Assembly: GCF_001854805.1 (NCBI RefSeq)
Contig: NZ_MBLO01000254.1
Coordinates: forward strand, 1-64,000
Direction of reading: 5' to 3'
Length of the DNA stretch: 64,000 nt
From: Pseudofrankia coriaricola
GTDB taxonomy: Bacteria > Actinomycetota > Actinomycetes > Frankiales > Frankiaceae
The notes beneath the pieces were generated by a model. That model ran no database searches, was not told the origin of the DNA, and saw nothing but the letters and a program-made list of their open reading frames with translations. Below are positions 1 through 64,000 of this stretch, in pieces. Positions within the stretch are counted from its first letter, which is position 1. Every line of letters begins with the position of its first letter. Both the position numbers and the translations under genes were made by a program.

Positions 1-1999
1 CCCCCGCACCGGCCCACAGCAGTAGGCCCGCCACCCGTGCCCAGGCCGGCCAGGACCCGAGCCATCGCGCCATCACCGCCGGCTCGGCGGCGGCCACCTC
101 GCTCAGCGTCGGAACGTTCCAGCCGGCCTGGCTCGCGAGACTGCCCATCACCCGCTCGCCGAGACTGGACAGCATGACTGTGTCCCCGGCCCGGCAGACG
201 AGGCCCAGCCCCGCCATCCGGTCGGCGACAAGCGCCGTCAGCCGCGCCTGCCGTGCGAGCTCGGCGCGCTCGTCGGCGTCGAGCGGCTCGTCCAAGCCGA
301 TCAGGCGCTCCAGCTCGTCGTCGTCCGGCAGCGCGTACGCGCCCGGGTCAAGCGGGTCCCACGCCCGCATGCTCATGGCCAGTGACGCGCCCGGGTCCTC
401 CGGGCCCGCGGGCGGTACCGGAAGGACCGGCTCCCGCGCACGCTGGATGACCCAGTCCAGGCCGATAGCCGCCAGACGCGCGACGGAGGCCGTCCCCTGC
501 TGGCCGAACAGCTCGAACAGGACCGGGACGTCGCCGTCGACGACCCGCTCGTCGTCCTCGTCCGACGTGAACTCGTCGGGCTCAAGGAACAGATCGTCAT
601 CCTCGTCCGACGCGAGGAACGGGTCGTCGTCCTCGCCCAGCCCAGGCGTGTCCGGCTCACGCTCGCCCCGCTCGGCGCCTTCGGCCGGCTGGCCGACACC
701 CTGGTCGCAGGCCTGCCCGTGCCCGTCCCCGTCCCCGGTCAGGCCGGCCACCATCGTGCGCACAGCCGCGTAGCTCGTCACCGCGAGGTTCAACAGGTCG
801 TCGGCGTCGCCCTCCCGCCATATGGACCACGCCTCGCCCGCGGCCACCCGGCCGTCCTGGACGCGAAGCATCGAGACGGCTCGGGCGAACCGCGCGACGC
901 GCTCCATCACCGGCTCCGGCACACCCAGGTGGGCCGCCGTGTCCCCGAGGTGCCGGCCAAGCTCCGCCTCGCCGGCACCGCCCCGCTCGTCCACCCAGCG
1001 GGCGAGGCCCGCCGCGGCCGAGAGCAGCGGAGCCGAGCGGACGAGCGCCGCTGTATCCGCGGTGTCTCCACCGTTGACGCCTGGAACAGGCACGCGTGGC
1101 GCGAGTGGCGCCAGGTCGAGGACAGGCGGTAGGCACCCGCCGTAGTCTTCCCGACGGTCGCTCAGCTCCGCCACAATTGGGCCGACCAAGATGTCCTCCG
1201 ACGGCGCGAGATCGCGGAACTCCTCCCGCAGGGCCTTGCTGAGCCCCGCCGCCGTGACACCATCGATCACTCGGTCCACCCAGGCCTCGATCCGCGCGAA
1301 CGCGGACTCGTCTCTGCCGTCCTCCTGATAGAGGTATGGCAGGTAGAAGGCTCTGACGCCAAGCTCCACGCCGGAACGCACGGCTTCGGAGAGCTGGCCG
1401 ACGACTGCCGCGCGCGCGTGCCGCGCGGACGCCGCCCCCGTCGGCTCGATCTCGTCGGGAGCGGTCGTCGCGGCGAGAAAGGCGGCTTTCCGGTCCGCCA
1501 GGGGACGCTCGCGGTAACGCGCGAGCCAGACGCGTACGGCGGACTCGTCGGTGACCTCAACGCCTTCGTCACGCATGAGGCGGGCGTAGAAACGCTCCCA
1601 GGTCGTCCGTTCCGGCGCGACGAGCGCCTCCTCGTAGTCCGCAGTGGACTCGTCGACGGCCGCGTGGAGCTTCGCCAGCTTCTTCGCGCTCAGCAGGCGA
1701 GCCGCGTGCTGCTCGTCCGCCAGAGCCTTCAGCACGCGAGCGCAGACTCCCAGGTCGTCCCGGGCCGGCGCCGCGAGCGTCGGCAGGATCCCGGTCAGGA
1801 TCTCCCGGGCCAGCGCCGCGGTAATCTCCGGCAGCCCGGCCCGCACCCGCGAGTCCCTGTGAAGCAAGACGACCGCGACCGTCGTGACGGCCGGCCCGGC
1901 CGGCAGGGCCTGGCCCCGGGCCTCGGCCGAGCGAAGAAGACGGTCGACACCGACGCCGAGCACCTCGTCAAGCCCTGTCACCTCGTCATGTCCGGCCAT
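1..1999 (-). CDS. large uncharacterised protein, C-terminus beyond window
   Basis: An open frame runs on the minus strand from an ATG at 1999 to the left edge, giving at least 666 residues with no stop. I recognise no family. The first 450 residues are mostly helical and Ala/Glu/Arg rich. A very acidic linker (runs of Asp/Glu around residues 470-510) separates them from a second helical part that includes the stretch SLGERVMGSL, reminiscent of a winged-helix segment (weak inference). There is no signal peptide or membrane segment. It is divergent from the AlbA_2-type ATPase gene, with a 264-bp A+T-richer gap between the starts. Codon use is typical for the window. The coding call rests on the length of the frame and its biased third positions; the function is unknown. 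Confidence 0.7.
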   Translation of the reverse strand, partial: MAGHDEVTGLDEVLGVGVDRLLRSAEARGQALPAGPAVTTVAVVLLHRDSRVRAGLPEITAALAREILTGILPTLAAPARDDLGVCARVLKALADEQHAARLLSAKKLAKLHAAVDESTADYEEALVAPERTTWERFYARLMRDEGVEVTDESAVRVWLARYRERPLADRKAAFLAATTAPDEIEPTGAASARHARAAVVGQLSEAVRSGVELGVRAFYLPYLYQEDGRDESAFARIEAWVDRVIDGVTAAGLSKALREEFRDLAPSEDILVGPIVAELSDRREDYGGCLPPVLDLAPLAPRVPVPGVNGGDTADTAALVRSAPLLSAAAGLARWVDERGGAGEAELGRHLGDTAAHLGVPEPVMERVARFARAVSMLRVQDGRVAAGEAWSIWREGDADDLLNLAVTSYAAVRTMVAGLTGDGDGHGQACDQGVGQPAEGAERGEREPDTPGLGEDDDPFLASDEDDDLFLEPDEFTSDEDDERVVDGDVPVLFELFGQQGTASVARLAAIGLDWVIQRAREPVLPVPPAGPEDPGASLAMSMRAWDPLDPGAYALPDDDELERLIGLDEPLDADERAELARQARLTALVADRMAGLGLVCRAGDTVMLSSLGERVMGSLASQAGWNVPTLSEVAAAEPAVMARWLGSWPAWARVAGLLLWAGAG

Positions 2000-2180
2000 G
2001 ACCCAGAGATCTACCAGAGTGGGTGAATCAGCCGCGTAGCGGTCGCGGCGGACAGGCCACGAGGAGACACGGGGTACCGGGTGCTCCGGTGGCCACGCCT
2101 CCACCGGCGGCGCGGCCTGTCCGGAGGCCCCGCCTCGGCGAACGGTGCTGCGCCAACTCCCAGCGCCGACAGGTGACACA

Positions 2181-2238
2181 GCAAGCCTAACGCAGCCTAA
2201 CAAGATTCCGTTACCTTACAACATCGTGCTAGGCTTGC
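2181..2238 (+). promoter_or_regulatory. promoter/operator candidate upstream of the AlbA_2 gene
   Basis: In an unusually A+T-rich patch a perfect 9-bp inverted repeat (gcaagccta at 2181-2189, taggcttgc at 2230-2238) brackets the region, and agcctaac occurs twice in tandem (2184-2191, 2194-2201). The right arm contains TAGGCT, a good actinobacterial -10. No convincing -35 is visible. An operator overlapping the -10 is an inference. Confidence 0.35.
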
Positions 2239-2263
2239 GTCAGGCTCTCTGGGAGGCTGCGGC

Positions 2264-4084
2264 GTGGATGCAGACGGACTGGCCGAGATCGTTGCCTCGC
2301 TTCGCCGGATCGGCCGGGACGACGCAGGTCTGGAGGTCAAGCGGGCGTCAACCGACAAGCTGCCCGGTGAGACCATACAGACGCTATGCGCATTCGCGAA
2401 CACTCCAGGCGGCGGCGTCCTGATCCTGGGGCTCGACGAGGCCCGCGGGTTCGAGGCGACTGGATGCGAGCAGGCCGCGAAGCTCGCAGTTGACATCGCA
2501 GGAGTGTGTCGGGACGGCCTCGTTCCGCCGCTCATGCCTCTGATCAGCACGCCGGAGTTCGAGGGCAGAACCTTGGTGGTCGCCGAAGTACCGGAGCTCG
2601 ACCCTGCAGACAAGCCATGTTTTCTTCGGGGCAAAGGCCAGCCCAATGGCTCGTACATTCGTATCTCGGACGGAGACCATCGACTCACGTCATACGAAGT
2701 GAGCCAGCTGCTCCTCAATCGAGGCCAGCCGATTTTCGACTTGGAACCCGTTGAAGATGCGCGCAGAGTCGATCTGCACGACGAACTCGTCGCGGACTAT
2801 CTGCGGGACCTTCGCCTCTCCCGACCAGCCTTGGCCCGCCGGGACGACGATGATCTACTTAGCCGGTCCGGAATATTGGTAAGAAGCTCGCTCGACAGTC
2901 AGCACCTCGTACCGTCACTGGGCGGGCTGCTCTCGCTCGGCCGGGATCCGCAGGGTTTCGACTCACTGCGTGGATGTTCGATCGCCGTGACCGTATACCC
3001 TACACCACGCAAGGGCGAGCCCGGTCCAGACGGCCAGCGATTCCTGGACGACAAGATACTTGAAGGCCCAGCGCCACTTCTTCTCGCCGAAGTTATCGAC
3101 ATCCTGTTCGCGCGCATGAGCCGGCGCGGAATAGTCGCGGGAATTGGCAGAGAGGACCGTTGGGAGTATCCACTCGAGGCACTACGAGAAGTCCTTGTCA
3201 ATGCGGTGGCGCACCGGGACTACAGTCCAATGGCCAGGGGGACGCGCATCCATGTTGAGATGTACCCGGATCGCCTTGAGGTAATCTCACCGGGTGGGCT
3301 CTTCGGGCCCGTCAGTATCGACCGACTGGGACTGGGAGACGAGAGCATAGCGTCCGCTCGCAACCGGGTACTCGTCGACATCCTCGAGAACGTGCGTTTT
3401 CACCGAGATCGAAGAGCCCTGTGCGAAGGGCGGGCGACCGGTATCCCCACCGTCCTAAACAGCCTGCGTCAGGCCGGGCTCGTACCTCCCAGGTTCAAGG
3501 ACAACATAAGCGAGTTTCGAGTCGTCATGCCAAACAGGGCGCTGCTCGACGAGGACACCCGGACCTGGCTTTTCTCGTTGGGTCAGCACGACATCTCCGG
3601 GACGCAGGAGATGGCCCTCGCAGTACTTCGGACTGGCCGGGCGCTGACGAGCGACGAATACCGCGTCGAACTCGCGGTGGACAGTAAGGTCGCCCGTCGC
3701 GAGCTGGGTGATCTTGTCCAACGAGGTCTGGTCAGAATGGTCAACCAGCGCCGATGGGCGAGGTACGTCCTTGACGACGCGGCCGAGGATCCCCACCCGA
3801 CACTTTTCTCGGATCTCCTTGAACACGAGGCGCGGCACCAACCCGCGGGAGTCGTCCGCAAAAATAATACTCGCGAGCCCATCACACGGAAGCAACGTGT
3901 TCTGGACCTCCTGACCGCTGAGGCTCCTCTGACCCGCGCGAAGATAGCTACTCGCCTATCCTTGGGTGATCGGCAGGTTAGTTATGAGCTGACCAAGCTG
4001 ATCGGCGAGGGACTGGTCGTCCGAACAACCGCGTCCTATAGCGACCCTAATGCCGCGTATCGCCCCACGAGTCAACCGGTATGA
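2264..4084 (+). CDS. AlbA_2 (Schlafen-like) and GHKL ATP-binding domain protein
   Basis: 606 residues. An N-terminal AlbA_2 domain (about 10-140) shows the family pattern: E-x-K-R near residue 25, TIQTLCAFANTPGGGVLILG, and the YIRISD strand before the YEVSQL helix. A divergent GHKL-type ATP-binding module follows (about 280-440), with EALREVLVNAVAHRDYS as the N-box helix and a later GRATGIPTVLNSLR segment. The C-terminus holds two winged-helix-like parts; the last (about 535-600) includes LTRAKIATRLSLGDRQVSYELTKL. The family usually acts as a nucleic-acid-binding regulator and is often found in accessory or defence regions. GTG 2264 is chosen because GGGAGG lies 7 bases upstream. It is monocistronic and followed by repeat copy A. 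The domain call is firm; the biological role is open. Confidence 0.85.
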   Translation: MDADGLAEIVASLRRIGRDDAGLEVKRASTDKLPGETIQTLCAFANTPGGGVLILGLDEARGFEATGCEQAAKLAVDIAGVCRDGLVPPLMPLISTPEFEGRTLVVAEVPELDPADKPCFLRGKGQPNGSYIRISDGDHRLTSYEVSQLLLNRGQPIFDLEPVEDARRVDLHDELVADYLRDLRLSRPALARRDDDDLLSRSGILVRSSLDSQHLVPSLGGLLSLGRDPQGFDSLRGCSIAVTVYPTPRKGEPGPDGQRFLDDKILEGPAPLLLAEVIDILFARMSRRGIVAGIGREDRWEYPLEALREVLVNAVAHRDYSPMARGTRIHVEMYPDRLEVISPGGLFGPVSIDRLGLGDESIASARNRVLVDILENVRFHRDRRALCEGRATGIPTVLNSLRQAGLVPPRFKDNISEFRVVMPNRALLDEDTRTWLFSLGQHDISGTQEMALAVLRTGRALTSDEYRVELAVDSKVARRELGDLVQRGLVRMVNQRRWARYVLDDAAEDPHPTLFSDLLEHEARHQPAGVVRKNNTREPITRKQRVLDLLTAEAPLTRAKIATRLSLGDRQVSYELTKLIGEGLVVRTTASYSDPNAAYRPTSQPV

Positions 4085-4236
4085 TCTCCACGCCATTTCT
4101 TGACCGCTATACCGATTCATGCCCCGGCCCGTCAAACGCTGACACGGTCGCCCGCCGTGGTCCTTCACTTCGGCATCAGCGGAACCGCAGATCGGAATCT
4201 GACGCTTCATGGTCAGGCAAGTGCGGATTGCCTCGT

Positions 4237-4310
4237 CCGACTCCATCCTTCCGATACCCGCTGGTCCAGGACCATGCCGATAAGCAGCGCCAACGGGTCG
4301 TTCGTCAGCT
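4237..4310 (-). repeat. HhH-GPD 5'-fragment repeat, copy A (truncated)
   Basis: This copy shares the 5' flank (ccatccttccga) and the core ctggtccag-accatgccgataagcagcgc with copies B to G, but it stops at 4310, where the NYN frame begins. Read on the minus strand the core encodes LTNDPLALLIGMVLDQ with small changes. A further short match, ggcccgtcaaacgc, occurs at 4124-4138 and again at 4798-4811 upstream of copy B, so A and B share flanking sequence too. Confidence 0.8.
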
Positions 4311-4712
4311 GAACAGGACGCCCACGTCGTACGCACCCTCACAGGCAAGACGCACAAAATCGACCGCGAGAGCGACGTCGATACCCTTCTCCTGCGCGGG
4401 CTCTGCGGGCCATGCCTTCGGGTAGCGAAGCTGCCGGCGCACGACGACCACCCGAGGATCACGGGCCCAGCGGTCGGCCTGCCGGTCGCTGGCCCTCGCG
4501 GCCTCCGGCTGGTGATCGGGGCTGGGACGGCCGCGGTAGACACGGACGGCCGCAAGCTCACCGCCCAGTCGTCGCCCGTCGACGATCCGCTGCGCCACGC
4601 GCACGGGATCCACGTGTCCACGTTGGCCAGGTGTGCCGGAGGGCAGGAACCTGCTGCGCGCCGAAAGGTGAACGTTCTGGCAGTCGATGAAGACGGCAAC
4701 TCGCGGGGTCAT
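4305..4712 (-). pseudogene. NYN-domain (LabA/PIN-like) nuclease, C-terminally truncated
   Basis: An ATG at 4712 opens 135 residues beginning RVAVFIDCQNVHLSAR, the first catalytic-Asp motif of NYN domains, and continuing to EKGIDVALAVDFVRLAC, which carries the second acidic motif. The frame then reads DVGVLFS and stops. In the family this point is followed by R-D-S-D-L, the third acidic motif, which is absent. The break lies exactly at repeat copy A. A different paralogue at 28364-28642 shows what is missing. NYN proteins are metal-dependent RNases; without the last third of the fold this copy is unlikely to be active. A terminator hairpin sits just before the start codon. Confidence 0.75.
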
Positions 4713-4728
4713 GACGTAGCCGATCTAG

Positions 4729-4762
4729 AAAAAAGCCCCGCCAGTCCCGGAGGACGGCGGGG
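4729..4762 (-). terminator. rho-independent terminator, minus strand
   Basis: On the minus strand a stem of CCCCGCC plus GTCC (one bulged base, tetraloop from cgga) is followed by six T (the A run at 4729-4734). This is one of the few classical intrinsic terminators in the window. It ends 17 bases before the NYN start codon, so it either separates the gene from upstream transcripts or attenuates them. Confidence 0.7.
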
Positions 4763-4896
4763 AGGAAGTTCCTCAGACGCTACTAGCGCGAGCCATGGCC
4801 CGTCAAACGCCAGGGAGGTCACCGCCTGCGACTTCTTGATCGACAACCGAGTCGGGGCTGACACTCCACAGTCGGACGAGCACGGAACGCCCCGTC

Positions 4897-5024
4897 CCAC
4901 TCCATCCTTCCGAGACCCGCTGGTCCAGCACCATGCCGATCAGCAGCGCCAATGGGTCGTTCGTCAGCAGTTCGTCCGCTTCGTCGATCTGGCTCAGGTG
5001 CAGTCCCACCCGATCACAGTAGCG
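4897..5024 (-). repeat. HhH-GPD 5'-fragment repeat, copy B
   Basis: A full-length copy. The minus-strand reading gives VGLHLSQIDEADELLTND and then PLALLIGMVLDQ, followed by unrelated residues. The 5' gene flank is represented by cgatcacagtagcgg on the plus strand, matching the caccgtagcc of copies C, D and G. Confidence 0.85.
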
Positions 5025-5441
5025 GCCGGGCGGCCGGTCGGAGCCCGGGCTCCAGGCCGGGCAGACGCCACACCGCCAGGGCAGGTCAACCGGCCTCGGC
5101 CGTGCCAGCCGCCCAGGCGCCATCGGCCAGAAGGCGACGGCCTTGGCACAGCCCGCCGCAGCTCGGCCAGCGACGCGCCGGCCGCTCCTATTTCCCGCCC
5201 ATCGTCGACGGCAAGCACGAAGCTCACCGAGGATCGACATCGGAGAGTGGGTGAACATCGACTCACCGGAAGGACCTGGACTGTGGGCGATGTTCTTCGA
5301 AACCAGTCTCGTCCCGACGCGACTCGCCCCCTACAATAATTCTCCAGGAGCTCGCCAACGGAGGAGACGATCGTCACGCTTCTCGCGGGATTCCATGCGG
5401 AGGACACTGGGGCTGCCCTGATTCCGCTAGGTGTCTCAGTA
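5025..5441. other. gap without recognisable gene
   Basis: No frame here looks like a protein family. A TACAAT at 5332-5337 could serve as a -10 for the membrane-protein gene, but no -35 is seen at the proper distance. The frame of that gene is open back to a stop near 5336, with no ATG or GTG before 5442. Confidence 0.5.
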
Positions 5442-6677
5442 ATGGGACTGGCCTGGACTCTCCTCGGCGTGAGCTTCATATTCGTACCGCTCGCGTCCAC
5501 GCGCCCCCGCGGCCAACGGCCACGGCGTCAAAAGGGTGCCCTGGACAGAATCGCGGCGGCCACGGCAGCCCTGAGCATCACGCCGGCTCCCGCGCCGGCT
5601 TTCCAGATCGCCACTGATGTCGCCAGACGCGGCCAGATCGTCACTCGCACACTCCTGCTGGTCGTGTTTCAGTTCGTTCTCATGTCGCTCGGCTTTATTA
5701 CGACGTCGTTCGGGTTGATCCTTCGCGAATCTGCGACTTCGCGCGACACCATTCCACTCGAAGTGGCAGCAAGATGGTTCGGTCTAGTGGCCGTCTATTT
5801 ACTTTTCATCGGCATCTCGGGTGGAGTTCAGAAGTCGATTCGGAATCAGCATCCGAGGTTCTTCGCGGAACATCACCTACTGCGTTCCCTGGAGCTGATA
5901 TCGACGTTGCGACAGGGCACGCCAGACGGCAGCGGCGGCCCCGTCGACGTCGATCAGGCCCGCCAGGACCTCATCGCGGAGTTTGGGGTGGTCGCCACAT
6001 ACCTACGGCGCTACATCGGACGGCGTCGCCCTTTCTTGGGGCCCGAGGCACGTGGCAACGCCCGGCAGCGGGCGACCGAAATCGCGCGAACAATGACCGC
6101 CTACCAGGAGGTAGCCCTCTACGGCTCGATGGAGGATATCTTCTCGCTGGCTCCCGAGGTCTGGCGGAGCCTCGTCGCACTCGCCGAGCAGCGCCTCGGG
6201 GACCTGCCTCGGGTAGGCGGAGCGCCTAGATCCGATGAGGTACACAAGCATGGGCTCGGGGTGTCGCCCGAGTGCGACGACGACACAGCCACAAGGCTCG
6301 ACGAGCAGCCATTCCGACAACGTTCCGGTAAATTCCAACCGGAAGATGTGGACGTGTTGCGACGGGCCATGAGCCGTATCTACACGACTGCCGCGAGCGC
6401 CGACCCAGTGCTGACCGGCGCCGAATACCCGCCGGAGCGGCGGCCTAATATCGATTACCACCGGCCAGAGACCGCCTGGCGCGAGATTTTCAAGGATTTG
6501 GAGAACGGCGCCGTGGAGGACCCCTACAGGCGCCTGCTCACCTGCGCCTTGGAATCCCATCCGGCCAATCCGGTCCTGCGCGAGCTCGCCATCCGATATG
6601 GTTTGCCAGTTCCACGGAATCGAGCGCTCCCTCGAACCGGAAACCCGACTCCACGGTTCCGCTGGCCGCGCTTCTAG
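5442..6677 (+). CDS. uncharacterised membrane protein
   Basis: 411 residues. There are three hydrophobic segments, at about residues 1-18 (MGLAWTLLGVSFIFVPLA), 70-95 (LLLVVFQFVLMSLGFITTSF) and 108-125 (WFGLVAVYLLFIGIS). A long soluble C-terminal part rich in Arg and acidic residues, probably cytoplasmic, follows. I recognise no family. The first membrane segment appears to begin upstream of the ATG (the frame reads GAALIPLGVSV just before it), so the true start may be a non-standard codon near 5360, where cggaggag would be a good ribosome site. It stands alone between repeat copies B and C. Confidence 0.65.
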   Translation: MGLAWTLLGVSFIFVPLASTRPRGQRPRRQKGALDRIAAATAALSITPAPAPAFQIATDVARRGQIVTRTLLLVVFQFVLMSLGFITTSFGLILRESATSRDTIPLEVAARWFGLVAVYLLFIGISGGVQKSIRNQHPRFFAEHHLLRSLELISTLRQGTPDGSGGPVDVDQARQDLIAEFGVVATYLRRYIGRRRPFLGPEARGNARQRATEIARTMTAYQEVALYGSMEDIFSLAPEVWRSLVALAEQRLGDLPRVGGAPRSDEVHKHGLGVSPECDDDTATRLDEQPFRQRSGKFQPEDVDVLRRAMSRIYTTAASADPVLTGAEYPPERRPNIDYHRPETAWREIFKDLENGAVEDPYRRLLTCALESHPANPVLRELAIRYGLPVPRNRALPRTGNPTPRFRWPRF

Positions 6678-6741
6678 AACTCAGAAAGCCCGCCGAGCCA
6701 TAGATGGCCACAGCGCGTCAGGGCGAAGATCTCCGGACGTT

Positions 6742-6875
6742 CTCACTCCATGGTTCCGGGATTGGCTGGTCCAGCACCATCCCGATCAACAGCGCCAGCG
6801 GATCGTTCGTTAGCAGCTCGTCCGCCTCGGCGATCTGGCTCAGGTGCAGTCCCACGAGAACACCGTAGCCGGCCG
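6742..6875 (-). repeat. HhH-GPD 5'-fragment repeat, copy C
   Basis: The minus-strand reading gives VGLHLSQIAEADELLTND and PLALLIGMVLDQPIPE. The right flank gagaacaccgtagccggcc is shared almost exactly with copy G. The copy lies 64 bp after the membrane-protein stop. Confidence 0.85.
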
Positions 6876-7164
6876 TGCCGCGGGGACTCGTGACACCGTC
6901 CGCCAGACGGCCGTGTGCTCAGCCGTACCGGCACCCCTGAACGCGGCTGCCCGCGGGAGGAACCGATCCGGACGGACGCGCGGTTCCTTTCCCATGGTTC
7001 ACGGTCAGGACTCAGCCTGCGAAGAACAGCAACCGGACGCCGGACGCCGCCGGTGTGACGGCGCCCGTCCATGGTGGGCGAACTTCGCAGACCCGGCGAG
7101 GCCTCGGGCGGCGCATGACGGGGATGGCTGACAGCGTGTCCGACGTACGTGGGAGTGCGTCCAC
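6876..7164. other. gap between repeat C and the HxlR remnant
   Basis: No recognisable protein, RNA or repeat. The minus-strand frame of the HxlR remnant continues into this stretch but no longer resembles the family. Confidence 0.4.
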
Positions 7165-7291
7165 GAAGATCGCCATAGCGGCGCGGGCCGTTGCCGAGCG
7201 CGTACGCCACCACGACCGACCACGTATCGGCAACGAGCTCAAGCGCGGAGCGCGCAGGACAGTCCTCGATGAAAACGTCGTAGTCCGTCAT
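7165..7291 (-). pseudogene. HxlR-family regulator, N-terminal remnant
   Basis: The first 42 residues after an ATG at 7291 (DYDVFIEDCPARSALELVAD, then TWSVVVAYALGNGPRRYGDL) match the intact HxlR regulator at 16386-16733 almost residue for residue. The sequence then turns into unrelated residues where the recognition helix should be. The conserved Cys of HxlR proteins is present. Without the winged helix the product cannot bind DNA. It follows the alpha/beta hydrolase gene by 45 bp on the same strand. Confidence 0.75.
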
Positions 7292-7336
7292 CAGAGCCCC
7301 GAGCGTCCGGGCCAGGTGGTGGTCGGTCCGAGGCGG

Positions 7337-8197
7337 TCATCCGGCGGACGGGCGCACGGCCGCCGTGCTCAGGTTTGCCTGGAACCATTCGCTGACCACT
7401 CGGTCCACAGCCCTGGCGAGCGGGGTCGGCGGCGCCGGCTCCAGGCCCGGGGGTTCGGCGAGCGGGTGCTCCAGGCCGGCGATCGTGCTGAGCCTGACCC
7501 GGCCGGTATCCGGGTACCCGGCCTGGAGCGCCGGCACCAGTTCGTGGGCGTCGGCGCGGCTGGTCGGGTAGTCGAGGTCGCCACTGACCACGAGCACCGC
7601 TGGCGGCGGATTCCGACCGCTGATCAGGCCCGCGTGAGCGACGAAGTCCAGGCGCCTGGCCGCGGCCCGCGCCTGCTCGCTCCACGGGTAGGACGTACCG
7701 GCCGTCGCGGTGAATATCTCGACCACCGTCCGAGCCCGGATGGCCGGGTTCACCAGCGCCACTGCCGAGACCTGGACCGGCACGCGCGCCAACACGTTCA
7801 GCGCGACGGTGCCGCCGAGCGAAGCGCCCACGATGCCAATCGGCTCGTCGCGCAGCGAGAACTGTTCCCGCAACGCGTCGAGCGCCGCCGGAAACTCCTC
7901 GGTGGCCTGCCGAACCACCGGGTCGATATATCCCAGCACCGGGTCGGCCAACGCGGCCTCGTACGCCCCCTCCACCGGACGCCGGCCGACCAGCGGCATC
8001 CCGAGATGCACCCGCCAGGCAGGTACCGCGGCCAACGGAAGTGCCGCGGCGAACGCCGCGTCCGAACGAGGCGCGTCCATCATGTGCCAGGTCACCACCA
8101 GCGGAGCCGGTTTGTCGAGGTCACCCGCCGGACGCAGCGCCGTAAACGGGACGCCGGCCGCCCAACCCGTGATCGTGGCGTTGTCATTCGCTGGCAT
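7337..8197 (-). CDS. alpha/beta hydrolase
   Basis: 286 residues from ATG 8197. The nucleophile elbow is GASLGG (about residue 130), preceded by the strand DEPIGIV. An acid-strand region ends in VLVVSGDLDYPTS, and a late GLEHPL supplies the likely catalytic His. This is the usual dienelactone-hydrolase/esterase layout; the substrate cannot be told. The N-terminus has no signal peptide, so it is probably cytoplasmic. An upstream in-frame extension to about 8272 exists but lacks family similarity. The downstream neighbour is the HxlR remnant, which suggests the hydrolase once belonged to a regulator-enzyme pair. Confidence 0.8.
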   Translation of the reverse strand: MPANDNATITGWAAGVPFTALRPAGDLDKPAPLVVTWHMMDAPRSDAAFAAALPLAAVPAWRVHLGMPLVGRRPVEGAYEAALADPVLGYIDPVVRQATEEFPAALDALREQFSLRDEPIGIVGASLGGTVALNVLARVPVQVSAVALVNPAIRARTVVEIFTATAGTSYPWSEQARAAARRLDFVAHAGLISGRNPPPAVLVVSGDLDYPTSRADAHELVPALQAGYPDTGRVRLSTIAGLEHPLAEPPGLEPAPPTPLARAVDRVVSEWFQANLSTAAVRPSAG

Positions 8198-8735
8198 GGG
8201 GACGAGCCTATGGCGCCGCCAATGCAACGGGACTCCACTCTGCTGGCGGCAGATCCGAGCTGCCGAACGCACGCACCGGCCCGGCGGCCCGCATGGCCGC
8301 GACGCTGCTCGCGATCACCGTGGTGCTGCTGGCCGCCACGCTCGCCGCGTGACACACAACCTGGCTACGGCCAGCCCACGCCCTCGCTGAGGCCGAATGA
8401 ACGCCAGCGACGACCATGTTGATATTGGAGTTCTCATCCGTAGGGCCCCGTGGGGGTCGGTGTGAGCGGTTCTCGGTATGTCACCGCGTGCCCAGGCGCC
8501 GGGTTGGCCGCCACGTCCGATGATCCACCGGCAGCGCCTCAGGGCGGTCGTCGTGGGCCCCGGCCCCCGGTACACGCGTCATGGGTCGCTCGGCCAGGTT
8601 CGGAGTGGCCCGTGGGACGGCGGCGAGGCGGACCAGATGACATGACCGAATGAACTCCGGCCGGATGCGACGCTCCGGATATTCGTGAGCTACTGGCGTC
8701 GTCCGTTCACCTGCCGAACAACCCGAAAGGGCGAC
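8198..8735. other. divergent gap, no gene seen
   Basis: About 540 bp separates the hydrolase (minus) and the Tat-type SDR (plus). All open frames are short, Arg/Pro rich and without family similarity. It must carry both promoters, but I could not pick one with a good -35/-10 pair. Confidence 0.4.
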
Positions 8736-9662
8736 ATGAGCGACGATGACGGCACGGCACCGAGGATTGGTCGCCGCCTCCTGCTCGCCGGCGCGACGGC
8801 TGGCTTGACTGCTGAACTCGCCAGGACGTCCCTTTCTCCCGCGTCCGCGTCCGCGGGGTCAGCACCACCGCCGGCACAGCTCCGGCGCTACGAGAACAAG
8901 GTCGTCGTCATCACCGGCGCGACGTCCGGCATCGGGAGGGCGGCGGCGATCGCCTTCGCCCGGGAAGGGGCGAAGGTCGGTTTCTGCGGCCGCCGCGAGA
9001 GCCTCGGGCTACAGGTCGAGCGCGAGATCCGCGCCGCGGGCGGAACCGCGACGTACATCCGGTCGGACGTGCGGGTGCCCGCGCAGGTCCAGTCGTTCGT
9101 GGACCGGGTCGCCCAGCTGTACGGCGGCCTGCACGTCGCGCTGAACAACGCCGGAGTCCAGCTGGTCAAGCCGCTGCACGAGATGACCGTCGCCGAATGG
9201 GACGACACGGCGCACACGAACACCCGGGGTGTCTTCCTCGCCATCAAGTACGAGGTTCCGCACATGAAACGGTCCGGCGGCGGCGTCATCCTCGTGACGG
9301 GGTCAGCGAACGAGTTCGCCAGCCGTCCCGGCCTGGGGGCCTACTCGGCGAGCAAGGGCGGTGTCACCGGACTCGTGCGGACAGCCGCGCTCGACTACGG
9401 CCCGGACCGAATCCGGGTGGCCGCTGTCTCGCCGGGCACCACCGACACCGGGCTGGTCGACGCGCGGCGCCCACCGAACGTCAACGACGAGCAGTGGGCT
9501 GCCCTGAAGGCACAGTATGGCGCGGCCAACGTGGACGCGCTGCGCCGGATGGCCCGGCCCGAGGAGATGGCCACCGCCGCACTGGCCCTGGCCTCCCCGG
9601 ACATGAGCTTCCTGACCGGGACGTCGGTGCTGGTGGACGGAGGCATGCTCGCCGGCCTATGA
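8736..9662 (+). CDS. short-chain dehydrogenase/reductase with Tat-like signal
   Basis: 308 residues. The N-terminus reads IGRRLLLAGATAGLT and then an Ala/Ser-rich stretch ending ASASA, which looks like a twin-arginine signal. The mature part is a classical SDR: TGATSGIG at the dinucleotide site, NNAGV, catalytic Ser in TGSANEF, and YSASK as the Tyr-x-x-x-Lys pair. It ends with the usual LTGTSVLVDGG. ATG 8736 is chosen because GAAAGG lies 7 bases upstream; an earlier frame start at 8685 lacks a ribosome site. An exported NAD(P)-dependent SDR is uncommon, as the cofactor is cytoplasmic. The N-terminus may instead be a membrane anchor. Substrate unknown. Confidence 0.88.
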   Translation: MSDDDGTAPRIGRRLLLAGATAGLTAELARTSLSPASASAGSAPPPAQLRRYENKVVVITGATSGIGRAAAIAFAREGAKVGFCGRRESLGLQVEREIRAAGGTATYIRSDVRVPAQVQSFVDRVAQLYGGLHVALNNAGVQLVKPLHEMTVAEWDDTAHTNTRGVFLAIKYEVPHMKRSGGGVILVTGSANEFASRPGLGAYSASKGGVTGLVRTAALDYGPDRIRVAAVSPGTTDTGLVDARRPPNVNDEQWAALKAQYGAANVDALRRMARPEEMATAALALASPDMSFLTGTSVLVDGGMLAGL

Positions 9663-9670
9663 CACCGGGC

Positions 9671-9703
9671 CCAGACCGGTCGGCGCGCGGCCAACCGGTC
9701 TGG
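9671..9703 (+). terminator. hairpin after the SDR gene
   Basis: A perfect 10-bp stem (ccagaccggt / accggtctgg) with a 13-base loop starts 9 bases after the SDR stop. There is no T run, as is usual for actinobacterial terminators. Confidence 0.5.
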
Positions 9704-9826
9704 CGGCCGATTCTCGTCCAGGTGGCCGGTGTTCCCGGGGTGGGGCAAGGACCGGACCGCGGGCCGAGGCGTCGCTAAGCCTCGGCCACGTATCGTGAGG
9801 GTTGACGGACGCGACAGGGGCGGACG

Positions 9827-11098
9827 ATGGGCTGGGTAGCGAAAAAGCCGGCGAGCCACGCGCCCTCGAATCCCCAGGTCGGCCCAGCACTGGCCCCGGA
9901 GCCGGTTTCCGGCGCCGCGGCGGTTGTCCGCATGGTCCGGGTCGCTGACCTGATCGTCTACGGGATCATCGGGGTCGGGACGGCGTTCAGCGCGCTCTCC
10001 GTCGTACCCGACGTCGTCCTGCTCGGTCTCGTCGCCCTCGCGGGCGCGCCGTTCGCGTTCGACGCCGCGGGGATACGCGTGCCGCCGGTGCTGGCGGTCA
10101 CGGTGGCCCTTGCCTGCGTCGGCGGGGTGATTGGCCTGGGCGGAGGGAAGCTGGCAATGATGATCCCGATCGCCGTCGCCAGCTGGACCGCGCTGCGCAG
10201 CCCTTCGCTGTCACTGAACGCCCTGGTCATGGCGGGTGTACTGGGTCTGTCGGTCCTCGTGCAGCAGCGTCACCCGGAGGGGGCCGACGGCGGATTCGTC
10301 TATGCCAGCACGATGGTCTGGGCTGCGGCGGCTCTCTACGCGGCCGCGGCCGGCTACGCGCTGAGACGGACGAATGCGCTCGCGCTCCAGCTCACCGCCG
10401 CGCAGAACAAGCTCGCCACGGTGGCCGCCGCGGACGAGCGCCGCCGCATCGCCCAGGACGTCCATGACCTGGTCGCGCACTCCCTCGCCGTCGTGTTGCT
10501 GAACATCACCGGAGCGCGCCGGGCGATGAGCCGCGACCAACAGCTCGCCGACGAGGCGCTCGCGCGGGCCGAAGCGGTCGGCCGGGAGAGCATCGAGGGC
10601 GTCCGGCAGGTCGTCGGGCTGCTCCGCGACGCGGACGTACCGTCCGTCGGCGGATCGGGGCCGCTGCCCTACGCCCACGATCTCGACGCCCTCGTCGAGG
10701 GCTACCGGCGTGGCGGGCTGGTCGTGGAACTCCGGGTGGACGGTGAACTCGACGACGTCGACCAGGTCGCCGGGTCGGTGCTGTTCCGGACCGTGCGGGA
10801 GGCGCTGGCGAACGTCTCCCGGCACAGTCACGGAGTCCCAGCCCAGGTGGAGGTCGGCATCGACGCCGACGCTGTCGTCGTGGTGGTCCGCAATGGCCTG
10901 CCGGCCGGATGGCGGCACGGCGCCGCCGGATTCGGCCTGAGCGGTATCGCGGAGCGGGTCCAGGCGCTCGGCGGCGAGTTCTCGGCGGGCGCGGTCGATG
11001 GCCGTTGGCGGCTGGCGGCGACCATCCCGCTCGGTCACGCTCGACGTGCCGTCCGAGCTGGGGCACCGGGTTTGGCAGCGGAGCCGAGACATGGCTGA
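9827..11098 (+). CDS. NarL/DesK-type sensor histidine kinase
   Basis: 423 residues. Four or five membrane segments between about residues 38 and 185 form the sensor region. They are followed by the dimerisation helix RRRIAQDVHDLVAHSLAVVL (HisKA_3; phospho-acceptor His about residue 213) and a short HATPase_c domain. The N-box is FRTVREALANVSRHS, and the glycine box reads GFGLSGIAERVQALGG. No ligand domain is evident, so membrane or envelope sensing is likely (family knowledge). The start ATG 9827 is preceded by caggggcgg. The stop overlaps the response-regulator start in ATGGCTGA, so the two are co-translated. Probably cytoplasmic membrane. Confidence 0.9.
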   Translation: MGWVAKKPASHAPSNPQVGPALAPEPVSGAAAVVRMVRVADLIVYGIIGVGTAFSALSVVPDVVLLGLVALAGAPFAFDAAGIRVPPVLAVTVALACVGGVIGLGGGKLAMMIPIAVASWTALRSPSLSLNALVMAGVLGLSVLVQQRHPEGADGGFVYASTMVWAAAALYAAAAGYALRRTNALALQLTAAQNKLATVAAADERRRIAQDVHDLVAHSLAVVLLNITGARRAMSRDQQLADEALARAEAVGRESIEGVRQVVGLLRDADVPSVGGSGPLPYAHDLDALVEGYRRGGLVVELRVDGELDDVDQVAGSVLFRTVREALANVSRHSHGVPAQVEVGIDADAVVVVVRNGLPAGWRHGAAGFGLSGIAERVQALGGEFSAGAVDGRWRLAATIPLGHARRAVRAGAPGLAAEPRHG

Positions 11099-11804
11099 CG
11101 GCTCATCCGGATACGCCGCCGGCGGGGCGCCAGCACCGTCGAGACCGATCAGGGTGCTGCTCGTCGACGACCAGGAGCTGATCCGCGCCGGGATCGCGCT
11201 GGTGCTCAGCGGGGAGGAGGGCATCGAGATCGTAGGCGAGCGCTCTGACGGCGACCAGGTGGTCGAGGCCGTCCAGGACCTGAGCCCTGACCTCATTCTG
11301 CTCGACATCCGGATGAACCGGATGGACGGGACCGACGCGATACGTGCCCTCGCCGGTCTCGGCGACCATCCTCCTGTGCTGGTGCTGACCACGTTCACCG
11401 ACGACGAGGTCATGTGGGGCGCGATGGCTGCCGGGGCCAAGGGCTTCATCCTCAAGGACCGCCCGGCCGACGACATCGTGCGGGCGATCCAGCTCGTATC
11501 CGCGGGCGGCTCGTGGATCGACCCGTCGGCGAGCGAGCGCCTGCTCGGCGCCGTGCGGCGGGCGCCGTCGGCCGACCCGAGCGTGCGTCGGCGCCTCGCC
11601 CGCCTGTCCGACCGCGAACGCCAGGTGCTGCGCGCGATGGCCCGCGGCGCGAGCAACCGAGAGATCGCCACCGACCTGCACGTGAGCGAACGCACCGTGA
11701 AAGCCCACGTCGGCAGCATCTTCGGCAAGCTCGAGGTCCGTGACCGCGCGGCCGCCATCGTCCTCGCCTTCGACGCCGCCGCCTTCGACCTACCGGACTC
11801 CTGA
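11091..11804 (+). CDS. NarL-family response regulator
   Basis: 237 residues. The receiver domain starts at IRVLLVDDQELIRAG, has its phospho-acceptor Asp in LILLDIRM (about residue 72), Thr in VLVLTTF and Lys in GFILKDRP. A LuxR-type helix-turn-helix closes the protein (LSDRERQVLRAMARGASNRE, then IATDLHVSERTVKAHV). ATG 11091 lies inside the kinase stop region, which makes it a clear cognate partner. Target genes are not evident; nearby genes are remnants. Confidence 0.92.
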   Translation: MADGSSGYAAGGAPAPSRPIRVLLVDDQELIRAGIALVLSGEEGIEIVGERSDGDQVVEAVQDLSPDLILLDIRMNRMDGTDAIRALAGLGDHPPVLVLTTFTDDEVMWGAMAAGAKGFILKDRPADDIVRAIQLVSAGGSWIDPSASERLLGAVRRAPSADPSVRRRLARLSDRERQVLRAMARGASNREIATDLHVSERTVKAHVGSIFGKLEVRDRAAAIVLAFDAAAFDLPDS

Positions 11805-11969
11805 GGCAGGAAGATCAGCTCAGCTCCGACCACCAAGGCCCTCCCACCCGTCAGTCACTACTCGCCCGTCGAACTCGCCGTCAGGCGGGGTCTTACCGGC
11901 TGAGACGTCGGCGGCCGGAGTCCGGCCACGGGCAGTCCGTCCGACGCCGTTCGTTCACCGACCTCGGTG

Positions 11970-12053
11970 TCATGGCCGGTCCGCGATGAGCGTTTTCTGG
12001 CCACCGGCGAGCCACCAGCCGCCATCGCGCAGGACGAGGACGTACATGGCCAT
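11970..12053 (-). pseudogene. SnoaL/NTF2-like fold protein, C-terminal scrap
   Basis: On the minus strand 27 codons read MAMYVLVLRDGGWWLAGGQK and end after TLIADRP. Tyr-Val-Leu-x-x-x-Asp-Gly-x-Trp-Trp-Leu-Ala is the typical last beta hairpin of SnoaL-like/NTF2 proteins. Nothing upstream continues the fold. The similarity is by eye and short. Confidence 0.45.
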
Positions 12054-12090
12054 TTCGGAGAAGCCTGGCGCGTCGGTGCTCCCGACCTCC

Positions 12091-12180
12091 GACAGCGACT
12101 GCCTCCGCGAACGGCTCGCCCCGCGGGAGCGGGAGGTGCTCGCGGAGATCGGTCACGGCCGGAACAACGCTCTCAGGGAC
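12091..12180 (+). pseudogene. LuxR-type helix-turn-helix scrap
   Basis: The plus frame reads RERLAPREREVLAEIGHGRN and a few more residues, the first half of a LuxR-type DNA-binding domain (compare the intact copy in the response regulator at 11091). The second helix is missing. It lies directly beside the SnoaL-like scrap on the other strand, so at least two truncated genes abut here. Confidence 0.5.
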
Positions 12181-12255
12181 ATCCGAGGTGGCCGAGCGCC
12201 CCGGTGGCCGCGGCGCTGTCCTGGCGCGCAGTGTCTTCGCCACGGACCTCTTTTC

Positions 12256-12292
12256 TTGACCTGCAGTTCCATTTCGCCCTATCGTGACGGAC
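12256..12292 (+). promoter_or_regulatory. promoter of leaderless TetR gene
   Basis: TTGACC (12256-12261), 18-bp spacer, TATCGT (12280-12285). The predicted transcription start falls on the GTG at 12293, which gives a leaderless mRNA. Confidence 0.5.
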
Positions 12293-12871
12293 GTGGCCCG
12301 CGGCAAGGCGTTCGATCCAGACACGGCAGTCGACAAGGCGATGGAGGTCTTCTGGGCCAACGGGTACGCCCACACCACGCCGCAGCAACTGGTCGACGCG
12401 CTCGGGATCGGCCGAGGCAGTCTCTACAACGCTTTCACCAGCAAGCGCGCGCTCTTCGAGCGGGCGCTGCGTCGCTACCACGAACGCGAGGCCGTGCAGA
12501 TCATCCGGGTCCTGGACGGGTCGGGTCCGCCTCGGGAACGCCTGCGGGCCGCGCTCGACCTGGTGGTGACCGCCGCCCTGTCGGACGATAAACGGCGCGG
12601 CTGCATGATGGCGAACACGGCGGTCGAGTTCGGCGACGGGGACGAGCCGATAAACCACCTGGTACGCCGGACCTTCGACCGGCAGGAGGCAGCGTTCCGC
12701 AGCGCTATCGAGGAAGGCCAGCGGTCCGGCGACATTGATCGAGCAGCCGACGCCGGGGCGCTGGCCGCCCTCTTTCTCGCCACGATCAACGGCATCCGGG
12801 TTCTGGGCAAGGCTGATCCGAATCCGCAGCGGCTCGCTGGGCTCGCCGACACCCTCCTTCGCTCCCTGTAG
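12293..12871 (+). CDS. TetR/AcrR-family regulator
   Basis: 192 residues beginning MARGKAFDPDTAVDKAMEVF, a start seen in many actinobacterial TetR proteins. The HTH follows as TPQQLVDALGIGRGSLYNAF. The C-terminal ligand domain contains RRGCMMANTAVEF, characteristic of the TetR_C_16/DUF family near YcdC-like regulators. GTG 12293 is preferred over GTG 12284 because it coincides with the predicted transcription start. Downstream by 75 bp on the same strand lies an SDR gene, a common target of such regulators. Ligand unknown. Confidence 0.88.
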   Translation: MARGKAFDPDTAVDKAMEVFWANGYAHTTPQQLVDALGIGRGSLYNAFTSKRALFERALRRYHEREAVQIIRVLDGSGPPRERLRAALDLVVTAALSDDKRRGCMMANTAVEFGDGDEPINHLVRRTFDRQEAAFRSAIEEGQRSGDIDRAADAGALAALFLATINGIRVLGKADPNPQRLAGLADTLLRSL

Positions 12872-12946
12872 CCGGTAGTCGGCAAGGAAGCTCGCCCAGC
12901 CCTCAGCCGCGCTATTTTTGTACCTATGGGTCAAGAAAGGACTATC

Positions 12947-13726
12947 ATGGATCTTGGTCTTGCTGGCAGGACCGCGGTTGTCACCGGCGCGAGCAAGGGC
13001 ATCGGGTTGGCCGTCGTACGCGCGCTGGCGGCCGAGGGGGTACGGGTGACCGCGGCCGCGCGCAAGGTCACCCCGCGGCTCGCCGCGCTCGGTGACGCCG
13101 TGACCCAGGTAGCCGTAGATCTCACCACGCCAGCCGGGGCCGGCCTCCTCGCCACCCAAGCCGGCGCGACAGACATTCTCGTCAACAACCTCGGGGGCGT
13201 GACCGACGACAGCATGCGCGCCCAGGGTTTCCTCGCGATACCGGACGAGTCCTGGCAGCAGACCTTCGAGCTCAACCTTTTCAGCGCCGTCCGGGTCACC
13301 CGGGCGCTCCTGCCGGGTCTCCTGGAACGACGGGGAGTCGTCATCACCATCTCATCGATCGGCGCCCGAGCCGCGTTCCAGCCAGTCGACTACGGCACGG
13401 CCAAGGCGGCGTTGACGAACCTGAGCAAGGCGCTCGCCGAAGAGTTCGGTGCGCGGGGGCTCCGAGCGCTGACGGTCAGCCCAGGCCCGACCCGAACCCG
13501 CAACTGGGCGGATGAAGATGGGTATGCGGGCCAACTGGCCAGGGCCAACGGAGTGACGCTGGACGAGTTTCTCGCCGAGGTGCCGGGACGGATGGGCATC
13601 ACGACGGGGCGGCTCACGGAGCCGGAGGAGACAGCCGCGCTGGTCGCCTTTCTGGCCTCGCCGCAGGCCGGAAATCTCACCGGTGCCGACTACATCGCCG
13701 ACGGCGGTGTCTTGAAGACCGTCTGA
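12947..13726 (+). CDS. short-chain dehydrogenase/reductase
   Basis: 259 residues. The cofactor motif is TGASKGIG, followed by an atypical NNLGG where most SDRs have NNAG. The catalytic Ser lies in ISSIGARAAF and the Tyr-Lys pair in YGTAK. The C-terminus ends LTGADYIADGG. ATG 12947 has AAGAAAGGA upstream. An upstream in-frame start at 12926 would place a charged stub before the strand, so it is less likely. It belongs functionally with the TetR gene just upstream, though its own A+T-rich leader (gctatttttgtacctatg) suggests a separate promoter that the regulator could control. Confidence 0.9.
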   Translation: MDLGLAGRTAVVTGASKGIGLAVVRALAAEGVRVTAAARKVTPRLAALGDAVTQVAVDLTTPAGAGLLATQAGATDILVNNLGGVTDDSMRAQGFLAIPDESWQQTFELNLFSAVRVTRALLPGLLERRGVVITISSIGARAAFQPVDYGTAKAALTNLSKALAEEFGARGLRALTVSPGPTRTRNWADEDGYAGQLARANGVTLDEFLAEVPGRMGITTGRLTEPEETAALVAFLASPQAGNLTGADYIADGGVLKTV

Positions 13727-13783
13727 TGTCGAGCCGCACCGACGAGGCCCGAACCTGACACTAAGCAGCCAGACGGACACGCC

Positions 13784-13919
13784 GTCCCATCCGACTCGTT
13801 CTTCCGAAACCCGCTGGTCCAGCACCATCCCGATCAGCAGCGCCAGCGGATCATTCGTCAGAAGCTCGTCCGCTTCGTCGATCTGGCTCAGGCGCAGGCC
13901 CACGACATCACCGTAGCCG
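13784..13919 (-). repeat. HhH-GPD 5'-fragment repeat, copy D
   Basis: The minus-strand reading is VGLRLSQIDEADELLTND then PLALLIGMVLDQRVSEE. It shares the extended flank ttccgaaacccg with copies A and B. It starts 57 bp after the SDR stop. Confidence 0.85.
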
Positions 13920-14071
13920 ACCACATCGCGGCGGCCGGCGTGATGTGGTCAGATCGCCGTGTACCTGGTGTGCGCCCAGCCTGCCTCGCGAGAGGTCATC
14001 GCGTGGCTCGGCAGAGCGTGGTAGGGAACCCGGCCTTGGGTCGGTCGTCCTGGCACGTAGTCGGTCAGCAG

Positions 14072-14101
14072 TTGCGTACAGACATGTATGTATGTTGTAG
14101 T
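14072..14101 (+). promoter_or_regulatory. promoter with operator in the spacer, TetR autoregulation
   Basis: TTGCGT (14072-14077), an 18-bp spacer and TGTAGT (14096-14101). The spacer is exactly the imperfect palindrome ACAGACA-TGTA-TGTATGT (14078-14095; 6 of 7 arm positions pair). The ATG at 14108 begins 7 bases after the -10, so the transcript is leaderless. A repressor on the palindrome would block both boxes. Confidence 0.6.
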
Positions 14102-14107
14102 GAGATC

Positions 14108-14779
14108 ATGACGCAAGCCGAGCGCAGTGCGCGGTCTCGCGCCGCGCTGCTCGAGTCCGCCGCGCGCAACCTGTCCCAACACGGCTACGGCAACCTCGCC
14201 CTCGAGCGGGTGGCGGCGGACGCCGGCTACACAAGAGGTGCGCTCTACCACCACTTCAAGGACAAACAGGACCTGGCGATGGCCGTGATCGAGTGGGCCC
14301 ACGCCACCTGGGTGCGTGAGGTCGGCCCCTCCGTCGCCGGCGAGGCCGGGCCCGTCGCGGCGCTTCTCGCTCTCGCGCGCGGCCACGCCGTCTTCTGCCG
14401 GCGAGACGTCGCCCGCATGGCCATTGCGCTCCGGATGGAGTTCTCCGGCAAGGACCATCCCGTCGGGCGCGAGGTGGAGGAAAAGTACCAGCTGCTCGTA
14501 GGCCGCTGCGCCGACCTGATCGAGGCCGCGCGCAGCACCGGATCGATTCCTGCCGGTCCGCGGCCAGAAGTTCTGGCTCAGGCCGTCATCGGCGCGCTCG
14601 AGGGAACCGTGATCGCGGTCGCCGGCCAGGCGCAGTACGACGAGCTTCTCGCAGCCCGTGCCGTCGCGGGCGTGCTCGGAATTCCCGCTTCGAAAGCCCT
14701 GCAGGGTGAGGATGAAAATGAAGCTCCCGAACACCGAACACACGTCACGGCCCTGGCGAATTCACGAAGTGGCGCCTGA
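14108..14779 (+). CDS. TetR/AcrR-family regulator
   Basis: 223 residues. The N-terminal HTH is NLALERVAADAGYTRGALYH followed by HFKDKQDL, and a helical ligand domain runs to about residue 200. ATG 14108 is supported by a leaderless promoter with a palindrome between its boxes. The last 22 codons overlap the start of the DUF2867 gene in another frame, so the two are transcribed together. The last part (about residues 195-223) has no family similarity and may be a read-through tail. The inferred target is the downstream DUF2867 gene and itself. Confidence 0.9.
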   Translation: MTQAERSARSRAALLESAARNLSQHGYGNLALERVAADAGYTRGALYHHFKDKQDLAMAVIEWAHATWVREVGPSVAGEAGPVAALLALARGHAVFCRRDVARMAIALRMEFSGKDHPVGREVEEKYQLLVGRCADLIEAARSTGSIPAGPRPEVLAQAVIGALEGTVIAVAGQAQYDELLAARAVAGVLGIPASKALQGEDENEAPEHRTHVTALANSRSGA

Positions 14780-15335
14780 CTTCCACGTCGAGGATGTCTG
14801 GGCGCTGCCCACACCGGGCGCCGCGGAGGACTTCCCGAAACTGGTGCGGCGATTCGCCGGCGGCGACACCGCGAACAACCCGTCACGCCTCGCCCGGCTC
14901 CTCTTCACCATCCGCTGGCGCCTTGGGGCCCGGCTCGGCTGGGACGATCCCGCTTCGGGCGTCGGCACCCGGGTGCCGACACTGCGTGACCGCCTGCCAG
15001 CCGACCTGCGTGACGCCCCGGCCGGGCCGGCGTTCGACACTCTTCCGTTCCGGTCGGTCTACCTGACGGACAACGAGTGGGCCGCGGAGATGGCCAACCG
15101 CACTGTCCACACGGTGATGCACATCAGCTGGGTCCCGAACGACCCCGCCGACCGACAGCCAGGTGGCTACCGAGGCCAAATGACTGTGCTGGTGAAGCCG
15201 AACGGCCTGTTCGGGCGGGTCTACATGGCGGCGATCGCACCGTTTCGCCTGCTGATCGTCTACCCACCGCTGCTGCGAGGTATCGGAAAGAGCTGGCGCG
15301 AGAGCACCTCCCGCACCCCGCCGGTCGACGCCTAG
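14712..15335 (+). CDS. DUF2867 family protein
   Basis: 207 residues starting MKMKLPNTEH. Family hallmarks are the early PDFHVEDVWALPTPG, a central VYLTDNEWAAEMANRTVH and a C-terminal KPNGLFGRVYMAAIAPFRLL amphipathic segment. DUF2867 proteins have an SRPBCC/START-like fold and no fixed function. GGTGAGG lies just before the ATG at 14712. The gene overlaps the upstream TetR gene by 68 bp, which implies a regulator-target pair. The stop is followed at once by a fragment of another SRPBCC-type gene. Confidence 0.8.
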   Translation: MKMKLPNTEHTSRPWRIHEVAPDFHVEDVWALPTPGAAEDFPKLVRRFAGGDTANNPSRLARLLFTIRWRLGARLGWDDPASGVGTRVPTLRDRLPADLRDAPAGPAFDTLPFRSVYLTDNEWAAEMANRTVHTVMHISWVPNDPADRQPGGYRGQMTVLVKPNGLFGRVYMAAIAPFRLLIVYPPLLRGIGKSWRESTSRTPPVDA

Positions 15336-15554
15336 GGCTTCGCCGGACCCGACCGCGAGAACGAGCCGATCTACGACTCCCAGATGACCATCGCGCTGCG
15401 CGAGGCCCCATCCGGCGGGACCACGCTCACCTTGGTCCGGGAGCGCCTCGACGTTCTGGCCGCCGCGCTGCCCCATGTCGCCGCGAAGGTCGAGTCCGGC
15501 TGGGCCGACGCCGTCACCAAACTCGCCGGCATCCTCGCCGGCGATGCGCCGTGA
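15336..15554 (+). pseudogene. AHSA1/SRPBCC protein, C-terminal fragment
   Basis: An open frame without a start codon reads TIALREAPSGGTTLTLVRER and ends with GWADAVTKLAGILAGDAP. The Glu-x-x-x-x-Gly-Trp-x-x-x-x-x-x-Leu ending is typical of activator-of-Hsp90-like/SRPBCC proteins. The N-terminal two thirds are missing. It begins exactly at the DUF2867 stop, so a deletion probably removed the intervening DNA. Confidence 0.55.
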
Positions 15555-15702
15555 CCGCGCCCGACACCCCGCTGACGTGATGATCCGCTACCGACTGGAC
15601 GCGGATCACCCCTCCCCGGCCGGTCTTGCCGGAACGGCTTCTCCGGATGTGAGACCGACGGTGTGCCCATGTTCCGGGACCATGCCACTCCAGCCACCGT
15701 GC

Positions 15703-16338
15703 CTATGTGGGCGGGTGGGCGTCGACCAGGTTGAACACTGTGCTCGGGTCACGTCCGCCGAACAACAGCGAAATCACGATCGCGGCCATCGCCTCGAGAT
15801 TGTGAGCATGGCGAAGATCGCCAACCGGCACGGGCTCACCTCCGACGTCACCGATGAGCTGGCGCGCGACGGCAGCCGCGGCTGGATGGTCGGTGCAATA
15901 CGGCACGGCCAGGCGACGGCCGTCGAACAGCGGCGGGGCCATCTCCCACACCCGCGCGTGGCAGAGGTTGAACGCCTTCACCACCTGCCCGCCGGTCGCA
16001 TCCTGTATGTCCCGCGCCATGGCCCGCCCAGGGGCGGTGACCAGGGTAAAGCGATCCACTTCAACTGGATTGTTGCAGTCGATGACCGGTTTGCCGCGCA
16101 AGGCGTCGCCGATCTCCGCCAACGTGGCCGACATGCCCTGGTACAGAACCGCGATCAGCACGACGTCGCCGAACGCGGCCGCTTCCCGGAAGTCGCCGGC
16201 ATGGCCACCCCATTTCTGTGCCAGCGCATGCGCCTTCTCCGCCGTCCGTCCCGCGACCATGAGCTCGTGGCCGGCTGCCGCCCACCGAGTGCCGAGCGCG
16301 TCGGCCATCACACCGGCGCCGAGTATTCCGATTCGCAT
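15703..16338 (-). CDS. F420-dependent NADP reductase-like dehydrogenase
   Basis: 211 residues. A Rossmann motif GILGAGVMADALGTRWAAAG sits at the N-terminus, followed by MVAGRTAEKA in place of the usual NADP-binding SNSRGPE. The middle carries DVVLIAVLYQG and VIDCNNPV, then the VVKAFN strand typical of NADP oxidoreductases coupled to F420 (family knowledge). This family usually moves hydride between F420 and NADP, but many relatives act on other substrates. ATG 16338 is chosen because the Rossmann strand follows at once. An HxlR regulator gene ends 47 bp upstream on the same strand and may control it. Confidence 0.82.
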   Translation of the reverse strand: MRIGILGAGVMADALGTRWAAAGHELMVAGRTAEKAHALAQKWGGHAGDFREAAAFGDVVLIAVLYQGMSATLAEIGDALRGKPVIDCNNPVEVDRFTLVTAPGRAMARDIQDATGGQVVKAFNLCHARVWEMAPPLFDGRRLAVPYCTDHPAAAAVARQLIGDVGGEPVPVGDLRHAHNLEAMAAIVISLLFGGRDPSTVFNLVDAHPPT

Positions 16339-16385
16339 GCGGGCGACGCTAGGCAGCCGTGGGGAACCATCCGGTGCCCCAGCCG

Positions 16386-16733
16386 TCAGTCGGGTGGATC
16401 GCCCGCGAGCTCCTCGGCATGCTCCTCGGCCCACCGCGCGAGCACAGAGACCGGCTCCAGGAGGCTCCGGCCGAGGTTAGTCAGCCGATACTCGACGCCC
16501 TTGGGCGCCGTGGCCAGGCTCCGTCGCTCGACCACACCTCGCCGCTCCAGCTTGCGGAGAGTCTGAGTCAGCATCTTCTTGCTGATCCCACCGATCCGCT
16601 CACGAAGATCGCTGTAGCGCCGCGGGCCCTCGCCGAGGGCATACACGACCACGACCGACCAGGTGTCGGCTATGACGTCCAGCGCTGAGCGGGCGGGGCA
16701 GTCCGCCACGAATACGTCATAGTCGGCCATCAA
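16386..16733 (-). CDS. HxlR-family transcriptional regulator
   Basis: 115 residues. The single conserved Cys is in VADCPARSALDVIADTWSVV, followed by YSDLRERIGGISKKMLTQTL (recognition helix) and the wing ERRSLATAPKGVEYRLTNLG. The length is normal. Members sense reactive aldehydes, quinones or redox state through the Cys and regulate an adjacent oxidoreductase. Here the F420/NADP-type dehydrogenase follows by 47 bp. A truncated paralogue lies at 7165-7291. The start may be either of two adjacent ATG codons (16733 or 16730). Confidence 0.9.
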   Translation of the reverse strand: MMADYDVFVADCPARSALDVIADTWSVVVVYALGEGPRRYSDLRERIGGISKKMLTQTLRKLERRGVVERRSLATAPKGVEYRLTNLGRSLLEPVSVLARWAEEHAEELAGDPPD

Positions 16734-16832
16734 ACGCTCGCGACCGTGCCCAGGCGCTCCCCGACGGGAACACCGAACGACCGTTGACGCAAGGAGCGCC
16801 GGCGTGAGTCGTTCCTTGTTTCCGACATCTAA

Positions 16833-16937
16833 TGGTCCAGCACCATCCCGATCAACAGCGCCAGCGGATCGTTCGTCAGCAGCTCGTCCGCCTCGGCGAT
16901 CTGGCTCAGGTGCAGTCCCACTCCACCACCGTAGACC
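16833..16937 (-). repeat. HhH-GPD 5'-fragment repeat, copy E
   Basis: The minus-strand reading is VGLHLSQIAEADELLTND and PLALLIGMVLDH; the last codon differs and the frame stops at once. The left flank (tccgacatctaa) no longer matches the other copies, so this copy ends at the core. Confidence 0.8.
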
Positions 16938-17524
16938 TCACACCGGTGGCGAAGAGGATCGGCCGCGCCTGGAACCTGTCGGCTGCTCAGAGCCTCGCGT
17001 CCCTTGGCAAGGCTTGTCATGTGATCGCGTCAAGTTGACAAGCCGCGGAGGCCGAACTGGACGCCAGCGGCATAGGCGACAGGCGACAGGCCCGATGATC
17101 GGCCTGTCGACAGGGGTTGCGGGGATCGACGCACGCTGGCCCTGGCCACACAGTCCCGGCCGCGCGCTCGACTTCGTAGACGAGGCTCAGGACGAAATGC
17201 TCACCCGCACAGATCATTGCGTGGACGGGATGACCGTCTTGATCCCCCGCGACTCCCTGCCGCACAACCACCAAGGTAGCGGCGCTTGGTCCGTCCGACG
17301 AGACAGCACCACCGGCGGGGGCTGGCGAGTGTCTCAGCCTCCACACGTCCGGGCGCCGTGCAGCCTCGAACGACGTTTCTTGATCATACCGGCGCGGGCG
17401 ATCGGTAACCCCAGCGCCTCGGCGACCAGATGCGCCGCGAACGTGACGTCGGAATCTCGCCAGAATTCCACTGTCACAGCGGCCATACTTCAGGGGAACC
17501 ATATAGACAGGAGCTCGGAAAAGA
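16938..17524. other. gap without recognisable gene
   Basis: About 590 bp. One minus-strand stretch reads EFWRDSDVTFAAHLVAEALG before breaking up and may be another gene scrap, but I cannot assign it. The promoter of the SDR at 17525 must lie in the last 100 bp; no clear -35/-10 pair was found. Confidence 0.35.
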
Positions 17525-18262
17525 ATGTCGAAAATTGCTCTCATCACCGGCGGAAACCGCGGCCTGGGATTTTCGGCGGCCAAGGCCCTGGCTCGCTCCG
17601 GTGCCATCATTATTATCGGCGCACGCGGTGAAGCCGCCGCACGCAAGGCCGTCGATATGCTGGAAGAGGAGGGGCTCACCGCGGACTGGGTCGAACTTGA
17701 TGTCACCAGCCCAGCGAGTGTGCGAGCTGCCGCCGAGATCATCCGGGAACGTTACTGTCGACTCGACGTGCTGGTAAACAACGCGGGCATCCTGCCCGAG
17801 GCGACGGACATCGTGGAGCACGAGTTCGCCGACACGAACATCTTTCGCCAAACGTTCGAGACAAATACGTTTGGGCCGGTCACCGTGACGGAGACTTTTC
17901 TGCCGCTGCTACACAAGAGCGCCGCCGGTCGGATCGTCAACGTCTCGTCGACCATGGGCTCGCTCACCGATCAGAACAACCCTCTTTCGCCGTACTACTC
18001 GATGCTCCTGCCGGCATACCGAAGCTCGAAGGCCGCGCTGAACAGCATCGCCGTCGAGTTGGCGAAGAGCCTGAAGGACACCCCGATCAAGGTCACGTCA
18101 GTGTGTCCCGGCTTCGTTCAGACGGATCTGACACCGATCAGCAGACAGCAGGCGCCGTTGACCGCCGACGAAGCGGCGCAGATCGTGGTCACGGCCGCGA
18201 CGCTGCCCGCCGACGCGGAGTCAGGCACATTCATTGACGCCAACGGCCCGGTGGCCTGGTAA
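17525..18262 (+). CDS. short-chain dehydrogenase/reductase
   Basis: 245 residues. The cofactor site is TGGNRGLG, then NNAGILPE, with the catalytic Ser in NVSSTMGS and the Tyr-Lys pair in YRSSK. The GGNRGLG variant and the C-terminal SGTFIDANGPVAW place it with carbonyl reductase-like SDRs. The ribosome site AGGAG lies 11 bases before the ATG. Its stop is followed by repeat copy F and then by the C-terminal remnant of a second SDR. Confidence 0.9.
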   Translation: MSKIALITGGNRGLGFSAAKALARSGAIIIIGARGEAAARKAVDMLEEEGLTADWVELDVTSPASVRAAAEIIRERYCRLDVLVNNAGILPEATDIVEHEFADTNIFRQTFETNTFGPVTVTETFLPLLHKSAAGRIVNVSSTMGSLTDQNNPLSPYYSMLLPAYRSSKAALNSIAVELAKSLKDTPIKVTSVCPGFVQTDLTPISRQQAPLTADEAAQIVVTAATLPADAESGTFIDANGPVAW

Positions 18263-18311
18263 CCACGTCGGAGACTGCGCCAGCCGCGGAAAGGCGGCGC
18301 CACCGCTCTGC

Positions 18312-18412
18312 CTTTCCGCGATGTGCTGGTCCAGCACCATCCTGATCAACAGCGCCAGCGGAACGTTCGTCAGCAGCTCGTCCGCCTCGGCGATCTGGCT
18401 CAAGTGCCACGT
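18312..18412 (-). repeat. HhH-GPD 5'-fragment repeat, copy F
   Basis: The minus-strand reading is HLSQIAEADELLTNVPLALL and IRMVLDQHIAE, the most diverged copy (two substitutions in otherwise invariant positions). Its right end passes directly into the SDR remnant, with the usual caccgtagcc flank missing. Confidence 0.8.
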
Positions 18413-18572
18413 CACCGACCAGGGCGCCCTCGACTGGCTGGCCGGTTCGCGGGAGTCCACCGAATGGCTCCTGCCCGGCGACGTCGCGCGGACCGTCCTC
18501 TTCCTCGCGGCGCTCCCGCCTCGGGTCAACCTGCAGCAGGTCACCATCATGCCGACCGGGCAGGCCAGCTGA
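18405..18572 (+). pseudogene. SDR C-terminal fragment
   Basis: The plus frame reads STEWLLPGDVARTVLFLAAL, then PPRVNLQQVTIMPTGQAS and stop. Pro-x-Asp-Val-Ala-Arg-x-Val-Leu-Phe-Leu-x-x-Leu-Pro-Pro is the standard end of 3-oxoacyl-reductase-like SDRs. The N-terminal 200 residues are absent and the fragment begins at the edge of repeat copy F. Confidence 0.65.
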
Positions 18573-18605
18573 GGTCCTCGGTGAAGCGAAAGCGGAGCAG
18601 GGAGT

Positions 18606-18683
18606 TAAGGCGTCCCCCGGGGACGTCGCCCGCCGGGCGGGGGTCGGTCTCGGCACGCTCTACCGGCGCCTCCGCACCCGCGA
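18606..18683 (+). pseudogene. TetR helix-turn-helix scrap
   Basis: The plus frame reads KASPGDVARRAGVGLGTLYR and RLRTRD, the DNA-binding helices of TetR regulators of the GVGLGTLYRRFP type. Neither a start nor the ligand domain is present. Confidence 0.5.
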
Positions 18684-18923
18684 CCCTGCCGGAAACGCTG
18701 CTGCGCCATGGATTTCGACCGGCTGGTCAAGCTTGCGACACCCTCGGCGCAACCCCGGCCCCACCCAGCCAGGGACCGCGCCATTGCGCGACACGCGCCA
18801 CCGCGCCGCTCGTGGGCTCGCCCCACCCGCGTGCCCGATCATCGGACAGTGCCGGCAGACACGACCAGCACGCTACGCTTGCCGTGAGGCATCAGGTCTG
18901 CCGCCGACTCAGGGAGGTGCGCC

Positions 18924-19490
18924 GTGACCGCGGAGATGGTCGCTCCCGCCTGGATGCACCAGCAGATCACGGCGGACCTGTACAACTCGCTGTCCGAAGA
19001 ACAGTGCAGGGACATCGAGATCGTGGACGGGATGGTCGTCATGGTCCCCAGCGCCTCCCTGCTACATAACCGGCTGGCGAGGAAGGTCGCCAACGCGATG
19101 GAGCTGGCGGGGGCCCCGGGGTGGTTCGCCGATCTTGACTTCGACGTCCGGCTCCAGGATGTGCCGCTGACGGTCCGTCGGCCCGACATCGTCGTATACG
19201 GGGCAAGCGCGGTAGGCGTCACACCGATGCGTCCGGAGAACATCCTCCTCGTCGCCGAGGTGGTCTCACCGGGCTCTGAAACCACGGACCGTGTCTTCAA
19301 GCCGGAGCAGTACGCCCGGGCAGGCATCCAGTTCTACTGGCGGATCGAGCAGTCCGCGGCCGGTGTCCCTCTCGTCTACACGTACGTGCTCGACCCGGCC
19401 GCAGGAACCTACCGAGTTGGCGATGTCTACACGGGTGTCGTCGAAGCTGTGGCTCCGTTCCCTGTGAAGATTGACCTCACCCAGCCATAG
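18924..19490 (+). CDS. Uma2-family (DUF820) putative endonuclease
   Basis: 188 residues. The PD-(D/E)XK-like core is seen as DIEIVDGMVVMVPSAS, RRPDIVVYGA (Asp), ILLVAEVVSPGSETTDR (Glu) and a Lys in VFKPEQYARAGIQFYW. A GGAGGT ribosome site precedes GTG 18924 by 6 bases. Uma2 proteins are common and expanded in filamentous actinobacteria and cyanobacteria. Their nuclease activity is predicted from fold only. No partner gene is visible, as both neighbours are remnants. Confidence 0.88.
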   Translation: MTAEMVAPAWMHQQITADLYNSLSEEQCRDIEIVDGMVVMVPSASLLHNRLARKVANAMELAGAPGWFADLDFDVRLQDVPLTVRRPDIVVYGASAVGVTPMRPENILLVAEVVSPGSETTDRVFKPEQYARAGIQFYWRIEQSAAGVPLVYTYVLDPAAGTYRVGDVYTGVVEAVAPFPVKIDLTQP

Positions 19491-19791
19491 TGCAAGCGGA
19501 TCGTCCACCAGCCCAGATGCGCGCGGAATCGTCACCTGCGTGGCACTTGCGCTGCTCCTCGCCGGCTGCGGCGACGACGACTCGAAGGGAATGGGCGACG
19601 CGCCCGTGTTGAACCGGCACGGCGAAGACACACCGGCCGAGGTCTACAACTTCCCTGACAATTTCGGCAACCTGGCGACCAAGTGCGTCGGCCACGGTCT
19701 GCGCGGCTACACCACGACGCACTTCGCGGACGAGGACGGGTACCTGCCCTCCGCGAATACCAGGATCGTCCCAGATCCTGAATGCGCCTAG
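19471..19791 (+). CDS. small putative lipoprotein
   Basis: With TTG 19471 as start the product has 106 residues and a hydrophobic stretch GIVTCVALALLLAGC that ends in a plausible lipobox (Leu-Ala-Gly-Cys). It is followed by an acidic linker and a short domain containing FGNLATKCVGHGLRGYTTTH and ending DPECA. Two Cys in the mature part could form a disulphide. Similar tails occur in small actinobacterial lipoproteins, but I recognise no named family. The start overlaps the Uma2 gene by 20 bp and is weak, so the gene may have lost its own 5' end. Confidence 0.45.
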   Translation: MTSPSHSASGSSTSPDARGIVTCVALALLLAGCGDDDSKGMGDAPVLNRHGEDTPAEVYNFPDNFGNLATKCVGHGLRGYTTTHFADEDGYLPSANTRIVPDPECA

Positions 19792-20062
19792 GCAGGTCGC
19801 GGCGATCCGCCCCGGGGCGGATCGCCCTGTAGTCGAACCCGCCGAGGTGTCCGCGAGTGGCGCTCACGCCTCAGACGGCCGTCCCTGCCACGGCTTCGAG
19901 ATGGCTGCTGAGCGCCGCCGCGGTGCTGACGACTTGCGGAGCCGCGCGGCGTGCCTCGGCTGTCGATCGCGCCGTCACTGTGAGCGCCGCCGTCGGGCTG
20001 TCGGCGCGGAACGGACCCACGGGTGCCGCTGTTTCGACCTCGCCGAGATGCCATTCCTTCCG

Positions 20063-20413
20063 GTGAGCGGCTTCCAACACCTGTACGACAATATTCACCG
20101 CATGCCCGCCATCGTGGTGCCGTGCGTCGAGGGCCGCACGGACGGTGCCTCCGTCCTGGCTCAGTCGATGACGTGGGGATCCATCCTTCCGGCGGTGTGG
20201 AGCTTCATGCTCGCCGCGCGGGCCCGAGGGCTGGGGACGGTCTGGACCACCGCGCAGGGGCCGTTGGAACGGGAGATGGCGCAGGTCCTGGGAGTCCCGT
20301 ACGAAGAGGTGATGTTGGCTGCGTTCATCCCGCTCGCTTTCACCCTGGGCACGGATTTCCAGCCCGCGCCGCGGGTTCCTCGCAGTCAGGTGCTCCATCG
20401 TGATCGCTGGTAG
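20063..20413 (+). pseudogene. nitroreductase-family protein, C-terminal part
   Basis: 116 residues from GTG 20063: LYDNIHRMPAIVVPC, WGSILPAVWSFMLAARARGL, an EMAQVLGVPYEE helix and FTLGTDFQPAPRVP. This is the second half of an FMN-dependent nitroreductase. The N-terminal half with the FMN phosphate-binding arginines is missing; upstream sequence is unrelated. On the minus strand at 19871-20050 a stretch (TAALTVTARSTAEARRAAPQ) vaguely recalls the end of an IclR regulator. The fragment ends 17 bp before repeat copy G. Confidence 0.65.
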
Positions 20414-20430
20414 GGAAGCAGCTCGGCGCC

Positions 20431-20565
20431 ACCATTCGATCTTTCCGGCACAGGCTGGTCCAGCACCATGCCGATAAGCAGGGCCAACGGGTCGTTCGTC
20501 AGCAGCTCGTCCGCCGCGGCGACCTGACTCAGGTGAAGCCCCACGAGAACACCGTAGCCGGCCGA
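20431..20565 (-). repeat. HhH-GPD 5'-fragment repeat, copy G
   Basis: The minus-strand reading is VGLHLSQVAAADELLTND then PLALLIGMVLDQPVPE. The GTG of VGLHL is preceded by the flank also seen in copies C and D. It lies 17 bp after the nitroreductase fragment and about 50 bp before the ArsR promoter. Confidence 0.85.
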
Positions 20566-20613
20566 CCACGTCCGCCGGACGGTCGTCACATCGCACGTAG
20601 GAGGAGGGGCGGC

Positions 20614-20641
20614 TTGACGTATGCCGATATCGGAATATGAT
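20614..20641 (+). promoter_or_regulatory. promoter with palindromic operator, ArsR operon
   Basis: TTGACG (20614-20619), 16-bp spacer, TATGAT (20636-20641). The spacer contains the perfect palindrome CCGATATCGG (20624-20633). The ATG at 20648 starts 7 bases after the -10, so the mRNA is leaderless. Confidence 0.7.
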
Positions 20642-20647
20642 GGCGCC

Positions 20648-20989
20648 ATGGCACGTGCAGCGACGACGTCGGACGTCTTCAACGCGATCGCCGAGCCGCA
20701 GCGCCGGGAGATCCTGGTGCTGCTGCGGGCGGGTGAGCGGCCGGTGACGGAGTTGGCCCAGGAGCTGGGGATGACCCAGCCGGGGGCGTCCAAACACCTG
20801 CGGGTGCTCCGGGAGGTCGGGCTGGTGCGGGACCGCAAGGCAGGCAAGCAACGCCTGTACGGCCTTGACGCCCGCGGGCTGCGACCGATTCACGAGTGGA
20901 CCGGCGGGTTCGAGCGGTTCTGGAACGAGAGCTTCGACCGACTGGACGAGTACGTGCAGGACCTCAAGCAGGCAAGGCAGGAGGAGTAG
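20648..20989 (+). CDS. ArsR-family transcriptional regulator
   Basis: 113 residues with a winged helix: DVFNAIAEPQRREILVLLRA, then VTELAQELGMTQPGASKHLR and the wing RDRKAGKQRLYGL. No metal-binding Cys is present, so it belongs to the non-metal branch that is usually paired with an AHSA1/SRPBCC gene. The longer frame to 20621 is rejected because ATG 20648 coincides with the predicted transcription start. It is followed after 3 bases by the SRPBCC gene and then the reductase gene, a well-known three-gene arrangement. Confidence 0.93.
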   Translation: MARAATTSDVFNAIAEPQRREILVLLRAGERPVTELAQELGMTQPGASKHLRVLREVGLVRDRKAGKQRLYGLDARGLRPIHEWTGGFERFWNESFDRLDEYVQDLKQARQEE

Positions 20990-20992
20990 CTG

Positions 20993-21499
20993 ATGAGCGC
21001 GACGGGACGAGGAGCGCCGGCGCAGTCCGCGACGGCCGACCGCGAGATCGTGATCTCCCGGGTCATCGACGCCCCACGGGAGCTGGTGTTCGAGGCGTTC
21101 ACCGAGGTGCGGCACCTGTCGCGGTGGTGGGGACCGGAGGGGTTCACCACCACCACGCGGGCGTTCGAGTTCCGCGTCGGCGGGGAGTGGGACTTCGTGA
21201 TGCACGGACCGGACGGGACGGACTACCAGGAGTGGATCTCCTGGACCGAGATCGCCCCGCCGGAGCGGATCGCGCTGCTGCACGGTGAGTCCCGCGGCGA
21301 CCCGAACGCCTTCGAGTCGGTCCTCATGTTCGCGCCCGACGGCGCGGCGACCCGGATCGAGATGCGCACGGTGTTCCCCACCAAGGAGTTGCGCGACGAG
21401 GCGGTCGAAAAGTACCACGCGATCGAGGGTGGCCAGCAGACCCTGAGCAACCTGGCTGCCTACGTCACCGAGATCGTTCGGAAGGGAGTGGAGGGCTGA
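20993..21499 (+). CDS. SRPBCC/AHSA1-family protein
   Basis: 168 residues. REIVISRVIDAPRELVFEAF is the classical first strand and helix, followed by HLSRWWGPEGFTTTT, RVGGEWDFVMHGPDGTDY and a long C-terminal helix with the GGQQTLSNLAAYV segment. The fold binds hydrophobic ligands; the function in ArsR operons is not established. The start is 3 bases after the ArsR stop and its own stop overlaps the next ATG (TGATGG), so translation is coupled. Confidence 0.9.
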   Translation: MSATGRGAPAQSATADREIVISRVIDAPRELVFEAFTEVRHLSRWWGPEGFTTTTRAFEFRVGGEWDFVMHGPDGTDYQEWISWTEIAPPERIALLHGESRGDPNAFESVLMFAPDGAATRIEMRTVFPTKELRDEAVEKYHAIEGGQQTLSNLAAYVTEIVRKGVEG

Positions 21500-22119
21500 T
21501 GGCCGGGAAGGTGTTCTTCAGCGTGTCGATGTCGCTGGACGGGTTCATCGCGCCCGAGTCCCTCGAGGACTTGATGGGGCAGCAGTGGATGGAACTGCAG
21601 CAGTGGGTATTCCCGCAGCGGTTCTTCCGGGAGAACCTGAACCTCGGCGAGGGCGGCGAGGAAGGGCGCGACAACGATATCGTGCGGGAGACGTTCGAGC
21701 GCACCGGCGCGAGCGTGATGGGCAAGCGCATGTTCGACGCCGGCGAGCAGGCGTGGCCGGAGGAGGCGCCGTTCCACACGCCGGTCCTCGTCGTGACGCA
21801 CGAGAAGCGTGACCCCTGGGAGCGGCCGGGCGGGACCACCTTCCACTTCGTCAACGACGGCATCGAGACCGCGCTCGACCAGGCCCGCGAGGCCGCCGGC
21901 GACCGGGACGTCCGCATCGCGGGAGGCGGCGCAACGATCCTGGAGTACGTGAACGCCGGCCTGATCGACGAGTTCTCGATCGCGCTCTCACCCGTGCTGT
22001 TCGGCTCCGGAATCCGCCTGTTCGAGGGCGTGGACGCGGGCCGCGTGGCCCTGGAGCCGGTCCGCGCGGAGCCGACGCAGCGGGTGACCCACCTGACCTA
22101 CGCAGTCCGGGAGCGGTAA
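21499..22119 (+). CDS. dihydrofolate reductase/RibD C-domain-like protein
   Basis: 206 residues. VFFSVSMSLDGFIAPES is the family's first strand, followed by TGASVMGKRMFDAGEQAWPE. The NADPH site lies in DVRIAGGGATILEYVNAGLI and is followed by DEFSIALSPVLFGSGIRLF. RibD_C proteins reduce pteridine- or pyrimidine-type substrates with NADPH; this actinobacterial subgroup has no assigned substrate. It is the last gene of the ArsR-SRPBCC-reductase operon. Confidence 0.9.
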   Translation: MAGKVFFSVSMSLDGFIAPESLEDLMGQQWMELQQWVFPQRFFRENLNLGEGGEEGRDNDIVRETFERTGASVMGKRMFDAGEQAWPEEAPFHTPVLVVTHEKRDPWERPGGTTFHFVNDGIETALDQAREAAGDRDVRIAGGGATILEYVNAGLIDEFSIALSPVLFGSGIRLFEGVDAGRVALEPVRAEPTQRVTHLTYAVRER

Positions 22120-22130
22120 CTGTCTCGACC

Positions 22131-22300
22131 TCAGCGCTCCCCCGCCGAGGTCAGCAGCGCGGTGAGATCCTCGACGCTCTGAGCGTCAGGAAAGGCGAGC
22201 GTTCGCGCCGCGAGCTCGGCCGCGCGCTCCTCCGGGAGGGACCTCACGGCGTTGTCGTGGAACTTCCTCACCACCGTCAGGCTTTGCCAGCGAGTCACCA
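22131..22300 (-). other. short unassigned minus-strand coding-like stretch
   Basis: The minus frame ending at 22131 reads SLTVVRKFHDNAVRSLPEER and AAELAARTLAFPDAQSVEDL. It has a protein-like composition and a proper stop, but no start, because the other end runs into the transposase remnant. I could not assign it. Confidence 0.3.
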
Positions 22301-22445
22301 AGGGCCCCGGCTCCCGCGCCGCCGGTGTCGCGATGGCGTTCAAGCTCATCGAATCAGCACAGACCCGGTGGCGGGCCGTCAACGCACCCCACCCCGTCGC
22401 GCTGGTCCGCGCCGGCGCGGTACTCAAGAACGGCAAGCTCATCGA
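22288..22445 (+). mobile_element. IS256-like transposase, C-terminal remnant
   Basis: The plus frame reads GSRAAGVAMAFKLIESAQTR, then WRAVNAPHPVALVRAGAVLK and NGKLIE. This resembles the C-terminal end of mutator-type (IS256 family) transposases of actinobacteria. The catalytic DDE part and the terminal inverted repeats are gone. It is fused directly to the next remnant. Recognition is from memory of the family and should be checked. Confidence 0.5.
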
Positions 22446-22760
22446 ATGGTGGACATCGAGCGCCCTGCCCCCGGACCGTCCGAGGTTCTGGTACTGGTCC
22501 ATGCCACGGGCCCGAATCCGACCAACTGGAAGCCGAGCACACTACCCATGCCGGAGGAGGCCGCAAGACTCGGCGTCCAGCACCGGCTGATGTTGGTCGA
22601 GGCCGGCCAAGGCGGGATGCTCGCGGTGGCCGACCTGGCGCGGGCCGGTCAGCTTCGGCCGATCATCGAGGCCAACTTCCCGTGGGAGCAGGCCGCGAAG
22701 GCCCACGAACTGGGCGACACCGGCCGAACGACCGGCAAGCTGGTTCTCGTCGTCAGCTGA
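22446..22760 (+). pseudogene. quinone oxidoreductase (zinc-type MDR) with internal deletion
   Basis: The frame starts MVDIERPAPGPSEVLVLVHA, then TGPNPTNWK, the N-terminus of an NADPH:quinone reductase. It jumps within a few codons to AVADLARAGQLRPIIEANFP, then WEQAAKAHELGDTGRTTGKL, the C-terminus of the same family. About 200 residues including the Rossmann fold are missing. An in-frame internal deletion is the simplest reading. Confidence 0.65.
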
Positions 22761-22810
22761 CCGGCCGTCAGTGGTTCAACCGACAGCGGCACGGCAGAGA
22801 GGATCCAGCA

Positions 22811-23236
22811 GTGGTTAGCGTGCCACCTGAATTGAGAGACCTGATCAAATCCGGCCCCATGGCTCACCTCAGCACCATCAACGCGGACGGAAGCCCGCAG
22901 GTGACCGTCATCTGGATCGGGCTGGACGGTGACGATCTGGTTAGCGGTCATCTGTCGTGGTACACGAAGCTGCGCAACATCGAGCGGGATCCGCGGGCCG
23001 TGCTGTCCTTCGACGCGCCACGGGCACCCGGCGTCCTCATGAACCAGTATGCCGTGTTGCATGTGCGGGCCACCGTTCAGCCGAGCGACGACGCCTGGAA
23101 TCTGCTCAACCGCCTGGCGAAGGTCTATGTATCCCCCGACGCCGAGTTCCCGGCGCCGAAGGGACCTGGCTACATCGTGCGCTACTCCGTCCAGCGCATC
23201 GGCGGCGTCGGCCCCTGGGCGCCGGCCTCGCGGTAA
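22811..23236 (+). CDS. PPOX-class F420-dependent protein
   Basis: 141 residues beginning SVPPELRDLIKSGPMAHLST, then ADGSPQVTVIWIGLDGDDLV and the Lys-Leu-Arg-Asn-Ile-x-Arg-Asp-Pro-Arg motif (TKLRNIERDPRAVLSFDAP) typical of flavin/F420-binding split-barrel proteins. The family reduces or sequesters small substrates with F420. GTG 22811 is chosen as the first codon of the conserved part. No strong ribosome site is seen. It converges with the SDR at 23419. Confidence 0.85.
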   Translation: MVSVPPELRDLIKSGPMAHLSTINADGSPQVTVIWIGLDGDDLVSGHLSWYTKLRNIERDPRAVLSFDAPRAPGVLMNQYAVLHVRATVQPSDDAWNLLNRLAKVYVSPDAEFPAPKGPGYIVRYSVQRIGGVGPWAPASR

Positions 23237-23287
23237 GCCACGGCAGCACCGGGCAACGGGCTCGACGGCGACCGGCGGTCGGCGGGC

Positions 23288-23339
23288 GACCGACGCGCTC
23301 GGCGGGATCTTCCGGAAGATCCCGCCGAGCGCGTCGGTC
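23288..23339. terminator. perfect 52-bp palindrome between convergent genes
   Basis: Both arms are 26 bp (starting gaccgacgcgctcggcggga) and meet without a loop at tcc/gga. It lies between the convergent F420-type gene (stop 23236) and the SDR (stop 23419). A bidirectional terminator is the simplest explanation; there is no T run on either side. Confidence 0.6.
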
Positions 23340-23418
23340 CTGCTGTCCGCGGATTGCCGGCGCGAGGCCGAGCATCGATGCCAACGCGCACCCCGCCGGC
23401 GTCATCGGCCGGCGTCGG

Positions 23419-24138
23419 TCAGCCCGCGAGCATCCGCTCCAGGCCCACCGGGTCACTGAGGTAGACCGAGCCCGCGCCGGCGGAGGCGTCGTCAGGCCAG
23501 ATGACCGTCTGTCCGGCGGCGACACCGGCGACGATCCGTCCGGCGACGACCTCCGGGGCGGCCTTGTCGGCGTCGACCCCGGCAAGCATGTCGGTGTCGA
23601 TGCCACCGGGGTAGGCCCCAACGACCTCGATGCCCTTGTCGCGCAGCTCCACCCGCAAGGACTGAGTGATCGAATGCGCCGCGGCCTTCGACGCGCAGTA
23701 CCCCGCCATTCCCGCCACCGGCGCCAGCGCTATCAAGGTCAGCACGTTGACGATCGCGCCCGGTGCGTTCGCCGTCAGGATTGGGACGAAGGCCCGGCTC
23801 ACCCGCAGCAGGCCGATCTGGTTGGTCAGCATGTCACGCTGGAACAGGTCCAGATCACCCTCAAGGGCGCTGCCGAACCCGAGCACCCCGGCATTGTTGA
23901 CCAGCAAGGTGACATCGGTCGCGATCTTGGCCGCGGCGTCCACGCTCGCCTGGTCGGTGACGTCCAGGCCTAGGACGCTCACCCGCGGGTGCGCGCTCAC
24001 GGTCGGGGCGACGCCCTGGGGATCCCGCGCCGTGACATAGACCTTGCTGGCGCCGGCGTCGAGGAGCCGGCCGACCAGGCGGGCGCCAAGGCCCCGGTTC
24101 GCGCCGGTCACCAGAGCGATGCTGCCTTTGACGTTCAT
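23419..24138 (-). CDS. short-chain dehydrogenase/reductase
   Basis: 239 residues. TGANRGLG binds the cofactor, NNAGVLGFG follows, and YCASK carries the catalytic Tyr and Lys. The usual Ser position reads VLTLIALAP (Leu-Thr rather than Ser-Ser), which is unusual. The C-terminus ends in PDDASAGAGSVYLSDPVGLE, not the standard LTG-DGG ending. ATG 24138 has GGAAGG upstream. It is divergent from the AraC regulator with a 138-bp shared control region. Confidence 0.88.
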   Translation of the reverse strand: MNVKGSIALVTGANRGLGARLVGRLLDAGASKVYVTARDPQGVAPTVSAHPRVSVLGLDVTDQASVDAAAKIATDVTLLVNNAGVLGFGSALEGDLDLFQRDMLTNQIGLLRVSRAFVPILTANAPGAIVNVLTLIALAPVAGMAGYCASKAAAHSITQSLRVELRDKGIEVVGAYPGGIDTDMLAGVDADKAAPEVVAGRIVAGVAAGQTVIWPDDASAGAGSVYLSDPVGLERMLAG

Positions 24139-24158
24139 GGGTCACCTTCCGGTTGACG

Positions 24159-24276
24159 TGTTGAACGGATCAACCGTATGACGCACAAGGTAGACAATCG
24201 ATGCCGTCAAGTCTCAAATTATTGTCCGTTCGTCTCATGTATCGGTATGCCGGACGCCTATCGGTAGGCTGCGGCA
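24159..24276. promoter_or_regulatory. shared SDR/AraC control region
   Basis: The inverted repeat GTTGA-ACGGA-TCAAC (24159-24173) lies in the SDR leader. Next to the AraC start is ctatcggtaggct, whose TAGGCT could be its -10. The AraC protein probably acts here on the divergent SDR gene (inference from the arrangement). Confidence 0.35.
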
Positions 24277-25248
24277 ATGGACCTGCTCGCCGACGTACTG
24301 AGCGTCGCGGGAGTACGGGGAACCGTCGCGGCGACGGTCCACGCCGGCGATCCGTGGGGGCTACGGCTGTTCCGGATCTCAGCGGCGGCCTTCCACGCCG
24401 TCACCGCCGGCACCGCCTGGCTACGCCTGCCCGGCCAGCCCCCGGTGCGGCTCATGCCCGGTGACGTCGTCCTCCTGCCCACCGGGTCCGAACACGGACT
24501 GGCCGGAGATCCGGACGGCCCGCTGGAACCGTTCGACCACGCCGTCTCGAAGGCGGCGCTCGCCACCGGCGGCCGGCTCGATGTCGGGCCCCGACCGGCG
24601 CGGACCAGGATCCTGTGCGCCTCCTACCGGCACGATCCCGCCGTCACCACGCCGCTGTTCACCGTGCTGCCCGAGGTGGTCCACGTGCCCGCCGGGACGC
24701 CCGGGGCCGGCCCGCTCGCCGACACCATCCGGCTGTTGTCCGGGGAACTCGCCGAGCCCGGGCCAGCCAGCACCACGCTGCTCGACCGGCTCGTCGATGT
24801 CCTGCTCATCCAGGTACTGCGGGCCTGGCTGCGGGCCGAGCCTGTCGCGCCGTCGGCCTCCTGGCTGCGCGCGCTGAACGATCCCACGGTCAGCGCGGCG
24901 CTGGGCGCCCTGCACGCCGATCCCGGCCGGCCCTGGACGCTGGACTCGCTCGCCGACCACGTCGCCGTCTCCCGAGCCACCCTCGCGCGGCGCTTTCCGG
25001 CCCAGGTAGGCGAAACCCCAGCCGCCTACCTCACCCGTTGGCGCATGGACCTGGCCGCTCGCCGACTGCGCGACACCGACGACCCGATCGACGTCATCGC
25101 CCACGCCGTCGGGTACACCTCCGAGTACGCGTTCTCCCGTGCCTTCTCGCGCGACCGTGCCGTCCCTCCCGGGCGCTACCGCGTGCAGAGCCGGTCGGCG
25201 CGCTCAGGTGTGGCCGTGCCGCTGCCCGCGATACCCGGGACGAGCTGA
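24277..25248 (+). CDS. AraC-family regulator with cupin domain
   Basis: 323 residues. The N-terminal cupin-like AraC_binding_6 domain (about 5-190) includes RLMPGDVVLLPTGSEH. Two HTH motifs follow: WTLDSLADHVAVSRATLARR and DVIAHAVGYTSEYAFSRAFS. The subgroup usually senses small aromatic or redox compounds and controls a divergent reductase, here the SDR at 23419. The C-terminal tail after PPGRYR is unconserved. Confidence 0.92.
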   Translation: MDLLADVLSVAGVRGTVAATVHAGDPWGLRLFRISAAAFHAVTAGTAWLRLPGQPPVRLMPGDVVLLPTGSEHGLAGDPDGPLEPFDHAVSKAALATGGRLDVGPRPARTRILCASYRHDPAVTTPLFTVLPEVVHVPAGTPGAGPLADTIRLLSGELAEPGPASTTLLDRLVDVLLIQVLRAWLRAEPVAPSASWLRALNDPTVSAALGALHADPGRPWTLDSLADHVAVSRATLARRFPAQVGETPAAYLTRWRMDLAARRLRDTDDPIDVIAHAVGYTSEYAFSRAFSRDRAVPPGRYRVQSRSARSGVAVPLPAIPGTS

Positions 25249-25259
25249 GTCCGCGCCGG

Positions 25260-25733
25260 TCACAGATCGCGGTCGAGCCAGACGCGGTCGAGCAGTGGAA
25301 TACCGTCGATGACGATGCCGTCCGGATAGCCGGTGCTCGGCCCGAAGGCGTTCCGCTCGATGCGCAGCATGCGAAAGCCGAGACGCTGGTAGAAACGCAG
25401 GTTGCCGATGTCGGCCGTGGCCGTCGCGACCAGCATCCGGGACCGCTCCCGTTTCCGGCCGTGTCGCACCGCCTCCGTGACGAGTGCCCGCCCCACCCCG
25501 GTGCCGCGCCATTCCTCGACGACGGCCATGCTCTTGAGCTCTAGATCGTTGCCAGGAAGGTCGATCAGTTGCAGGTGGCCGACCAGCCGGTCGTCGTCCG
25601 TCGCGACGAGCACCTCTCCAAGAGGCAGGTACACGTCGATCTCCTGCTCGGAGTCGTCGGCCTCGCCGAACAGCGGGCGCAGCGCATCCCGATCGCCTTC
25701 GTATCGCCGGATCTCGGGTTCGTTCCCGCTCAT
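25260..25733 (-). CDS. GNAT-family N-acetyltransferase
   Basis: 157 residues from ATG 25733 (MSGNEPEIRRYEGD). The acetyl-CoA site is KSMAVVEEWRGTGVGRALVT, and the end of the domain reads GNLRFYQRLGFRMLRIERNA. AGGATGG lies just upstream. A longer in-frame extension to 25898 has no family similarity. It converges with the AraC gene, 11 bp apart. Substrate unknown. Confidence 0.88.
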   Translation of the reverse strand: MSGNEPEIRRYEGDRDALRPLFGEADDSEQEIDVYLPLGEVLVATDDDRLVGHLQLIDLPGNDLELKSMAVVEEWRGTGVGRALVTEAVRHGRKRERSRMLVATATADIGNLRFYQRLGFRMLRIERNAFGPSTGYPDGIVIDGIPLLDRVWLDRDL

Positions 25734-25912
25734 GACACCATCCTGCGACGGCCAGGCCATATCCGGTCGCCGGCAATCGTTACGGTCCGCGGAACGGTCC
25801 CGGCGAATCGGCCGGACGGTCCCGGCCCGGGCATAGTCGATACCAGCGGCCGATGACGCCTCGACGTCTCGGGACGGACCCGCCACACGTGGGGCCAAGG
25901 GAGGTCAGGCAG

Positions 25913-26650
25913 GTGTCGAGCGTAAGCACGGGGCTACCGGGGCAGGAGACCCTGCTCGCGAGCTGGGCGGCCCTGGCGCTGGCGTCCTCCGGGGCCCGGC
26001 TGATCCGGTCGCCCGAAGCGGCCGCCGCGGTGTTCCCCGCATGGGCGCCACTGAACAACGCGATCGTCTCGACCGCCAGCCCCCACGCCCCGGAGCCTGC
26101 TGTCATTTCCACGCTCCGTGACGTCTACGTGGAGGCGGGCGTCGGCACCTGGGCGTTGTGGATACCCAGCCGGGCGACGGACCTGAACGCGTCCGACGAC
26201 CTGCGCGCGCTCGATGGATTCACCCGCGACACGACGACGCTCGTCATGCGGACGGATCTGCGGCCGGGGCCGGCCCGGCACGACGGAGTCATGCGGGCCT
26301 CGATCGCCGCCGCCACGCGGGCCGGTGACGAGCCGGTCCCGGTGGCCGATCTAGGCGAGCCGGAGGCCATCCCGGGCCTGGCGGCCTGGGTACTGGTGCG
26401 AGAGGGCTTCGCCATCGCCAGCGCCTGGACCTTCCGGCACGGCGACGACTGCGGTATCTACGCCGTCGGCACGGTGCCGGCCTGGCGACGGCGCGGCCTG
26501 GCGACGGCATTGCTGCGGCACGTGCTCGCCACCGCCGAACGGAACGGTGCACGGACCGCGACCTTGCAGTCCACGCAGATGGCCCAGAGCCTCTACGAGT
26601 CTCTGGGTTTCGTCACCGTCGGCCGCTATGAGGAGTGGGTCTCGCGGTAG
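25913..26650 (+). CDS. GNAT-family N-acetyltransferase
   Basis: 245 residues. The N-terminal half is a degenerate acetyltransferase-like region (LASWAALALASSGARLIRSP and onward). The C-terminal half carries the real acetyl-CoA site, YAVGTVPAWRRRGLATALLR, and LQSTQMAQSLYESLGFVTVG. GTG 25913 is supported by GGGAGG 7 bases upstream. It is the first gene of a tight three-gene set with a PhyH-type dioxygenase and a second GNAT gene. Confidence 0.88.
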   Translation: MSSVSTGLPGQETLLASWAALALASSGARLIRSPEAAAAVFPAWAPLNNAIVSTASPHAPEPAVISTLRDVYVEAGVGTWALWIPSRATDLNASDDLRALDGFTRDTTTLVMRTDLRPGPARHDGVMRASIAAATRAGDEPVPVADLGEPEAIPGLAAWVLVREGFAIASAWTFRHGDDCGIYAVGTVPAWRRRGLATALLRHVLATAERNGARTATLQSTQMAQSLYESLGFVTVGRYEEWVSR

Positions 26651-26667
26651 AGCGCCGAAGGGCGGCG

Positions 26668-27447
26668 GTGACGCCGGGAAAGGCGCCGGACCTCGTTCGT
26701 TTCCGCGGCATGGCCGGGGCGTTCCCGCGGCCGGTGGCGGATGAGGGCCGTGAGATCCTCTGGCGGATGACCGGTCTCGATCCCACCGACCCGGCGACCT
26801 GGACCCGGCCTGTCGTGCGTATCCCGGGTTCCGCGGCGGAACCGTTCCGGCAGGCCGTCACCACAGCCCGGCTGCGCGGCGCATGGGACCAGCTCGTCGG
26901 CCCCGGACGGTGGCTGCCCCGCGACGGGCTAGGCACCTTCCCGATCCGATTCCCCCACCCGGACGACCCCGGCGATGCGGGCTGGCACATCGATGGCAGC
27001 TACCTGCCCGACGGCGAGTCCTCGTTCTGGCTGAATCTGCGGTCACGCGATCGGGCGTTGTTGATGCTGTTCCTGTTTTCCGATGTCGGTCCTGACGACG
27101 CACCCACCCGGATCAAGGCCGGTTCGCACCTCGACGTGCCGCCGTTCCTGGAGCCAGCCGGGGACGCCGGCCGCGGCATCTTTGAGCTGTGCGAAGAGAT
27201 GGGCGCCGCCGGGAAGCTCGACCCATCGGACCGGCCGCTGGCCCTGGCCACCGGCGAGGCCGGCGACGTCTACCTGTGCCACCCGTTCCTCATCCACGCG
27301 GCCCAGCCCCACTGTGGCACGATCCCGCGTTTCCTCGCCCAACCGCCGCTGCCTCCGACAGGGCTCCTCAATCTTGACCGCCCCGACGGGGCCTATTCCG
27401 CGGTTGAGATCGCGGTCCGCCGAGCACTGGGGCGATCCGACGCATGA
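26668..27447 (+). CDS. phytanoyl-CoA dioxygenase-like (PhyH) protein
   Basis: 259 residues. It begins close to the conserved GAFPRPVADEGREILWRMTG; the usual preceding helix (x-x-F-x-x-x-G-F-V-x-V) is missing, so the N-terminus looks about 15 residues short. Iron ligands are the His and Asp of GWHIDGSY and the His of LIHAAQPH, with RF after it for 2-oxoglutarate. GTG 26668 has GAAGGG upstream; a GTG at 26635 would overlap the GNAT gene. It shares ATGA with the next gene. The substrate is unknown; hydroxylation of a small molecule is likely. Confidence 0.85.
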   Translation: MTPGKAPDLVRFRGMAGAFPRPVADEGREILWRMTGLDPTDPATWTRPVVRIPGSAAEPFRQAVTTARLRGAWDQLVGPGRWLPRDGLGTFPIRFPHPDDPGDAGWHIDGSYLPDGESSFWLNLRSRDRALLMLFLFSDVGPDDAPTRIKAGSHLDVPPFLEPAGDAGRGIFELCEEMGAAGKLDPSDRPLALATGEAGDVYLCHPFLIHAAQPHCGTIPRFLAQPPLPPTGLLNLDRPDGAYSAVEIAVRRALGRSDA

Positions 27448-27962
27448 CGACGACTACGGACCTCATCACCGAACGCCTGGTTCTGCGTCTCTGGAGCGCC
27501 GAGGAAAGGACGGCCGTGCTCGCCGTCACCGCTGCGAGCAACGGTGACGGCCTCCCGGTGCGCCGGCCAGCGCACTGGGCCGACGACTTCCCGGATGAGG
27601 GCGACCAGGTCATTGCCGACGGGCTCGGGCGGTACCCCGCCTGGATGGGTCCCTTCGGTCACCGTCAGGTCGTCGAACGGGACAGTGGTTTGATCATCGG
27701 CGGAATCGGGCTCTTCTGGCCGCCGACCGACGGTCGGGTCGAGATCGGCTACGGCATCGTGCCGTCCCGCCAAGGCCGTGGTTACGCCACCGAGGCGGTC
27801 ATCGCCCTGACAGAATTCGCCTTCGCACTTCCCGCCGTGCGGACCGTGCTTGCCAACGTCGAACGACCAAACCCCGCCTCGATCCGCGTCCTGGCCAAGT
27901 CCGGCTTCCGTCACCACCACACCGAGGGCGACACGGTCCGCTTCCACCGCGACCGCCCTTGA
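27444..27962 (+). CDS. GNAT-family N-acetyltransferase (RimJ/RimL-like)
   Basis: 172 residues. The family start LITERLVLRLWSAEE, the acetyl-CoA motif IVPSRQGRGYATEAVIALTE, and VERPNPASIRVLAKSGFRHH are all present. This is the RimJ/RimL-like (Acetyltransf_3) type. The ATGA overlap with the dioxygenase gene implies co-translation. The pairing of two acetyltransferases with a dioxygenase suggests modification of a small molecule or antibiotic, but no further evidence is at hand. Confidence 0.88.
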   Translation: MTTTTDLITERLVLRLWSAEERTAVLAVTAASNGDGLPVRRPAHWADDFPDEGDQVIADGLGRYPAWMGPFGHRQVVERDSGLIIGGIGLFWPPTDGRVEIGYGIVPSRQGRGYATEAVIALTEFAFALPAVRTVLANVERPNPASIRVLAKSGFRHHHTEGDTVRFHRDRP

Positions 27963-28055
27963 TCCGGCCGGGCTCGACGCACCCGTCCGTCGGCCGTCCC
28001 CACCGGACCGCCGACGGGCGGGAGAACGCCGATCAGCGTCGAGATTCGCGCGGCG

Positions 28056-28250
28056 GTGGGCCAGCTCAGCGAGACCGACCGGGCGGTTCTCACCCTCTCT
28101 GCCTGGGACGGCCTGACGACCGACGAGATCGCCGGGGCCCTGCAGCTCACTCCATCCGCCGTCCGACAACGCCTACATCGCGCCCGCCGGCGCCTACGCG
28201 AGGCCCTGGCGGATCATCAGCAAACCTCCGATCACGTGGGCTCGCGGTAG
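28056..28250 (+). pseudogene. ECF sigma factor, region 4 only
   Basis: GQLSETDRAVLTLSAWDGLT, then TDEIAGALQLTPSAVRQRLH and RARRRLREAL form a complete sigma-70 region 4. Region 2 is absent; the frame upstream (about 28020 onward) is unrelated. Alone it cannot bind a -10. It could in principle act as a small DNA-binding protein from GTG 28056, but a remnant is more likely. Confidence 0.65.
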
Positions 28251-28363
28251 CCACATCAATGGCCATCGACGGCCCGAGACCCACACCCGTAAAATCGTCC
28301 GCGTCACTCACCTCGCTGTCTCACGAGGACTCGTGGGCCTTCACGCGGACCAGCCGGCAAAAA

Positions 28364-28642
28364 TCATGGGGCCGTGTAGTCGGTGTCGTCGCGACAGGCC
28401 TCGTAGTCCTCCGCACTCAGATAGTGACACCACGGCAACTGCGAGTCCGGAAAGCGCAGTCGGCTGGAGCCCTTCCAGGTTGCCACTTCAACATGCGTCT
28501 TGCCGCCTTCAAGGTCGCGAACGGCCTCCAAAGCGGGGATCAAGTCGCTGTCTCGGCTGAAGAGGATCCCTACGTCGTAGGCGTCGGTGCATGCCAACCG
28601 CACGAAATCCACGGCCAGCGCGACGTCGATGCCTTTCTCCTG
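28364..28642 (-). pseudogene. NYN-domain nuclease, C-terminal part
   Basis: The minus frame reads QEKGIDVALAVDFVRLACTD, then DVGILFSRDSDLIPALEAVR and ends DYEACRDDTDYTAP. It carries the second and third acidic motifs of NYN domains, including the RDSDL missing from the copy at 4305-4712. The N-terminal 100 residues have been replaced by a membrane-protein fragment; the break is after the Gln codon at 28640-28642. The overlapping residues of the two NYN remnants differ, so they come from two different genes. Confidence 0.75.
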
Positions 28643-29083
28643 AGGCGTTGGTGGTGAAGTTCGGGTCGAGGTCCCCGAGGACCTGGATACCGGCGCGGAA
28701 CAGGCTGTAGGCCAGCGGTGTCGCCAGGACAGCCGCCGCGACCAGCCGCGCGAGGCCACCGGGCGAGCGCCGCGCGGCCCGCAGCGTCCGCCAGATCCGC
28801 CGGCCGGCCGGCCTGCCAAGTGGAGCCAACAGGAGCAGCTCGACGGGCTGGTCCTGACCATCCGACGGCGCCCCGCCGGCCACATGGAACTGACGACGGT
28901 ACCGATGGTGCTGACGATGTCGTAACCGGATCCGGGCCATCGCCAGCAGTCCGATGGCCACGAGGAACAGCGCGAGATGCGGCCACCACGCGGCGGTGCC
29001 GGGCTGTTCGAGGTCCCGGACCGGCGATCGCCGCAGGTAGATCACGCCCCCCATGGCGACCCCGGCCGCCGTCGCGACCAGCG
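28643..29083 (-). pseudogene. membrane protein fragment
   Basis: The minus frame contains WWPHLALFLVAIGLLAMARI, a basic linker, then LARLVAAAVLATPLAYSLFR and AGIQVLGDLDPNFTTN, where it is cut by the NYN fragment. Two membrane segments and the DLDPNFTTN motif recall an actinobacterial multi-pass membrane protein that I cannot name. There is no clear start; the 5' side abuts the kinase fragment on the other strand. Confidence 0.5.
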
Positions 29084-29372
29084 CCGCCGGGCTCCTGGCA
29101 CTACCACTGCATCCGGAGCAGGACCAGGACGCGGTGCAGCTCGCGCTCGTCGCGGTCGGCTGGCTGGTCGGAGACGCGCTACGCACCCGCCGCGAGTACC
29201 GCCAGGGCCTCGAACTCGCGCTCCTACGGCAGCGAGTGGAACAGGAACAGCGCATCAGGGCCGAGGAACGGCTCAGGCTGTCCCGCGACGTGCACGACAT
29301 CGTCTCGCACACGCTGAGCATGATCACGATTCGAGCCGGCGTGGCCCGGCTCCTGCTGGCCGACGGGCCGTC
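29053..29372 (+). pseudogene. NarL-type histidine kinase, truncated after the H-box
   Basis: A last membrane segment (LALVAVGWLVGDALRTRREY) leads into the dimerisation helix LRLSRDVHDIVSHTLSMITI and RAGVARLLLADGP. The frame then runs directly, out of frame, into a response regulator. The ATPase domain is gone. A GTG/ATG at 29053 may not be original, as the upstream membrane segments are missing. Confidence 0.7.
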
Positions 29373-30038
29373 CGAGAGGGCATCGCGGCGGTCCGCGAGT
29401 GCCGCCGGCTGCGGCTGGACGTGGTGCTGATGGACATCCGGATGCCGGTCATGGACGGGCTCGAGGCGACCCGAGTGATCGCCGCCGATACGACGACAGC
29501 CCAGGTTCCGGCGTTGGACGCCGCGTCCACGGCCACGGCCAGGCCCGAGTCACGGGATACCGGCGGTGCTCAGGACGTGGCAAAGCCACGGATCCTCGTC
29601 GTGACGACGTTTGACGACGATGAGTACGTTTTCGGGGCGCTACGGGCGGGCGCCGCCGGGTTCATCTTGAAGGACACCCAACCCGAGCTCCTGGTGACCG
29701 CGATCAGGACGGTCGCGGCCGGAGACTCGCTCCTCGCGCCCGGGATCACCCGGCGGCTCATCGCCGAGTTTGCCCGCCGGCCCCACCCGGCGACAGGGCG
29801 CGGGCCCGACGCCGCCGGGCTTCTGTCGACGCTCACCGAACGGGAGCGCGCAGTGCTCACCCACGTCGCGAACGGGTACTCGAACGCGGAGATCGCCCAG
29901 GCGCTCGACGTGGGCGTGTCCACGGTGAAGACCCACATCAGCCACCTGCTGGTGAAGCTCGCGGCCCGGGACAGGGCCCAGCTCGTCATCGCGGCCTACG
30001 AGACCGGCCTCATCGCGCCGGGCGACCGGACCGGGTGA
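29370..30038 (+). pseudogene. NarL-family response regulator lacking its N-terminus
   Basis: It starts inside the receiver at EGIAAVRECRRLRLDVVLMD with the phospho-acceptor Asp retained. It carries an extra stretch of about 30 residues after GLEATRVIAADT (Ala/Thr/Asp rich, to QDVAKP), then continues normally through GFILKDTQPE to a complete LuxR HTH (LTERERAVLTHVANGYSNAE). The first 45 residues with the acidic pocket are missing. It is joined to the truncated kinase by what looks like one deletion that removed the kinase ATPase domain and the regulator's start. Confidence 0.7.
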
Positions 30039-30066
30039 ACGGACCGGGTGAACGGACCGGGTGAAC
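30028..30066 (+). repeat. three exact 13-bp tandem copies over a stop codon
   Basis: ggaccgggtgaac occurs three times head to tail at 30028, 30041 and 30054. The first copy contains the TGA of the response-regulator frame. Confidence 0.9.
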
Positions 30067-30227
30067 GCCGCCCGAGGCTAGCGGTGACTACCGCCGCGGC
30101 GAGCGAGTACGAACCGCGGGGAGGGCGAACGGCCGTGACCAACTCCATGTCCGCCGGCTGTCCGGGCACGTCCCGGACCCGGACCGGGCAGCTCTCGCGC
30201 CAGGCAGGTCCCCGGGCGGAGAACCGG

Positions 30228-30503
30228 TCAGGACGCCCAGGCGTGGGTGCGCAGGGGGACGACCCGGGGGTGGCGCTCCTCAATGCAGTAGCCGTACTCG
30301 ACCCGGCGGCGCCAGACGGTGAGCCGGCAGCTGCCGCCCTCGACCGTCCAGGTGCGCCGGCCGGCGCGGTCCTCGATCTGCACCGGCTGAGAGGTCAGCG
30401 GCTCGGTCGAGCGCCGGTGAGCCCAGATGTGCGCGGCTTCCCAGTCCGGAAAGCTGCCGACCAGCTCGCCGTCTCCATCGAACACCAGGTAGGGGCGGGT
30501 CAT
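30228..30503 (-). CDS. small uncharacterised protein
   Basis: 91 residues from ATG 30503 (MTRPYLVFDGDGELVGSFPD), then WEAAHIWAHRR and a beta-rich half ending CIEERHPRVVPLRTHAW. Several Trp and alternating hydrophobic residues suggest a small compact domain, but I know no family. GAAAGG lies 11 bases upstream of the ATG. It resembles in size and context the next small gene at 30908, which also looks like a compact alpha/beta domain. Confidence 0.55.
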   Translation of the reverse strand: MTRPYLVFDGDGELVGSFPDWEAAHIWAHRRSTEPLTSQPVQIEDRAGRRTWTVEGGSCRLTVWRRRVEYGYCIEERHPRVVPLRTHAWAS

Positions 30504-30907
30504 CGTTGTCACGCCTTTCTGGAGAGCGGTGCCGGTCACGCGTCACCCGGGTGCGGCCGCCGTCGCCGGAGCAGGCGAACCCCGAAGAACGCGAGGAACC
30601 CAGGACTCCGAATACGGGCAACCCGCCGACCGCCACGTTGCGGTCAGCACTCGGACGAGGAAACCAACACCGGAAACGGACGCGGCCGGCGGCCGCGCTT
30701 CGAGGGCGTCCTCCCCCATCGACCCGCCTGGTCGACGACCAGGCCGCGGCTTCGACGCCGGGAAGGGGCCGAGCTGGCGGGTAGTGAATCTCCCGGCGGC
30801 GTGCCGCCGACCGCGCATGCCACGTGCGTCACGCAAGCCACGTGCGCCACGTGCGCGGGCCGGCTTCACGCCGCCCGGGAATCCCCGGCGGTGGGGGCCG
30901 GGCGACG
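30504..30907. other. gap between two small minus-strand genes
   Basis: G+C-rich with only Arg/Pro-rich frames. The stretch gcacgtgcgtcacgcaagccacg at 30821-30850 is a short run of related hexamers. No feature can be supported. Confidence 0.4.
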
Positions 30908-31213
30908 TCAGGCTCGCGGCACGCCGGTCGGGGTGAGGAATGACAGCGGCGCGACCAGGTAGTCCGACAACCGGTGCTCGGCCGCGAACGCGGCCGCCTG
31001 CAGCGCGGTGTCGAACGCGAGAACGACACGACGCGCCTGCCACGGCCCACCCTCGAAGACGATCACTCCGAAGCGGTCGGGCGAGCCCTCGCCGACGGCC
31101 GCCTCCGTCAGCGGCACCTGGTCGCTGGTCACGGGAACGGGCCGCTCCACCGGCCCGCGCCGGATCCGAGGAGTGAGGGCGCCGCAGGTCCTGACACGAA
31201 GGCGCGAGGTCAT
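30908..31213 (-). CDS. small uncharacterised protein
   Basis: 101 residues from ATG 31213 with a good GGAGG ribosome site 6 bases upstream. The central part reads PDRFGVIVFEGGPWQARRVV, then LAFDTALQAAAFAAEHRLSD and YLVAPLSFLTPTG. The arrangement of one strand, one helix (TALQAAAFAAEHR) and a final strand resembles the 30228 gene, where VFDGDGELVGSF leads to an Ala/His-containing helix. The two may be distant paralogues (inference by eye). No known family. Confidence 0.6.
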   Translation of the reverse strand: MTSRLRVRTCGALTPRIRRGPVERPVPVTSDQVPLTEAAVGEGSPDRFGVIVFEGGPWQARRVVLAFDTALQAAAFAAEHRLSDYLVAPLSFLTPTGVPRA

Positions 31214-32262
31214 CGGTCCTCCAAGAGACATCGGCCGCCGCGGCCCGGACGACCGGGCTCGGTCGTGTCCGGGCAAGAGCGGTACTGGGAAGGGGAAACC
31301 CTGCGCTGGGCAGGGAGGGGCAGACGTCTGGCCGCGCGAGCGAGAAGGAGTGGCTGGCCACCCGTGGGTAGCACGACCGCGGCGCACGCCGGGCGTGCGC
31401 GTCGCCGTCAGTCAGCGCCGTCGATGTGGCCGCTACGCGCCGCGCATGGCGACGCGGACCTCGGGGTCGCGGGGGATCTCCTGGGCGGACGGGGGGGCGG
31501 TGTTTCTCCGCGTGGCGCGCGAGGCCGCTGACCTGGCCGGCTAGCCGGCTCGCGGTTGCGCTCACCGCCACGCTCCCCCCACGCATCCATCCGTCGCCAA
31601 CTTCTCACGCTGAGGCGCTTTCTTGCCACTCAAAGTGAGGACAGACCGGAAGCATGGCGCCCGCCACACGCATATGCAAGAGCTTCTGTAAGGGTTTTGC
31701 TACGGGATGCTCGGTAGCGCGCGAGGACGGTGGCGGACCGGTGGCTAGATGCAGCGATGGGTCAGGACTGATCGATCCAGTACGGACGAACCCGGGACCT
31801 GCGTCGGCGCGGCAGGCGCCCACGGCGAGCCCCGGCCAGACCGGGTCAGCGCCCCGGCCGACGACGCCCAGCTGGCCCAGTGCCGCGACCGCCACCGGAG
31901 AGCCAGAGACCACGAGTGGACCTGGCGCGACCGGCGAGCCGGCGGCAGCGGAAGGGGTACAGGCAGCCACGATGCCGTCAAAGCCGATACGGCCGGCGAA
32001 ACTGGGCCGGCCACGCGCGACCGGCGCGTCGCCCGTCATGTCGGAGACGTCGACGCCGCCGCGAGCCTCGGCGCCGGAGACAAGGGCGCCGGAGACGTCG
32101 GGAACGGCCGCGTCGACGAGGCCGGCCACCGGGCCAGCCACGCCACCGGCGGCTCCGGCCTCTGCCGAGCCCGAGCCTGAAGCCGAGGCCGAGGCCGAGA
32201 TCGAGGTCGAGGTCGAGGTCGAGGGCGCCGACGGGACGGCACTGACCGGAGGGAAGACGACG
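31214..32262 (+). other. 1-kb region before the XRE gene, including an open in-frame extension
   Basis: The frame of the XRE gene stays open back to an ATG at 31654 (weak site ccggaag), which would add 203 residues rich in Ala, Pro, Thr and Gly. It ends in an acidic tract coded by GAGGCC/GAGGTC hexamers (32168-32226). No family similarity is seen, so this is either a disordered extension or non-coding DNA. Nothing else is recognised in 31214-31653. Confidence 0.4.
32168..32226 (+). repeat. GAGGCC/GAGGTC hexamer tract
   Basis: Nine or so imperfect hexamers, reading Glu-Ala then Glu-Val pairs in the frame of the XRE gene. Slippage-prone. Confidence 0.75.
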
Positions 32263-33123
32263 ATGGCGACAAGCGGCGGCCCGACGGTACGGCGCAGGCG
32301 CCTGGGCGCTGAGCTGCGGCGGCTGCGCGAGGCGGCCGGTGTCTCCGTCGAGGAGGTCTGCGACCTGCTGCGCTGCTCCGTCTCGAAGGTCAGCCGGCTG
32401 GAGAACGGGCGGGTCCCCGTCCGCACCCGCGACGTGCAGGATCTGCTGACCCTGTATGGGATACACGACGACAAGCACCGCGAGGCGCTGCTGGCGCTCG
32501 CCAGGGAGTCCCGCCGTCACGGCTGGTGGCACGACTACCACGACGTGGTGCCGGCCTGGTTCGAGATCTACATCGGCCTGGAGGGCGACGCCGCCTCGAT
32601 CAGCGTCTACGAGTCGCAGCTGGTGCACGGCCTCCTGCAGACCGCCGACTATGCCAGACACGTCATCCGGGCCGAGGCGCCGGAAAGCCCGGACGACGAG
32701 GTCGACCGCATGGTCGCGCTGCGCCTGAACCGACAGCGCCGGCTGACCGCCGACAACCCGCCGCGGCTGTGGGTCATCCTCGACGAGGCCGTGCTGCGCC
32801 GCACCATCGGCGGCCCGGCGGTCATGCGCGGCCAGCTGCAATGGCTGCGCAAACAGTCAGAACTTCCCAATGTCACGATCCAGGCGCTTCCGTTCTCAGT
32901 CGGCGCACATGCCGGACTAGGTAGCACATTCTCTATCTTGGGATTTCCGAACTCCAGCGACCACGATGTGGTCTATATCGAAGAGGCAGCCGGAAGCCTC
33001 TACCTCGAGCGGCCTTCGGAAATTCGGCGCTATAGACTGAAGCTCGACTACCTGATGGCCTCTGCGCTGAGTCCGGAGGAGTCGATGCAGATGATTTCGT
33101 CCATAGCGGAGGATATGAAGTGA
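32263..33123 (+). CDS. XRE-family regulator with DUF5753
   Basis: 286 residues. The N-terminal HTH is LGAELRRLREAAGVSVEEVC, then LLRCSVSKVSRLENGRVPVR. The DUF5753 domain (about 95-280) contains WHDYHDVVPAWFEIYIGLEG, YESQLVHGLLQTADYARHVI and VYIEEAAGSLYLERPSEI. ATG 32263 is chosen because GGAGGG lies 8 bases upstream, although the frame is open further. Its stop overlaps the next gene (GTGA). XRE-DUF5753/DUF397 pairs are abundant in streptomycetes and relatives and are linked to developmental control (WhiJ/BldB-like systems). The relationship is established knowledge; the role of this pair is inferred. Confidence 0.93.
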   Translation: MATSGGPTVRRRRLGAELRRLREAAGVSVEEVCDLLRCSVSKVSRLENGRVPVRTRDVQDLLTLYGIHDDKHREALLALARESRRHGWWHDYHDVVPAWFEIYIGLEGDAASISVYESQLVHGLLQTADYARHVIRAEAPESPDDEVDRMVALRLNRQRRLTADNPPRLWVILDEAVLRRTIGGPAVMRGQLQWLRKQSELPNVTIQALPFSVGAHAGLGSTFSILGFPNSSDHDVVYIEEAAGSLYLERPSEIRRYRLKLDYLMASALSPEESMQMISSIAEDMK

Positions 33124-33365
33124 ACAAATACGCGAAGCCGTCGCTCACCGACGTCGACGTGGCCCAGCTCCGCTGGCGCACCAGCAGCTACAGCAACGGC
33201 GCCGGCGGAATGTGCGTCGAGGTGGCGCCGCTCGGCCACGGCGTGGCGGTGCGGGACTCGAAGAACCCGGCCGGCCCGGTGCTGGCGTTCTCCGCCGCCG
33301 AGTGGGATGCCTTCCTCTCGGGCGCGCGCGACGGCGAGTTCAACCTGCGCCTGTCAGCCCGCTGA
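33120..33365 (+). CDS. DUF397 protein
   Basis: 81 residues starting at the GTG that overlaps the XRE stop. The domain is complete: LRWRTSSYSNGAGGMCVEVA, then VAVRDSKNPAGPVLAFSAAE and WDAFLSGARDGEF. These small proteins are thought to act with, and perhaps antagonise, the adjacent XRE protein (family knowledge). A 16-bp hairpin follows 111 bp downstream. Confidence 0.93.
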   Translation: MNKYAKPSLTDVDVAQLRWRTSSYSNGAGGMCVEVAPLGHGVAVRDSKNPAGPVLAFSAAEWDAFLSGARDGEFNLRLSAR

Positions 33366-33476
33366 GGCGACGCCGCCCTGCCTCGGCCGGGAGACGAGGC
33401 GAGGGCAGGCAGGGGAGGGACATCGCCGTACCCGTCTTGGCTAACGGATGCGCACACGCCCCGGAGGTAGCCGATC

Positions 33477-33521
33477 GGCGCGGCTGGGCGGGTCCGGCTG
33501 CCGGGCCCGCCCAGCCGCGCC
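33477..33521 (+). terminator. strong hairpin after the XRE/DUF397 pair
   Basis: A perfect 16-bp stem (ggcgcggctgggcggg / cccgcccagccgcgcc) with a 13-base loop. No T run. Confidence 0.6.
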
Positions 33522-34498
33522 TCTGCCGCTGGGCGGGCTCGGCATGGCCGCCCCCTCCCACGAAGGCCTAGGTCACCTGGGCCTCGACCGGGCGGTTCGA
33601 AGACCATCGCCGCTCATCGGACCCGGTTGTCGCCAGGTCCAGCACGCATCCGGACAGGTTCAGGAACCGGACGGCTGCCGCGCGCCGACGGACCAACCAG
33701 ACACATTCGTCGGATGCACCGGCAGCTGCACACACCGGATGCGCACCACACGCCGTGGCGCGGGAGCGTCTTAGGCTCGCCCTGTTGCCTGAACCGCGGG
33801 CACCGGCCCGTGAGCGCCTCGCACCTGGCCGGGCGACGACGGCCTCCTGGCCAGGGAAGACCCGTTGTCGGAACGGCGTCGTAGAGGCGGGAACGAAGTC
33901 GCGGCGCCGAACGTCCCAACACGGCCGTTTTGGCTCTTGCGTGCGCGCCGACCGTCGCGCACTCTTGTAGAGGTTCGGTCGGGCTGCGTTGATATGACGT
34001 TCGTCTGGGTTGTGTCGAGCAGCGTGATAACGCGGCGACGACACGGCCCGCGACACCGGTTCGGCATCTCGTCCAAGCGGCCCGCCCGACCGACGCAGGT
34101 ACGGGCGTACCGCCGGCAGTCACGACAGGAGCACAGCCGTGATCGCGAAGAGCTGGACCCGCGCGGCGACCGCGCCGTGGCCGGCTCCGGCATGCGGCCG
34201 CGGCGTACTCACGCCGCCGGCCCCCTCGGCCCACCGAGCCCCGGCCGCGTCGGCCAACCGGCAGGCGCCCGCCCGCTCCCGCGCATTCGCGGCGCCCGGC
34301 CAGGCGCGGTGTGCCGCACCGATCATCGGTCCGCTGGCCGCGCCCCCCTCATAGCGGCGCCCGCGGGCCGGCACCAGGTACAGCACAACCCCTCGGCGGC
34401 AACACAGCCGCTCCGCCCGCAGCGTCGCGGCGGCGTTCTCACCGCATCTCAGCTCCTCCGCTTCCTTAATTTGTCCCCGGTACCGGGAGGTGATCGCC
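33522..34498. other. gap, no supported gene
   Basis: Nearly 1 kb. A GTG at 34139 with AGGAG at good spacing opens 71 Ala/Pro-rich codons to 34354, but the composition does not look like a folded protein. The block 33960-34030 is less G+C rich (ttgatatgacg) and may hold a promoter. Nothing else is recognised. Confidence 0.4.
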
Positions 34499-34657
34499 GT
34501 GGCCACCGCCACGACAAACCTGCTCAACACGCCGCTCGAGGACCCACGGGCCGAGCGTGTCCGACGGGCCGCGCTGTCGGCCTACGTTGATGGAAAGATC
34601 ACCTTCGCGCAGGCCAACTCTCGCGTCCGCAAGGCCATCGAGCGCTTCCACAGCTGA
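34499..34657 (+). CDS. small uncharacterised protein, 52 residues
   Basis: GTG 34499 follows GGGAGG by 8 bases (a GTG at 34490 in the same frame overlaps the site). The product contains EDPRAERVRRAALSAYVDGK and ITFAQANSRVRKAIERF, a plausible helix-turn-helix pair of amphipathic helices. It is charged, soluble, and ends in a proper stop. No family known. Third positions are strongly G/C, consistent with coding. Possibly a small DNA- or protein-binding peptide. Confidence 0.5.
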   Translation: MATATTNLLNTPLEDPRAERVRRAALSAYVDGKITFAQANSRVRKAIERFHS

Positions 34658-35059
34658 CCGAGCCGGGCCGCGCCGGCCGTCGGAGGTGGCGAGGATCCGG
34701 GGTTCCCGGGCCCCTGCCGGACGCGAGGCCTGGGTTCTTGCCGGCGGTTCCTGCTCCGCTGCCCGAGTCCCGCCCGGCCCGCTCACGGAACGGCGCCGGG
34801 CGCGGGCCCGAGCATGGGGGAAGTTCGGACCTGAAAGAGGTGGACGGCCGGGCGCCCGGGCGATCGGGGGGTGAACCCGGGCGGCCGGCCTGTCCTACTA
34901 ATAACAGTCAGCGCACGAGCGGTCACGCTTCGCCCGCCGACTTGCCACCTGCGCAACCGGCATCCCACTGCTACGGCATACGTGTGGGAATGTCCGCACG
35001 GCCCGGCGGCCGGCCGGCGAGCGTCTGGCCGGCGCACCGTCAGGCCCCTGGTCCGCTGG
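34658..35059. other. gap, no gene seen
   Basis: Only Arg/Pro/Gly-rich frames. An A+T-richer patch (ctactaataacagtcagc, 34896-34914) could be a promoter, but no gene begins nearby on either strand. Confidence 0.4.
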
Positions 35060-36178
35060 CTACTCCGGTGGGCCTTGCCCGTGCTCGGGAGGCGTCGGCG
35101 CGGAGCGCTGCGGGGACGTCGGCGCGGTCCGCCTCACGGACGCGGTGCCGGGTGGGGGCGGGCGCGACCAGCCACATGACGTGGAGCCCGGAACCGGGCC
35201 GCCAGGCGTCCGTGCCTCGGCCAGTTCCGTCGCCAGCCCCTGGTGGGCCCCCGCGGGGCTGGCGGAACCGGCCTCACTCGCCTCCACGGCGGCGGCGCGG
35301 TCGCGCGCGAGACCCGCGATGCCGGCGGCGATGAGCACCAGCGCGAGAACGAACGCGATGAAGTGCCCCTCGGCGGGTGCTGGCTCGTCGAACATGGTCA
35401 GGCCCAGCACCACCGGCAGGAAGGCGGACACCCCGCTGGTCACCGGGAAGGCGACCACGGCCGCCTGGCCCTGCAGGCCACGCTGCTCGAGGCTCACCGC
35501 GAGCACCGAGAAGATGATGAGCAGGTAAGGCGCCGGGGTCCGGAGCAGCTCGAACAGGTAGGCGCCCAGGAAGCCGCCGGCGCGGCGCTCGTCGAGCGCG
35601 AGCCCGAACTGCCGGGTGGCGAGCGTGGCGATCGCGTATGCGGTCCCGGCGGCGACGCCGAACCCGAGCGCGGCGGTGGCGACCCGCTGCCTGGCCGCCG
35701 CCCTGTTCGCGCCGAGGGCGGCGAGCAGCGAGAACACCAGCCCGAACGACAGGAACAGCAGCAGCACCCGGTTGCTGGCCAGCGAGCCGACCTGGCCGTG
35801 CTGCTCGAACGCGTAGGCGAGCAGGCCGACGCCGGCGACCATCACACAGATCGCCACCACACCGACGCGGCTGAGGTGCTCGCGCAGCGCACAGCCGGCG
35901 AGCAGTGTGAACACGATCATGTCGAGCGCCATCACCGGGCCGATCATGGCGACCGGGGCAACGGACAGCGCGTACACCTCGAGCACGAAGGCCGCCATCT
36001 CGACGGTGAGACCGAGCAGCCACAGCGGCCGGCGCACGAGCCGGGCCAGCAGGCCCAGGCCCAGCCCGCTGCCAGCCTGTTCGCGGCGTGCCGCCACCGC
36101 CTGCATGAGCGGCGCGACCCCGTACAGCGCCGCCGAGCCGACCGCCGCGGGCAGCCCGTAGGCGATGGCGGTACTCAC
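35060..36178 (-). CDS. DMT/NIPA-like multi-pass membrane protein
   Basis: 372 residues with nine or ten membrane segments (for example LWLLGLTVEMAAFVLEVYAL, VMALDMIVFTLLAGCALREH, LLLFLSFGLVFSLLAALGAN, FIAFVLALVLIAAGIAGLAR). The pairwise helix pattern is that of drug/metabolite or NIPA-type transporters. The last 75 residues are Pro/Thr rich, charged and probably cytoplasmic; they show the low-complexity character typical of this organism. It is the last gene of the minus-strand set, 61 bp after the glycosyltransferase. Export of the glycosylated product of that set is a reasonable guess only. Confidence 0.8.
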   Translation of the reverse strand: MSTAIAYGLPAAVGSAALYGVAPLMQAVAARREQAGSGLGLGLLARLVRRPLWLLGLTVEMAAFVLEVYALSVAPVAMIGPVMALDMIVFTLLAGCALREHLSRVGVVAICVMVAGVGLLAYAFEQHGQVGSLASNRVLLLFLSFGLVFSLLAALGANRAAARQRVATAALGFGVAAGTAYAIATLATRQFGLALDERRAGGFLGAYLFELLRTPAPYLLIIFSVLAVSLEQRGLQGQAAVVAFPVTSGVSAFLPVVLGLTMFDEPAPAEGHFIAFVLALVLIAAGIAGLARDRAAAVEASEAGSASPAGAHQGLATELAEARTPGGPVPGSTSCGWSRPPPPGTASVRRTAPTSPQRSAPTPPEHGQGPPE

Positions 36179-36239
36179 CGGCCGCTCCCAGCCGCGCCAC
36201 GGCCACGGCCAGGTACCGCCACCGTGCCAGTGCCCGTCC

Positions 36240-37547
36240 TCACCGGCCAGGCGTGAGGCCGACCTGGGCCAGGGCTATACCGAAGGCACGTTCCCAGTCC
36301 TCCGGGCCGCGCGCGATCCGTCGTATCGGTGGCTTCACCCGGTCGAGCGCCGCCAGCGCCGAGCGGGCGAGCGCGCGAGGGTCGCGCCCGGCGATCTCGG
36401 CGCCGCCCTTCTCCAGCTCACCCTGCAGGTTGTCGCGGCCGTGGCCCGGCACCACGTCGAGCAGCAGCAGATCGCGGCCGATCACGCGGGCCTCGCTGCA
36501 GGTGTCGCCGGACGAGGTCACCACCAGGTCGGCGGCGGCCATGAGCGCGGGGATGCGGTCGGTGAAGCCAAACGGGATGACCCGGTGCTCACGCTCGGCG
36601 AGCGCCGCGAGCTTGCGCGCCAGCTTCGCGTTATGGCCGGCCACGGCGAACACCCAGACGCCGGTGGCTGCCAGCGCCTCCGCCGCTTCGACCAGTGGGC
36701 CGAGCCCCCAGGATCCGGACATCAACAGCACGCATCGGCTTTCCAGCGGAATACCGAAGGCCAGCCGGGCATCACGCTGGGTTGGTGCCTCGTAGAACGG
36801 CGCGCGCACCGGAGCCGGCACGACGGCGACCTCGGCGGACGGGTGGAACCGGCGCACGTAGCGCACCGCTGTCTTTGAGGTCACCAGGTAGAGGTCGGTG
36901 TTCTGGTGCACCCACAACCGGTGCGGGCAGACGTCGGTACAGAACACGACGGTGACGAGGCCGGGGAAGTCGGGCTTGATCCGGCTCGTTGCCGCGGCGC
37001 CGGTGGCGAAAATGGAGATCACGAGGCTTACTGGCTCTGTAGTCAGCTCGTCCCGCATCCGCGGCACCAGGAAACGGCTGGAGACGGCATCGATACCGGT
37101 GGCGATCCGTCCGCCGGTACGCAGCTGGTTGAAGTGGAACGCGTCGTACAGGCCAGGAACACCGACCATCCCACGGAACACGGCCTCACCGATCCGGCCA
37201 CCCGGGCCACCGAGCATCCGCAGGCTGTCCAACGTGCGCACCCGCATCTGCCGGGCCTCCAACGACACGGCGCACGCCTGCGCCATGACATGGTGGCCCA
37301 TCCCGAGCGAACCGGTGAGAAGCAGCGCGCCGCCGCTCGGCCGAGGCCGAGTCGTCGGGACCGGGAGTCCGCCAGCCCCAGCCCAGGGCCCAGTGCCGGT
37401 GCCGGTGCCGGCGGCGCGCGCGGCACGGACCTGGGGATCGGGCGCCGTGGGCACGTCCTGGGGACGAAACGGAACGGTCGGGATCTGGGCCGGGTCGCCG
37501 GGGGCGCGAGCCAGACCGGGCCGCCGGCCCGGCTCGGTGGCCATCAC
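36240..37547 (-). CDS. MGDG-synthase/MurG-like glycosyltransferase
   Basis: 435 residues. After a Pro/Gly-rich N-terminus (1-70) come LLLTGSLGMGHHVMAQACAV (acceptor-side loop of MGDG-synthase-like GT28 enzymes), VVFCTDVCPHRLWVHQNTDL, and a C-terminal UDP-sugar domain with VLLMSGSWGLGPLVEAAEAL and DLVVTSSGDTCSEARVIGRD. The family transfers a sugar from UDP-sugar to lipids or small acceptors. The start overlaps the epimerase stop (ATGA). Context (aminotransferase, epimerase, GT) suggests it attaches a modified amino sugar. Confidence 0.85.
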   Translation of the reverse strand: MMATEPGRRPGLARAPGDPAQIPTVPFRPQDVPTAPDPQVRAARAAGTGTGTGPWAGAGGLPVPTTRPRPSGGALLLTGSLGMGHHVMAQACAVSLEARQMRVRTLDSLRMLGGPGGRIGEAVFRGMVGVPGLYDAFHFNQLRTGGRIATGIDAVSSRFLVPRMRDELTTEPVSLVISIFATGAAATSRIKPDFPGLVTVVFCTDVCPHRLWVHQNTDLYLVTSKTAVRYVRRFHPSAEVAVVPAPVRAPFYEAPTQRDARLAFGIPLESRCVLLMSGSWGLGPLVEAAEALAATGVWVFAVAGHNAKLARKLAALAEREHRVIPFGFTDRIPALMAAADLVVTSSGDTCSEARVIGRDLLLLDVVPGHGRDNLQGELEKGGAEIAGRDPRALARSALAALDRVKPPIRRIARGPEDWERAFGIALAQVGLTPGR

Positions 37548-38680
37548 CGCTCCCCCGACGCCGCGGGGACGCCGGTCGACCGGGCGGACGGCGCGGCCTC
37601 CTTACCGCCCTGCTCGGCCGCGGGCTTGCCACTCGCCGCGGCCGGGACGGTCGCCGAGGGCCGCGGCCGACTGGCCGGAGGCCGGGCCGCGGACGCCGGC
37701 GCGACGCCGTCCTCCCGGTTGCCTCGGTACCACTCGATGTACTGGCGGACGCCGTCCCGGAACACGGTGGTCGGCCGCCAGTCGAGCAGTCGCGCGGCCA
37801 GTTCGGCCGACACCTCCCTGCCCCGATAGTCGCCGGGCCTCGCGGGAACGTGTTCAATCTTGATGTCGGGGAAGTGAGCTCGGACAGCCTCGGCCATGTC
37901 GAGCACGCTTACCCGCTCGGCGCCCTCCAGCGCGATCGTCGCGTTCTCGGCCGCTGGCGTCGTCAACGCGCGGACATGCGCGTCAGCGAGGTCGCGGACG
38001 TACACGTAACGGCGGAACTGCTGCCCGTCGCCCGCGACTGTCAGCGGCTCGCCGGCCAGCGCGCGGGCCACGAACCGGGCGAGAACCAACTCGTCGCGCA
38101 TCCCTGGCCCATAAGGAATGCCATAACGCAGGATCGTGAACGGTAGACCGTAGGTCTCCCGGTAGCTGTGCAGCAGCAGCTCCGCCGCGAGCTTGGTCGA
38201 CGTGTAGACGTGCCCGGCCCGGTCCAGCTCGATGAACGCATCCTCCGTCAGTCCGCGGCCCTGGCCGCGGTCGGCGCCGGTGTCGGCTCCGGCGCGGCCG
38301 TCCGGAGCGTCGCCGGGCGTCTCGGGAACCGCGCCGTAGACCCAGACCGTGCTGGCGAACAGCACTCGGCGCAGGCCGCACCGGCGGGCCGCCTCGCAGA
38401 CGTTGCCGGTGCCCTCGACGTTGAGCCGCACGGTGCCCACGGGGTCGGCAAAGGCGATGTCGACGTTCGACATGCCGGCGATGTGGAACACCGCGTCGCA
38501 TCCGTCGAGGGCGGCGACCACCGCGTCCAGGTCGAGGACGTCGACCGCCTGGCCATCGGCGCGCGGGTCGGCGTTGCTCACGTCGAGGTCGAGCGCGCGA
38601 ACCTCGTGGCCCGCGTCGAGCAGTCGGTCGACGACGTGTGCGCCGATGAATCCGGAACCGCCAGTAACCGCAACTCGCAT
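37544..38680 (-). CDS. NAD-dependent nucleotide-sugar epimerase/dehydratase
   Basis: 378 residues beginning MRVAVTGGSGFIGAHVVDRL (Rossmann motif). Asp for the adenosine ribose follows in VRALDLDVSN, the catalytic Ser/Thr is in LFASTVWVYG, and Tyr-x-x-x-Lys is in YTSTK. RYGIPYGPGMRDELVLARFV is typical of UDP-glucose epimerase/dTDP-glucose dehydratase relatives. The last 55 residues are Ala/Pro rich and dispensable in appearance. ATG 38680 starts the Rossmann strand with GGAG upstream; an extension to 38800 is rejected. It overlaps the downstream glycosyltransferase start. Confidence 0.9.
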   Translation of the reverse strand: MRVAVTGGSGFIGAHVVDRLLDAGHEVRALDLDVSNADPRADGQAVDVLDLDAVVAALDGCDAVFHIAGMSNVDIAFADPVGTVRLNVEGTGNVCEAARRCGLRRVLFASTVWVYGAVPETPGDAPDGRAGADTGADRGQGRGLTEDAFIELDRAGHVYTSTKLAAELLLHSYRETYGLPFTILRYGIPYGPGMRDELVLARFVARALAGEPLTVAGDGQQFRRYVYVRDLADAHVRALTTPAAENATIALEGAERVSVLDMAEAVRAHFPDIKIEHVPARPGDYRGREVSAELAARLLDWRPTTVFRDGVRQYIEWYRGNREDGVAPASAARPPASRPRPSATVPAAASGKPAAEQGGKEAAPSARSTGVPAASGER

Positions 38681-38849
38681 GTCTGTGCTCCAAAGAGGAG
38701 GGCCGCCACGACGAGGAGACCGGCCGGGCCCACGCCGCCTGGACGGTCCGCGGGGCGGACGAGACGGACGATGAGGACTAACCGCCCGGGGCCGCCGCAC
38801 GCCGATGCCGGCGGCCGCACGGCGGTCCCGGCCCGCCGGGCCGGGCTCG

Positions 38850-39980
38850 TCAGCCGGCCAGGGTCAGGGTCCGCAAGGCCGCCGAGAGGGCCGCCAGAAC
38901 GTGGTCCGCCTCCTGGTCGGTCATGTCCGAATGAACGGGCAGGCAGATGTGTCGCGCACAGATGTCCTCGGCGACGGGCAGCGTTCCTCCGGCGTGCTCC
39001 CCGAAGACCGGCTGCTGGTGCAGCGGCGCCTCATAGACCTCGCCGGCCAGTCCGACGCCGTGCCTCTCCTTGAGCTCCTTGCGCAGCGAGGAACGGTCGA
39101 CACCGGGCCAGGGAATCACGACGTACTTGTAATAGTTCGTGACGTCTCCCAGCGGGACCTGGATGCGCCGCACACCAGCGAGATCATCGATGGCCGCGTC
39201 ATACCTGGCAGCAATCCGTGCACGGTTAGACAGGAACTCCGGCAACCGGCGAAGGTGTACGAGGCCGGTGACGGCGTGCAGCTCGCTCATCCGCCACGCA
39301 TACCCCTCCCGGATGTGCACGTTGCCGAGAAAACCGGCCTTCCCCTGGTCACGGTAAAGGAGCGCCTCGTCCCGTACCCGTTCGTCGGCGGTGAGGATCA
39401 TTCCACCCTCACCGCTGGTGATGACCTTCGTCGGGTAGAACGAGAACGCCGCGGCGGCGCCGAACGACCCGGCGTGCCGGCCCGCCCGGGTCGACCCGTG
39501 GGCGTGGGCCGCGTCCTCGACGAGTATCAGTCCACGCTCGGCGCACAATGCCTCGACGTCGCCGATGTCCTCCGGGATGAGGCCACCGATGTGCACGATG
39601 ACGACGGCCTTGGTGTCCTTCGTCAGCGCGGCCTCGACGGTGGTCGCCGAAAGCGCGAGCGTGTCGGGGCCGACATCCGCGAACACCGGGCGCCCGCCCG
39701 CGCGCAGCACGGCGAAGGCGGTGGCCGCGAAGGTGTTGGTCGGCAGCACGACGTCCGCGCCGGCGACGCCGACGGCCCGGAGAATGATCTCCAGCGCGGC
39801 GGTCCCGCTGTTCACCGCGACGGCGAAGGGCGCACCGTGCGCGCGCGCGAAGGCGTCCTCGAACTCCCGGGTATATGCCCCGAGCGTGAGCTGCCCGCTG
39901 GCCAGGATCTCCGTCGCCGCCGCCGTGATCTGCGCCCGGTCAGCCTCGGAGAAGACGATTCTCGCCGCTGGAACCCGCAC
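38850..39980 (-). CDS. DegT/DnrJ/EryC1-family PLP aminotransferase
   Basis: 376 residues. GSFGAAAAFSFYPTKVITSG holds the PLP-binding Lys; AVNSGTAALEIILRAVG binds phosphate and VEDAAHAHGS the pyridine nitrogen. The family aminates keto sugars (sugar aminotransferase) in amino-sugar or antibiotic pathways. GTG 39980 gives MRVPAARIVFSEAD with AGGGGGA upstream; GTG 40010 is an alternative adding 10 residues. It is first in the set of four minus-strand genes and 169 bp upstream of the epimerase gene. With the epimerase it would make an amino-deoxy sugar. Confidence 0.9.
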   Translation of the reverse strand: MRVPAARIVFSEADRAQITAAATEILASGQLTLGAYTREFEDAFARAHGAPFAVAVNSGTAALEIILRAVGVAGADVVLPTNTFAATAFAVLRAGGRPVFADVGPDTLALSATTVEAALTKDTKAVVIVHIGGLIPEDIGDVEALCAERGLILVEDAAHAHGSTRAGRHAGSFGAAAAFSFYPTKVITSGEGGMILTADERVRDEALLYRDQGKAGFLGNVHIREGYAWRMSELHAVTGLVHLRRLPEFLSNRARIAARYDAAIDDLAGVRRIQVPLGDVTNYYKYVVIPWPGVDRSSLRKELKERHGVGLAGEVYEAPLHQQPVFGEHAGGTLPVAEDICARHICLPVHSDMTDQEADHVLAALSAALRTLTLAG

Positions 39981-40010
39981 CCATTCCCCCTGTCTTCCCG
40001 ATGGCGTCAC

Positions 40011-41153
40011 CCGAAGCTCGGATGCTCATGGCCTTCCAGGCCTTTCCAGGCCCACACCCGCGGTGAGCAGGCGCGGCACTCCCGCGGCGCGGCGCCATCA
40101 GGGGCTCCGTAAGACACGACAAAAGCCACGGCGAAAGGACGGCCGCCGAGGCCAGTCGGCGGCGCGTCGTCGGCCGAAACCACTCGGCGGGCGTGCCAGC
40201 GGGCACCGGGGACCGGAAGCACTCGAACAGTCGGGTCAGCGACCGCCGTCGTCCGCGCCCTGATGTCGTCGACACCACCACCGTCAGCAGAACGTTAACC
40301 GCTCTCGGCCAATCCGGCCTGCCGTATCCGGAGAACGAGATCCGAATACTTCCCGTCCCGCCACCCATCAGCACCGTGTGTTCCCGCCTTCTCCCCAATC
40401 GGCTGCCCCCCATCCCCGCCCAGCCCACCCCACCACCGGCGAGCACACCCCGATTCCGCCCACCCCCGCCGCGGCCCCAGAAGTCCGGCGAACCACCCAT
40501 CCGGCGGGCTTGACCTGGGTAGTCCGCATTGGGGCCGGTAGCGGGCTGTGAAGACGGCGAGAGAAGCGAGCACGGCCGGCGTGTCCCGTGGGGCCGATCC
40601 GTGAGGTGCGGGGAACGCGGGGCCGGGGAACGCGGCGCGCCGCAAACGGACGTCCAGGAGTCGGCGTGCCTACAGGCAACGTATCCAGCGGATCGGTCTA
40701 CCCGTGGCGCGGACGGGCACCGCCGATGCGGATCAGATCCATGAACAACGCGGACGGCGCGGAACCATGACGCGGCGAGAAAGTCGACCTCAAGGATCGG
40801 CGAAAGCGCGGTCCCGGGCAGGCAGTCCATGCAAATGTGGACACCCCGGCGTCCGTTACTCCTGGCGTACGGGGGGAACGCAGGAGGTGCGACCGTCGGG
40901 GTGTGACATGAGCCTACGTCCCCCGCTTGTTCGGTTGGGAGGGGACCAAAGTCCCGGCTTTGACCTCTAGCTCGCCGCGCGTCGTCTACGCTCCGAACAT
41001 TTAACGTGACTCTCAGGCGTCACTCATTCCAAAACCCGAGCTCACTGCCTGGAAGCCGGCCGCACGGAACCGCCCGGAGCCACCCACGCCCGACAAGACC
41101 GTGTGTGACTGTGTCGGATCTGTTGCACGGCGGAAACGACCGGATGCTTCACT
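40011..41153. other. 1.1-kb divergent control region
   Basis: No convincing gene. Frames on both strands are Arg/Pro/Gly rich. The region lies between the amino-sugar set and the nitrilase-type cluster and must carry both promoters. A possible weak promoter for the plus side is TTGACC at 40960. A structured block is listed separately. Confidence 0.45.
40836..40977 (+). ncRNA. candidate structured leader RNA
   Basis: Nested pairings are visible: acacccc (40841-40847) with ggggtgt (40898-40904); inside it ctcctg with caggag, enclosing acggggggaac; then gtcccc with ggggac (around 40918-40946) and caaag with ctttg. The loops with ggggggaac and tcggggtgtgac faintly recall the ydaO/yuaA (c-di-AMP) riboswitch. 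The downstream gene starts 177 bp after the block. This is by eye and uncertain. Confidence 0.25.
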
Positions 41154-41999
41154 GTGGCCGTGCCGCTGCGAGAAGTACACGACGCGCACCGTCATCTCGG
41201 CGTCCTGCCCGCCTTTGGCTTCTATGGGGGACCGCCGGTAACGCCGGACCTCGGCGCGCGAGCGACCATCGCCGAGCTCAGGGCCGACCTGGACCGGGAG
41301 GGCACCGCCAGAACCCTCGTGATCCCGAACTACGGCGTTCCCGACGTCGGCGTCACATTCGGCTTCAACGAGCTGTGCCTCGAGGCCGCTCAGGCCGACG
41401 ACCGGATCCGCGCGGGCCTGTGGGTCTCACCTCGGCCGGCGGACGCGGAGTTGACCGAGAAGGCGCTGTCGCTCGCTGGCGAGCCGGGCGTCGTCGCCCT
41501 GAAGCTGAGCTTTCTGCTCGGCGGACGAGCCGACGCCGCCGAGTGCGCGCCCCAGCTCGACGCCATCTTCGCGACGGCCGCGGCCCACGACCTGGTGGTG
41601 CATGTCCATACGTCGCCGGGCGCGGCGTCCGACATCGACCTGGTCGGGCTCCTGGTCGACCGGTACGCCGACAACGTCCGCATCCACCTTGTCCACCTCG
41701 GTGGTGGGGTGAGCGGGCACATCAAGCTGATCGGCGGCCGGTTCTTCGACTGGATCGCGAGCGGCAAGCGGGTCTACACCGACACCAGCTGGGCGGTGGG
41801 TTTCGCGCCCCGCTGGCTTGCCGCCGAGATCGAACGCCGTGGCGTCGGCCACGACCGGCTCCTGTTCGCCAGCGACGAGCCGTGGGGCGACCACCCCGGT
41901 GAGCTCGCCCGACTCGCGGCGGCGGTCGGCGACGGCGAGCTGGCCCGCCACGTCTTCATGGACAACTTCGCGTCCCTGTACGGATCGGGCGTGACCTGA
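41154..41999 (+). CDS. amidohydrolase_2-family metal-dependent hydrolase
   Basis: 281 residues. An N-terminal His-x-His in DAHRHLGVLP, then LVVHVHTSPG, LVHLGGG and the Asp of LFASDEPWG mark a TIM-barrel amidohydrolase with a single metal. Members hydrolyse or decarboxylate small cyclic or carboxylic compounds. GTG 41154 is the first codon of the conserved part. It is the first plus-strand gene of the nitrilase-type cluster but lies 480 bp before the next gene, so it may be transcribed separately. Confidence 0.85.
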   Translation: MAVPLREVHDAHRHLGVLPAFGFYGGPPVTPDLGARATIAELRADLDREGTARTLVIPNYGVPDVGVTFGFNELCLEAAQADDRIRAGLWVSPRPADAELTEKALSLAGEPGVVALKLSFLLGGRADAAECAPQLDAIFATAAAHDLVVHVHTSPGAASDIDLVGLLVDRYADNVRIHLVHLGGGVSGHIKLIGGRFFDWIASGKRVYTDTSWAVGFAPRWLAAEIERRGVGHDRLLFASDEPWGDHPGELARLAAAVGDGELARHVFMDNFASLYGSGVT

Positions 42000-42479
42000 C
42001 CGGCGGCCCGCCGCCATCGCGCGGCCGGCCCGGCCGCGCCCGACGGATGCCCCAGGCGGCCAACCCGCCGGCGCCACAGCGAAAAACGCCGGGCGACCCG
42101 GAGATTAGGCCCACAGCGGGGCCACAGACCGACGGGCGCCGCCCGCCCACAGTGGAACCGTGCCAGCCGGACCAGACCCGTTCAGACCACCGAGAACCCG
42201 ACCATGCCACGGCCTCTCGCCCGGGGTTCCTGCCGGATCGGCGGCAGGGTCCCTGCCGGATCCGGGGTCCCTGCCCGATTGGCGAAGCCGATCGGGGAGG
42301 TCTGGGAGCCGATCTGGGAGGTAAGCGAGCTGGGAGGTAAGCGAGCTGGGAGGTCGTCAACACCGAGGCGACGGCCACGGCGGCAGAGATCCGCCCGCCG
42401 CCAGAGACGTCATGACCAGCACCAGAAGGACCCGGAAGCCAGGCAACGCGCGGATGCGCAGAGAGGAGTCGCCGCCCCG
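42000..42479. other. gap before the MSMEG_0572-type gene
   Basis: Contains the repeat listed at 42222-42356. No gene. The ribosome site of the next gene (gagaggag) is at 42461-42468. Confidence 0.5.
42222..42356 (+). repeat. GCAGGRACCC/CCTCCCAGATCGG repeat family, copy 1
   Basis: The block reads ttcctgccggatcggcgg, gtccctgccggatccg and so on, then gggaggtaagcgagct twice exactly. It is the reverse complement of the insert at 48055-48236. Confidence 0.85.
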
Positions 42480-42989
42480 ATGGAGCTGACCGAGCTGGAG
42501 CAGCAGAGTCTGACCGAGGTCCCCCACCCGTCGCTGCCGCCCGGCAGCAACCTCTACGGCTCGACGAAGATCTTCCCGGATTACCAGGCCGAGAACGGCG
42601 AGTGCTACCTGACTCTGATCCACGGCATCGCGCACGAGTCGTCGGTCAGCTTCGTGGCGATCCTGCAGGCGACCCGCGCGCTGAGGAAGGGCTTCGAATC
42701 GGTCATCTACTTCTATGGCCCCGGCGCGATGAACGCGATGGCCACCCGCGGCTTCCCGCGCACCGGCGACTCGGCCTTCGCTGGCGAGCACAACATCAAC
42801 AACCAGCTGGAGACCTTCATCAAGGAGGGCGGGAAGGTCTACGTCTGCCGGTTCGGCCTCTCGCTGCACGGCCTGCGCGAAGAGGACCTGATCGACGGCG
42901 CGATCCCGGCGCACCCGCTCGACATCCAGGACTGCGTGATCCATTACGCACGCAAGGGCGCGATCATCAACTCGACCTACATGTTCTGA
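42480..42989 (+). CDS. MSMEG_0572/Sll0783-family protein
   Basis: 169 residues: SLPPGSNLYGSTKIFPDYQA, LTLIHGIAHESSVSFVAILQ, VIYFYGPGAMNAMATRGFPR and DCVIHYARKGAIINSTYMF. This is the small DsrE-like protein that marks Nit1C clusters (family knowledge: Synechocystis sll0783-sll0788 and mycobacterial MSMEG_0565-0572). Its biochemical role is unknown; the cyanobacterial gene is linked to nitrogen and PHB metabolism. ATG 42480 is the start of the conserved part. Its stop overlaps the radical-SAM ATG. Confidence 0.92.
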   Translation: MELTELEQQSLTEVPHPSLPPGSNLYGSTKIFPDYQAENGECYLTLIHGIAHESSVSFVAILQATRALRKGFESVIYFYGPGAMNAMATRGFPRTGDSAFAGEHNINNQLETFIKEGGKVYVCRFGLSLHGLREEDLIDGAIPAHPLDIQDCVIHYARKGAIINSTYMF

Positions 42990-44173
42990 TGACGCCGCCG
43001 CCCGCCCCCGCCGAGGCGACCGGCACGAGCGCCCCCGGGTCCGGCACCACCGCGACCGGCGGCGGCAAGGTCCAGGGCCAGGGCCCGCGCCTCGACCTGA
43101 GCCAGGCCGCGAGGCCCGGCGCGAGCCTGGAGACGAGGATCGGCCTGGCCGTGCAAGGCGTCCGGCTCACAGCGCCGGTGCGCCGCACCGCCGGCGCCGG
43201 GCCGAGCGACGACGGCCACGTGGTGCTTGGGGGCCGGGGCGCGGCACTGCCGATCGTCGCGACCAGCCGGTACGAGGTGAACGCCGGACGGCTGCTCTAC
43301 GACGGCACGGACCTCGGCGTGCCCGTCGAGCCGGTGCGCCGGCCGCGGTTCTACGACCTGGTCACCGCGGACGGCGTCCCGTACGAGCAGATCGCCCGGC
43401 TGCACGGCGCCGACGTACTCGCGACCACCGTGCTGCAGACCTGCGTGCGCTACCAGGAGCCGGACCGATGCCGGTTCTGCGCCATCGAGGAGTCGTTGCG
43501 GTCCGGGGCTACGACCCGGCTGAAGACGCCGGCGCAGCTTGCCGAGGTCGCCAGGGCCGCTGTCCAGCTCGACGGGGTGCGCCAGATGGTGATGACGACG
43601 GGCAGCACCGCCGCGCCCGACCGCGGCGCCCGGCTGCTCGCCGAGGCGACCAGGGCCGTGCTCGCGGCCGTGCCCGGCCTGCCCGTTCAGGTCCAGTGCG
43701 AGCCGCCGGGCGACCTCGCCGTGCTTTCCGAGCTCCGGGCCGCGGGGGCGAGCGCGATCGGGATCCACATCGAGTCGCTGGACGACGCCGTCCGCGCCCG
43801 CTGGACGCCGGGTAAGGCGACCGTCCCGCTGGCCGCCTATGAGGCGGCGTGGGCCGAGGCGGTCCGCGTCTTCGGGCGCAACCGGGTGTCGACATACCTG
43901 CTCGTCGGCCTCGGTGAGGACCCGGACGAGCTGGTCGTCGGCGCCGAGCGACTGATCGGCATGGGTGTCTACCCGTTCGTCGTCCCGTTCCGCCCGCTGG
44001 GCGGGACGCTGGCCGCCCGCGACGGCGCTCGCGCGCCGGATGCGGGCGTCGTGGCCGACGTGACGCGCCGGGTCGCGGCGGCGCTGCGCGCCGCCGGGAT
44101 GCGCGGCGCCGACCAGGGCGCTGGCTGCGCCGCCTGCGGTGCCTGTTCGGCACTGCCCGAGGCAGGAGGCTGA
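42989..44173 (+). CDS. radical SAM protein, MSMEG_0568 family
   Basis: 394 residues. The cluster-binding cysteines are in CVRYQEPDRCRFCAIEESL, a spaced-out Cys-x8-Cys-x2-Cys pattern of this family. AGASAIGIHIESLDD and STYLLVGLGEDPDELV follow on the barrel, and the C-terminus ends in GCAACGACSALPEAG, a possible second metal site. Radical SAM chemistry on an unknown substrate is the expected role. Located between the MSMEG_0572 and GNAT-AIRS genes, overlapping the former (TGATGA) and 3 bases from the latter. Confidence 0.9.
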   Translation: MTPPPAPAEATGTSAPGSGTTATGGGKVQGQGPRLDLSQAARPGASLETRIGLAVQGVRLTAPVRRTAGAGPSDDGHVVLGGRGAALPIVATSRYEVNAGRLLYDGTDLGVPVEPVRRPRFYDLVTADGVPYEQIARLHGADVLATTVLQTCVRYQEPDRCRFCAIEESLRSGATTRLKTPAQLAEVARAAVQLDGVRQMVMTTGSTAAPDRGARLLAEATRAVLAAVPGLPVQVQCEPPGDLAVLSELRAAGASAIGIHIESLDDAVRARWTPGKATVPLAAYEAAWAEAVRVFGRNRVSTYLLVGLGEDPDELVVGAERLIGMGVYPFVVPFRPLGGTLAARDGARAPDAGVVADVTRRVAAALRAAGMRGADQGAGCAACGACSALPEAGG

Positions 44174-44176
44174 CCC

Positions 44177-45991
44177 ATGGCAGGTGACTCCGCGACCGGT
44201 TGTGGCTGCGGGTGCGAGGCGTTCACGAAGACCATGGGCGGGCGCCGCGAACCGCAGACCAGGCCTCCCGGCTCGGCGGCTCCGGCCCGGCCGGAGCCCC
44301 GGACGCTGACGATCGGACCGGTGAACGGCGCGCGCGGCCGCGGCTCCACCGCCGCGGTGGCGTCGACGAGCCTCAGCCACACCGATGTCGAGCCCGCCCG
44401 GCACCCGCCCGAGACCGCCGGCAAGGCGCCCGGGGATGCCCCCGACCAGGGCAACGCGGCCCTCCCGCGACTGGAGGCGGCCCGTCAACCGCCCGAGCGG
44501 ACCGGTGGGGCCGGGCCGGCGCTGCTCACGGCGAACCCATACCCGATCCGGCCGCCGCGTCCGGTGGACACGCTCGCGGTCTGGGGCGATCCCGGCACGC
44601 TGCTGCGCCGCCCTCGGTACCTGGTCGAACAGGCGCGGGATCCAGCCACGATCGCCGCGTACCGGCGCCTGCGCCGGGCGGTCTTCGTCGACGAGCAGGG
44701 CATGTTCGACGACGGGCCGGTGGGGGATCTCGACGAGGCCGACGAGGACCCGCGCACCGTCGTGCTGGTGGCCCGCAGCCTGGACAGACCGGGCGACGGC
44801 GAGGTGGGCGAGGTGATCGGCGGGGTGCGGCTTGGCCCGGCACCTGCCTGGAGCGGCGACGACATCGGCTGGTGGCACGGTGGGCGGCTGGCTGTGGCCG
44901 CCCATGCCCGCGAGCGCTACGCCGGCGTCGGTGGCGCGCTGGTCCGAGCGGCGTGCGCCCACGCCGAGGCGGCCGGCGCGCTGCGCTTCGACGCGACGGT
45001 CCAGCCGAGCCGGGAGCGGTTCTTCGGCCGGCTCGGGTGGATGACGGTCGGCCCGACCACGGTGCGCGGCGCGCCGCACGTGCTGATGCGCTGGCCGATC
45101 GACCGGGTCGCGATGCTCGCCGCGACCACCAAGGCGCCGCTGGGCGCGCTGCTCGGTGCCCTGCGCCCCGGCGGAGCCGGCTTCGTCGGCGACGACGGCG
45201 CACCCGTGCCCGGTACCGGCCTGGTCGCGGCCTGCGACGCGATCCTGCCGACGATGGTGGACCGGGACCCGTTCTGGGCCGGCTGGTGCGGGGTGCTGGT
45301 CAACCTCAACGACCTCGCGGCGATGGGGGCCAAACCGCTCGGCATGCTGGACGCGGTGGCCGGGCCGACGGTATCGCGGGTGAGCCGGGTACTCGCCGGC
45401 CTGCGCGCCGCCGCCGACGGCTTCGGCGTGCCGATCCTCGGCGGCCACACCCAGCTCGGGATGCCCTCGGCGCTCGCGGTCACCGCGATCGGGCACACCG
45501 ACGCGCCGATCCGCTCGGGCGCCGGCCTGCCCGGCCATGCCGTCACCGTGACGGCCGACCTCGCCGGGCGATGGCGGCCGGGCTACACCGGCCGCCAGTG
45601 GGACTCGACGTCGGGCCGGCGCACCGCCGAGCTGCGCGCGATGCTCTCGCTGACGGGGCGTCACCGGCCGGTGGCCGCCAAGGACGTGAGCATGGCCGGC
45701 GTCGTCGGCACGCTGGGCATGCTCGCCGAGTCCAGCGGCTGCGCGGCCGAGCTGGATGTGGCCGCGGTGCCACGGCCGGCCGGAGTGGCGGCCGGAGACT
45801 GGCTGACCTGCTTCCCGGGCTTCGCGATGGTCACGGCGGATGTCGAGGGCCGGCAGATGCCCACGAGCTCGCCGGCGGTCTCGGCCCGTTGCGGTCGGCT
45901 GCTGTCCGGCAGCGGCGTCTCGCTGCGGTGGCCGGACGGGCTGTGCACTCCCGTCCTCAGCGGCCACGTGACCGGAATGGGCCCGGCATGA
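44177..45991 (+). CDS. GNAT-AIR-synthase-like fusion, MSMEG_0567 family
   Basis: 604 residues. A disordered N-terminus (1-150) starts with TGCGCGCEAF, four Cys within ten residues. A GNAT domain (about 155-300) has YRRLRRAVFVDEQGMF, RLAVAAHARERYAGVGGALV and SRERFFGRLGWMTVG. The AIRS-like domain (about 320-604) has GDDGAPVPGTGLVAACDAIL, CGVLVNLNDLAAMGAKPLGM, VPILGGHTQLG and AKDVSMAGVVGTLGMLAES. In cyanobacteria the two parts are separate genes, so the fusion follows the mycobacterial layout. It probably combines acyl transfer and ATP-dependent ring closure, unproven. Confidence 0.9.
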   Translation: MAGDSATGCGCGCEAFTKTMGGRREPQTRPPGSAAPARPEPRTLTIGPVNGARGRGSTAAVASTSLSHTDVEPARHPPETAGKAPGDAPDQGNAALPRLEAARQPPERTGGAGPALLTANPYPIRPPRPVDTLAVWGDPGTLLRRPRYLVEQARDPATIAAYRRLRRAVFVDEQGMFDDGPVGDLDEADEDPRTVVLVARSLDRPGDGEVGEVIGGVRLGPAPAWSGDDIGWWHGGRLAVAAHARERYAGVGGALVRAACAHAEAAGALRFDATVQPSRERFFGRLGWMTVGPTTVRGAPHVLMRWPIDRVAMLAATTKAPLGALLGALRPGGAGFVGDDGAPVPGTGLVAACDAILPTMVDRDPFWAGWCGVLVNLNDLAAMGAKPLGMLDAVAGPTVSRVSRVLAGLRAAADGFGVPILGGHTQLGMPSALAVTAIGHTDAPIRSGAGLPGHAVTVTADLAGRWRPGYTGRQWDSTSGRRTAELRAMLSLTGRHRPVAAKDVSMAGVVGTLGMLAESSGCAAELDVAAVPRPAGVAAGDWLTCFPGFAMVTADVEGRQMPTSSPAVSARCGRLLSGSGVSLRWPDGLCTPVLSGHVTGMGPA

Positions 45992-46025
45992 GCAAACTGA
46001 ATAGTGGAGAGCTCGAGGGATAGTC

Positions 46026-46931
46026 ATGGCCGTCGTCACCATCGCCGTCGTGTCAGACTCGTTCGGGCGAGACCTGGACGAGTGCATGCGTACGGTCGCC
46101 CAGCACATCGAGACGGCCAGGGCCCGCGGCGCCCAGTTACTGGTGCTGCCCGAGGCGGCGCTCGGCGGGTACCTGCTGGAGCTCACGTCAGACGCCGACC
46201 CGGGGCCCGTCGGCAGCGCGCCGCTGCTCGACCCGGACGGCCCGGAGATCGCTCGCCTCGTCGATCTGGCTGGCGACATGGTCGTCTGCATCGGCTACTC
46301 CGAGCGAGCCGGCCACCACCGTTACAACAGCGCGGTCTGCGTCGGCGGCGGCGCGGTGCTCGGCCGGCATCGCAAGGTGCATCTGCCGCTGGGCGAGGTG
46401 GCGTCCTACGAAGCTGGCGACCAGTTCCGCGCCTTCGACACCCCGATCGGCCGGATCGGGATGCTCGTCTGCTACGACAAGGCGTTTCCCGAGTCGGCGC
46501 GCAGCCTCGCGCTCGCCGGAGCGGAGATCATCGTATGCCTGTCGGCCTGGCCGATGTCACGTACACACCCATCCGACGACCTGGCCCTGGACCGGTGGCG
46601 CTACCGCTTCGACGTCTACGACGAGGTGCGCGCGCTGGAGAACCAGGTCGTCTGGGTGTCGGCGAACCAGGTCGGGCAGTTCGGGTCGTTGACCTTCGTC
46701 GGAAACTCCAAGATCGTGCACGCGAACGGTACCGTGCTCGCGGCGACCGGCGACGACCCAGGGATGGCCATGGCTCACGTGGACGTCGAGGAAGCTCTGC
46801 ACGTCGCCCGCCGAAGCATGAACCACCTGCGCGACCGGCGCCCGGAGGCCTACGACATCCAGTGCCTGCTCGCCGGCGAGCCGACGATGCGCCAGCCCTT
46901 CGCTCGCGTCCCACCGGCTCGCACCGGCTGA
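46026..46931 (+). CDS. carbon-nitrogen hydrolase (nitrilase), Nit1C type
   Basis: 301 residues with the full Glu-Lys-Cys triad: Glu43 in LPEAALGG, Lys117 in GRHRKVHLPLGE and Cys149 in MLVCYDKAFPE. The Sll0784-type nitrilase of these clusters hydrolyses small nitriles or amides; in cyanotrophic bacteria the homologous gene is needed for growth on cyanide (established for those organisms, inferred here). The C-terminal 40 residues after DVEEALHVARR are extended. The gene lies 34 bp after the fusion gene with its own GAGCTCGAGGG leader. Confidence 0.92.
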   Translation: MAVVTIAVVSDSFGRDLDECMRTVAQHIETARARGAQLLVLPEAALGGYLLELTSDADPGPVGSAPLLDPDGPEIARLVDLAGDMVVCIGYSERAGHHRYNSAVCVGGGAVLGRHRKVHLPLGEVASYEAGDQFRAFDTPIGRIGMLVCYDKAFPESARSLALAGAEIIVCLSAWPMSRTHPSDDLALDRWRYRFDVYDEVRALENQVVWVSANQVGQFGSLTFVGNSKIVHANGTVLAATGDDPGMAMAHVDVEEALHVARRSMNHLRDRRPEAYDIQCLLAGEPTMRQPFARVPPARTG

Positions 46932-47013
46932 CCCGCGCGCGACGCGACGGGGCGCCGGTCCGGGACCCCTAGACGGCCCACGGCCGCCGCAGCTACCAAG
47001 GAGCGAGACCGCC

Positions 47014-49077
47014 ATGTCCCCAGCGGCCACCGAGCGCGTCGTCATCGTCGGCGCCGGCGCGGCCGGCCTGCTGGCCGCCGTGCTGCTCGCCCGCGCGGGC
47101 CGCCAGGTGCTGGTCGTCGACCGCGACCCCGCGGCGGCCGGCTGGCCCGGCCCGGCCGCGCCAGGCGCCGCCGAGGTCCGGGCGGACCCGAGGGCCGTCC
47201 TCCCGCGGGCGGGCGTGCCGCAGGCGCGGCACTCGCACGCCTTTCTCGCCCGGTTCCGCGCGCTGCTCGCGACGCGGACGCCCGATCTGCTGGACGCGCT
47301 GCTCGCCGTCGGCGCGCGCGAGATCCGGATCACCGAGACCGCCCCGCCGGAGATCCGCGCCGCTCTCGCCGCCGGCCCCACGGCTCTCGCCGCCCTCGCG
47401 GACCTCGCCGCCCCCTCCGGCCCGGCGGATCCGGCCGGCCGGTCCGGCGTGGTCGGCGGCGAGGTCCCTGCCTGGCTCGCCGGGAACCCCGACGAACTGA
47501 TCGTTCTCGGCTGCAGGCGAGCGCTGCTCGACGCGACGCTGCGGGCAGCGGCGCTGACCGAGCCGGGTGTGACGATCCAGGGCGGCCGGCGCGTCGCCGG
47601 ACTGGTGACCACACCCGCCGGCCCGTCCGCGCCGGGCGGCCACGGCGGTGTGCCGTGGGTACGCGGGGTGCGGTTCGACGACGGCGCCACAGTCGAGGCC
47701 GACCTGGTGGTCGACGCCGGCGGGCGGCTCTCGCCGGTGCACGAGCTGCTCACGGCGGCCGGCGCGCCGCCGCCGCCCGAGCTCGCCGTCCCCTGCGGGA
47801 TCACCTACTACTCCCGCTTCTACGCGCGCGGCGGCGACCACTCGTTCGCCACCGAGCTCAACCGGGGCCATACCGTCGGCGCCTCCTTCGACCGCTACTC
47901 CTGTCTGGTCTTCCCGGCCGACAACGACACGTTCTCGGTGACCTTCGGGGTCCTGCCCGAGGACACCGAGATGCGGGTGCTGCGCCACGACGCCGCCTTC
48001 GACGCGGCGGTCCGGGCGATCGGCCTGGTCGCGCCCTGGCTGGAGGGCAGTCGACCTACCGGATCGCCGACCTCCCAGATCGCTGACCTCCCAGATCGGC
48101 TTCCGGACCTCCCAGATCGGCTCCGCAGGCTCCGCCAATCCGGCAGGAACCCCGAATCGGGCAGGGACCCCGGATCCGGCAGGAACCCTGCCGCCGATCG
48201 GGCAGGAACCCGGCCGCCGATCCGGCAGGGGCCCTGGGCCGCCGACGCCGACGCCGACGGCACGGGACACTCGGGCCCCGCCGGTCGCGCCCCGGACCGG
48301 ACCCCCGTAGGCACGGTGGTGCCACTGGGGCCGGTCGCCGCGATGGCTGGGCTGCACAACCGGTTCCGGCCGTTGGTCGCCGACGGGCGGCCGGCGGCGC
48401 TCGGCGTGCTGGCCATCGGAGACGCGGCGCTGATCACGAACCCGGCGCACACCCGCGGGACGACGCTCGCCGCGCTCAGCGCCTCCTGGCTGGTGGACGC
48501 CGTCACCGCGACGCGTGACCCAGGCGAGCGCGCACTGCGGCTGGATGCCGCGCTGCGCGCGGAGGGTCTGCCCTGGTACCACGACTCCTGCGCGCAGGAC
48601 GCCGCCCGCCTGGCCCGCTGGCGGCAGCCCCCGCAGCCGGCTCAGCCGACCTCACCGGCTCGGCCGACTCCACCGGCGCAGAGGCGGCCGGACGAGCCGG
48701 AGGCCGTGACGAACAGCGAGGCTTTCCTCGCCGCCGGGCGCGACCCGGTCATCTGGCACGCGTTCGCCCGGCTGCAGAACCTGCTCGCGATGCCGGCGGA
48801 CCTGCTCGCCCACCCGGACTTCGTCGCGCGAGTCCGCGCCGTCCAGGCGTCCGGCTGGCACCCACCGCAGGTGGCGGGACCGAGCCACGACGAGCTGGTG
48901 GCGACCGCCCAGGCGGCGCTGGCCCGGTCCGGTGACGACGGCGGGGCCGGGACCTCCAGCGCCGCCGGCCCGCCACCAGACCTCCCGGATCGGCTTGGCC
49001 GACCCGGGAAGGAACCCGGGCTCCGCCGACCTGCCAGGGACCCAGTCGCCGATCGGGGAGGAGAGCCGACGCCGTGA
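47014..49077 (+). CDS. FAD-dependent oxidoreductase (LasC/epoxidase-like) with repeat inserts
   Basis: 687 residues. The FAD site VIVGAGAAGLLAAVLLARAG, then VPQARHSHAFLARFRALLAT, CRRALLDATLRAAAL and VVDAGGRLSP place it with LasC-like flavin epoxidases rather than the MSMEG_0569 flavoprotein that usually occupies this slot. Residues about 345-430 are an insert coded by the G+C-rich repeat (DLPDRLRRLRQSGRNPESGR and onward), and the C-terminal tail (about 650-687) derives from another copy. After the insert the family sequence resumes (PLGPVAAMAGLHNRFRPL, then GVLAIGDAALITNPAHTRG). Start ATG with GGAG upstream. It overlaps the next gene by four bases. Confidence 0.85.
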   Translation: MSPAATERVVIVGAGAAGLLAAVLLARAGRQVLVVDRDPAAAGWPGPAAPGAAEVRADPRAVLPRAGVPQARHSHAFLARFRALLATRTPDLLDALLAVGAREIRITETAPPEIRAALAAGPTALAALADLAAPSGPADPAGRSGVVGGEVPAWLAGNPDELIVLGCRRALLDATLRAAALTEPGVTIQGGRRVAGLVTTPAGPSAPGGHGGVPWVRGVRFDDGATVEADLVVDAGGRLSPVHELLTAAGAPPPPELAVPCGITYYSRFYARGGDHSFATELNRGHTVGASFDRYSCLVFPADNDTFSVTFGVLPEDTEMRVLRHDAAFDAAVRAIGLVAPWLEGSRPTGSPTSQIADLPDRLPDLPDRLRRLRQSGRNPESGRDPGSGRNPAADRAGTRPPIRQGPWAADADADGTGHSGPAGRAPDRTPVGTVVPLGPVAAMAGLHNRFRPLVADGRPAALGVLAIGDAALITNPAHTRGTTLAALSASWLVDAVTATRDPGERALRLDAALRAEGLPWYHDSCAQDAARLARWRQPPQPAQPTSPARPTPPAQRRPDEPEAVTNSEAFLAAGRDPVIWHAFARLQNLLAMPADLLAHPDFVARVRAVQASGWHPPQVAGPSHDELVATAQAALARSGDDGGAGTSSAAGPPPDLPDRLGRPGKEPGLRRPARDPVADRGGEPTP
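48055..48236 (-). repeat. GCAGGRACCC/CCTCCCAGATCGG repeat, copy 2, inside the FAD gene
   Basis: GACCTCCCAGATCGG-type units occur three times (from 48068), followed by five imperfect units like ATCCGGCAGGAACCC (from about 48135). The whole insert keeps the reading frame. It is the reverse complement of copy 1. Confidence 0.85.
48978..49072 (-). repeat. GCAGGRACCC/CCTCCCAGATCGG repeat, copy 3, at the 3' end of the FAD gene
   Basis: acctcccggatcggcttggc, then aaggaacccgggctccgc and gccagggacccagtcgccg: a degenerate copy that supplies the C-terminal tail of the flavoprotein. Confidence 0.65.
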
Positions 49078-50243
49078 CCAGCGCCAGCCGGTCTCGCCTG
49101 CTTCGGATCGCGCTGCTGACGTACTCGACCAAGGCGCGCGGCGGGGTGGTCGCGACGCTGTGCCTCGCGGAAGCGCTCGCCCGCGCCGGCCACCGGGTGG
49201 ATGTGTGGACGCTCGCTCGCGGCGGCGACGCGGGCTTCTTCCGCCCCGTCGACCCCGCGGTCCGGGTGCGCGCGGTGCCGTTCCCCGACCGGGCGGGCGA
49301 GACCGTCGGGGAGCGGGTGCTGCGCTCGATCGACGTGCTCGGCGCGGCCTTCCCGGCCTACGCCGGCACGGCCCCCGGCCCGGGCTTGGGCTCGGAAGGC
49401 CACGCGAGCGCCGAGGGGTACGACGTCGTGCACGCGCAGGACTGCATCAGCGCCAACGCCGTCCCCGACTGCGTACGCACCGTCCATCACCTCGACAGCT
49501 TCACCACGCCCGAACTGGTCGCCTGCCACGAGCGGGCGCTGCGCCGGCCGTACGCGCACGTCTGCGTGTCGGCGGCGGTCGCGGCGGAGCTCGCCGAGGG
49601 CTGGGGCATCACCGCGACGGTGATCCCAAACGGTGTCGAGGCCGGCCGGTTCGCCGCCGCGGCGGGGGAAGACCCGACCGCGCGGGCGGCCCGCGCCGCG
49701 TGGCGCGACCGGCTCGGCCGGTACGTGCTCGCGGTCGGCGGCATAGAACCTCGCAAGGGCACCCGCGACCTTGTCGAGGCGATGGCGCTCCTGCGCCCGG
49801 TCGCCACACCGGCCCTGGTGATCGCGGGTGGGGAGACTCTGTTCGACTACCGCGCCTACCGGGCCGAGGTGCTGGCGCGGGCGGCGGAGCTGGGCGTGGA
49901 GCCGGTGCTGCTCGGGTCCGTGCCGCACGCCGATCTGCCCCCGCTGGTCGCCGCGGCCGACGCCTTCGCCTTCCCGTCCGTCAAGGAGGGCTTCGGTCTC
50001 GCGGCGATGGAGGCGCTCGCCGCCGGGGTTCCCGTGGTGACCAGGGACCTCCCGGTGCTGCGCGAGGTGTTCGCCGGCGCCGTCCGCTTCGCCGCGACCC
50101 CGGCGGACCTGGCCGCCGAGCTCGGCGCCGCCCTCGCGGCGCCAGACCGGGCCGGCCGCGCCGCCGGCGCGATGCTCGCGGCGCGGCACAGCTGGGATCA
50201 GGCTGCGGCCGCCCACGTGAATCTCTACCTCGGGCTGATGTGA
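49074..50243 (+). CDS. GT4 glycosyltransferase, MSMEG_0565 family
   Basis: 389 residues from GTG 49074, which overlaps the FAD stop. RIALLTYSTKARGGVVATLC starts the acceptor domain; DVVHAQDCISANAV and TVHHLDSFTTPELVACHERA follow, and the donor domain has LAVGGIEPRKGTRDLVEAMA and FPSVKEGFGLAAMEALAAG, the EX7E motif of GT4 enzymes. The MSMEG_0565 type is a regular Nit1C partner, hinting that the cluster makes a glycosylated small molecule. It closes the plus-strand cluster and is followed by a strong hairpin. Confidence 0.9.
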   Translation: MTSASRSRLLRIALLTYSTKARGGVVATLCLAEALARAGHRVDVWTLARGGDAGFFRPVDPAVRVRAVPFPDRAGETVGERVLRSIDVLGAAFPAYAGTAPGPGLGSEGHASAEGYDVVHAQDCISANAVPDCVRTVHHLDSFTTPELVACHERALRRPYAHVCVSAAVAAELAEGWGITATVIPNGVEAGRFAAAAGEDPTARAARAAWRDRLGRYVLAVGGIEPRKGTRDLVEAMALLRPVATPALVIAGGETLFDYRAYRAEVLARAAELGVEPVLLGSVPHADLPPLVAAADAFAFPSVKEGFGLAAMEALAAGVPVVTRDLPVLREVFAGAVRFAATPADLAAELGAALAAPDRAGRAAGAMLAARHSWDQAAAAHVNLYLGLM

Positions 50244-50299
50244 TGACGGAGGGTTCCCCGCCGTGCCCCGGCCGAACGGCACCGGCCCGGGCGTAGGGG

Positions 50300-50337
50300 C
50301 CGCCGGCTGCCGGGCTGACCAGCCCGGCAGCCGGCGG
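50300..50337 (+). terminator. strong hairpin ending the Nit1C-type cluster
   Basis: A perfect 17-bp stem (ccgccggctgccgggct) with the 4-base loop gacc starts 57 bases after the glycosyltransferase stop. No T run. Confidence 0.7.
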
Positions 50338-50622
50338 GCAGAAGAACGACAGTCCTGATCAGCTTCTCGGTCGGGTTGACCATGTCTTGTCGGCGTTACG
50401 CTGGCCAGGCAGGATAGGTCGGTCCGACTACACCAGGACCACGGGCCACAGGCCACGGAACCGCGGGCGATATCGGCTGGTCGTCCCGCGGCCGCGCGAG
50501 GCTTCACCATGATCGCGTGGTCGCGGGACGGCGACGATTCCGCGGGCACTGTGGAGCACCGACCACCGCGCTTGGACCACACCAAGCGGGCAGCCGACGA
50601 GCCGAATGGCGGACAGCGGGAG

Positions 50623-51507
50623 ATGGACGAGGAAGCACCGTTCTGGTTCGACCATGCGCTGGACGACCGGCCGGAGCACTTCGAGGTCGAGGTCGAAGGC
50701 GCGCGGATCAGTTACCGGTGCTGGGGCGTGCCGGACCTGCCGGCAATCGTGCTCGTGCACGGTGGTGCCGCGCACGCCGGCTGGTGGGACCACATCGCTC
50801 CGCTGATCCCGGACGAGTACCGGGTGGTCGCGCTGGACCTCTCCGGGCACGGTGACAGCGATCGTCGCGACGACTACACGCTGTCCACGTGGGCCGCCGA
50901 GGTGGTCGGCGTGATCGACGACGCCGGCATCGCCTCGCCGCCGATCGTCATCGGGCACAGCATGGGCGGCTGGGTCTCGATCACGACCGCCGCGGAGCAT
51001 CCCGACCGGGTCGCCGGCATCGTGCTGATCGACTCCCCCGTCAGCGAGTACACCCCGGAGGAACGGGCGGCCCGCGACCGGACCGCGTTCGGCCCGCTGC
51101 GGGTCTACGCGACCGTGTCGGAGGCGCTGGCCCGGTTCCGGACCGTCCCGCAGCAGACGCACACCCTGCCGTATGTGATCGAGCACATCGCCCGGAACTC
51201 GATCGGCTCGGTCGAGGGTGGCTGGACCTGGAAGTTCGACCCGAACGTGTTCGGCAACCGGACACCGGCGCCCGAGGTACTGCACAAGGTGCACTGCCGG
51301 GTTGCCCTGTTCCGGGCCGAGAACGGCCTGGTCACGCACGACATCGGCGGTGAGATGTACAACCTGCTGGGCCGGGTCGCGCCGGTGATCGAGATCCCGC
51401 TCGCCGGCCACCACGTCATGCTCGACCAGCCGCTGCTGCTGGTCACCGGCATCCGAACGATCCTCGCCGACTGGGAGCACTCCTCCCCCCAGGAACGCAC
51501 CGACTAG
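50623..51507 (+). CDS. alpha/beta hydrolase
   Basis: 294 residues from ATG 50623 (MDEEAPFWFDHALDD). The HGG oxyanion segment is LVHGGAAHAGWWDH; the nucleophile elbow is GHSMGG; the acid is probably in VALFRAENGLVT; and the late His is in LAGHHVMLDQP. The layout is close to haloalkane dehalogenase/epoxide hydrolase-like esterases, but the substrate is not given by the sequence. GGGAG lies just before the ATG; an in-frame start at 50509 would add an unconserved 38 residues. It converges with another hydrolase. Confidence 0.85.
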   Translation: MDEEAPFWFDHALDDRPEHFEVEVEGARISYRCWGVPDLPAIVLVHGGAAHAGWWDHIAPLIPDEYRVVALDLSGHGDSDRRDDYTLSTWAAEVVGVIDDAGIASPPIVIGHSMGGWVSITTAAEHPDRVAGIVLIDSPVSEYTPEERAARDRTAFGPLRVYATVSEALARFRTVPQQTHTLPYVIEHIARNSIGSVEGGWTWKFDPNVFGNRTPAPEVLHKVHCRVALFRAENGLVTHDIGGEMYNLLGRVAPVIEIPLAGHHVMLDQPLLLVTGIRTILADWEHSSPQERTD

Positions 51508-51810
51508 TGCGGTCCCGTGTCGGACGCTCCGCGCCCCAGACCTCCCTGATCGCTTCGCGATCCGGCAGGGACCCCGACCGGGCGCCGCCTGGTCGGGCGC
51601 GGAGCGCCCTTCCCGCGTGGTTCCAGGTCCAGGTATATGACGGCGGCTGGGCTGGTTCCGGGCTGACGAGGTGGTTGCGTTGGCGCCAGCGCTGAGGCGC
51701 GGTCACCATCTGTGGTTGGGTTTCGCGCATTGCTCGCCAGCACGAAGTCATACCTGCCGCGCGGCTCGACGCCGAAACCCCTGAGTGTCCCGGTCGGATG
51801 CGGGCGTGTG
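51508..51810. other. convergent gap with repeat copy
   Basis: 51535-51590 carries a short copy of the GCAGGRACCC family (cagacctccctgatcgc, then gatccggcagggacccc). The rest is without features. Convergent hydrolase genes end on both sides. Confidence 0.5.
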
Positions 51811-52722
51811 TCACGTCAGGGTTTCGGCGGCCCAGGCGCTGAGGGTGGGGGCGAGGAGGGGCCAGCGGATGAACAGGCTGCCGGCGGTCGCCATCTCGGC
51901 CTGGCGCTCGAGGTACTCGCGGTCACCCCACGGCGGCTCGACGAGGCGCGCGCCCGGCAGCAGGCCGGCCACCGCCTCGGACGTGGCGCGGGGATGGAAC
52001 GGGTCGCTCGCGCCGCCACGGAAGACCAGCGCTGGGGCCTTGATCGCGCGAGCTGCGTCGTCGGACAGGCCAGGGATCCGCTCGTCGGGCCGGGGGCAGT
52101 ATGCCAACATCCAGCGCTGCAGGGTGGCGACGAACCGGTCACGGTCCGCGTCGAGGATCCGCTGGCGGTTGTCCGGGTTGGCGGCGATGGTGCCGGCCCA
52201 GTCGGGCAGGTCGGCGACGGCGGCCATGTCCCGCGTCCAGGCGGTGGTGATGCTGGCGGTGTAGTAGACGTTGCCGAGAATCATCAGGCCCATCGGGCCG
52301 CCGCTGATCCACCAGAGCGCGAGGCCGGCGGCCACCTCGGGATGACGCGCCGCGGTGAGCAGCGAGACGCGGGTGCCGACCGTCGCTCCGATGAGCACCG
52401 CCGGGCCGAGGTCGAGATGGGTGAGCAGCGCGGCCAGGGTATCGGCGTGCATCTCGGGCTCGCTCGGCCCCTCGAAGCAGACGTCCGACTCGCCGCAGTT
52501 GGGCCGGTCCCAGATCAGCACCCGGTCGTTATGGACCGCCAGCGCCTCGGCGAGCTCCCGCACCCCCGGGGTCTCCTTGGTGAAGCGGCCGCCGGTAGTA
52601 ATCACCCACAGCCGGCCCTCGTCCTCGCGGTCGCCGACGCCCTCGCCGTCGCCGTCGCCGTCACCGTCACCGACGAGCTCGTAGGCGATCCGCAGCCCGT
52701 TGACCCGCGCGTATGCCACTGC
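51811..52722 (-). CDS. alpha/beta hydrolase with Thr at the nucleophile position
   Basis: 303 residues from GTG 52722 (MAYARVNGLRIAYELVG). The fold is clear: VITTGGRFTKETPGVRELAE, LIWDRPNCGESDVCFEG, and an acid region PALVFRGGASDPFHP. The elbow reads VLIGATVGTRVSLLTAARHP, so the expected Ser is Thr. An early GDGDGDGDGEGVGD tract comes from GACGGC/GACGGT hexamers and looks like slippage. GAGG lies upstream of the GTG. Either a Thr-dependent enzyme or a non-hydrolytic relative. Confidence 0.8.
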   Translation of the reverse strand, partial: AVAYARVNGLRIAYELVGDGDGDGDGEGVGDREDEGRLWVITTGGRFTKETPGVRELAEALAVHNDRVLIWDRPNCGESDVCFEGPSEPEMHADTLAALLTHLDLGPAVLIGATVGTRVSLLTAARHPEVAAGLALWWISGGPMGLMILGNVYYTASITTAWTRDMAAVADLPDWAGTIAANPDNRQRILDADRDRFVATLQRWMLAYCPRPDERIPGLSDDAARAIKAPALVFRGGASDPFHPRATSEAVAGLLPGARLVEPPWGDREYLERQAEMATAGSLFIRWPLLAPTLSAWAAETLT

Positions 52723-52790
52723 CACCTCTTCGAGAACGTTTCGCCGGTCCGAGACCGTCACCCAGCCAGGCTCTCAGCCCCGCGAACGGC

Positions 52791-54152
52791 TCAGATCGCT
52801 GTTCGGTCGTCCAGTCGCCGTCCGGCGGCAATGCCGCGGGCCGTGGCATCGACCGAGAACGACGCGACCAGCGCACCGTCCTCGGCGTACACCCGGCACT
52901 CCGAATGGGTCATGCCATCACCGGCGAACGTCGAGTGGTGGTGGTAACGCATCCACCGGTCCGCCCGGATCTCGGCGTGCAGCGAGAGGCCGATCGCGTT
53001 GATGCCCATGGACAGGGTGCGATGCGCCTGGTCCTGGCCGATCCCGGCATGCGGACGTAGCGCGGCGGCGATGGAGATGTGCCCGGCAAACTGCGCCAGC
53101 AGGCCGGCGTGCAGCGCCGGGTCCGCCGGAACCTCACGGAAGCGGACCCAGGTGTCGATGACCGGCGGTCCGACCGGGGCGGCTGAGTCGTTGTTGTACG
53201 CCGCGCCGACCATGCGCAGGTCCCGCCCGGTGACCGACATGTCGTAGGGCTCGCTGTCGTACGGGCCGGCGCAGGGTGGTGCCGGGGCCTCGTGCCGAAC
53301 GATGTCAGGCGCGGTGACGTCGAGGAACAGCGTGCCGCTGGCCCGGCGCTTTCCGTCCTGGCTCACCTGGACGCCCAGCGTGCTGAACGTCCGTCCTGAG
53401 CTGAGCTCCTCGAGCTCGAACTCCAGCGGGAGGTTGGCGTCGGCTACTCGGTAGACGACCAGATGCGCCGACACGACGCGCCGCCCGCCGGTGTGCCGCA
53501 TCGCGGCGACGACCGCCTGGCCAAGGATCTGGCTGGCCTCGACGACGGCGCGCCCATGGTTGGGCCGGATGACACTGACATAGCGGCCTTCGCCGGCTGC
53601 CCGCACGTCCATGATGTCGATCAGATCGGCGGCGTCGCCCCAGGTGGGGAACCGCTTGATGGTGGCGTTCCGGGGGTCCTCGCCGGCCACCATGTCGACC
53701 AGCTCGACACGCACCCGGTCATGGTCGAATGCCGCGAGATCCGCTAGCCAGTCGAGTCCCGAAGCAGGCTCGGTGAAGCTCCACAGCACGTCGCGACCGT
53801 CGACCAGGCCGTCGTCCGTGCCTTCCTCCGGGGCATGCCACTCGGCGACCGGGGCCGCGGCCTTGCCGTCGAGGGTCCACAGCTCGCCGGAGCCCTTGAC
53901 CGGGCAGGTCACCCGGCGGCCCTCGTTCTGGAAAAGGTCGAGCCGCACGTCCGCGCGGGGGAAGTACAGCGTCGGCCCCTGCCCCGGCTCGCGGACCCGC
54001 ACCGCCGCCACCGATTCGGCGACCAGCCGGTCCCCCCACCACGCCCTGGCCCGATACGGACACGGGGAGTGTTCAACGGTCAACCCCGCACCCGGTTCGG
54101 CCGCGATTGTCACTGGCTGCACGATCCGGAGCGTAATACTCCCATGCCGCAC
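52791..54152 (-). CDS. DUF427 and acyl-CoA thioesterase fusion
   Basis: 453 residues. The N-terminal DUF427 domain (about 25-165) has CPYRARAWWGDRLVAESVAA and YFPRADVRLDLFQNEG. The C-terminal part (about 170-453) resembles a double hot-dog acyl-CoA thioesterase II, with GRRVVSAHLVVYRVADANLP, TLGVQVSQDGKRRASGTLFL and RYHHHSTFAGDGMTHSECRV (the last with the typical DG and Q/S region). The fusion would link an unassigned domain to thioester hydrolysis. GTG 54152 is the frame start. It lies alone between the hydrolase and the sugar locus. Confidence 0.8.
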   Translation of the reverse strand: MRHGSITLRIVQPVTIAAEPGAGLTVEHSPCPYRARAWWGDRLVAESVAAVRVREPGQGPTLYFPRADVRLDLFQNEGRRVTCPVKGSGELWTLDGKAAAPVAEWHAPEEGTDDGLVDGRDVLWSFTEPASGLDWLADLAAFDHDRVRVELVDMVAGEDPRNATIKRFPTWGDAADLIDIMDVRAAGEGRYVSVIRPNHGRAVVEASQILGQAVVAAMRHTGGRRVVSAHLVVYRVADANLPLEFELEELSSGRTFSTLGVQVSQDGKRRASGTLFLDVTAPDIVRHEAPAPPCAGPYDSEPYDMSVTGRDLRMVGAAYNNDSAAPVGPPVIDTWVRFREVPADPALHAGLLAQFAGHISIAAALRPHAGIGQDQAHRTLSMGINAIGLSLHAEIRADRWMRYHHHSTFAGDGMTHSECRVYAEDGALVASFSVDATARGIAAGRRLDDRTAI

Positions 54153-54450
54153 ACGCCCGTTCTCGCCGGGCGGCAGGACCCTGGAGGAATTGGATACGAT
54201 ACGTGGTCAAGCGCACACGGCTGTACGGGCCGCTGAGGCCCGAAAAACGGCTCCCCGGTAGTCGGACATGGGTCCGCCACGCCGCCGCGGTGGTGCTGCC
54301 TCGTCGCCAGGACCACCGAAGGGCGGACCGTGGCAGATCAGCCTGCCTATAGGCTTGCTCATCCAACACACATTGATGGCAGTGCCGCGAAGTGTGTCAA
54401 CTCAGCCTGTCTATTGACAGGCTGAGTTGACACACTTCGATGTTCGCCGG
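54153..54450. other. gap upstream of the DUF427 gene
   Basis: Contains the perfect hairpin at 54388-54439 and otherwise no gene. The promoter of the DUF427-thioesterase gene is expected here; the patch attggatacgatacgtggtc (54189-54208) might carry it. Confidence 0.4.
54388..54439. terminator. perfect 24-bp hairpin after the LacI gene
   Basis: Arms cgaagtgtgtcaactcagcc.. and its complement, 24 bp each, separated by tatt. The right arm ends 12 bases from the LacI stop. No T run; a terminator for the sugar operon is the simplest call. Confidence 0.6.
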
Positions 54451-55473
54451 TCAGGCGGAGTCGCGGGTGACCAGCGAGGTGGGGAGGATGATCTCGGTCG
54501 GCTCGGTGAACGGGTCCGTGATCCGCGCCAGCAACAGCCGGACCATCTCCTGGCCCATCAGCTCCACCGGCTGGCGGACGGTGGTGAGCGGCGGGTCGGC
54601 ATAGGCGGCGAACGCCGCGTCGTCGAAGCCGACCACGGCGACGTCGTCGGGGACACGTCGGCCGGCCTCCCGCAGCGTGCGCAGCGCGCCCATGGCCATC
54701 AGGTCGGAGGCCGCGAACAGGGCGTCGATGTCCGGGTGGTCGGCAAGCAGCCGGGCAGCCGCCCGCTGCCCGCTTTCCTCGGTGAAGTCACCGACCGCGA
54801 CCCGCCCCGCGGATACCTCGTCGCCGGCCTGGCGGACCGCCTCTGTGAAGCCGCGCAGCCGGTCGATGCCCACGCTCATGTCCGGCGGGCCGGCGATCGT
54901 CGCGAGTCTGCGCCGGCCGGCGCCGAGCAGGTAGCGCGCCGCGTCGCGGGCGCCGCCGACGTTGTCCGCGTCGACGTAGTCGACCGGGTTGCCGGCGAGC
55001 AGGCGGCCCGCCATCACCAGCGGTACCCCGGCGGCGGTGATGGCGTTCGGCATGATGTCGTCACCGTGCAGGGAGATCAGCAGCACGCCGTCGACGTGGC
55101 CGTTGCCGACGTAGCGCAGCGCTCGGTCGCGCTGCGCCTCGCCCTGTGCCTGCAGTAAGACGAGCTGGAACTCGGTGGGGCTGAGCGCCTGGTTCACGCC
55201 GCGCAGCACACTGGCGAAGAACGGGTCGGCGAAGACCGTGTCCGGGCGCTCGTGCACGATCAGCACGAGCGTGTCCGTCCGGCGTGTTACCAGGCTGCGG
55301 GCGGCTCGATTTGGCACGTAGCCCAGTTGGGCGATCGCCTCGTTGACGGCCGCCTGCGCCTCCGCCGACACCCGCGAGGACCCGTTCACCACCCGAGAGA
55401 CGGTCGCCCGGGAGACCCCGGCCAGCTCGGCGACCTCCTCGAGGGTGGGTGCGCGACGCTGCGCCGCCGCCAT
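54451..55473 (-). CDS. LacI-family regulator (BglR/CebR-like)
   Basis: 340 residues from ATG 55473 with CGGGAGGG upstream. The HTH is TLEEVAELAGVSRATVSRVV, with the hinge NGSSRVSAEAQAAVNEAIAQ and LGYVPNRAARSL. The sugar-binding core has FADPFFASVLRGVNQAL, GVLLISLHGDD and VVGFDDAAFAAYADPPLTTV. It is the last gene of the minus-strand sugar operon, after the beta-glucosidase, as in actinobacterial cellobiose systems. Its likely operator lies at 60936-60949 in front of the binding-protein gene. Confidence 0.92.
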   Translation of the reverse strand: MAAAQRRAPTLEEVAELAGVSRATVSRVVNGSSRVSAEAQAAVNEAIAQLGYVPNRAARSLVTRRTDTLVLIVHERPDTVFADPFFASVLRGVNQALSPTEFQLVLLQAQGEAQRDRALRYVGNGHVDGVLLISLHGDDIMPNAITAAGVPLVMAGRLLAGNPVDYVDADNVGGARDAARYLLGAGRRRLATIAGPPDMSVGIDRLRGFTEAVRQAGDEVSAGRVAVGDFTEESGQRAAARLLADHPDIDALFAASDLMAMGALRTLREAGRRVPDDVAVVGFDDAAFAAYADPPLTTVRQPVELMGQEMVRLLLARITDPFTEPTEIILPTSLVTRDSA

Positions 55474-55512
55474 GGTCCCTCCCGGGATCTCGCCCGGATC
55501 GGCCAGGCCCGG

Positions 55513-55548
55513 GGTACCTCCCAGCTGGAGGGTCCGCTGGGAGGTACC
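55513..55548 (-). terminator. intercistronic hairpin between bgl and lacI genes
   Basis: A perfect 12-bp stem (ggtacctcccag / ctgggaggtacc) with a 12-base loop. The arms are the CCTCCCAG unit of the G+C-rich repeat family. It may trim the amount of regulator mRNA relative to the enzyme. Confidence 0.5.
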
Positions 55549-55568
55549 GGGCTGAGCGTCGGCAGCAG

Positions 55569-57011
55569 TCACAGGGTTCCGTTCGCGGCGCGGTGCTCTC
55601 GGATGAGGCGGGAGTACCAGAGCGCGCTGGTCTTCGGGGTGCGGACGAGGGTGTCGAAGTCGACGTGGATAACGCCGAACCTCATCTTGTACCCCTCAGC
55701 CCATTCGTAGTTGTCCAACAGCGACCACACGAAGTATCCCCGCATGTCAACCCCGTCCTGGATAACCTCGCGCACCGCGTCGAGGTGCAGCGCGACGTAC
55801 CGGAGCCGGCCCGGGTCGGGCACGCTCCCGTCAGGAGCGGGTTCGTCCAGGTAGGCTGCGCCGTTCTCGTGCATGTACCAGGGGGTGCCCGGGTAGTCGG
55901 CGGCGAGCCGGCGCAGCAGCGCGGCGAAGCTGCGCGGCCGGATCGGCCAGTCCAGCGCGGTCACGTCCTCGGTGGACTTGACCCGCGTGAGGTTGTCGGC
56001 CGCGACGAAGGGCATCGGCGTCGGGTCCGGGTCGGGGCCGGAGACGACGATGTGCGGGGAGTAGTAGTTGACCCCAACCCAGTCGATGGGCGCCGCGATC
56101 CGTGCCAGGTCACCGTCCGCGATCGGCAGCTCGGCGCCGGCCTTGGCGAAGTCGGCGACGACGTCCGGCGGGTACGAGCCGCGCAGCAGCGGGTCGAGCC
56201 AGAGCCGGATCGACTGGCCGTCGACGAGGCGGACCGCGTCGCGCGCCGCCGGCGAGTCCTCGGGAGACTCCACCGGGATGAGGTTGAGCGTGATCCCGAT
56301 GTCGGACACGCCGCGGGCCCGCAACGCCTCGACGCCGAGCGCGTGCGCGAGGAGCAGGTGGTGCACGGAGCGGACGGCCGCATGGGCGCTCTGCACACCG
56401 GGCGCGTGCCGGCCGGTGAGGTGGCCCTCGAACGCCGAGCACCACGGCTCGTTGAGCGTCGACCAGTGCTTCACCCGGTCACCAAGGGCGGTCGCGACAT
56501 GGTCGGCGTACTCGGCGAACCGGTAGGCCGTCTCCCTGTTGGCCCAGCCGCCCAGGTCCTGCAGCGGCTGCGGCAGGTCCCAGTGGTAGAGGGTCAGCCA
56601 GGGGTCGATCCCGGAGCCGAGCAGCTCGTCGACGAGCCGGTCGTAGAAGGCGAGCCCCGCCGGGTTCACCGGGCCGGATCCGGTCGGAACGACGCGCGGC
56701 CAGGCCACCGAGAACCGGTAGGCGCCGAGGCCGAGCTCGGCCATCAGCGCCACGTCCTCGCGGTACCGGTGGTAATGGCCGACGGCGAGGTCACCGCTCT
56801 CCCCGTCGCGCGTCTTGCCGCGGGTGCGCGCGAACGTGTCCCAGATGCATGGGCCGCGGCCGTCCTCGCCCGTCGCGCCCTCGATCTGGTACGACGAGGT
56901 GGCCGCGCCCCAGACGAAGTCCCCGGGCAGGCCGCCGGCGATCCGCGCCGTCAGCTCGTCGGTCTCGGGCAGACCGGTCGCGCCGGTGGCCGAAGCGGTG
57001 CTGATAGTCAT
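55569..57011 (-). CDS. GH1 beta-glucosidase
   Basis: 480 residues. The family start LPGDFVWGAATSSYQIEGAT, the acid/base Glu in WSTLNEPWC (about residue 175) and the nucleophile Glu in YMHENGAAY (about residue 385) are intact, as are the aglycone-side FVWSLLDNYEWAEGY motif and the subsite motif YHWDLPQPLQDLGGW. No signal peptide, so it acts on imported beta-glucosides such as cellobiose. Its start overlaps the upstream permease stop (ATGA). Regulated together with the ABC genes, most likely by LacI. Confidence 0.95.
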   Translation of the reverse strand: MTISTASATGATGLPETDELTARIAGGLPGDFVWGAATSSYQIEGATGEDGRGPCIWDTFARTRGKTRDGESGDLAVGHYHRYREDVALMAELGLGAYRFSVAWPRVVPTGSGPVNPAGLAFYDRLVDELLGSGIDPWLTLYHWDLPQPLQDLGGWANRETAYRFAEYADHVATALGDRVKHWSTLNEPWCSAFEGHLTGRHAPGVQSAHAAVRSVHHLLLAHALGVEALRARGVSDIGITLNLIPVESPEDSPAARDAVRLVDGQSIRLWLDPLLRGSYPPDVVADFAKAGAELPIADGDLARIAAPIDWVGVNYYSPHIVVSGPDPDPTPMPFVAADNLTRVKSTEDVTALDWPIRPRSFAALLRRLAADYPGTPWYMHENGAAYLDEPAPDGSVPDPGRLRYVALHLDAVREVIQDGVDMRGYFVWSLLDNYEWAEGYKMRFGVIHVDFDTLVRTPKTSALWYSRLIREHRAANGTL

Positions 57012-57937
57012 CCCTTGACCGCGCCTTCCATGATTCCACTGATGATCTGACGGCCGAACACTGCGAAGATCAAAAGAACGGGCAGGGTGCCGAGCGCCGT
57101 GCCGGCCAGGACGAGGGTGTTGTCGCGGTAGTAGCCGGCGGACAGCGTGCTGAGCGCGACCTGCACGGTGGGGTTCTGCGGCGACAGGACGATGAGCGGC
57201 CACATGAAGTCGTTCCACGCCTGCATGAAGGTCAGCAGGCCGAGCACCGCCATCGCGGGGCGCAGCCCGGGCAGGACCACGTGCCAGTAGAGGCCGAACG
57301 TGGAGCACCCGTCCATGCGGCCCGCCTCGAGCAGCTCGTCGGGGATGGCCTGCTCGGTGTACTGCCGCATGAACACCACGCCGAACGCGGTCACCGCCGT
57401 CGGCGCGATCACCGCGATGAGGTGGTTCGCCCAGCCGAACTTCTGCATCTCGATGTAGAGCGGGATGATTCCGAGCTGGACGGGCACCATCATCGTGGCG
57501 ATCACGATGGCGAGCAGCGCGCCCCGGCCGCGGAACCGCAGCTTGGCGAACGCGAACCCGGCTAGCGAGCAGAAGAACAGCGTGCACAGGGTGATCGAGC
57601 CGGCGACGACCAGCGAGTTGATCAGCGCCTTCTCGAACTCCACGGTGTCGAAGACCCGGCGGGCGTTCTCGAAGAAATGGCCGCCGGGGAGGAGCGGCGG
57701 CGGCGTCTGCCCGACGACGTCGTTCGTCCGCGAGGGGATCATGAAGGTCCAGTAGACCGGGAACGCCGAGAGCAGGACGACGACGATGAGGAACGGGTAG
57801 CGCCATAGCCCTCGGCGCTCATCCTCGGAGGCGGGCCCGGGCGCGGGCCGCCTCAGCCGGCGCCAGCCGCCGGAGCGGGGCGGGGCCTGCGGGGAGGCCG
57901 TGTCAGCGTCGCCGGCCTTGTCGATCGTGACGCTCAT
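57008..57937 (-). CDS. sugar ABC permease (MalG type)
   Basis: 309 residues. A Pro-rich N-terminus is followed by six membrane segments (LWRYPFLIVVVLLSAFPVYW to VLLIFAVFGRQII). The EAA loop reads ELLEAGRMDGCSTFGLYWHV and contacts the ATPase. It pairs with the MalF-type permease whose stop it overlaps (four-base overlap). Confidence 0.93.
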   Translation of the reverse strand: MSVTIDKAGDADTASPQAPPRSGGWRRLRRPAPGPASEDERRGLWRYPFLIVVVLLSAFPVYWTFMIPSRTNDVVGQTPPPLLPGGHFFENARRVFDTVEFEKALINSLVVAGSITLCTLFFCSLAGFAFAKLRFRGRGALLAIVIATMMVPVQLGIIPLYIEMQKFGWANHLIAVIAPTAVTAFGVVFMRQYTEQAIPDELLEAGRMDGCSTFGLYWHVVLPGLRPAMAVLGLLTFMQAWNDFMWPLIVLSPQNPTVQVALSTLSAGYYRDNTLVLAGTALGTLPVLLIFAVFGRQIISGIMEGAVKG

Positions 57938-59145
57938 GAGGACCCTCCCGGCGTGCTGTCGTCATTCGCGCTTGCCGGGGCTGGGGCCGGGGCCGGGGAG
58001 GCGGCGGCCTCGGCGGGCCGACCGGCAGCTTGACCAGCGGGCCGGGCGGCAGCCTGACCGGTGGCCCGTCCGGCGGATCCGCCGGACGAGGGACGGCGTG
58101 GGCCACGGTGCCCGAGGCGACGGGTGCCCGGACCTCCCCGACTGGCTCCGCCGATCAAGGAGGAACCCCGGATCCGGGCGCCGCCGCGGGTGAGGAAGTA
58201 CGCGAACGCCGCGAGGATCACCGTCAGGAGGAACATCAGCCAGGCGACGGCCGAGCCGTAGCCGAAGTGCCGCAGCCGGAAGCCCTCCTCGTAGAGGAAC
58301 AGCGCGAGTGTCTGGAACTGGCGGTCGGTGCCGCCGCTGACGCTTCCCGGCGAGATGTCGAACAGCAGGGGCTCGGTGAACAGCTGGATCTGCCCGATGA
58401 GCGAGACGAGCGCCGTGAAGGCGATCGTCGGACGCAGCGCCGGTAACGTCACGTGCCAGAGCTGCCGCCACGTGCCGGCTCCGTCGATCGCCGCGGCCTC
58501 GAACTGCTCCTTCGGGATGGCCTGCATGGCGGCCAGGTAGATCAGCGCGTTGTAGCCCGTCCACCGCCAGACCACCATCATCGCGATGGCGATCTTCGAT
58601 GACCACTCGCCGGCCTGCCAGTTGACGTTGTCGATGCCGACCAGGCCAAGTAGCCAGTTGAACAGGCCGAAGTCGCGGCTGAAGAGCTGGCCGAACACAA
58701 TCGTCACCGCGACGATCGACGTGATGTTGGGCAGTAGAACGCCCATCCGGAACAACATCCGGCCGCGCAGCCGAGCATTGAGGATGTGCGCCAGGATCAG
58801 CGCGAGCGCCAGCTGCGGCACGGTGCACAGCAGCATCAGCTCGAACGTGTTCTTGACGGCGTTCCAGAAGAACTCGTCGTGCAGCAGGTCGGTGTAGTTG
58901 CGCAGCCCGATCATCTTCGCGTCGTTGGGCCGCAGCAGGTCACGGTCGGTCAGCGACACCCAGAACGTGTAGGCCATCGGGAAGAGCCCGAACACGAAGA
59001 AGATCATGAAGAACGGCGCGACGAAACCGTAGGGCGCCGTCACGCCGGTCACCCGCCGGACCGCGGACCGGACCGCCCTCGGCCGGCGCGTCGGCCTTGG
59101 TGGCGGGGCGTCCAGCCCGGACGCCGGAGGTGCTGTGATGGTCAC
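57934..59145 (-). CDS. sugar ABC permease (MalF type)
   Basis: 403 residues from GTG 59145, with GGGAGGAG seven bases upstream. Six membrane segments and the EAA loop QFEAAAIDGAGTWRQLWHVT are normal, ending at FLLTVILAAFAYFLTRGG. The last 85 residues (Gly/Arg/Ala/Pro rich) are unlike other permeases and begin with IRGSSLIGGASRGGPG, which is coded by a copy of the G+C-rich repeat (58128-58178). This tail should be cytoplasmic. Overlaps the next permease gene. Confidence 0.9.
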   Translation of the reverse strand: MTITAPPASGLDAPPPRPTRRPRAVRSAVRRVTGVTAPYGFVAPFFMIFFVFGLFPMAYTFWVSLTDRDLLRPNDAKMIGLRNYTDLLHDEFFWNAVKNTFELMLLCTVPQLALALILAHILNARLRGRMLFRMGVLLPNITSIVAVTIVFGQLFSRDFGLFNWLLGLVGIDNVNWQAGEWSSKIAIAMMVVWRWTGYNALIYLAAMQAIPKEQFEAAAIDGAGTWRQLWHVTLPALRPTIAFTALVSLIGQIQLFTEPLLFDISPGSVSGGTDRQFQTLALFLYEEGFRLRHFGYGSAVAWLMFLLTVILAAFAYFLTRGGARIRGSSLIGGASRGGPGTRRLGHRGPRRPSSGGSAGRATGQAAARPAGQAAGRPAEAAASPAPAPAPASANDDSTPGGSS

Positions 59146-59591
59146 CGAATCTCCTCCCACCCGATCGCAGGGCTGGCTGGTGGTCATGGGCTGGGTCGGT
59201 GGCGGTTTCGCCAATCCGGCAGGAACCCCGGATGGCGAGCCTCGTGCGCGCCAGCCCGGCCCGGGTCAGGGGGACTGGATACTCGCGCGGCCCGCGCCCC
59301 ACGAGACCCGGGCCGCGCACGGGTCTTCGCAGGGACTTCGCCGACGTGCGGCGACCTTTCCCGCTCTCTGGACGGCGGCCCAGGAGGGCAACGGCTGCCC
59401 GGGGCCCGAGGGACGGGGAGCCCATCCCGGGGGCCGCGGCCCCGGGCAGCCGGTCTGGGGGTCGCGCCACGCCGCTGGCGACGGCGCGGCGCGACCTTCC
59501 GGAGGATCAACCATCAGGGCCGGCGTTGATCAGGGCCGGCGTTTCGCTGGCGCCCGGTCCAGGTCCAGGTCAGGTCAGCGGGCTGACCAGG
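59146..59591. other. gap inside the sugar operon
   Basis: A 446-bp spacer between the binding protein and the permeases. 59200-59240 holds a partial copy of the G+C-rich repeat (tttcgccaatccggcaggaac). A short direct repeat, atcagggccggcgt, occurs at about 59512 and 59527. A G+C-rich hairpin (gggggccgcggccccg, about 59426-59441) could process or slow the transcript, which would give more binding protein than permease. Confidence 0.45.
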
Positions 59592-60893
59592 TCAGCGGGC
59601 TGCCCGCTGGGCCTCGGCCAGGGCGTCCTTCCAGGCGGTGTCCGGGTCGGCCTTGCCCTGCTCGACGAGCTGGATGCCGTGTTCCTCGATCGCCTGCCGG
59701 ATCGCACCGTGCTTCGGGCCCTGGTACTGGGGGACCAGCTTGAGGGCCGACTCACCGAAGATCTTGCCGGTCGGCGCGTTGTTGAAGAACGGGTCGGTGA
59801 AGCCCTGCACCGTCGGGTCGTTGACGGCTCCGATGGTGGACGGCATGTTGCCGACCGTCTTGAAGACCTTCACCTGGTTCTCGGGCTTGGTCAGGAAGTC
59901 CATCAGCTCGTAGGCGAGCTTCTGGTTCTTGCTCTGCGCCGGGATCACCAGCCAGGAGCCGCCCCAGTTGCCGCTGCCGCCGGGAACCGTGGCGACGTTC
60001 CACAGGCCCTTGGTCTCCGGCGCGTTGGTCTTGATGTAGCCGGCCATCCAGGCCGGGCAGGTCAGGGTGGCGAACTTGCCCTGCTTCATGGCCGTCGTCC
60101 AGTCGTCCGCGAACGGGACCAGCTTGGCGGACTCGCCGTCACCGATGGCCTTCATCACGTTGTCCCAGGCCGTCTTGATGGCCGGGTTGGTGTCGACCAC
60201 GAGGTCTTCCGTGCCCGGCTTGTAGTAGGCCGTGCTCTGCTGGAACATCTGCGCGTTGTAGAGGTTCTGGCCGGCGTCGAAGAAGGAGGCGCCGGTGTTG
60301 GCGTCGCGGAACTTCGTGCCGGTCGCGAAGAACTGGTCCCAGCTCGGCCACAGCGCGCTCACCGCGGCCGGGTCGGTCGGGAGGCCGGCCTTCTGGAACA
60401 GGTCGGTGCGGTAGCACATCGCCAGGCCGCCGACGTCGGTGCCGAGGCCGAGCTGCTTGGTGCCGTCAGGCGACAGGAAGGCGTTCCACTTGGCCTCCGG
60501 GTAGTCGGCCTTCCGGCTGGTCGCGCCGAGGTCGAGCAGGTTCGCGAACAGCTCGGGCTCGGCCTTGAACTGGGCGACGAAGCCTTCGTCGACACCCTCG
60601 ATGTCGGCCGCGCCGGAGCCCGCCGCGAGGTGATTGACCAGGGCGTTGTGGTGGTCGTTGTACTCCGAGACCGATTCGACGATCTTGACGCCAGGGTGAC
60701 TGGCCTCGAAGGCCGCGTAGAGGCCTGCCTCCTTGTAGCCGAAAACGCCGAACGTGTTGATGTGGAGCGTGGTCGTGCCGTTGCCGCCCCCACCTCCCTT
60801 GTCGTCACTCCCACCACACGCTGCCGCCGTTAACGCGGTGGCCAGGGCCACCGCCCCGGCCACAGCCGCGAAGCGGCCACGATGTGCCCTCAT
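59592..60893 (-). CDS. sugar ABC substrate-binding lipoprotein
   Basis: 433 residues. The signal AAVAGAVALATALTAAACGG ends in a lipobox with Cys. The mature protein starts with a Gly-rich linker, then LHINTFGVFGYKEAGLYAAF, typical of extracellular solute-binding protein family 1. DVGGLAMCYRTDLFQKAGLP and PAWMAGYIKTNAPETKGLWN are conserved inner strands. It is attached to the outer face of the membrane and delivers the sugar (beta-glucoside or oligosaccharide, inferred from the GH1 gene) to the two permeases. ATG 60893 with AGGGAGGG upstream; the frame start at 61055 is rejected. Confidence 0.93.
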   Translation of the reverse strand: MRAHRGRFAAVAGAVALATALTAAACGGSDDKGGGGGNGTTTLHINTFGVFGYKEAGLYAAFEASHPGVKIVESVSEYNDHHNALVNHLAAGSGAADIEGVDEGFVAQFKAEPELFANLLDLGATSRKADYPEAKWNAFLSPDGTKQLGLGTDVGGLAMCYRTDLFQKAGLPTDPAAVSALWPSWDQFFATGTKFRDANTGASFFDAGQNLYNAQMFQQSTAYYKPGTEDLVVDTNPAIKTAWDNVMKAIGDGESAKLVPFADDWTTAMKQGKFATLTCPAWMAGYIKTNAPETKGLWNVATVPGGSGNWGGSWLVIPAQSKNQKLAYELMDFLTKPENQVKVFKTVGNMPSTIGAVNDPTVQGFTDPFFNNAPTGKIFGESALKLVPQYQGPKHGAIRQAIEEHGIQLVEQGKADPDTAWKDALAEAQRAAR

Positions 60894-60935
60894 GAAGCCC
60901 TCCCTCTGGCTTCCACGCTCACTGCACTGATCGCG

Positions 60936-60988
60936 TGTGAGCGCTCTCATGGCTTCGAAACTGTGATGCGCCGTTGCGTCGCTGTCAA
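60936..60988 (-). promoter_or_regulatory. promoter and CebR-like operator of the sugar operon
   Basis: On the minus strand TTGACA (plus 60983-60988) is followed after 17 bp by CACAGT (plus 60960-60965). The transcription start should be near 60953. Immediately downstream lies TGTGAGCGCTCTCA (60936-60949), 12 of 14 matches to the CebR/BglR consensus TGGGAGCGCTCCCA. A LacI-family repressor bound at about +4 to +17 would block the operon. Confidence 0.7.
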
Positions 60989-61465
60989 GGGTCAGTTGCT
61001 CTGAGGTTTCAAAGGCACGTAGCGAGAGATGATCGATACTCTCAGTGATATTCAATCGGTCCGCGAGACCAGCGAGCCCCGGGCGCCGCCGGAACCCAGG
61101 CGGATCTCAGGCGACCGGACCCCGCATTCGCGGCCGTTTCACCAGCTCGCATCCGAGATGAAGTTCCTGGTCAGCCAACCGGCCACCGCGGCGCTACCCC
61201 ACCGACCACCGCGGCGCCACCCGGCCGGTTTCCCGCCCTCCGTCCACAGGACGCGCGCCGGGGCTGGACGTGACCCGGCGCACCATGCAACCCTGAATCA
61301 CGCGACGCCCCGCCTTGGAAGTCCAGGGACTCCCTCCCCCGTACGTCCAGCCGAGGCGGCCAACCCGTATTGCCGACCCTCAGTCACCTCCGGTGGCCTG
61401 CCGGGTCCGGCAAGGGACGGCCGCGGGCCGCCGCACCCGCCATGGTGGAAGGGAAGAGGGAGCCC
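60989..61465. other. divergent gap before the ATPase gene
   Basis: No gene. The A+T-richer patch gatgatcgatactctcagtg (61028-61047) may hold the ATPase promoter. No second operator copy was seen. Confidence 0.4.
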
Positions 61466-62701
61466 ATGTCCACGATCGAGCTCTGCGACGTCACGCTGGC
61501 CTACGACGTCCGGCCGGTTCTAGACCACATCAACCTGACCGTCGAGGACGGCGAGTTCCTCGTCCTCGTCGGGCCATCCGGCAGCGGCAAGACGACCGCG
61601 CTGCGCATCGTCGCCGGACTGCTCCGACCAACCTCGGGCCAGGTACTCGTAGGCGGACGGGACGTCACGAAGGTCCCGCCGGCCGACCGCGACCTCGCGA
61701 TGGTCTTCCAGAGCTACGCGCTGTATCCGCATATGACGGTGCGCAACAACATGGCGTTCGGGCTCCGGCTCGCCGGTGTCCACCGCAAGGAGCGCAACGA
61801 GCGGGTGGAGCGGGCGGCCGAGATTCTGGGCATCACCGATCTGCTCGACCGGCGGCCGAAGGCCCTGTCCGGCGGCCAGCGACAGCGGGTCGCGATGGGG
61901 CGCGCGATCGTTCGCGAGCCGCGGGCCTTCCTCATGGACGAGCCGCTGTCGAACCTCGACGCGAAGCTGCGCACCCAGGTCCGCGCCCAGATCGCCCGGA
62001 TCCAGCGCACGCTCGGGGTCACGACCCTCTACGTCACGCATGACCAGATCGAGGCCATGACCATGGCCGACCGCATCGCGGTCCTGCACGACGGCAGGCT
62101 CCAGCAGCTCGGCACCCCCGAAGACCTGTTCTCCCGCCCGGCCAATGTCTTCGTCGCGGCGTTCATCGGCAGCCCGCCCACCAACCTCATCCCCGGCACC
62201 CTGACGACCGAGGACGGCCAGACCGCGCTGCGGGTCGGCGGCCAGACGCTGGTCCTGCCCGCGAGCATCGCCACCGCGGTCGCCGCCTCCAGCACCCCGG
62301 ACATCCTGGTCGGTGTGCGGCCGCACGATGTCGAGATCAAGCCGCCGGACGGCCCGGCGCTCGGTCTCCAGGTCGATATCGACCTCGTCGAGCGGCTCGG
62401 CACTGAGACCCTCGCGCACGGGGAGATGGTCACGGGCTCGGTCAGCGGTGCCGCCGCCCAGGCCGCGCACGCACTGATCGCGGCCGACGACGAGCTGCCC
62501 ACCGACCCGGAGAAGCATCGGTTCACCGCGGCGCTCGACCCGCACACCCCGGTCACCTCCGGTGGCCGGCTGCCGTTCTACGTCGCGGCCGAGCGCCTGC
62601 ACCTGTTCGACGCCGAGACCGGCACGACGCTGCGCACCGCCACCCAGTCGCTGGCTACCGCGGCCGCCGCGGCCGCCGCGGCCGCCGGGGCCGCGGCCTG
62701 A
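61466..62701 (+). CDS. MsiK/UgpC-type sugar ABC ATPase
   Basis: 411 residues from ATG 61466 with GAAGAGGGAG upstream. Walker A is GPSGSGKTT, the signature LSGGQRQR, Walker B AFLMDEPLSNLDAK and the switch His VTHDQ. The C-terminal TOBE/OB-like regulatory domain (about 240-400) has GVRPHDVEI. The end is a poly-Ala tail coded by GCCGCG hexamers. MsiK-type ATPases serve several sugar importers in actinobacteria, so it may not be dedicated to this operon; it is divergent from the binding-protein gene. Confidence 0.95.
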   Translation: MSTIELCDVTLAYDVRPVLDHINLTVEDGEFLVLVGPSGSGKTTALRIVAGLLRPTSGQVLVGGRDVTKVPPADRDLAMVFQSYALYPHMTVRNNMAFGLRLAGVHRKERNERVERAAEILGITDLLDRRPKALSGGQRQRVAMGRAIVREPRAFLMDEPLSNLDAKLRTQVRAQIARIQRTLGVTTLYVTHDQIEAMTMADRIAVLHDGRLQQLGTPEDLFSRPANVFVAAFIGSPPTNLIPGTLTTEDGQTALRVGGQTLVLPASIATAVAASSTPDILVGVRPHDVEIKPPDGPALGLQVDIDLVERLGTETLAHGEMVTGSVSGAAAQAAHALIAADDELPTDPEKHRFTAALDPHTPVTSGGRLPFYVAAERLHLFDAETGTTLRTATQSLATAAAAAAAAAGAAA

Positions 62702-62711
62702 GCGGACGGAC

Positions 62712-62768
62712 AGACGGACATCCGCGGTTCCGCCTGCTGCCCTGAGCAGGCGGAACCGCCGTCCGTCT
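62712..62768 (+). terminator. terminator of the ATPase gene
   Basis: A perfect 15-bp stem (gcggttccgcctgct / agcaggcggaaccgc) with a 6-base loop is extended by an outer 8-bp helix agacggac/gtccgtct. It starts 10 bases after the stop. Confidence 0.75.
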
Positions 62769-62824
62769 CCCTCGCTGCCTGGCTACTCCGCCTGGCTACT
62801 GATTACGAAGGCGTCGTGGTCTGG

Positions 62825-63802
62825 TTACGAAGGCCGTCGTGACCGCCGTGGCTCGGTCGCCTTCCGCGAAGCCATACTGACGGCGCGGGCTGGAATATCC
62901 GGCCGCCCGTAGGGACGGTTGCTGTCCGCGGCGGCGCGCAGCATTGTCTCGCGACGGCCGGCGTGCCGCACCAGCCGGGCGCCGACGGCGGCCATCGCGA
63001 CGGACGCGCCGGCCAGGCCGATCTCGCGGCCGTGCCCAGGCTTGGCGATCTCGCCGGCCTCGCGCGAGGTCGCGTACCCGGTACCGGCATGCTCGCGGGG
63101 CCGACGCTCGAGTGCCGGATCCCTGAACGGCTCGTCCGGAGCGTGTCCCGCCGTCGGGGTCATGCGCTCGGTCACCTCGTGGCCCGCGCGCGATCCGCCG
63201 GCGGGCGCGCCCCGGTAGGCCGACCCAGCCGCGTGAGGCTCCCCGGTCCCAGAGGCATAGGCACCCTGACCAGCCCCGGCATAGCCGTACGCACCGCGTT
63301 CGGGCGTGGCCGCCGGATCACCGTGGGCGAATGCCTCCGCCGGATACGGCTCGTAGTCCGGTGACCCCACCGTCACAGCGCCGTCCGTGCGCTGTATCCG
63401 CTCGTGCTGGCCAGCGCGCCGGCGGTGCCATAGAAAACGACCGTGGCTCTCGTTTTTGCCCGCTTTCTTGCCCTCTTCACGGGGGTGCCGAGTCCCTCGG
63501 GTTTCCCACTGACCGCGATTGTCCGCGTCGGCAAGCCGGGCACCTGCCGCGCCTGCCTCGCCATTACCCGTGTGGCCCTCGCCGAGGTGGCCGCTACCGC
63601 GCAAGGTCAGCCGTTGCCTCATCCCGGCGGTACCGGAGCCTGCTTTCGCCCGGATAGACGCAGCCGCGTCCCGCGCGCCGTGGATCTTGCGACCAGCGAC
63701 CCGGCCCGGACTGTACCGGTCGGTCAGCTCGTCGATCTCGGCGCTGATCCGGTCCCGAGTCTCTTCGATCTCGGACCTTATTTCCTCAGGCCGCTCGCCC
63801 AC
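62825..63802 (-). CDS. DUF3618 protein
   Basis: 325 residues. The start RPEEIRSEIEETRDRISAEI is the DUF3618 helix, an amphipathic segment usually next to a holin-like protein. A Lys/Arg-rich linker, a Gly/Ala/Tyr-rich low-complexity stretch (YGYAGAGQGAYASGTGEP) and a second helix with IGLAGASVAMAAVGARLVRH follow; the last is mildly hydrophobic. The N-terminus overlaps the end of the holin-like gene by 25 bp. Envelope or cell-surface stress functions are assumed for such genes; the evidence is thin. Confidence 0.8.
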   Translation of the reverse strand: MGERPEEIRSEIEETRDRISAEIDELTDRYSPGRVAGRKIHGARDAAASIRAKAGSGTAGMRQRLTLRGSGHLGEGHTGNGEAGAAGARLADADNRGQWETRGTRHPREEGKKAGKNESHGRFLWHRRRAGQHERIQRTDGAVTVGSPDYEPYPAEAFAHGDPAATPERGAYGYAGAGQGAYASGTGEPHAAGSAYRGAPAGGSRAGHEVTERMTPTAGHAPDEPFRDPALERRPREHAGTGYATSREAGEIAKPGHGREIGLAGASVAMAAVGARLVRHAGRRETMLRAAADSNRPYGRPDIPARAVSMASRKATEPRRSRRPS

Positions 63803-64000
63803 CGTACGTCCTCCTTCAGCGTCTCAACGGTCTGGGTCGGCGCTGGATGCACCTTCTTGACCGTTCGCTTGGCGACGAGACCGAGCACCGCCGCCGAGAG
63901 CAGCAGAATGGCGGCGACAATCAGTGCCGCCCAGCCGAGCGCCATCACCTCTGACAGGCCGAACATCGCGGCCAGCAGCAGGAACAGCACCGCGAAGACC
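63778..64000 (-). CDS. phage-holin-3-superfamily-like membrane protein, 5' end beyond window
   Basis: The C-terminal 73 residues are visible. AVLFLLLAAMFGLSEVMALG and WAALIVAAILLLSAAVLGLV form two membrane segments, and a basic tail VAKRTVKKVHPAPTQTVETL ends with KEDVRWASGLRK. This is the ending of the actinobacterial phage_holin_3 (PF07332) type proteins that precede DUF3618 genes. The frame remains open to the right edge. It overlaps the DUF3618 gene, so they are co-translated. Confidence 0.75.
   Translation of the reverse strand, partial: VFAVLFLLLAAMFGLSEVMALGWAALIVAAILLLSAAVLGLVAKRTVKKVHPAPTQTVETLKEDVRWASGLRK

Follow-up and report, generated by a model that had tools for sequence, protein, structure and literature searches.

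A conserved 22-bp palindrome as the predicted operator of a probable TetR-family autorepressor gene in Pseudofrankia coriaricola, with a possible start codon at its centre

The inverted repeat located ahead of the tetR gene in a 64,000-nucleotide stretch of the Pseudofrankia coriaricola genome (RefSeq assembly GCF_001854805.1, contig NZ_MBLO01000254.1, positions 1 to 64,000; the whole of this stretch is referred to below as the window) was found to be part of a 22-bp palindrome that is conserved at related loci and is very probably, judging from these comparisons, where the TetR protein turns off its own gene. The site is probably that of a leaderless TetR autorepressor of a tetR-DUF2867 operon (Table 1). 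A leaderless or nearly leaderless start of tetR is likely, and the comparison with relatives suggests, at evenly balanced confidence, that the tetR mRNA starts at or next to the ATG in the centre of the operator, whereas the promoter of the original prediction is probably 24 bp off.

Table 1. Features at the tetR promoter and in the adjacent genes (window coordinates)
Feature	Coordinates	Strand	Details
TetR-family regulator gene	14108..14779	+	223 aa from the originally predicted ATG; 231 aa from ATG 14084; Pfam TetR_N
DUF2867 gene	14712..15335	+	overlaps the end of tetR; Pfam DUF2867 1.5e-32; probable operon partner
Predicted 22-bp TetR operator	14074..14095		dyad between 14084 and 14085; 19/22 letters of the relatives' consensus
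ATG at operator centre	14084..14086	+	likeliest transcription and translation start (MYVCCSEIMTQ); in frame
TTGCGT	14072..14077	+	at the relatives' -10 position (mostly TAACAT); originally predicted -35; no A at position 2, so weak
TGTAGT	14096..14101	+	originally predicted -10; beyond the conserved block
TATGTT	14091..14096	+	rival -10; sole TANNNT in 13991-14107; offset as in the second-register -10 of L085 and L088

The tetR product matched the Pfam TetR_N model (1.9e-13; 50.4 bits against a cut-off of 24), which bears out the earlier assignment of the gene to the TetR family. Its best NCBIfam model was that of a ScbR-type receptor (NF041196), but the score of 94.3 bits lies under the cut-off of 150, and a role as a ScbR-family autoregulator receptor was rejected on this basis. 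Sequence relatives in the PDB include CprB, AvaR1 and 2w53 (titled REPRESSOR), the last of which we take to be SmeT. A DUF2867 match was found inside the retrieved DNA at 18 of 39 related loci, and no publication joining DUF2867 and TetR was found in a literature search that covered subscription journals thinly.

The original prediction had been built on the layout TTGCGT, an 18-bp spacer, TGTAGT and a downstream ATG, and all of these letters are present, with the spacer at 14078-14095, the ATG at 14108-14110 and a gap of six bases between TGTAGT and the ATG. The repeat described within the spacer (ACAGACA-TGTA-TGTATGT) is also there, its arms matching at 6 of 7 positions. By itself, a 7-4-7 repeat of this kind is not unusual and is weak evidence. 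Arms matching at 6 or more of 7 positions occur at 244 places in the 64-kb window, so palindrome statistics drawn from the window alone are uninformative, and 306 palindromic 22-mers match at 8 or more of 11 positions. The exact arrangement TTGNNN-18-TGNNNT-6-ATG was found once on the forward strand of the window, at the TetR site, and nowhere on the reverse strand, and a looser form was found five times and twice, respectively. The significance of the repeat ahead of tetR comes from the comparison with relatives, not from the repeat alone.

Relatives were sought in overlapping sets of 393 genomes of the class, 22 of one family, 246 of one genus and 250 of another family, and at least 39 related loci encoding a TetR protein ~52-70% identical to that of the window were recovered (L075-L090 and L109-L131); three of these searches scored the best 7, 12 and 11 candidates per genome, such that orthologs may be missed. 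L091 (38% identical), L092-L100 (~31-37%) and L106 lie outside the 39. A further 66 remote TetR loci (L009-L074) proved too distant to serve as a comparison set and were kept as a control only.

The upstream DNA of the relatives shares a 22-bp palindrome with the consensus ACATACATACA followed, across the dyad, by TGTATGTATGT. In whole-locus scans, a 22-mer with at least 17 of the 22 consensus letters was found at 37 of the 39 related loci, the exceptions being L119 (12 letters; little upstream DNA on the contig) and L129 (15 letters, which is the background level). The best score was 15/22 in dinucleotide shuffles (ten per locus, n=390), 15/22 at the 66 remote loci and 14/22 in the other 16 tiles of the window, which span its first 61,200 bases. 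As the consensus was written after the sequences had been seen, the weight rests on this contrast with the controls. When up to 3 mismatches were allowed, a degenerate form of the pattern matched a single place in the 11.2-Mb genome, and the same pattern read backward, as a control, matched none. A conserved palindrome is thus present at the promoter of tetR itself, as predicted for an autorepressor, and it is very likely, on this comparative evidence, that the operator part of the best explanation holds. L091 carries no operator scoring at least 15/22 in a scan of the locus.

An operator in the spacer at 14078-14095 had been proposed, and a conserved operator was indeed found there, but the conserved unit is 4 bp longer and takes in the GCGT of the proposed -35. 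Its dyad does not coincide with the centre of the 18-bp spacer (14086/14087) but falls 2 bp upstream, and the 7-4-7 register was rejected. In seven related loci (L077, L080, L087, L088, L090, L128 and L131) tetR is not the first gene, and the nearest operator is 514-1220 nt upstream of it, with a DUF2867 gene lying between the two in L087 and L088.

Several further operator-like sites were seen. L085, L118 and L122 have a second, weaker site (15-16/22) near tetR, ~51 nt before the codon matching Met 14108, in addition to a strong one upstream. The more distant TetR genes of L092 and L093 are preceded by a tandem pair of CATACAGTATGTATG sites, which are related to the operator but differ from it. 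Elsewhere in the window's genome, two sites of the form ACATAC-N(5-11)-GTATGT lie near C280 and C2, the two next-best TetR matches (79 bp and 1.7 kb away). A literature search with the string ACATACATACATG, in which subscription journals were thinly covered, returned only matches that are unrelated by title.

The operator-aligned rows (n=38, including the window and leaving out L129 and L119) were then read relative to the central ATG. T is present at -12 in 33/38 rows, A at -11 in 25/38 and T at -7 in 38/38, in an alignment whose register was chosen with a preference for these letters; once this preference was removed, TANNNT was found at the -10 position of 24 of the 31 tetR-adjacent loci. 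The A at -11 is barely mirrored (T in 7/38 at the opposite position), which points to a promoter role, and the T at -12 has a partial counterpart (A in 24/38), so that it may belong to the operator. Upstream of the operator no prominent -35 was detected in these rows, the best column being G at -34 (22/38, 0.59 bits).

At 12 of the 31 tetR-adjacent related loci, tetR can be read in frame from the central ATG without meeting a stop, and there this ATG precedes the equivalent of Met 14108 by 21, 21, 24, 27, 39, 42, 63, 63, 66, 78, 93 or 186 nt. At nine of these 12 it is the sole start codon at or upstream of that equivalent in the open frame. The window's side of the tree (19 rows) is supported at 100/100, though the branch order within it is mostly open and the drawing is rooted on the very long L091 branch. 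On this side, an operator-centred in-frame ATG is present in 11 of the 13 other loci where tetR comes first, the exceptions being L078 and L079; at a chance of one third, 11 of 13 in frame has a probability of 2e-4 if kinship is ignored. L083 has an operator-centred start on the other side of the tree. These in-frame central ATGs follow a TANNNT ending at -7, the -10 spacing expected of a leaderless gene, here one that would begin at the operator dyad. At the remaining 19 tetR-adjacent loci the central ATG is replaced, lies in another frame or runs into a stop, and start codons are found further downstream, several of them preceded by a purine-rich stretch. Leadered mRNAs that also begin with AUG have been described in E. 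coli (PMC4965119).

A second register was found at L085 and L088, where the operator lies ahead of a preceding open frame of 171 and 208 codons, respectively. Relative to the operator, TTGACT begins at offset -7, TATGTT at +17 and the ATG at +29. This is the design of the original prediction with the same operator, and the sequences indicate that it is real where another gene precedes tetR. In the weaker cases L087 (TTGATC) and L122 (GTG start) the open frames span just 25 and 33 codons, and L128, also weaker, has the second register without a -35.

The sequence of the window matches neither register well. The hexamers ending 7 nt before ATG 14084 and ATG 14108 (TTGCGT and TGTAGT) both have no A at position 2, such that at offset -2 the window presents a poor -10 where the relatives mostly have TAACAT. 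It is unlikely that the window's promoter is the one originally drawn, in which TTGCGT from 14072 is the -35, the operator fills the spacer, TGTAGT from 14096 is the -10 and the same autorepressor is translated leaderless from ATG 14108. The geometry of the boxes fits, and the same design is seen at L085 and L088, on the same operator ahead of a different gene, and at an arsR gene 6.5 kb away. However, TGTAGT falls outside the conserved block, the -35 and -10 of L085 and L088, measured from the operator, each lie 5 bp upstream of the boxes originally drawn, the place claimed as a -35 is occupied by a TANNNT -10 in the nearest relatives, and the claimed start, Met 14108, aligns with a codon that varies among them (e.g. 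Leu, Val, Ser, Pro or Arg). What stands of the claimed leaderless promoter is the likely leaderless or near-leaderless start; a start at the operator centre, as suggested by the nearest relatives, is considered more likely than the boxes and the ATG as drawn.

Transcription from ~14103, directed by TATGTT as the -10 and leaving a short leader of ~5 nt before ATG 14108, would make use of the only TANNNT in that region, at the offset of the L085 and L088 -10. It is nevertheless considered improbable, as the matching place for the -35 reads AGCAGT, which is not TTGACT-like, and TTGCGT would be just 13 bp away.

Searches of 34 other genomes of the window's own order found no full-length tetR ortholog at E 1e-20, and the operon was perhaps acquired. 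L106, in the same order and found via DUF2867, holds a contig-end tetR fragment (residues 2-50 at 65%). In L106 (1-270), tetR and the DUF2867 gene are divergent with one operator between them, and the tetR side reads TAACGT-6-ATG, but the central ATG is out of frame or stopped. In L102 (1414-1562), also of this order, a DUF2867 gene with 78% identity was found with tetR only in pieces alongside and the operator absent, and this locus reads as a decayed copy of the tetR-DUF2867 operon. Both the scarcity of orthologs in the order and the tetR remnants of L102, together with loss of the A at the -10 position, would fit a relic operator in a strain where the promoter is weak or dead and tetR is transcribed from elsewhere. 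However, tetR has an unbroken frame and most of the consensus letters survive in the operator, and this explanation is very unlikely.

The claim of the same design at the arsR gene holds: TTGACG (20614-20619), a 16-bp spacer containing CCGATATCGG and TATGAT (20636-20641) are followed after six bases by ATG 20648. Of 29 other ArsR loci, 26 retain TTGAC (counted by eye), and the spacer palindrome, which is unrelated to the TetR operator, is kept across relatives. A third regulator gene, also of the TetR type, has a leaderless-looking start at 12256-12295 (TTGACC-18-TATCGT-7-GTG, with the GTG at 12293) and a spacer with no obvious palindrome. Upstream of the tetR and arsR genes, alignment revealed a diverged duplicate stretch (13796-13957 and 20436-20594) that on the minus strand presumably resembles the start of an HhH-GPD repair protein; no Pfam match to the duplicated stretch was found.

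Proteins of the TetR family bind as a dimer over the -10 region or start site and block RNA polymerase until a ligand frees them. In the mechanism proposed here, the TetR protein would repress its own tetR-DUF2867 operon via the 22-bp palindrome. As this overlaps the -10 region and the transcription start, the bound protein would keep polymerase off, and a small ligand would release it. Translation would proceed without a Shine-Dalgarno leader on an mRNA beginning at ATG 14084 and, with the start at the operator centre, the right half of the operator would also encode the first residues, Met-Tyr-Val-Cys. For this strain, we infer binding, repression, the ligand and the exact 5' end, and the whole autorepressor explanation with its start at ATG 14084 is plausible without being firmly favoured. 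More tentatively, and with somewhat less confidence, the 22-bp element may combine -10 region, operator, transcription start and first codons, the AUG of the leaderless mRNA being the operator dyad. The operator would stay fixed to the promoter in either of two registers, one with the start in its middle and the other with the operator occupying the -35/-10 spacer of the first gene, and lineages would be leaderless or leadered.

Leaderless TetR autorepressor operons are already known. In the acuR-acuI-dddL operon of Rhodobacter sphaeroides, the TetR repressor is likewise encoded by the first gene, the inverted-repeat operator overlaps the promoter, mapping placed the 5' end of the acuR transcript exactly at the AUG, and operator mutations lead to constitutive expression (PMC3017554). 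However, the AcuR operator sequence (TAATAGAC-n6-GTCTATTA) is unrelated, and it overlaps the -35/-10 promoter whereas that of the window's relatives is centred on the start codon (PMC3017554). The tetR gene of Tn1721 has also been cited as encoding a leaderless TetR autorepressor (PMC3017554, PMC4681348). In Streptomyces coelicolor, leaderless mRNAs arise from 21.0% of primary start sites, with TetR family regulators named as prominent among the genes concerned, though as a general class and, in the passages seen, with no discussion of a start-codon-centred operator (PMC4895711). CprB/ArpA-type receptors of Streptomyces offer a similar case of TetR proteins on a 22-bp semi-palindrome, theirs starting ACATAC, but the inner letters differ and the window protein is under the ScbR-family cut-off (PMC4150764). 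The CprB crystal has two dimers with one DNA in the asymmetric unit (PMC4150764), and one TetR dimer or, as there, two may occupy the window operator. Rv1460 (SufR) of Mycobacterium tuberculosis, also an autorepressor, was suggested to have a leaderless mRNA once its start had been shifted downstream, but it is not a TetR protein, and its reported binding site lies 20 bp ahead of the start codon (PMC6034842). None of the best-ranked titles, abstract openings and passages, in which subscription journals were thinly covered, was seen to describe an operator with a leaderless start codon at its centre, suggesting that the window operon is a slight variant of the kind represented by AcuR.

The consequence for the single gene in the window is small. 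If the operator centre is the start codon, then DNA binding, promoter strength and the protein N-terminus would be selected on the same 22 bases. The starts of such regulators may also be misannotated, as a gene finder seeking a ribosome-binding site would tend to pick a later codon. Around one fixed operator, the related operons show leaderless starts in some cases and apparently leadered starts in others, a natural series in which to ask why leaderless mRNAs are so frequent among autorepressors.
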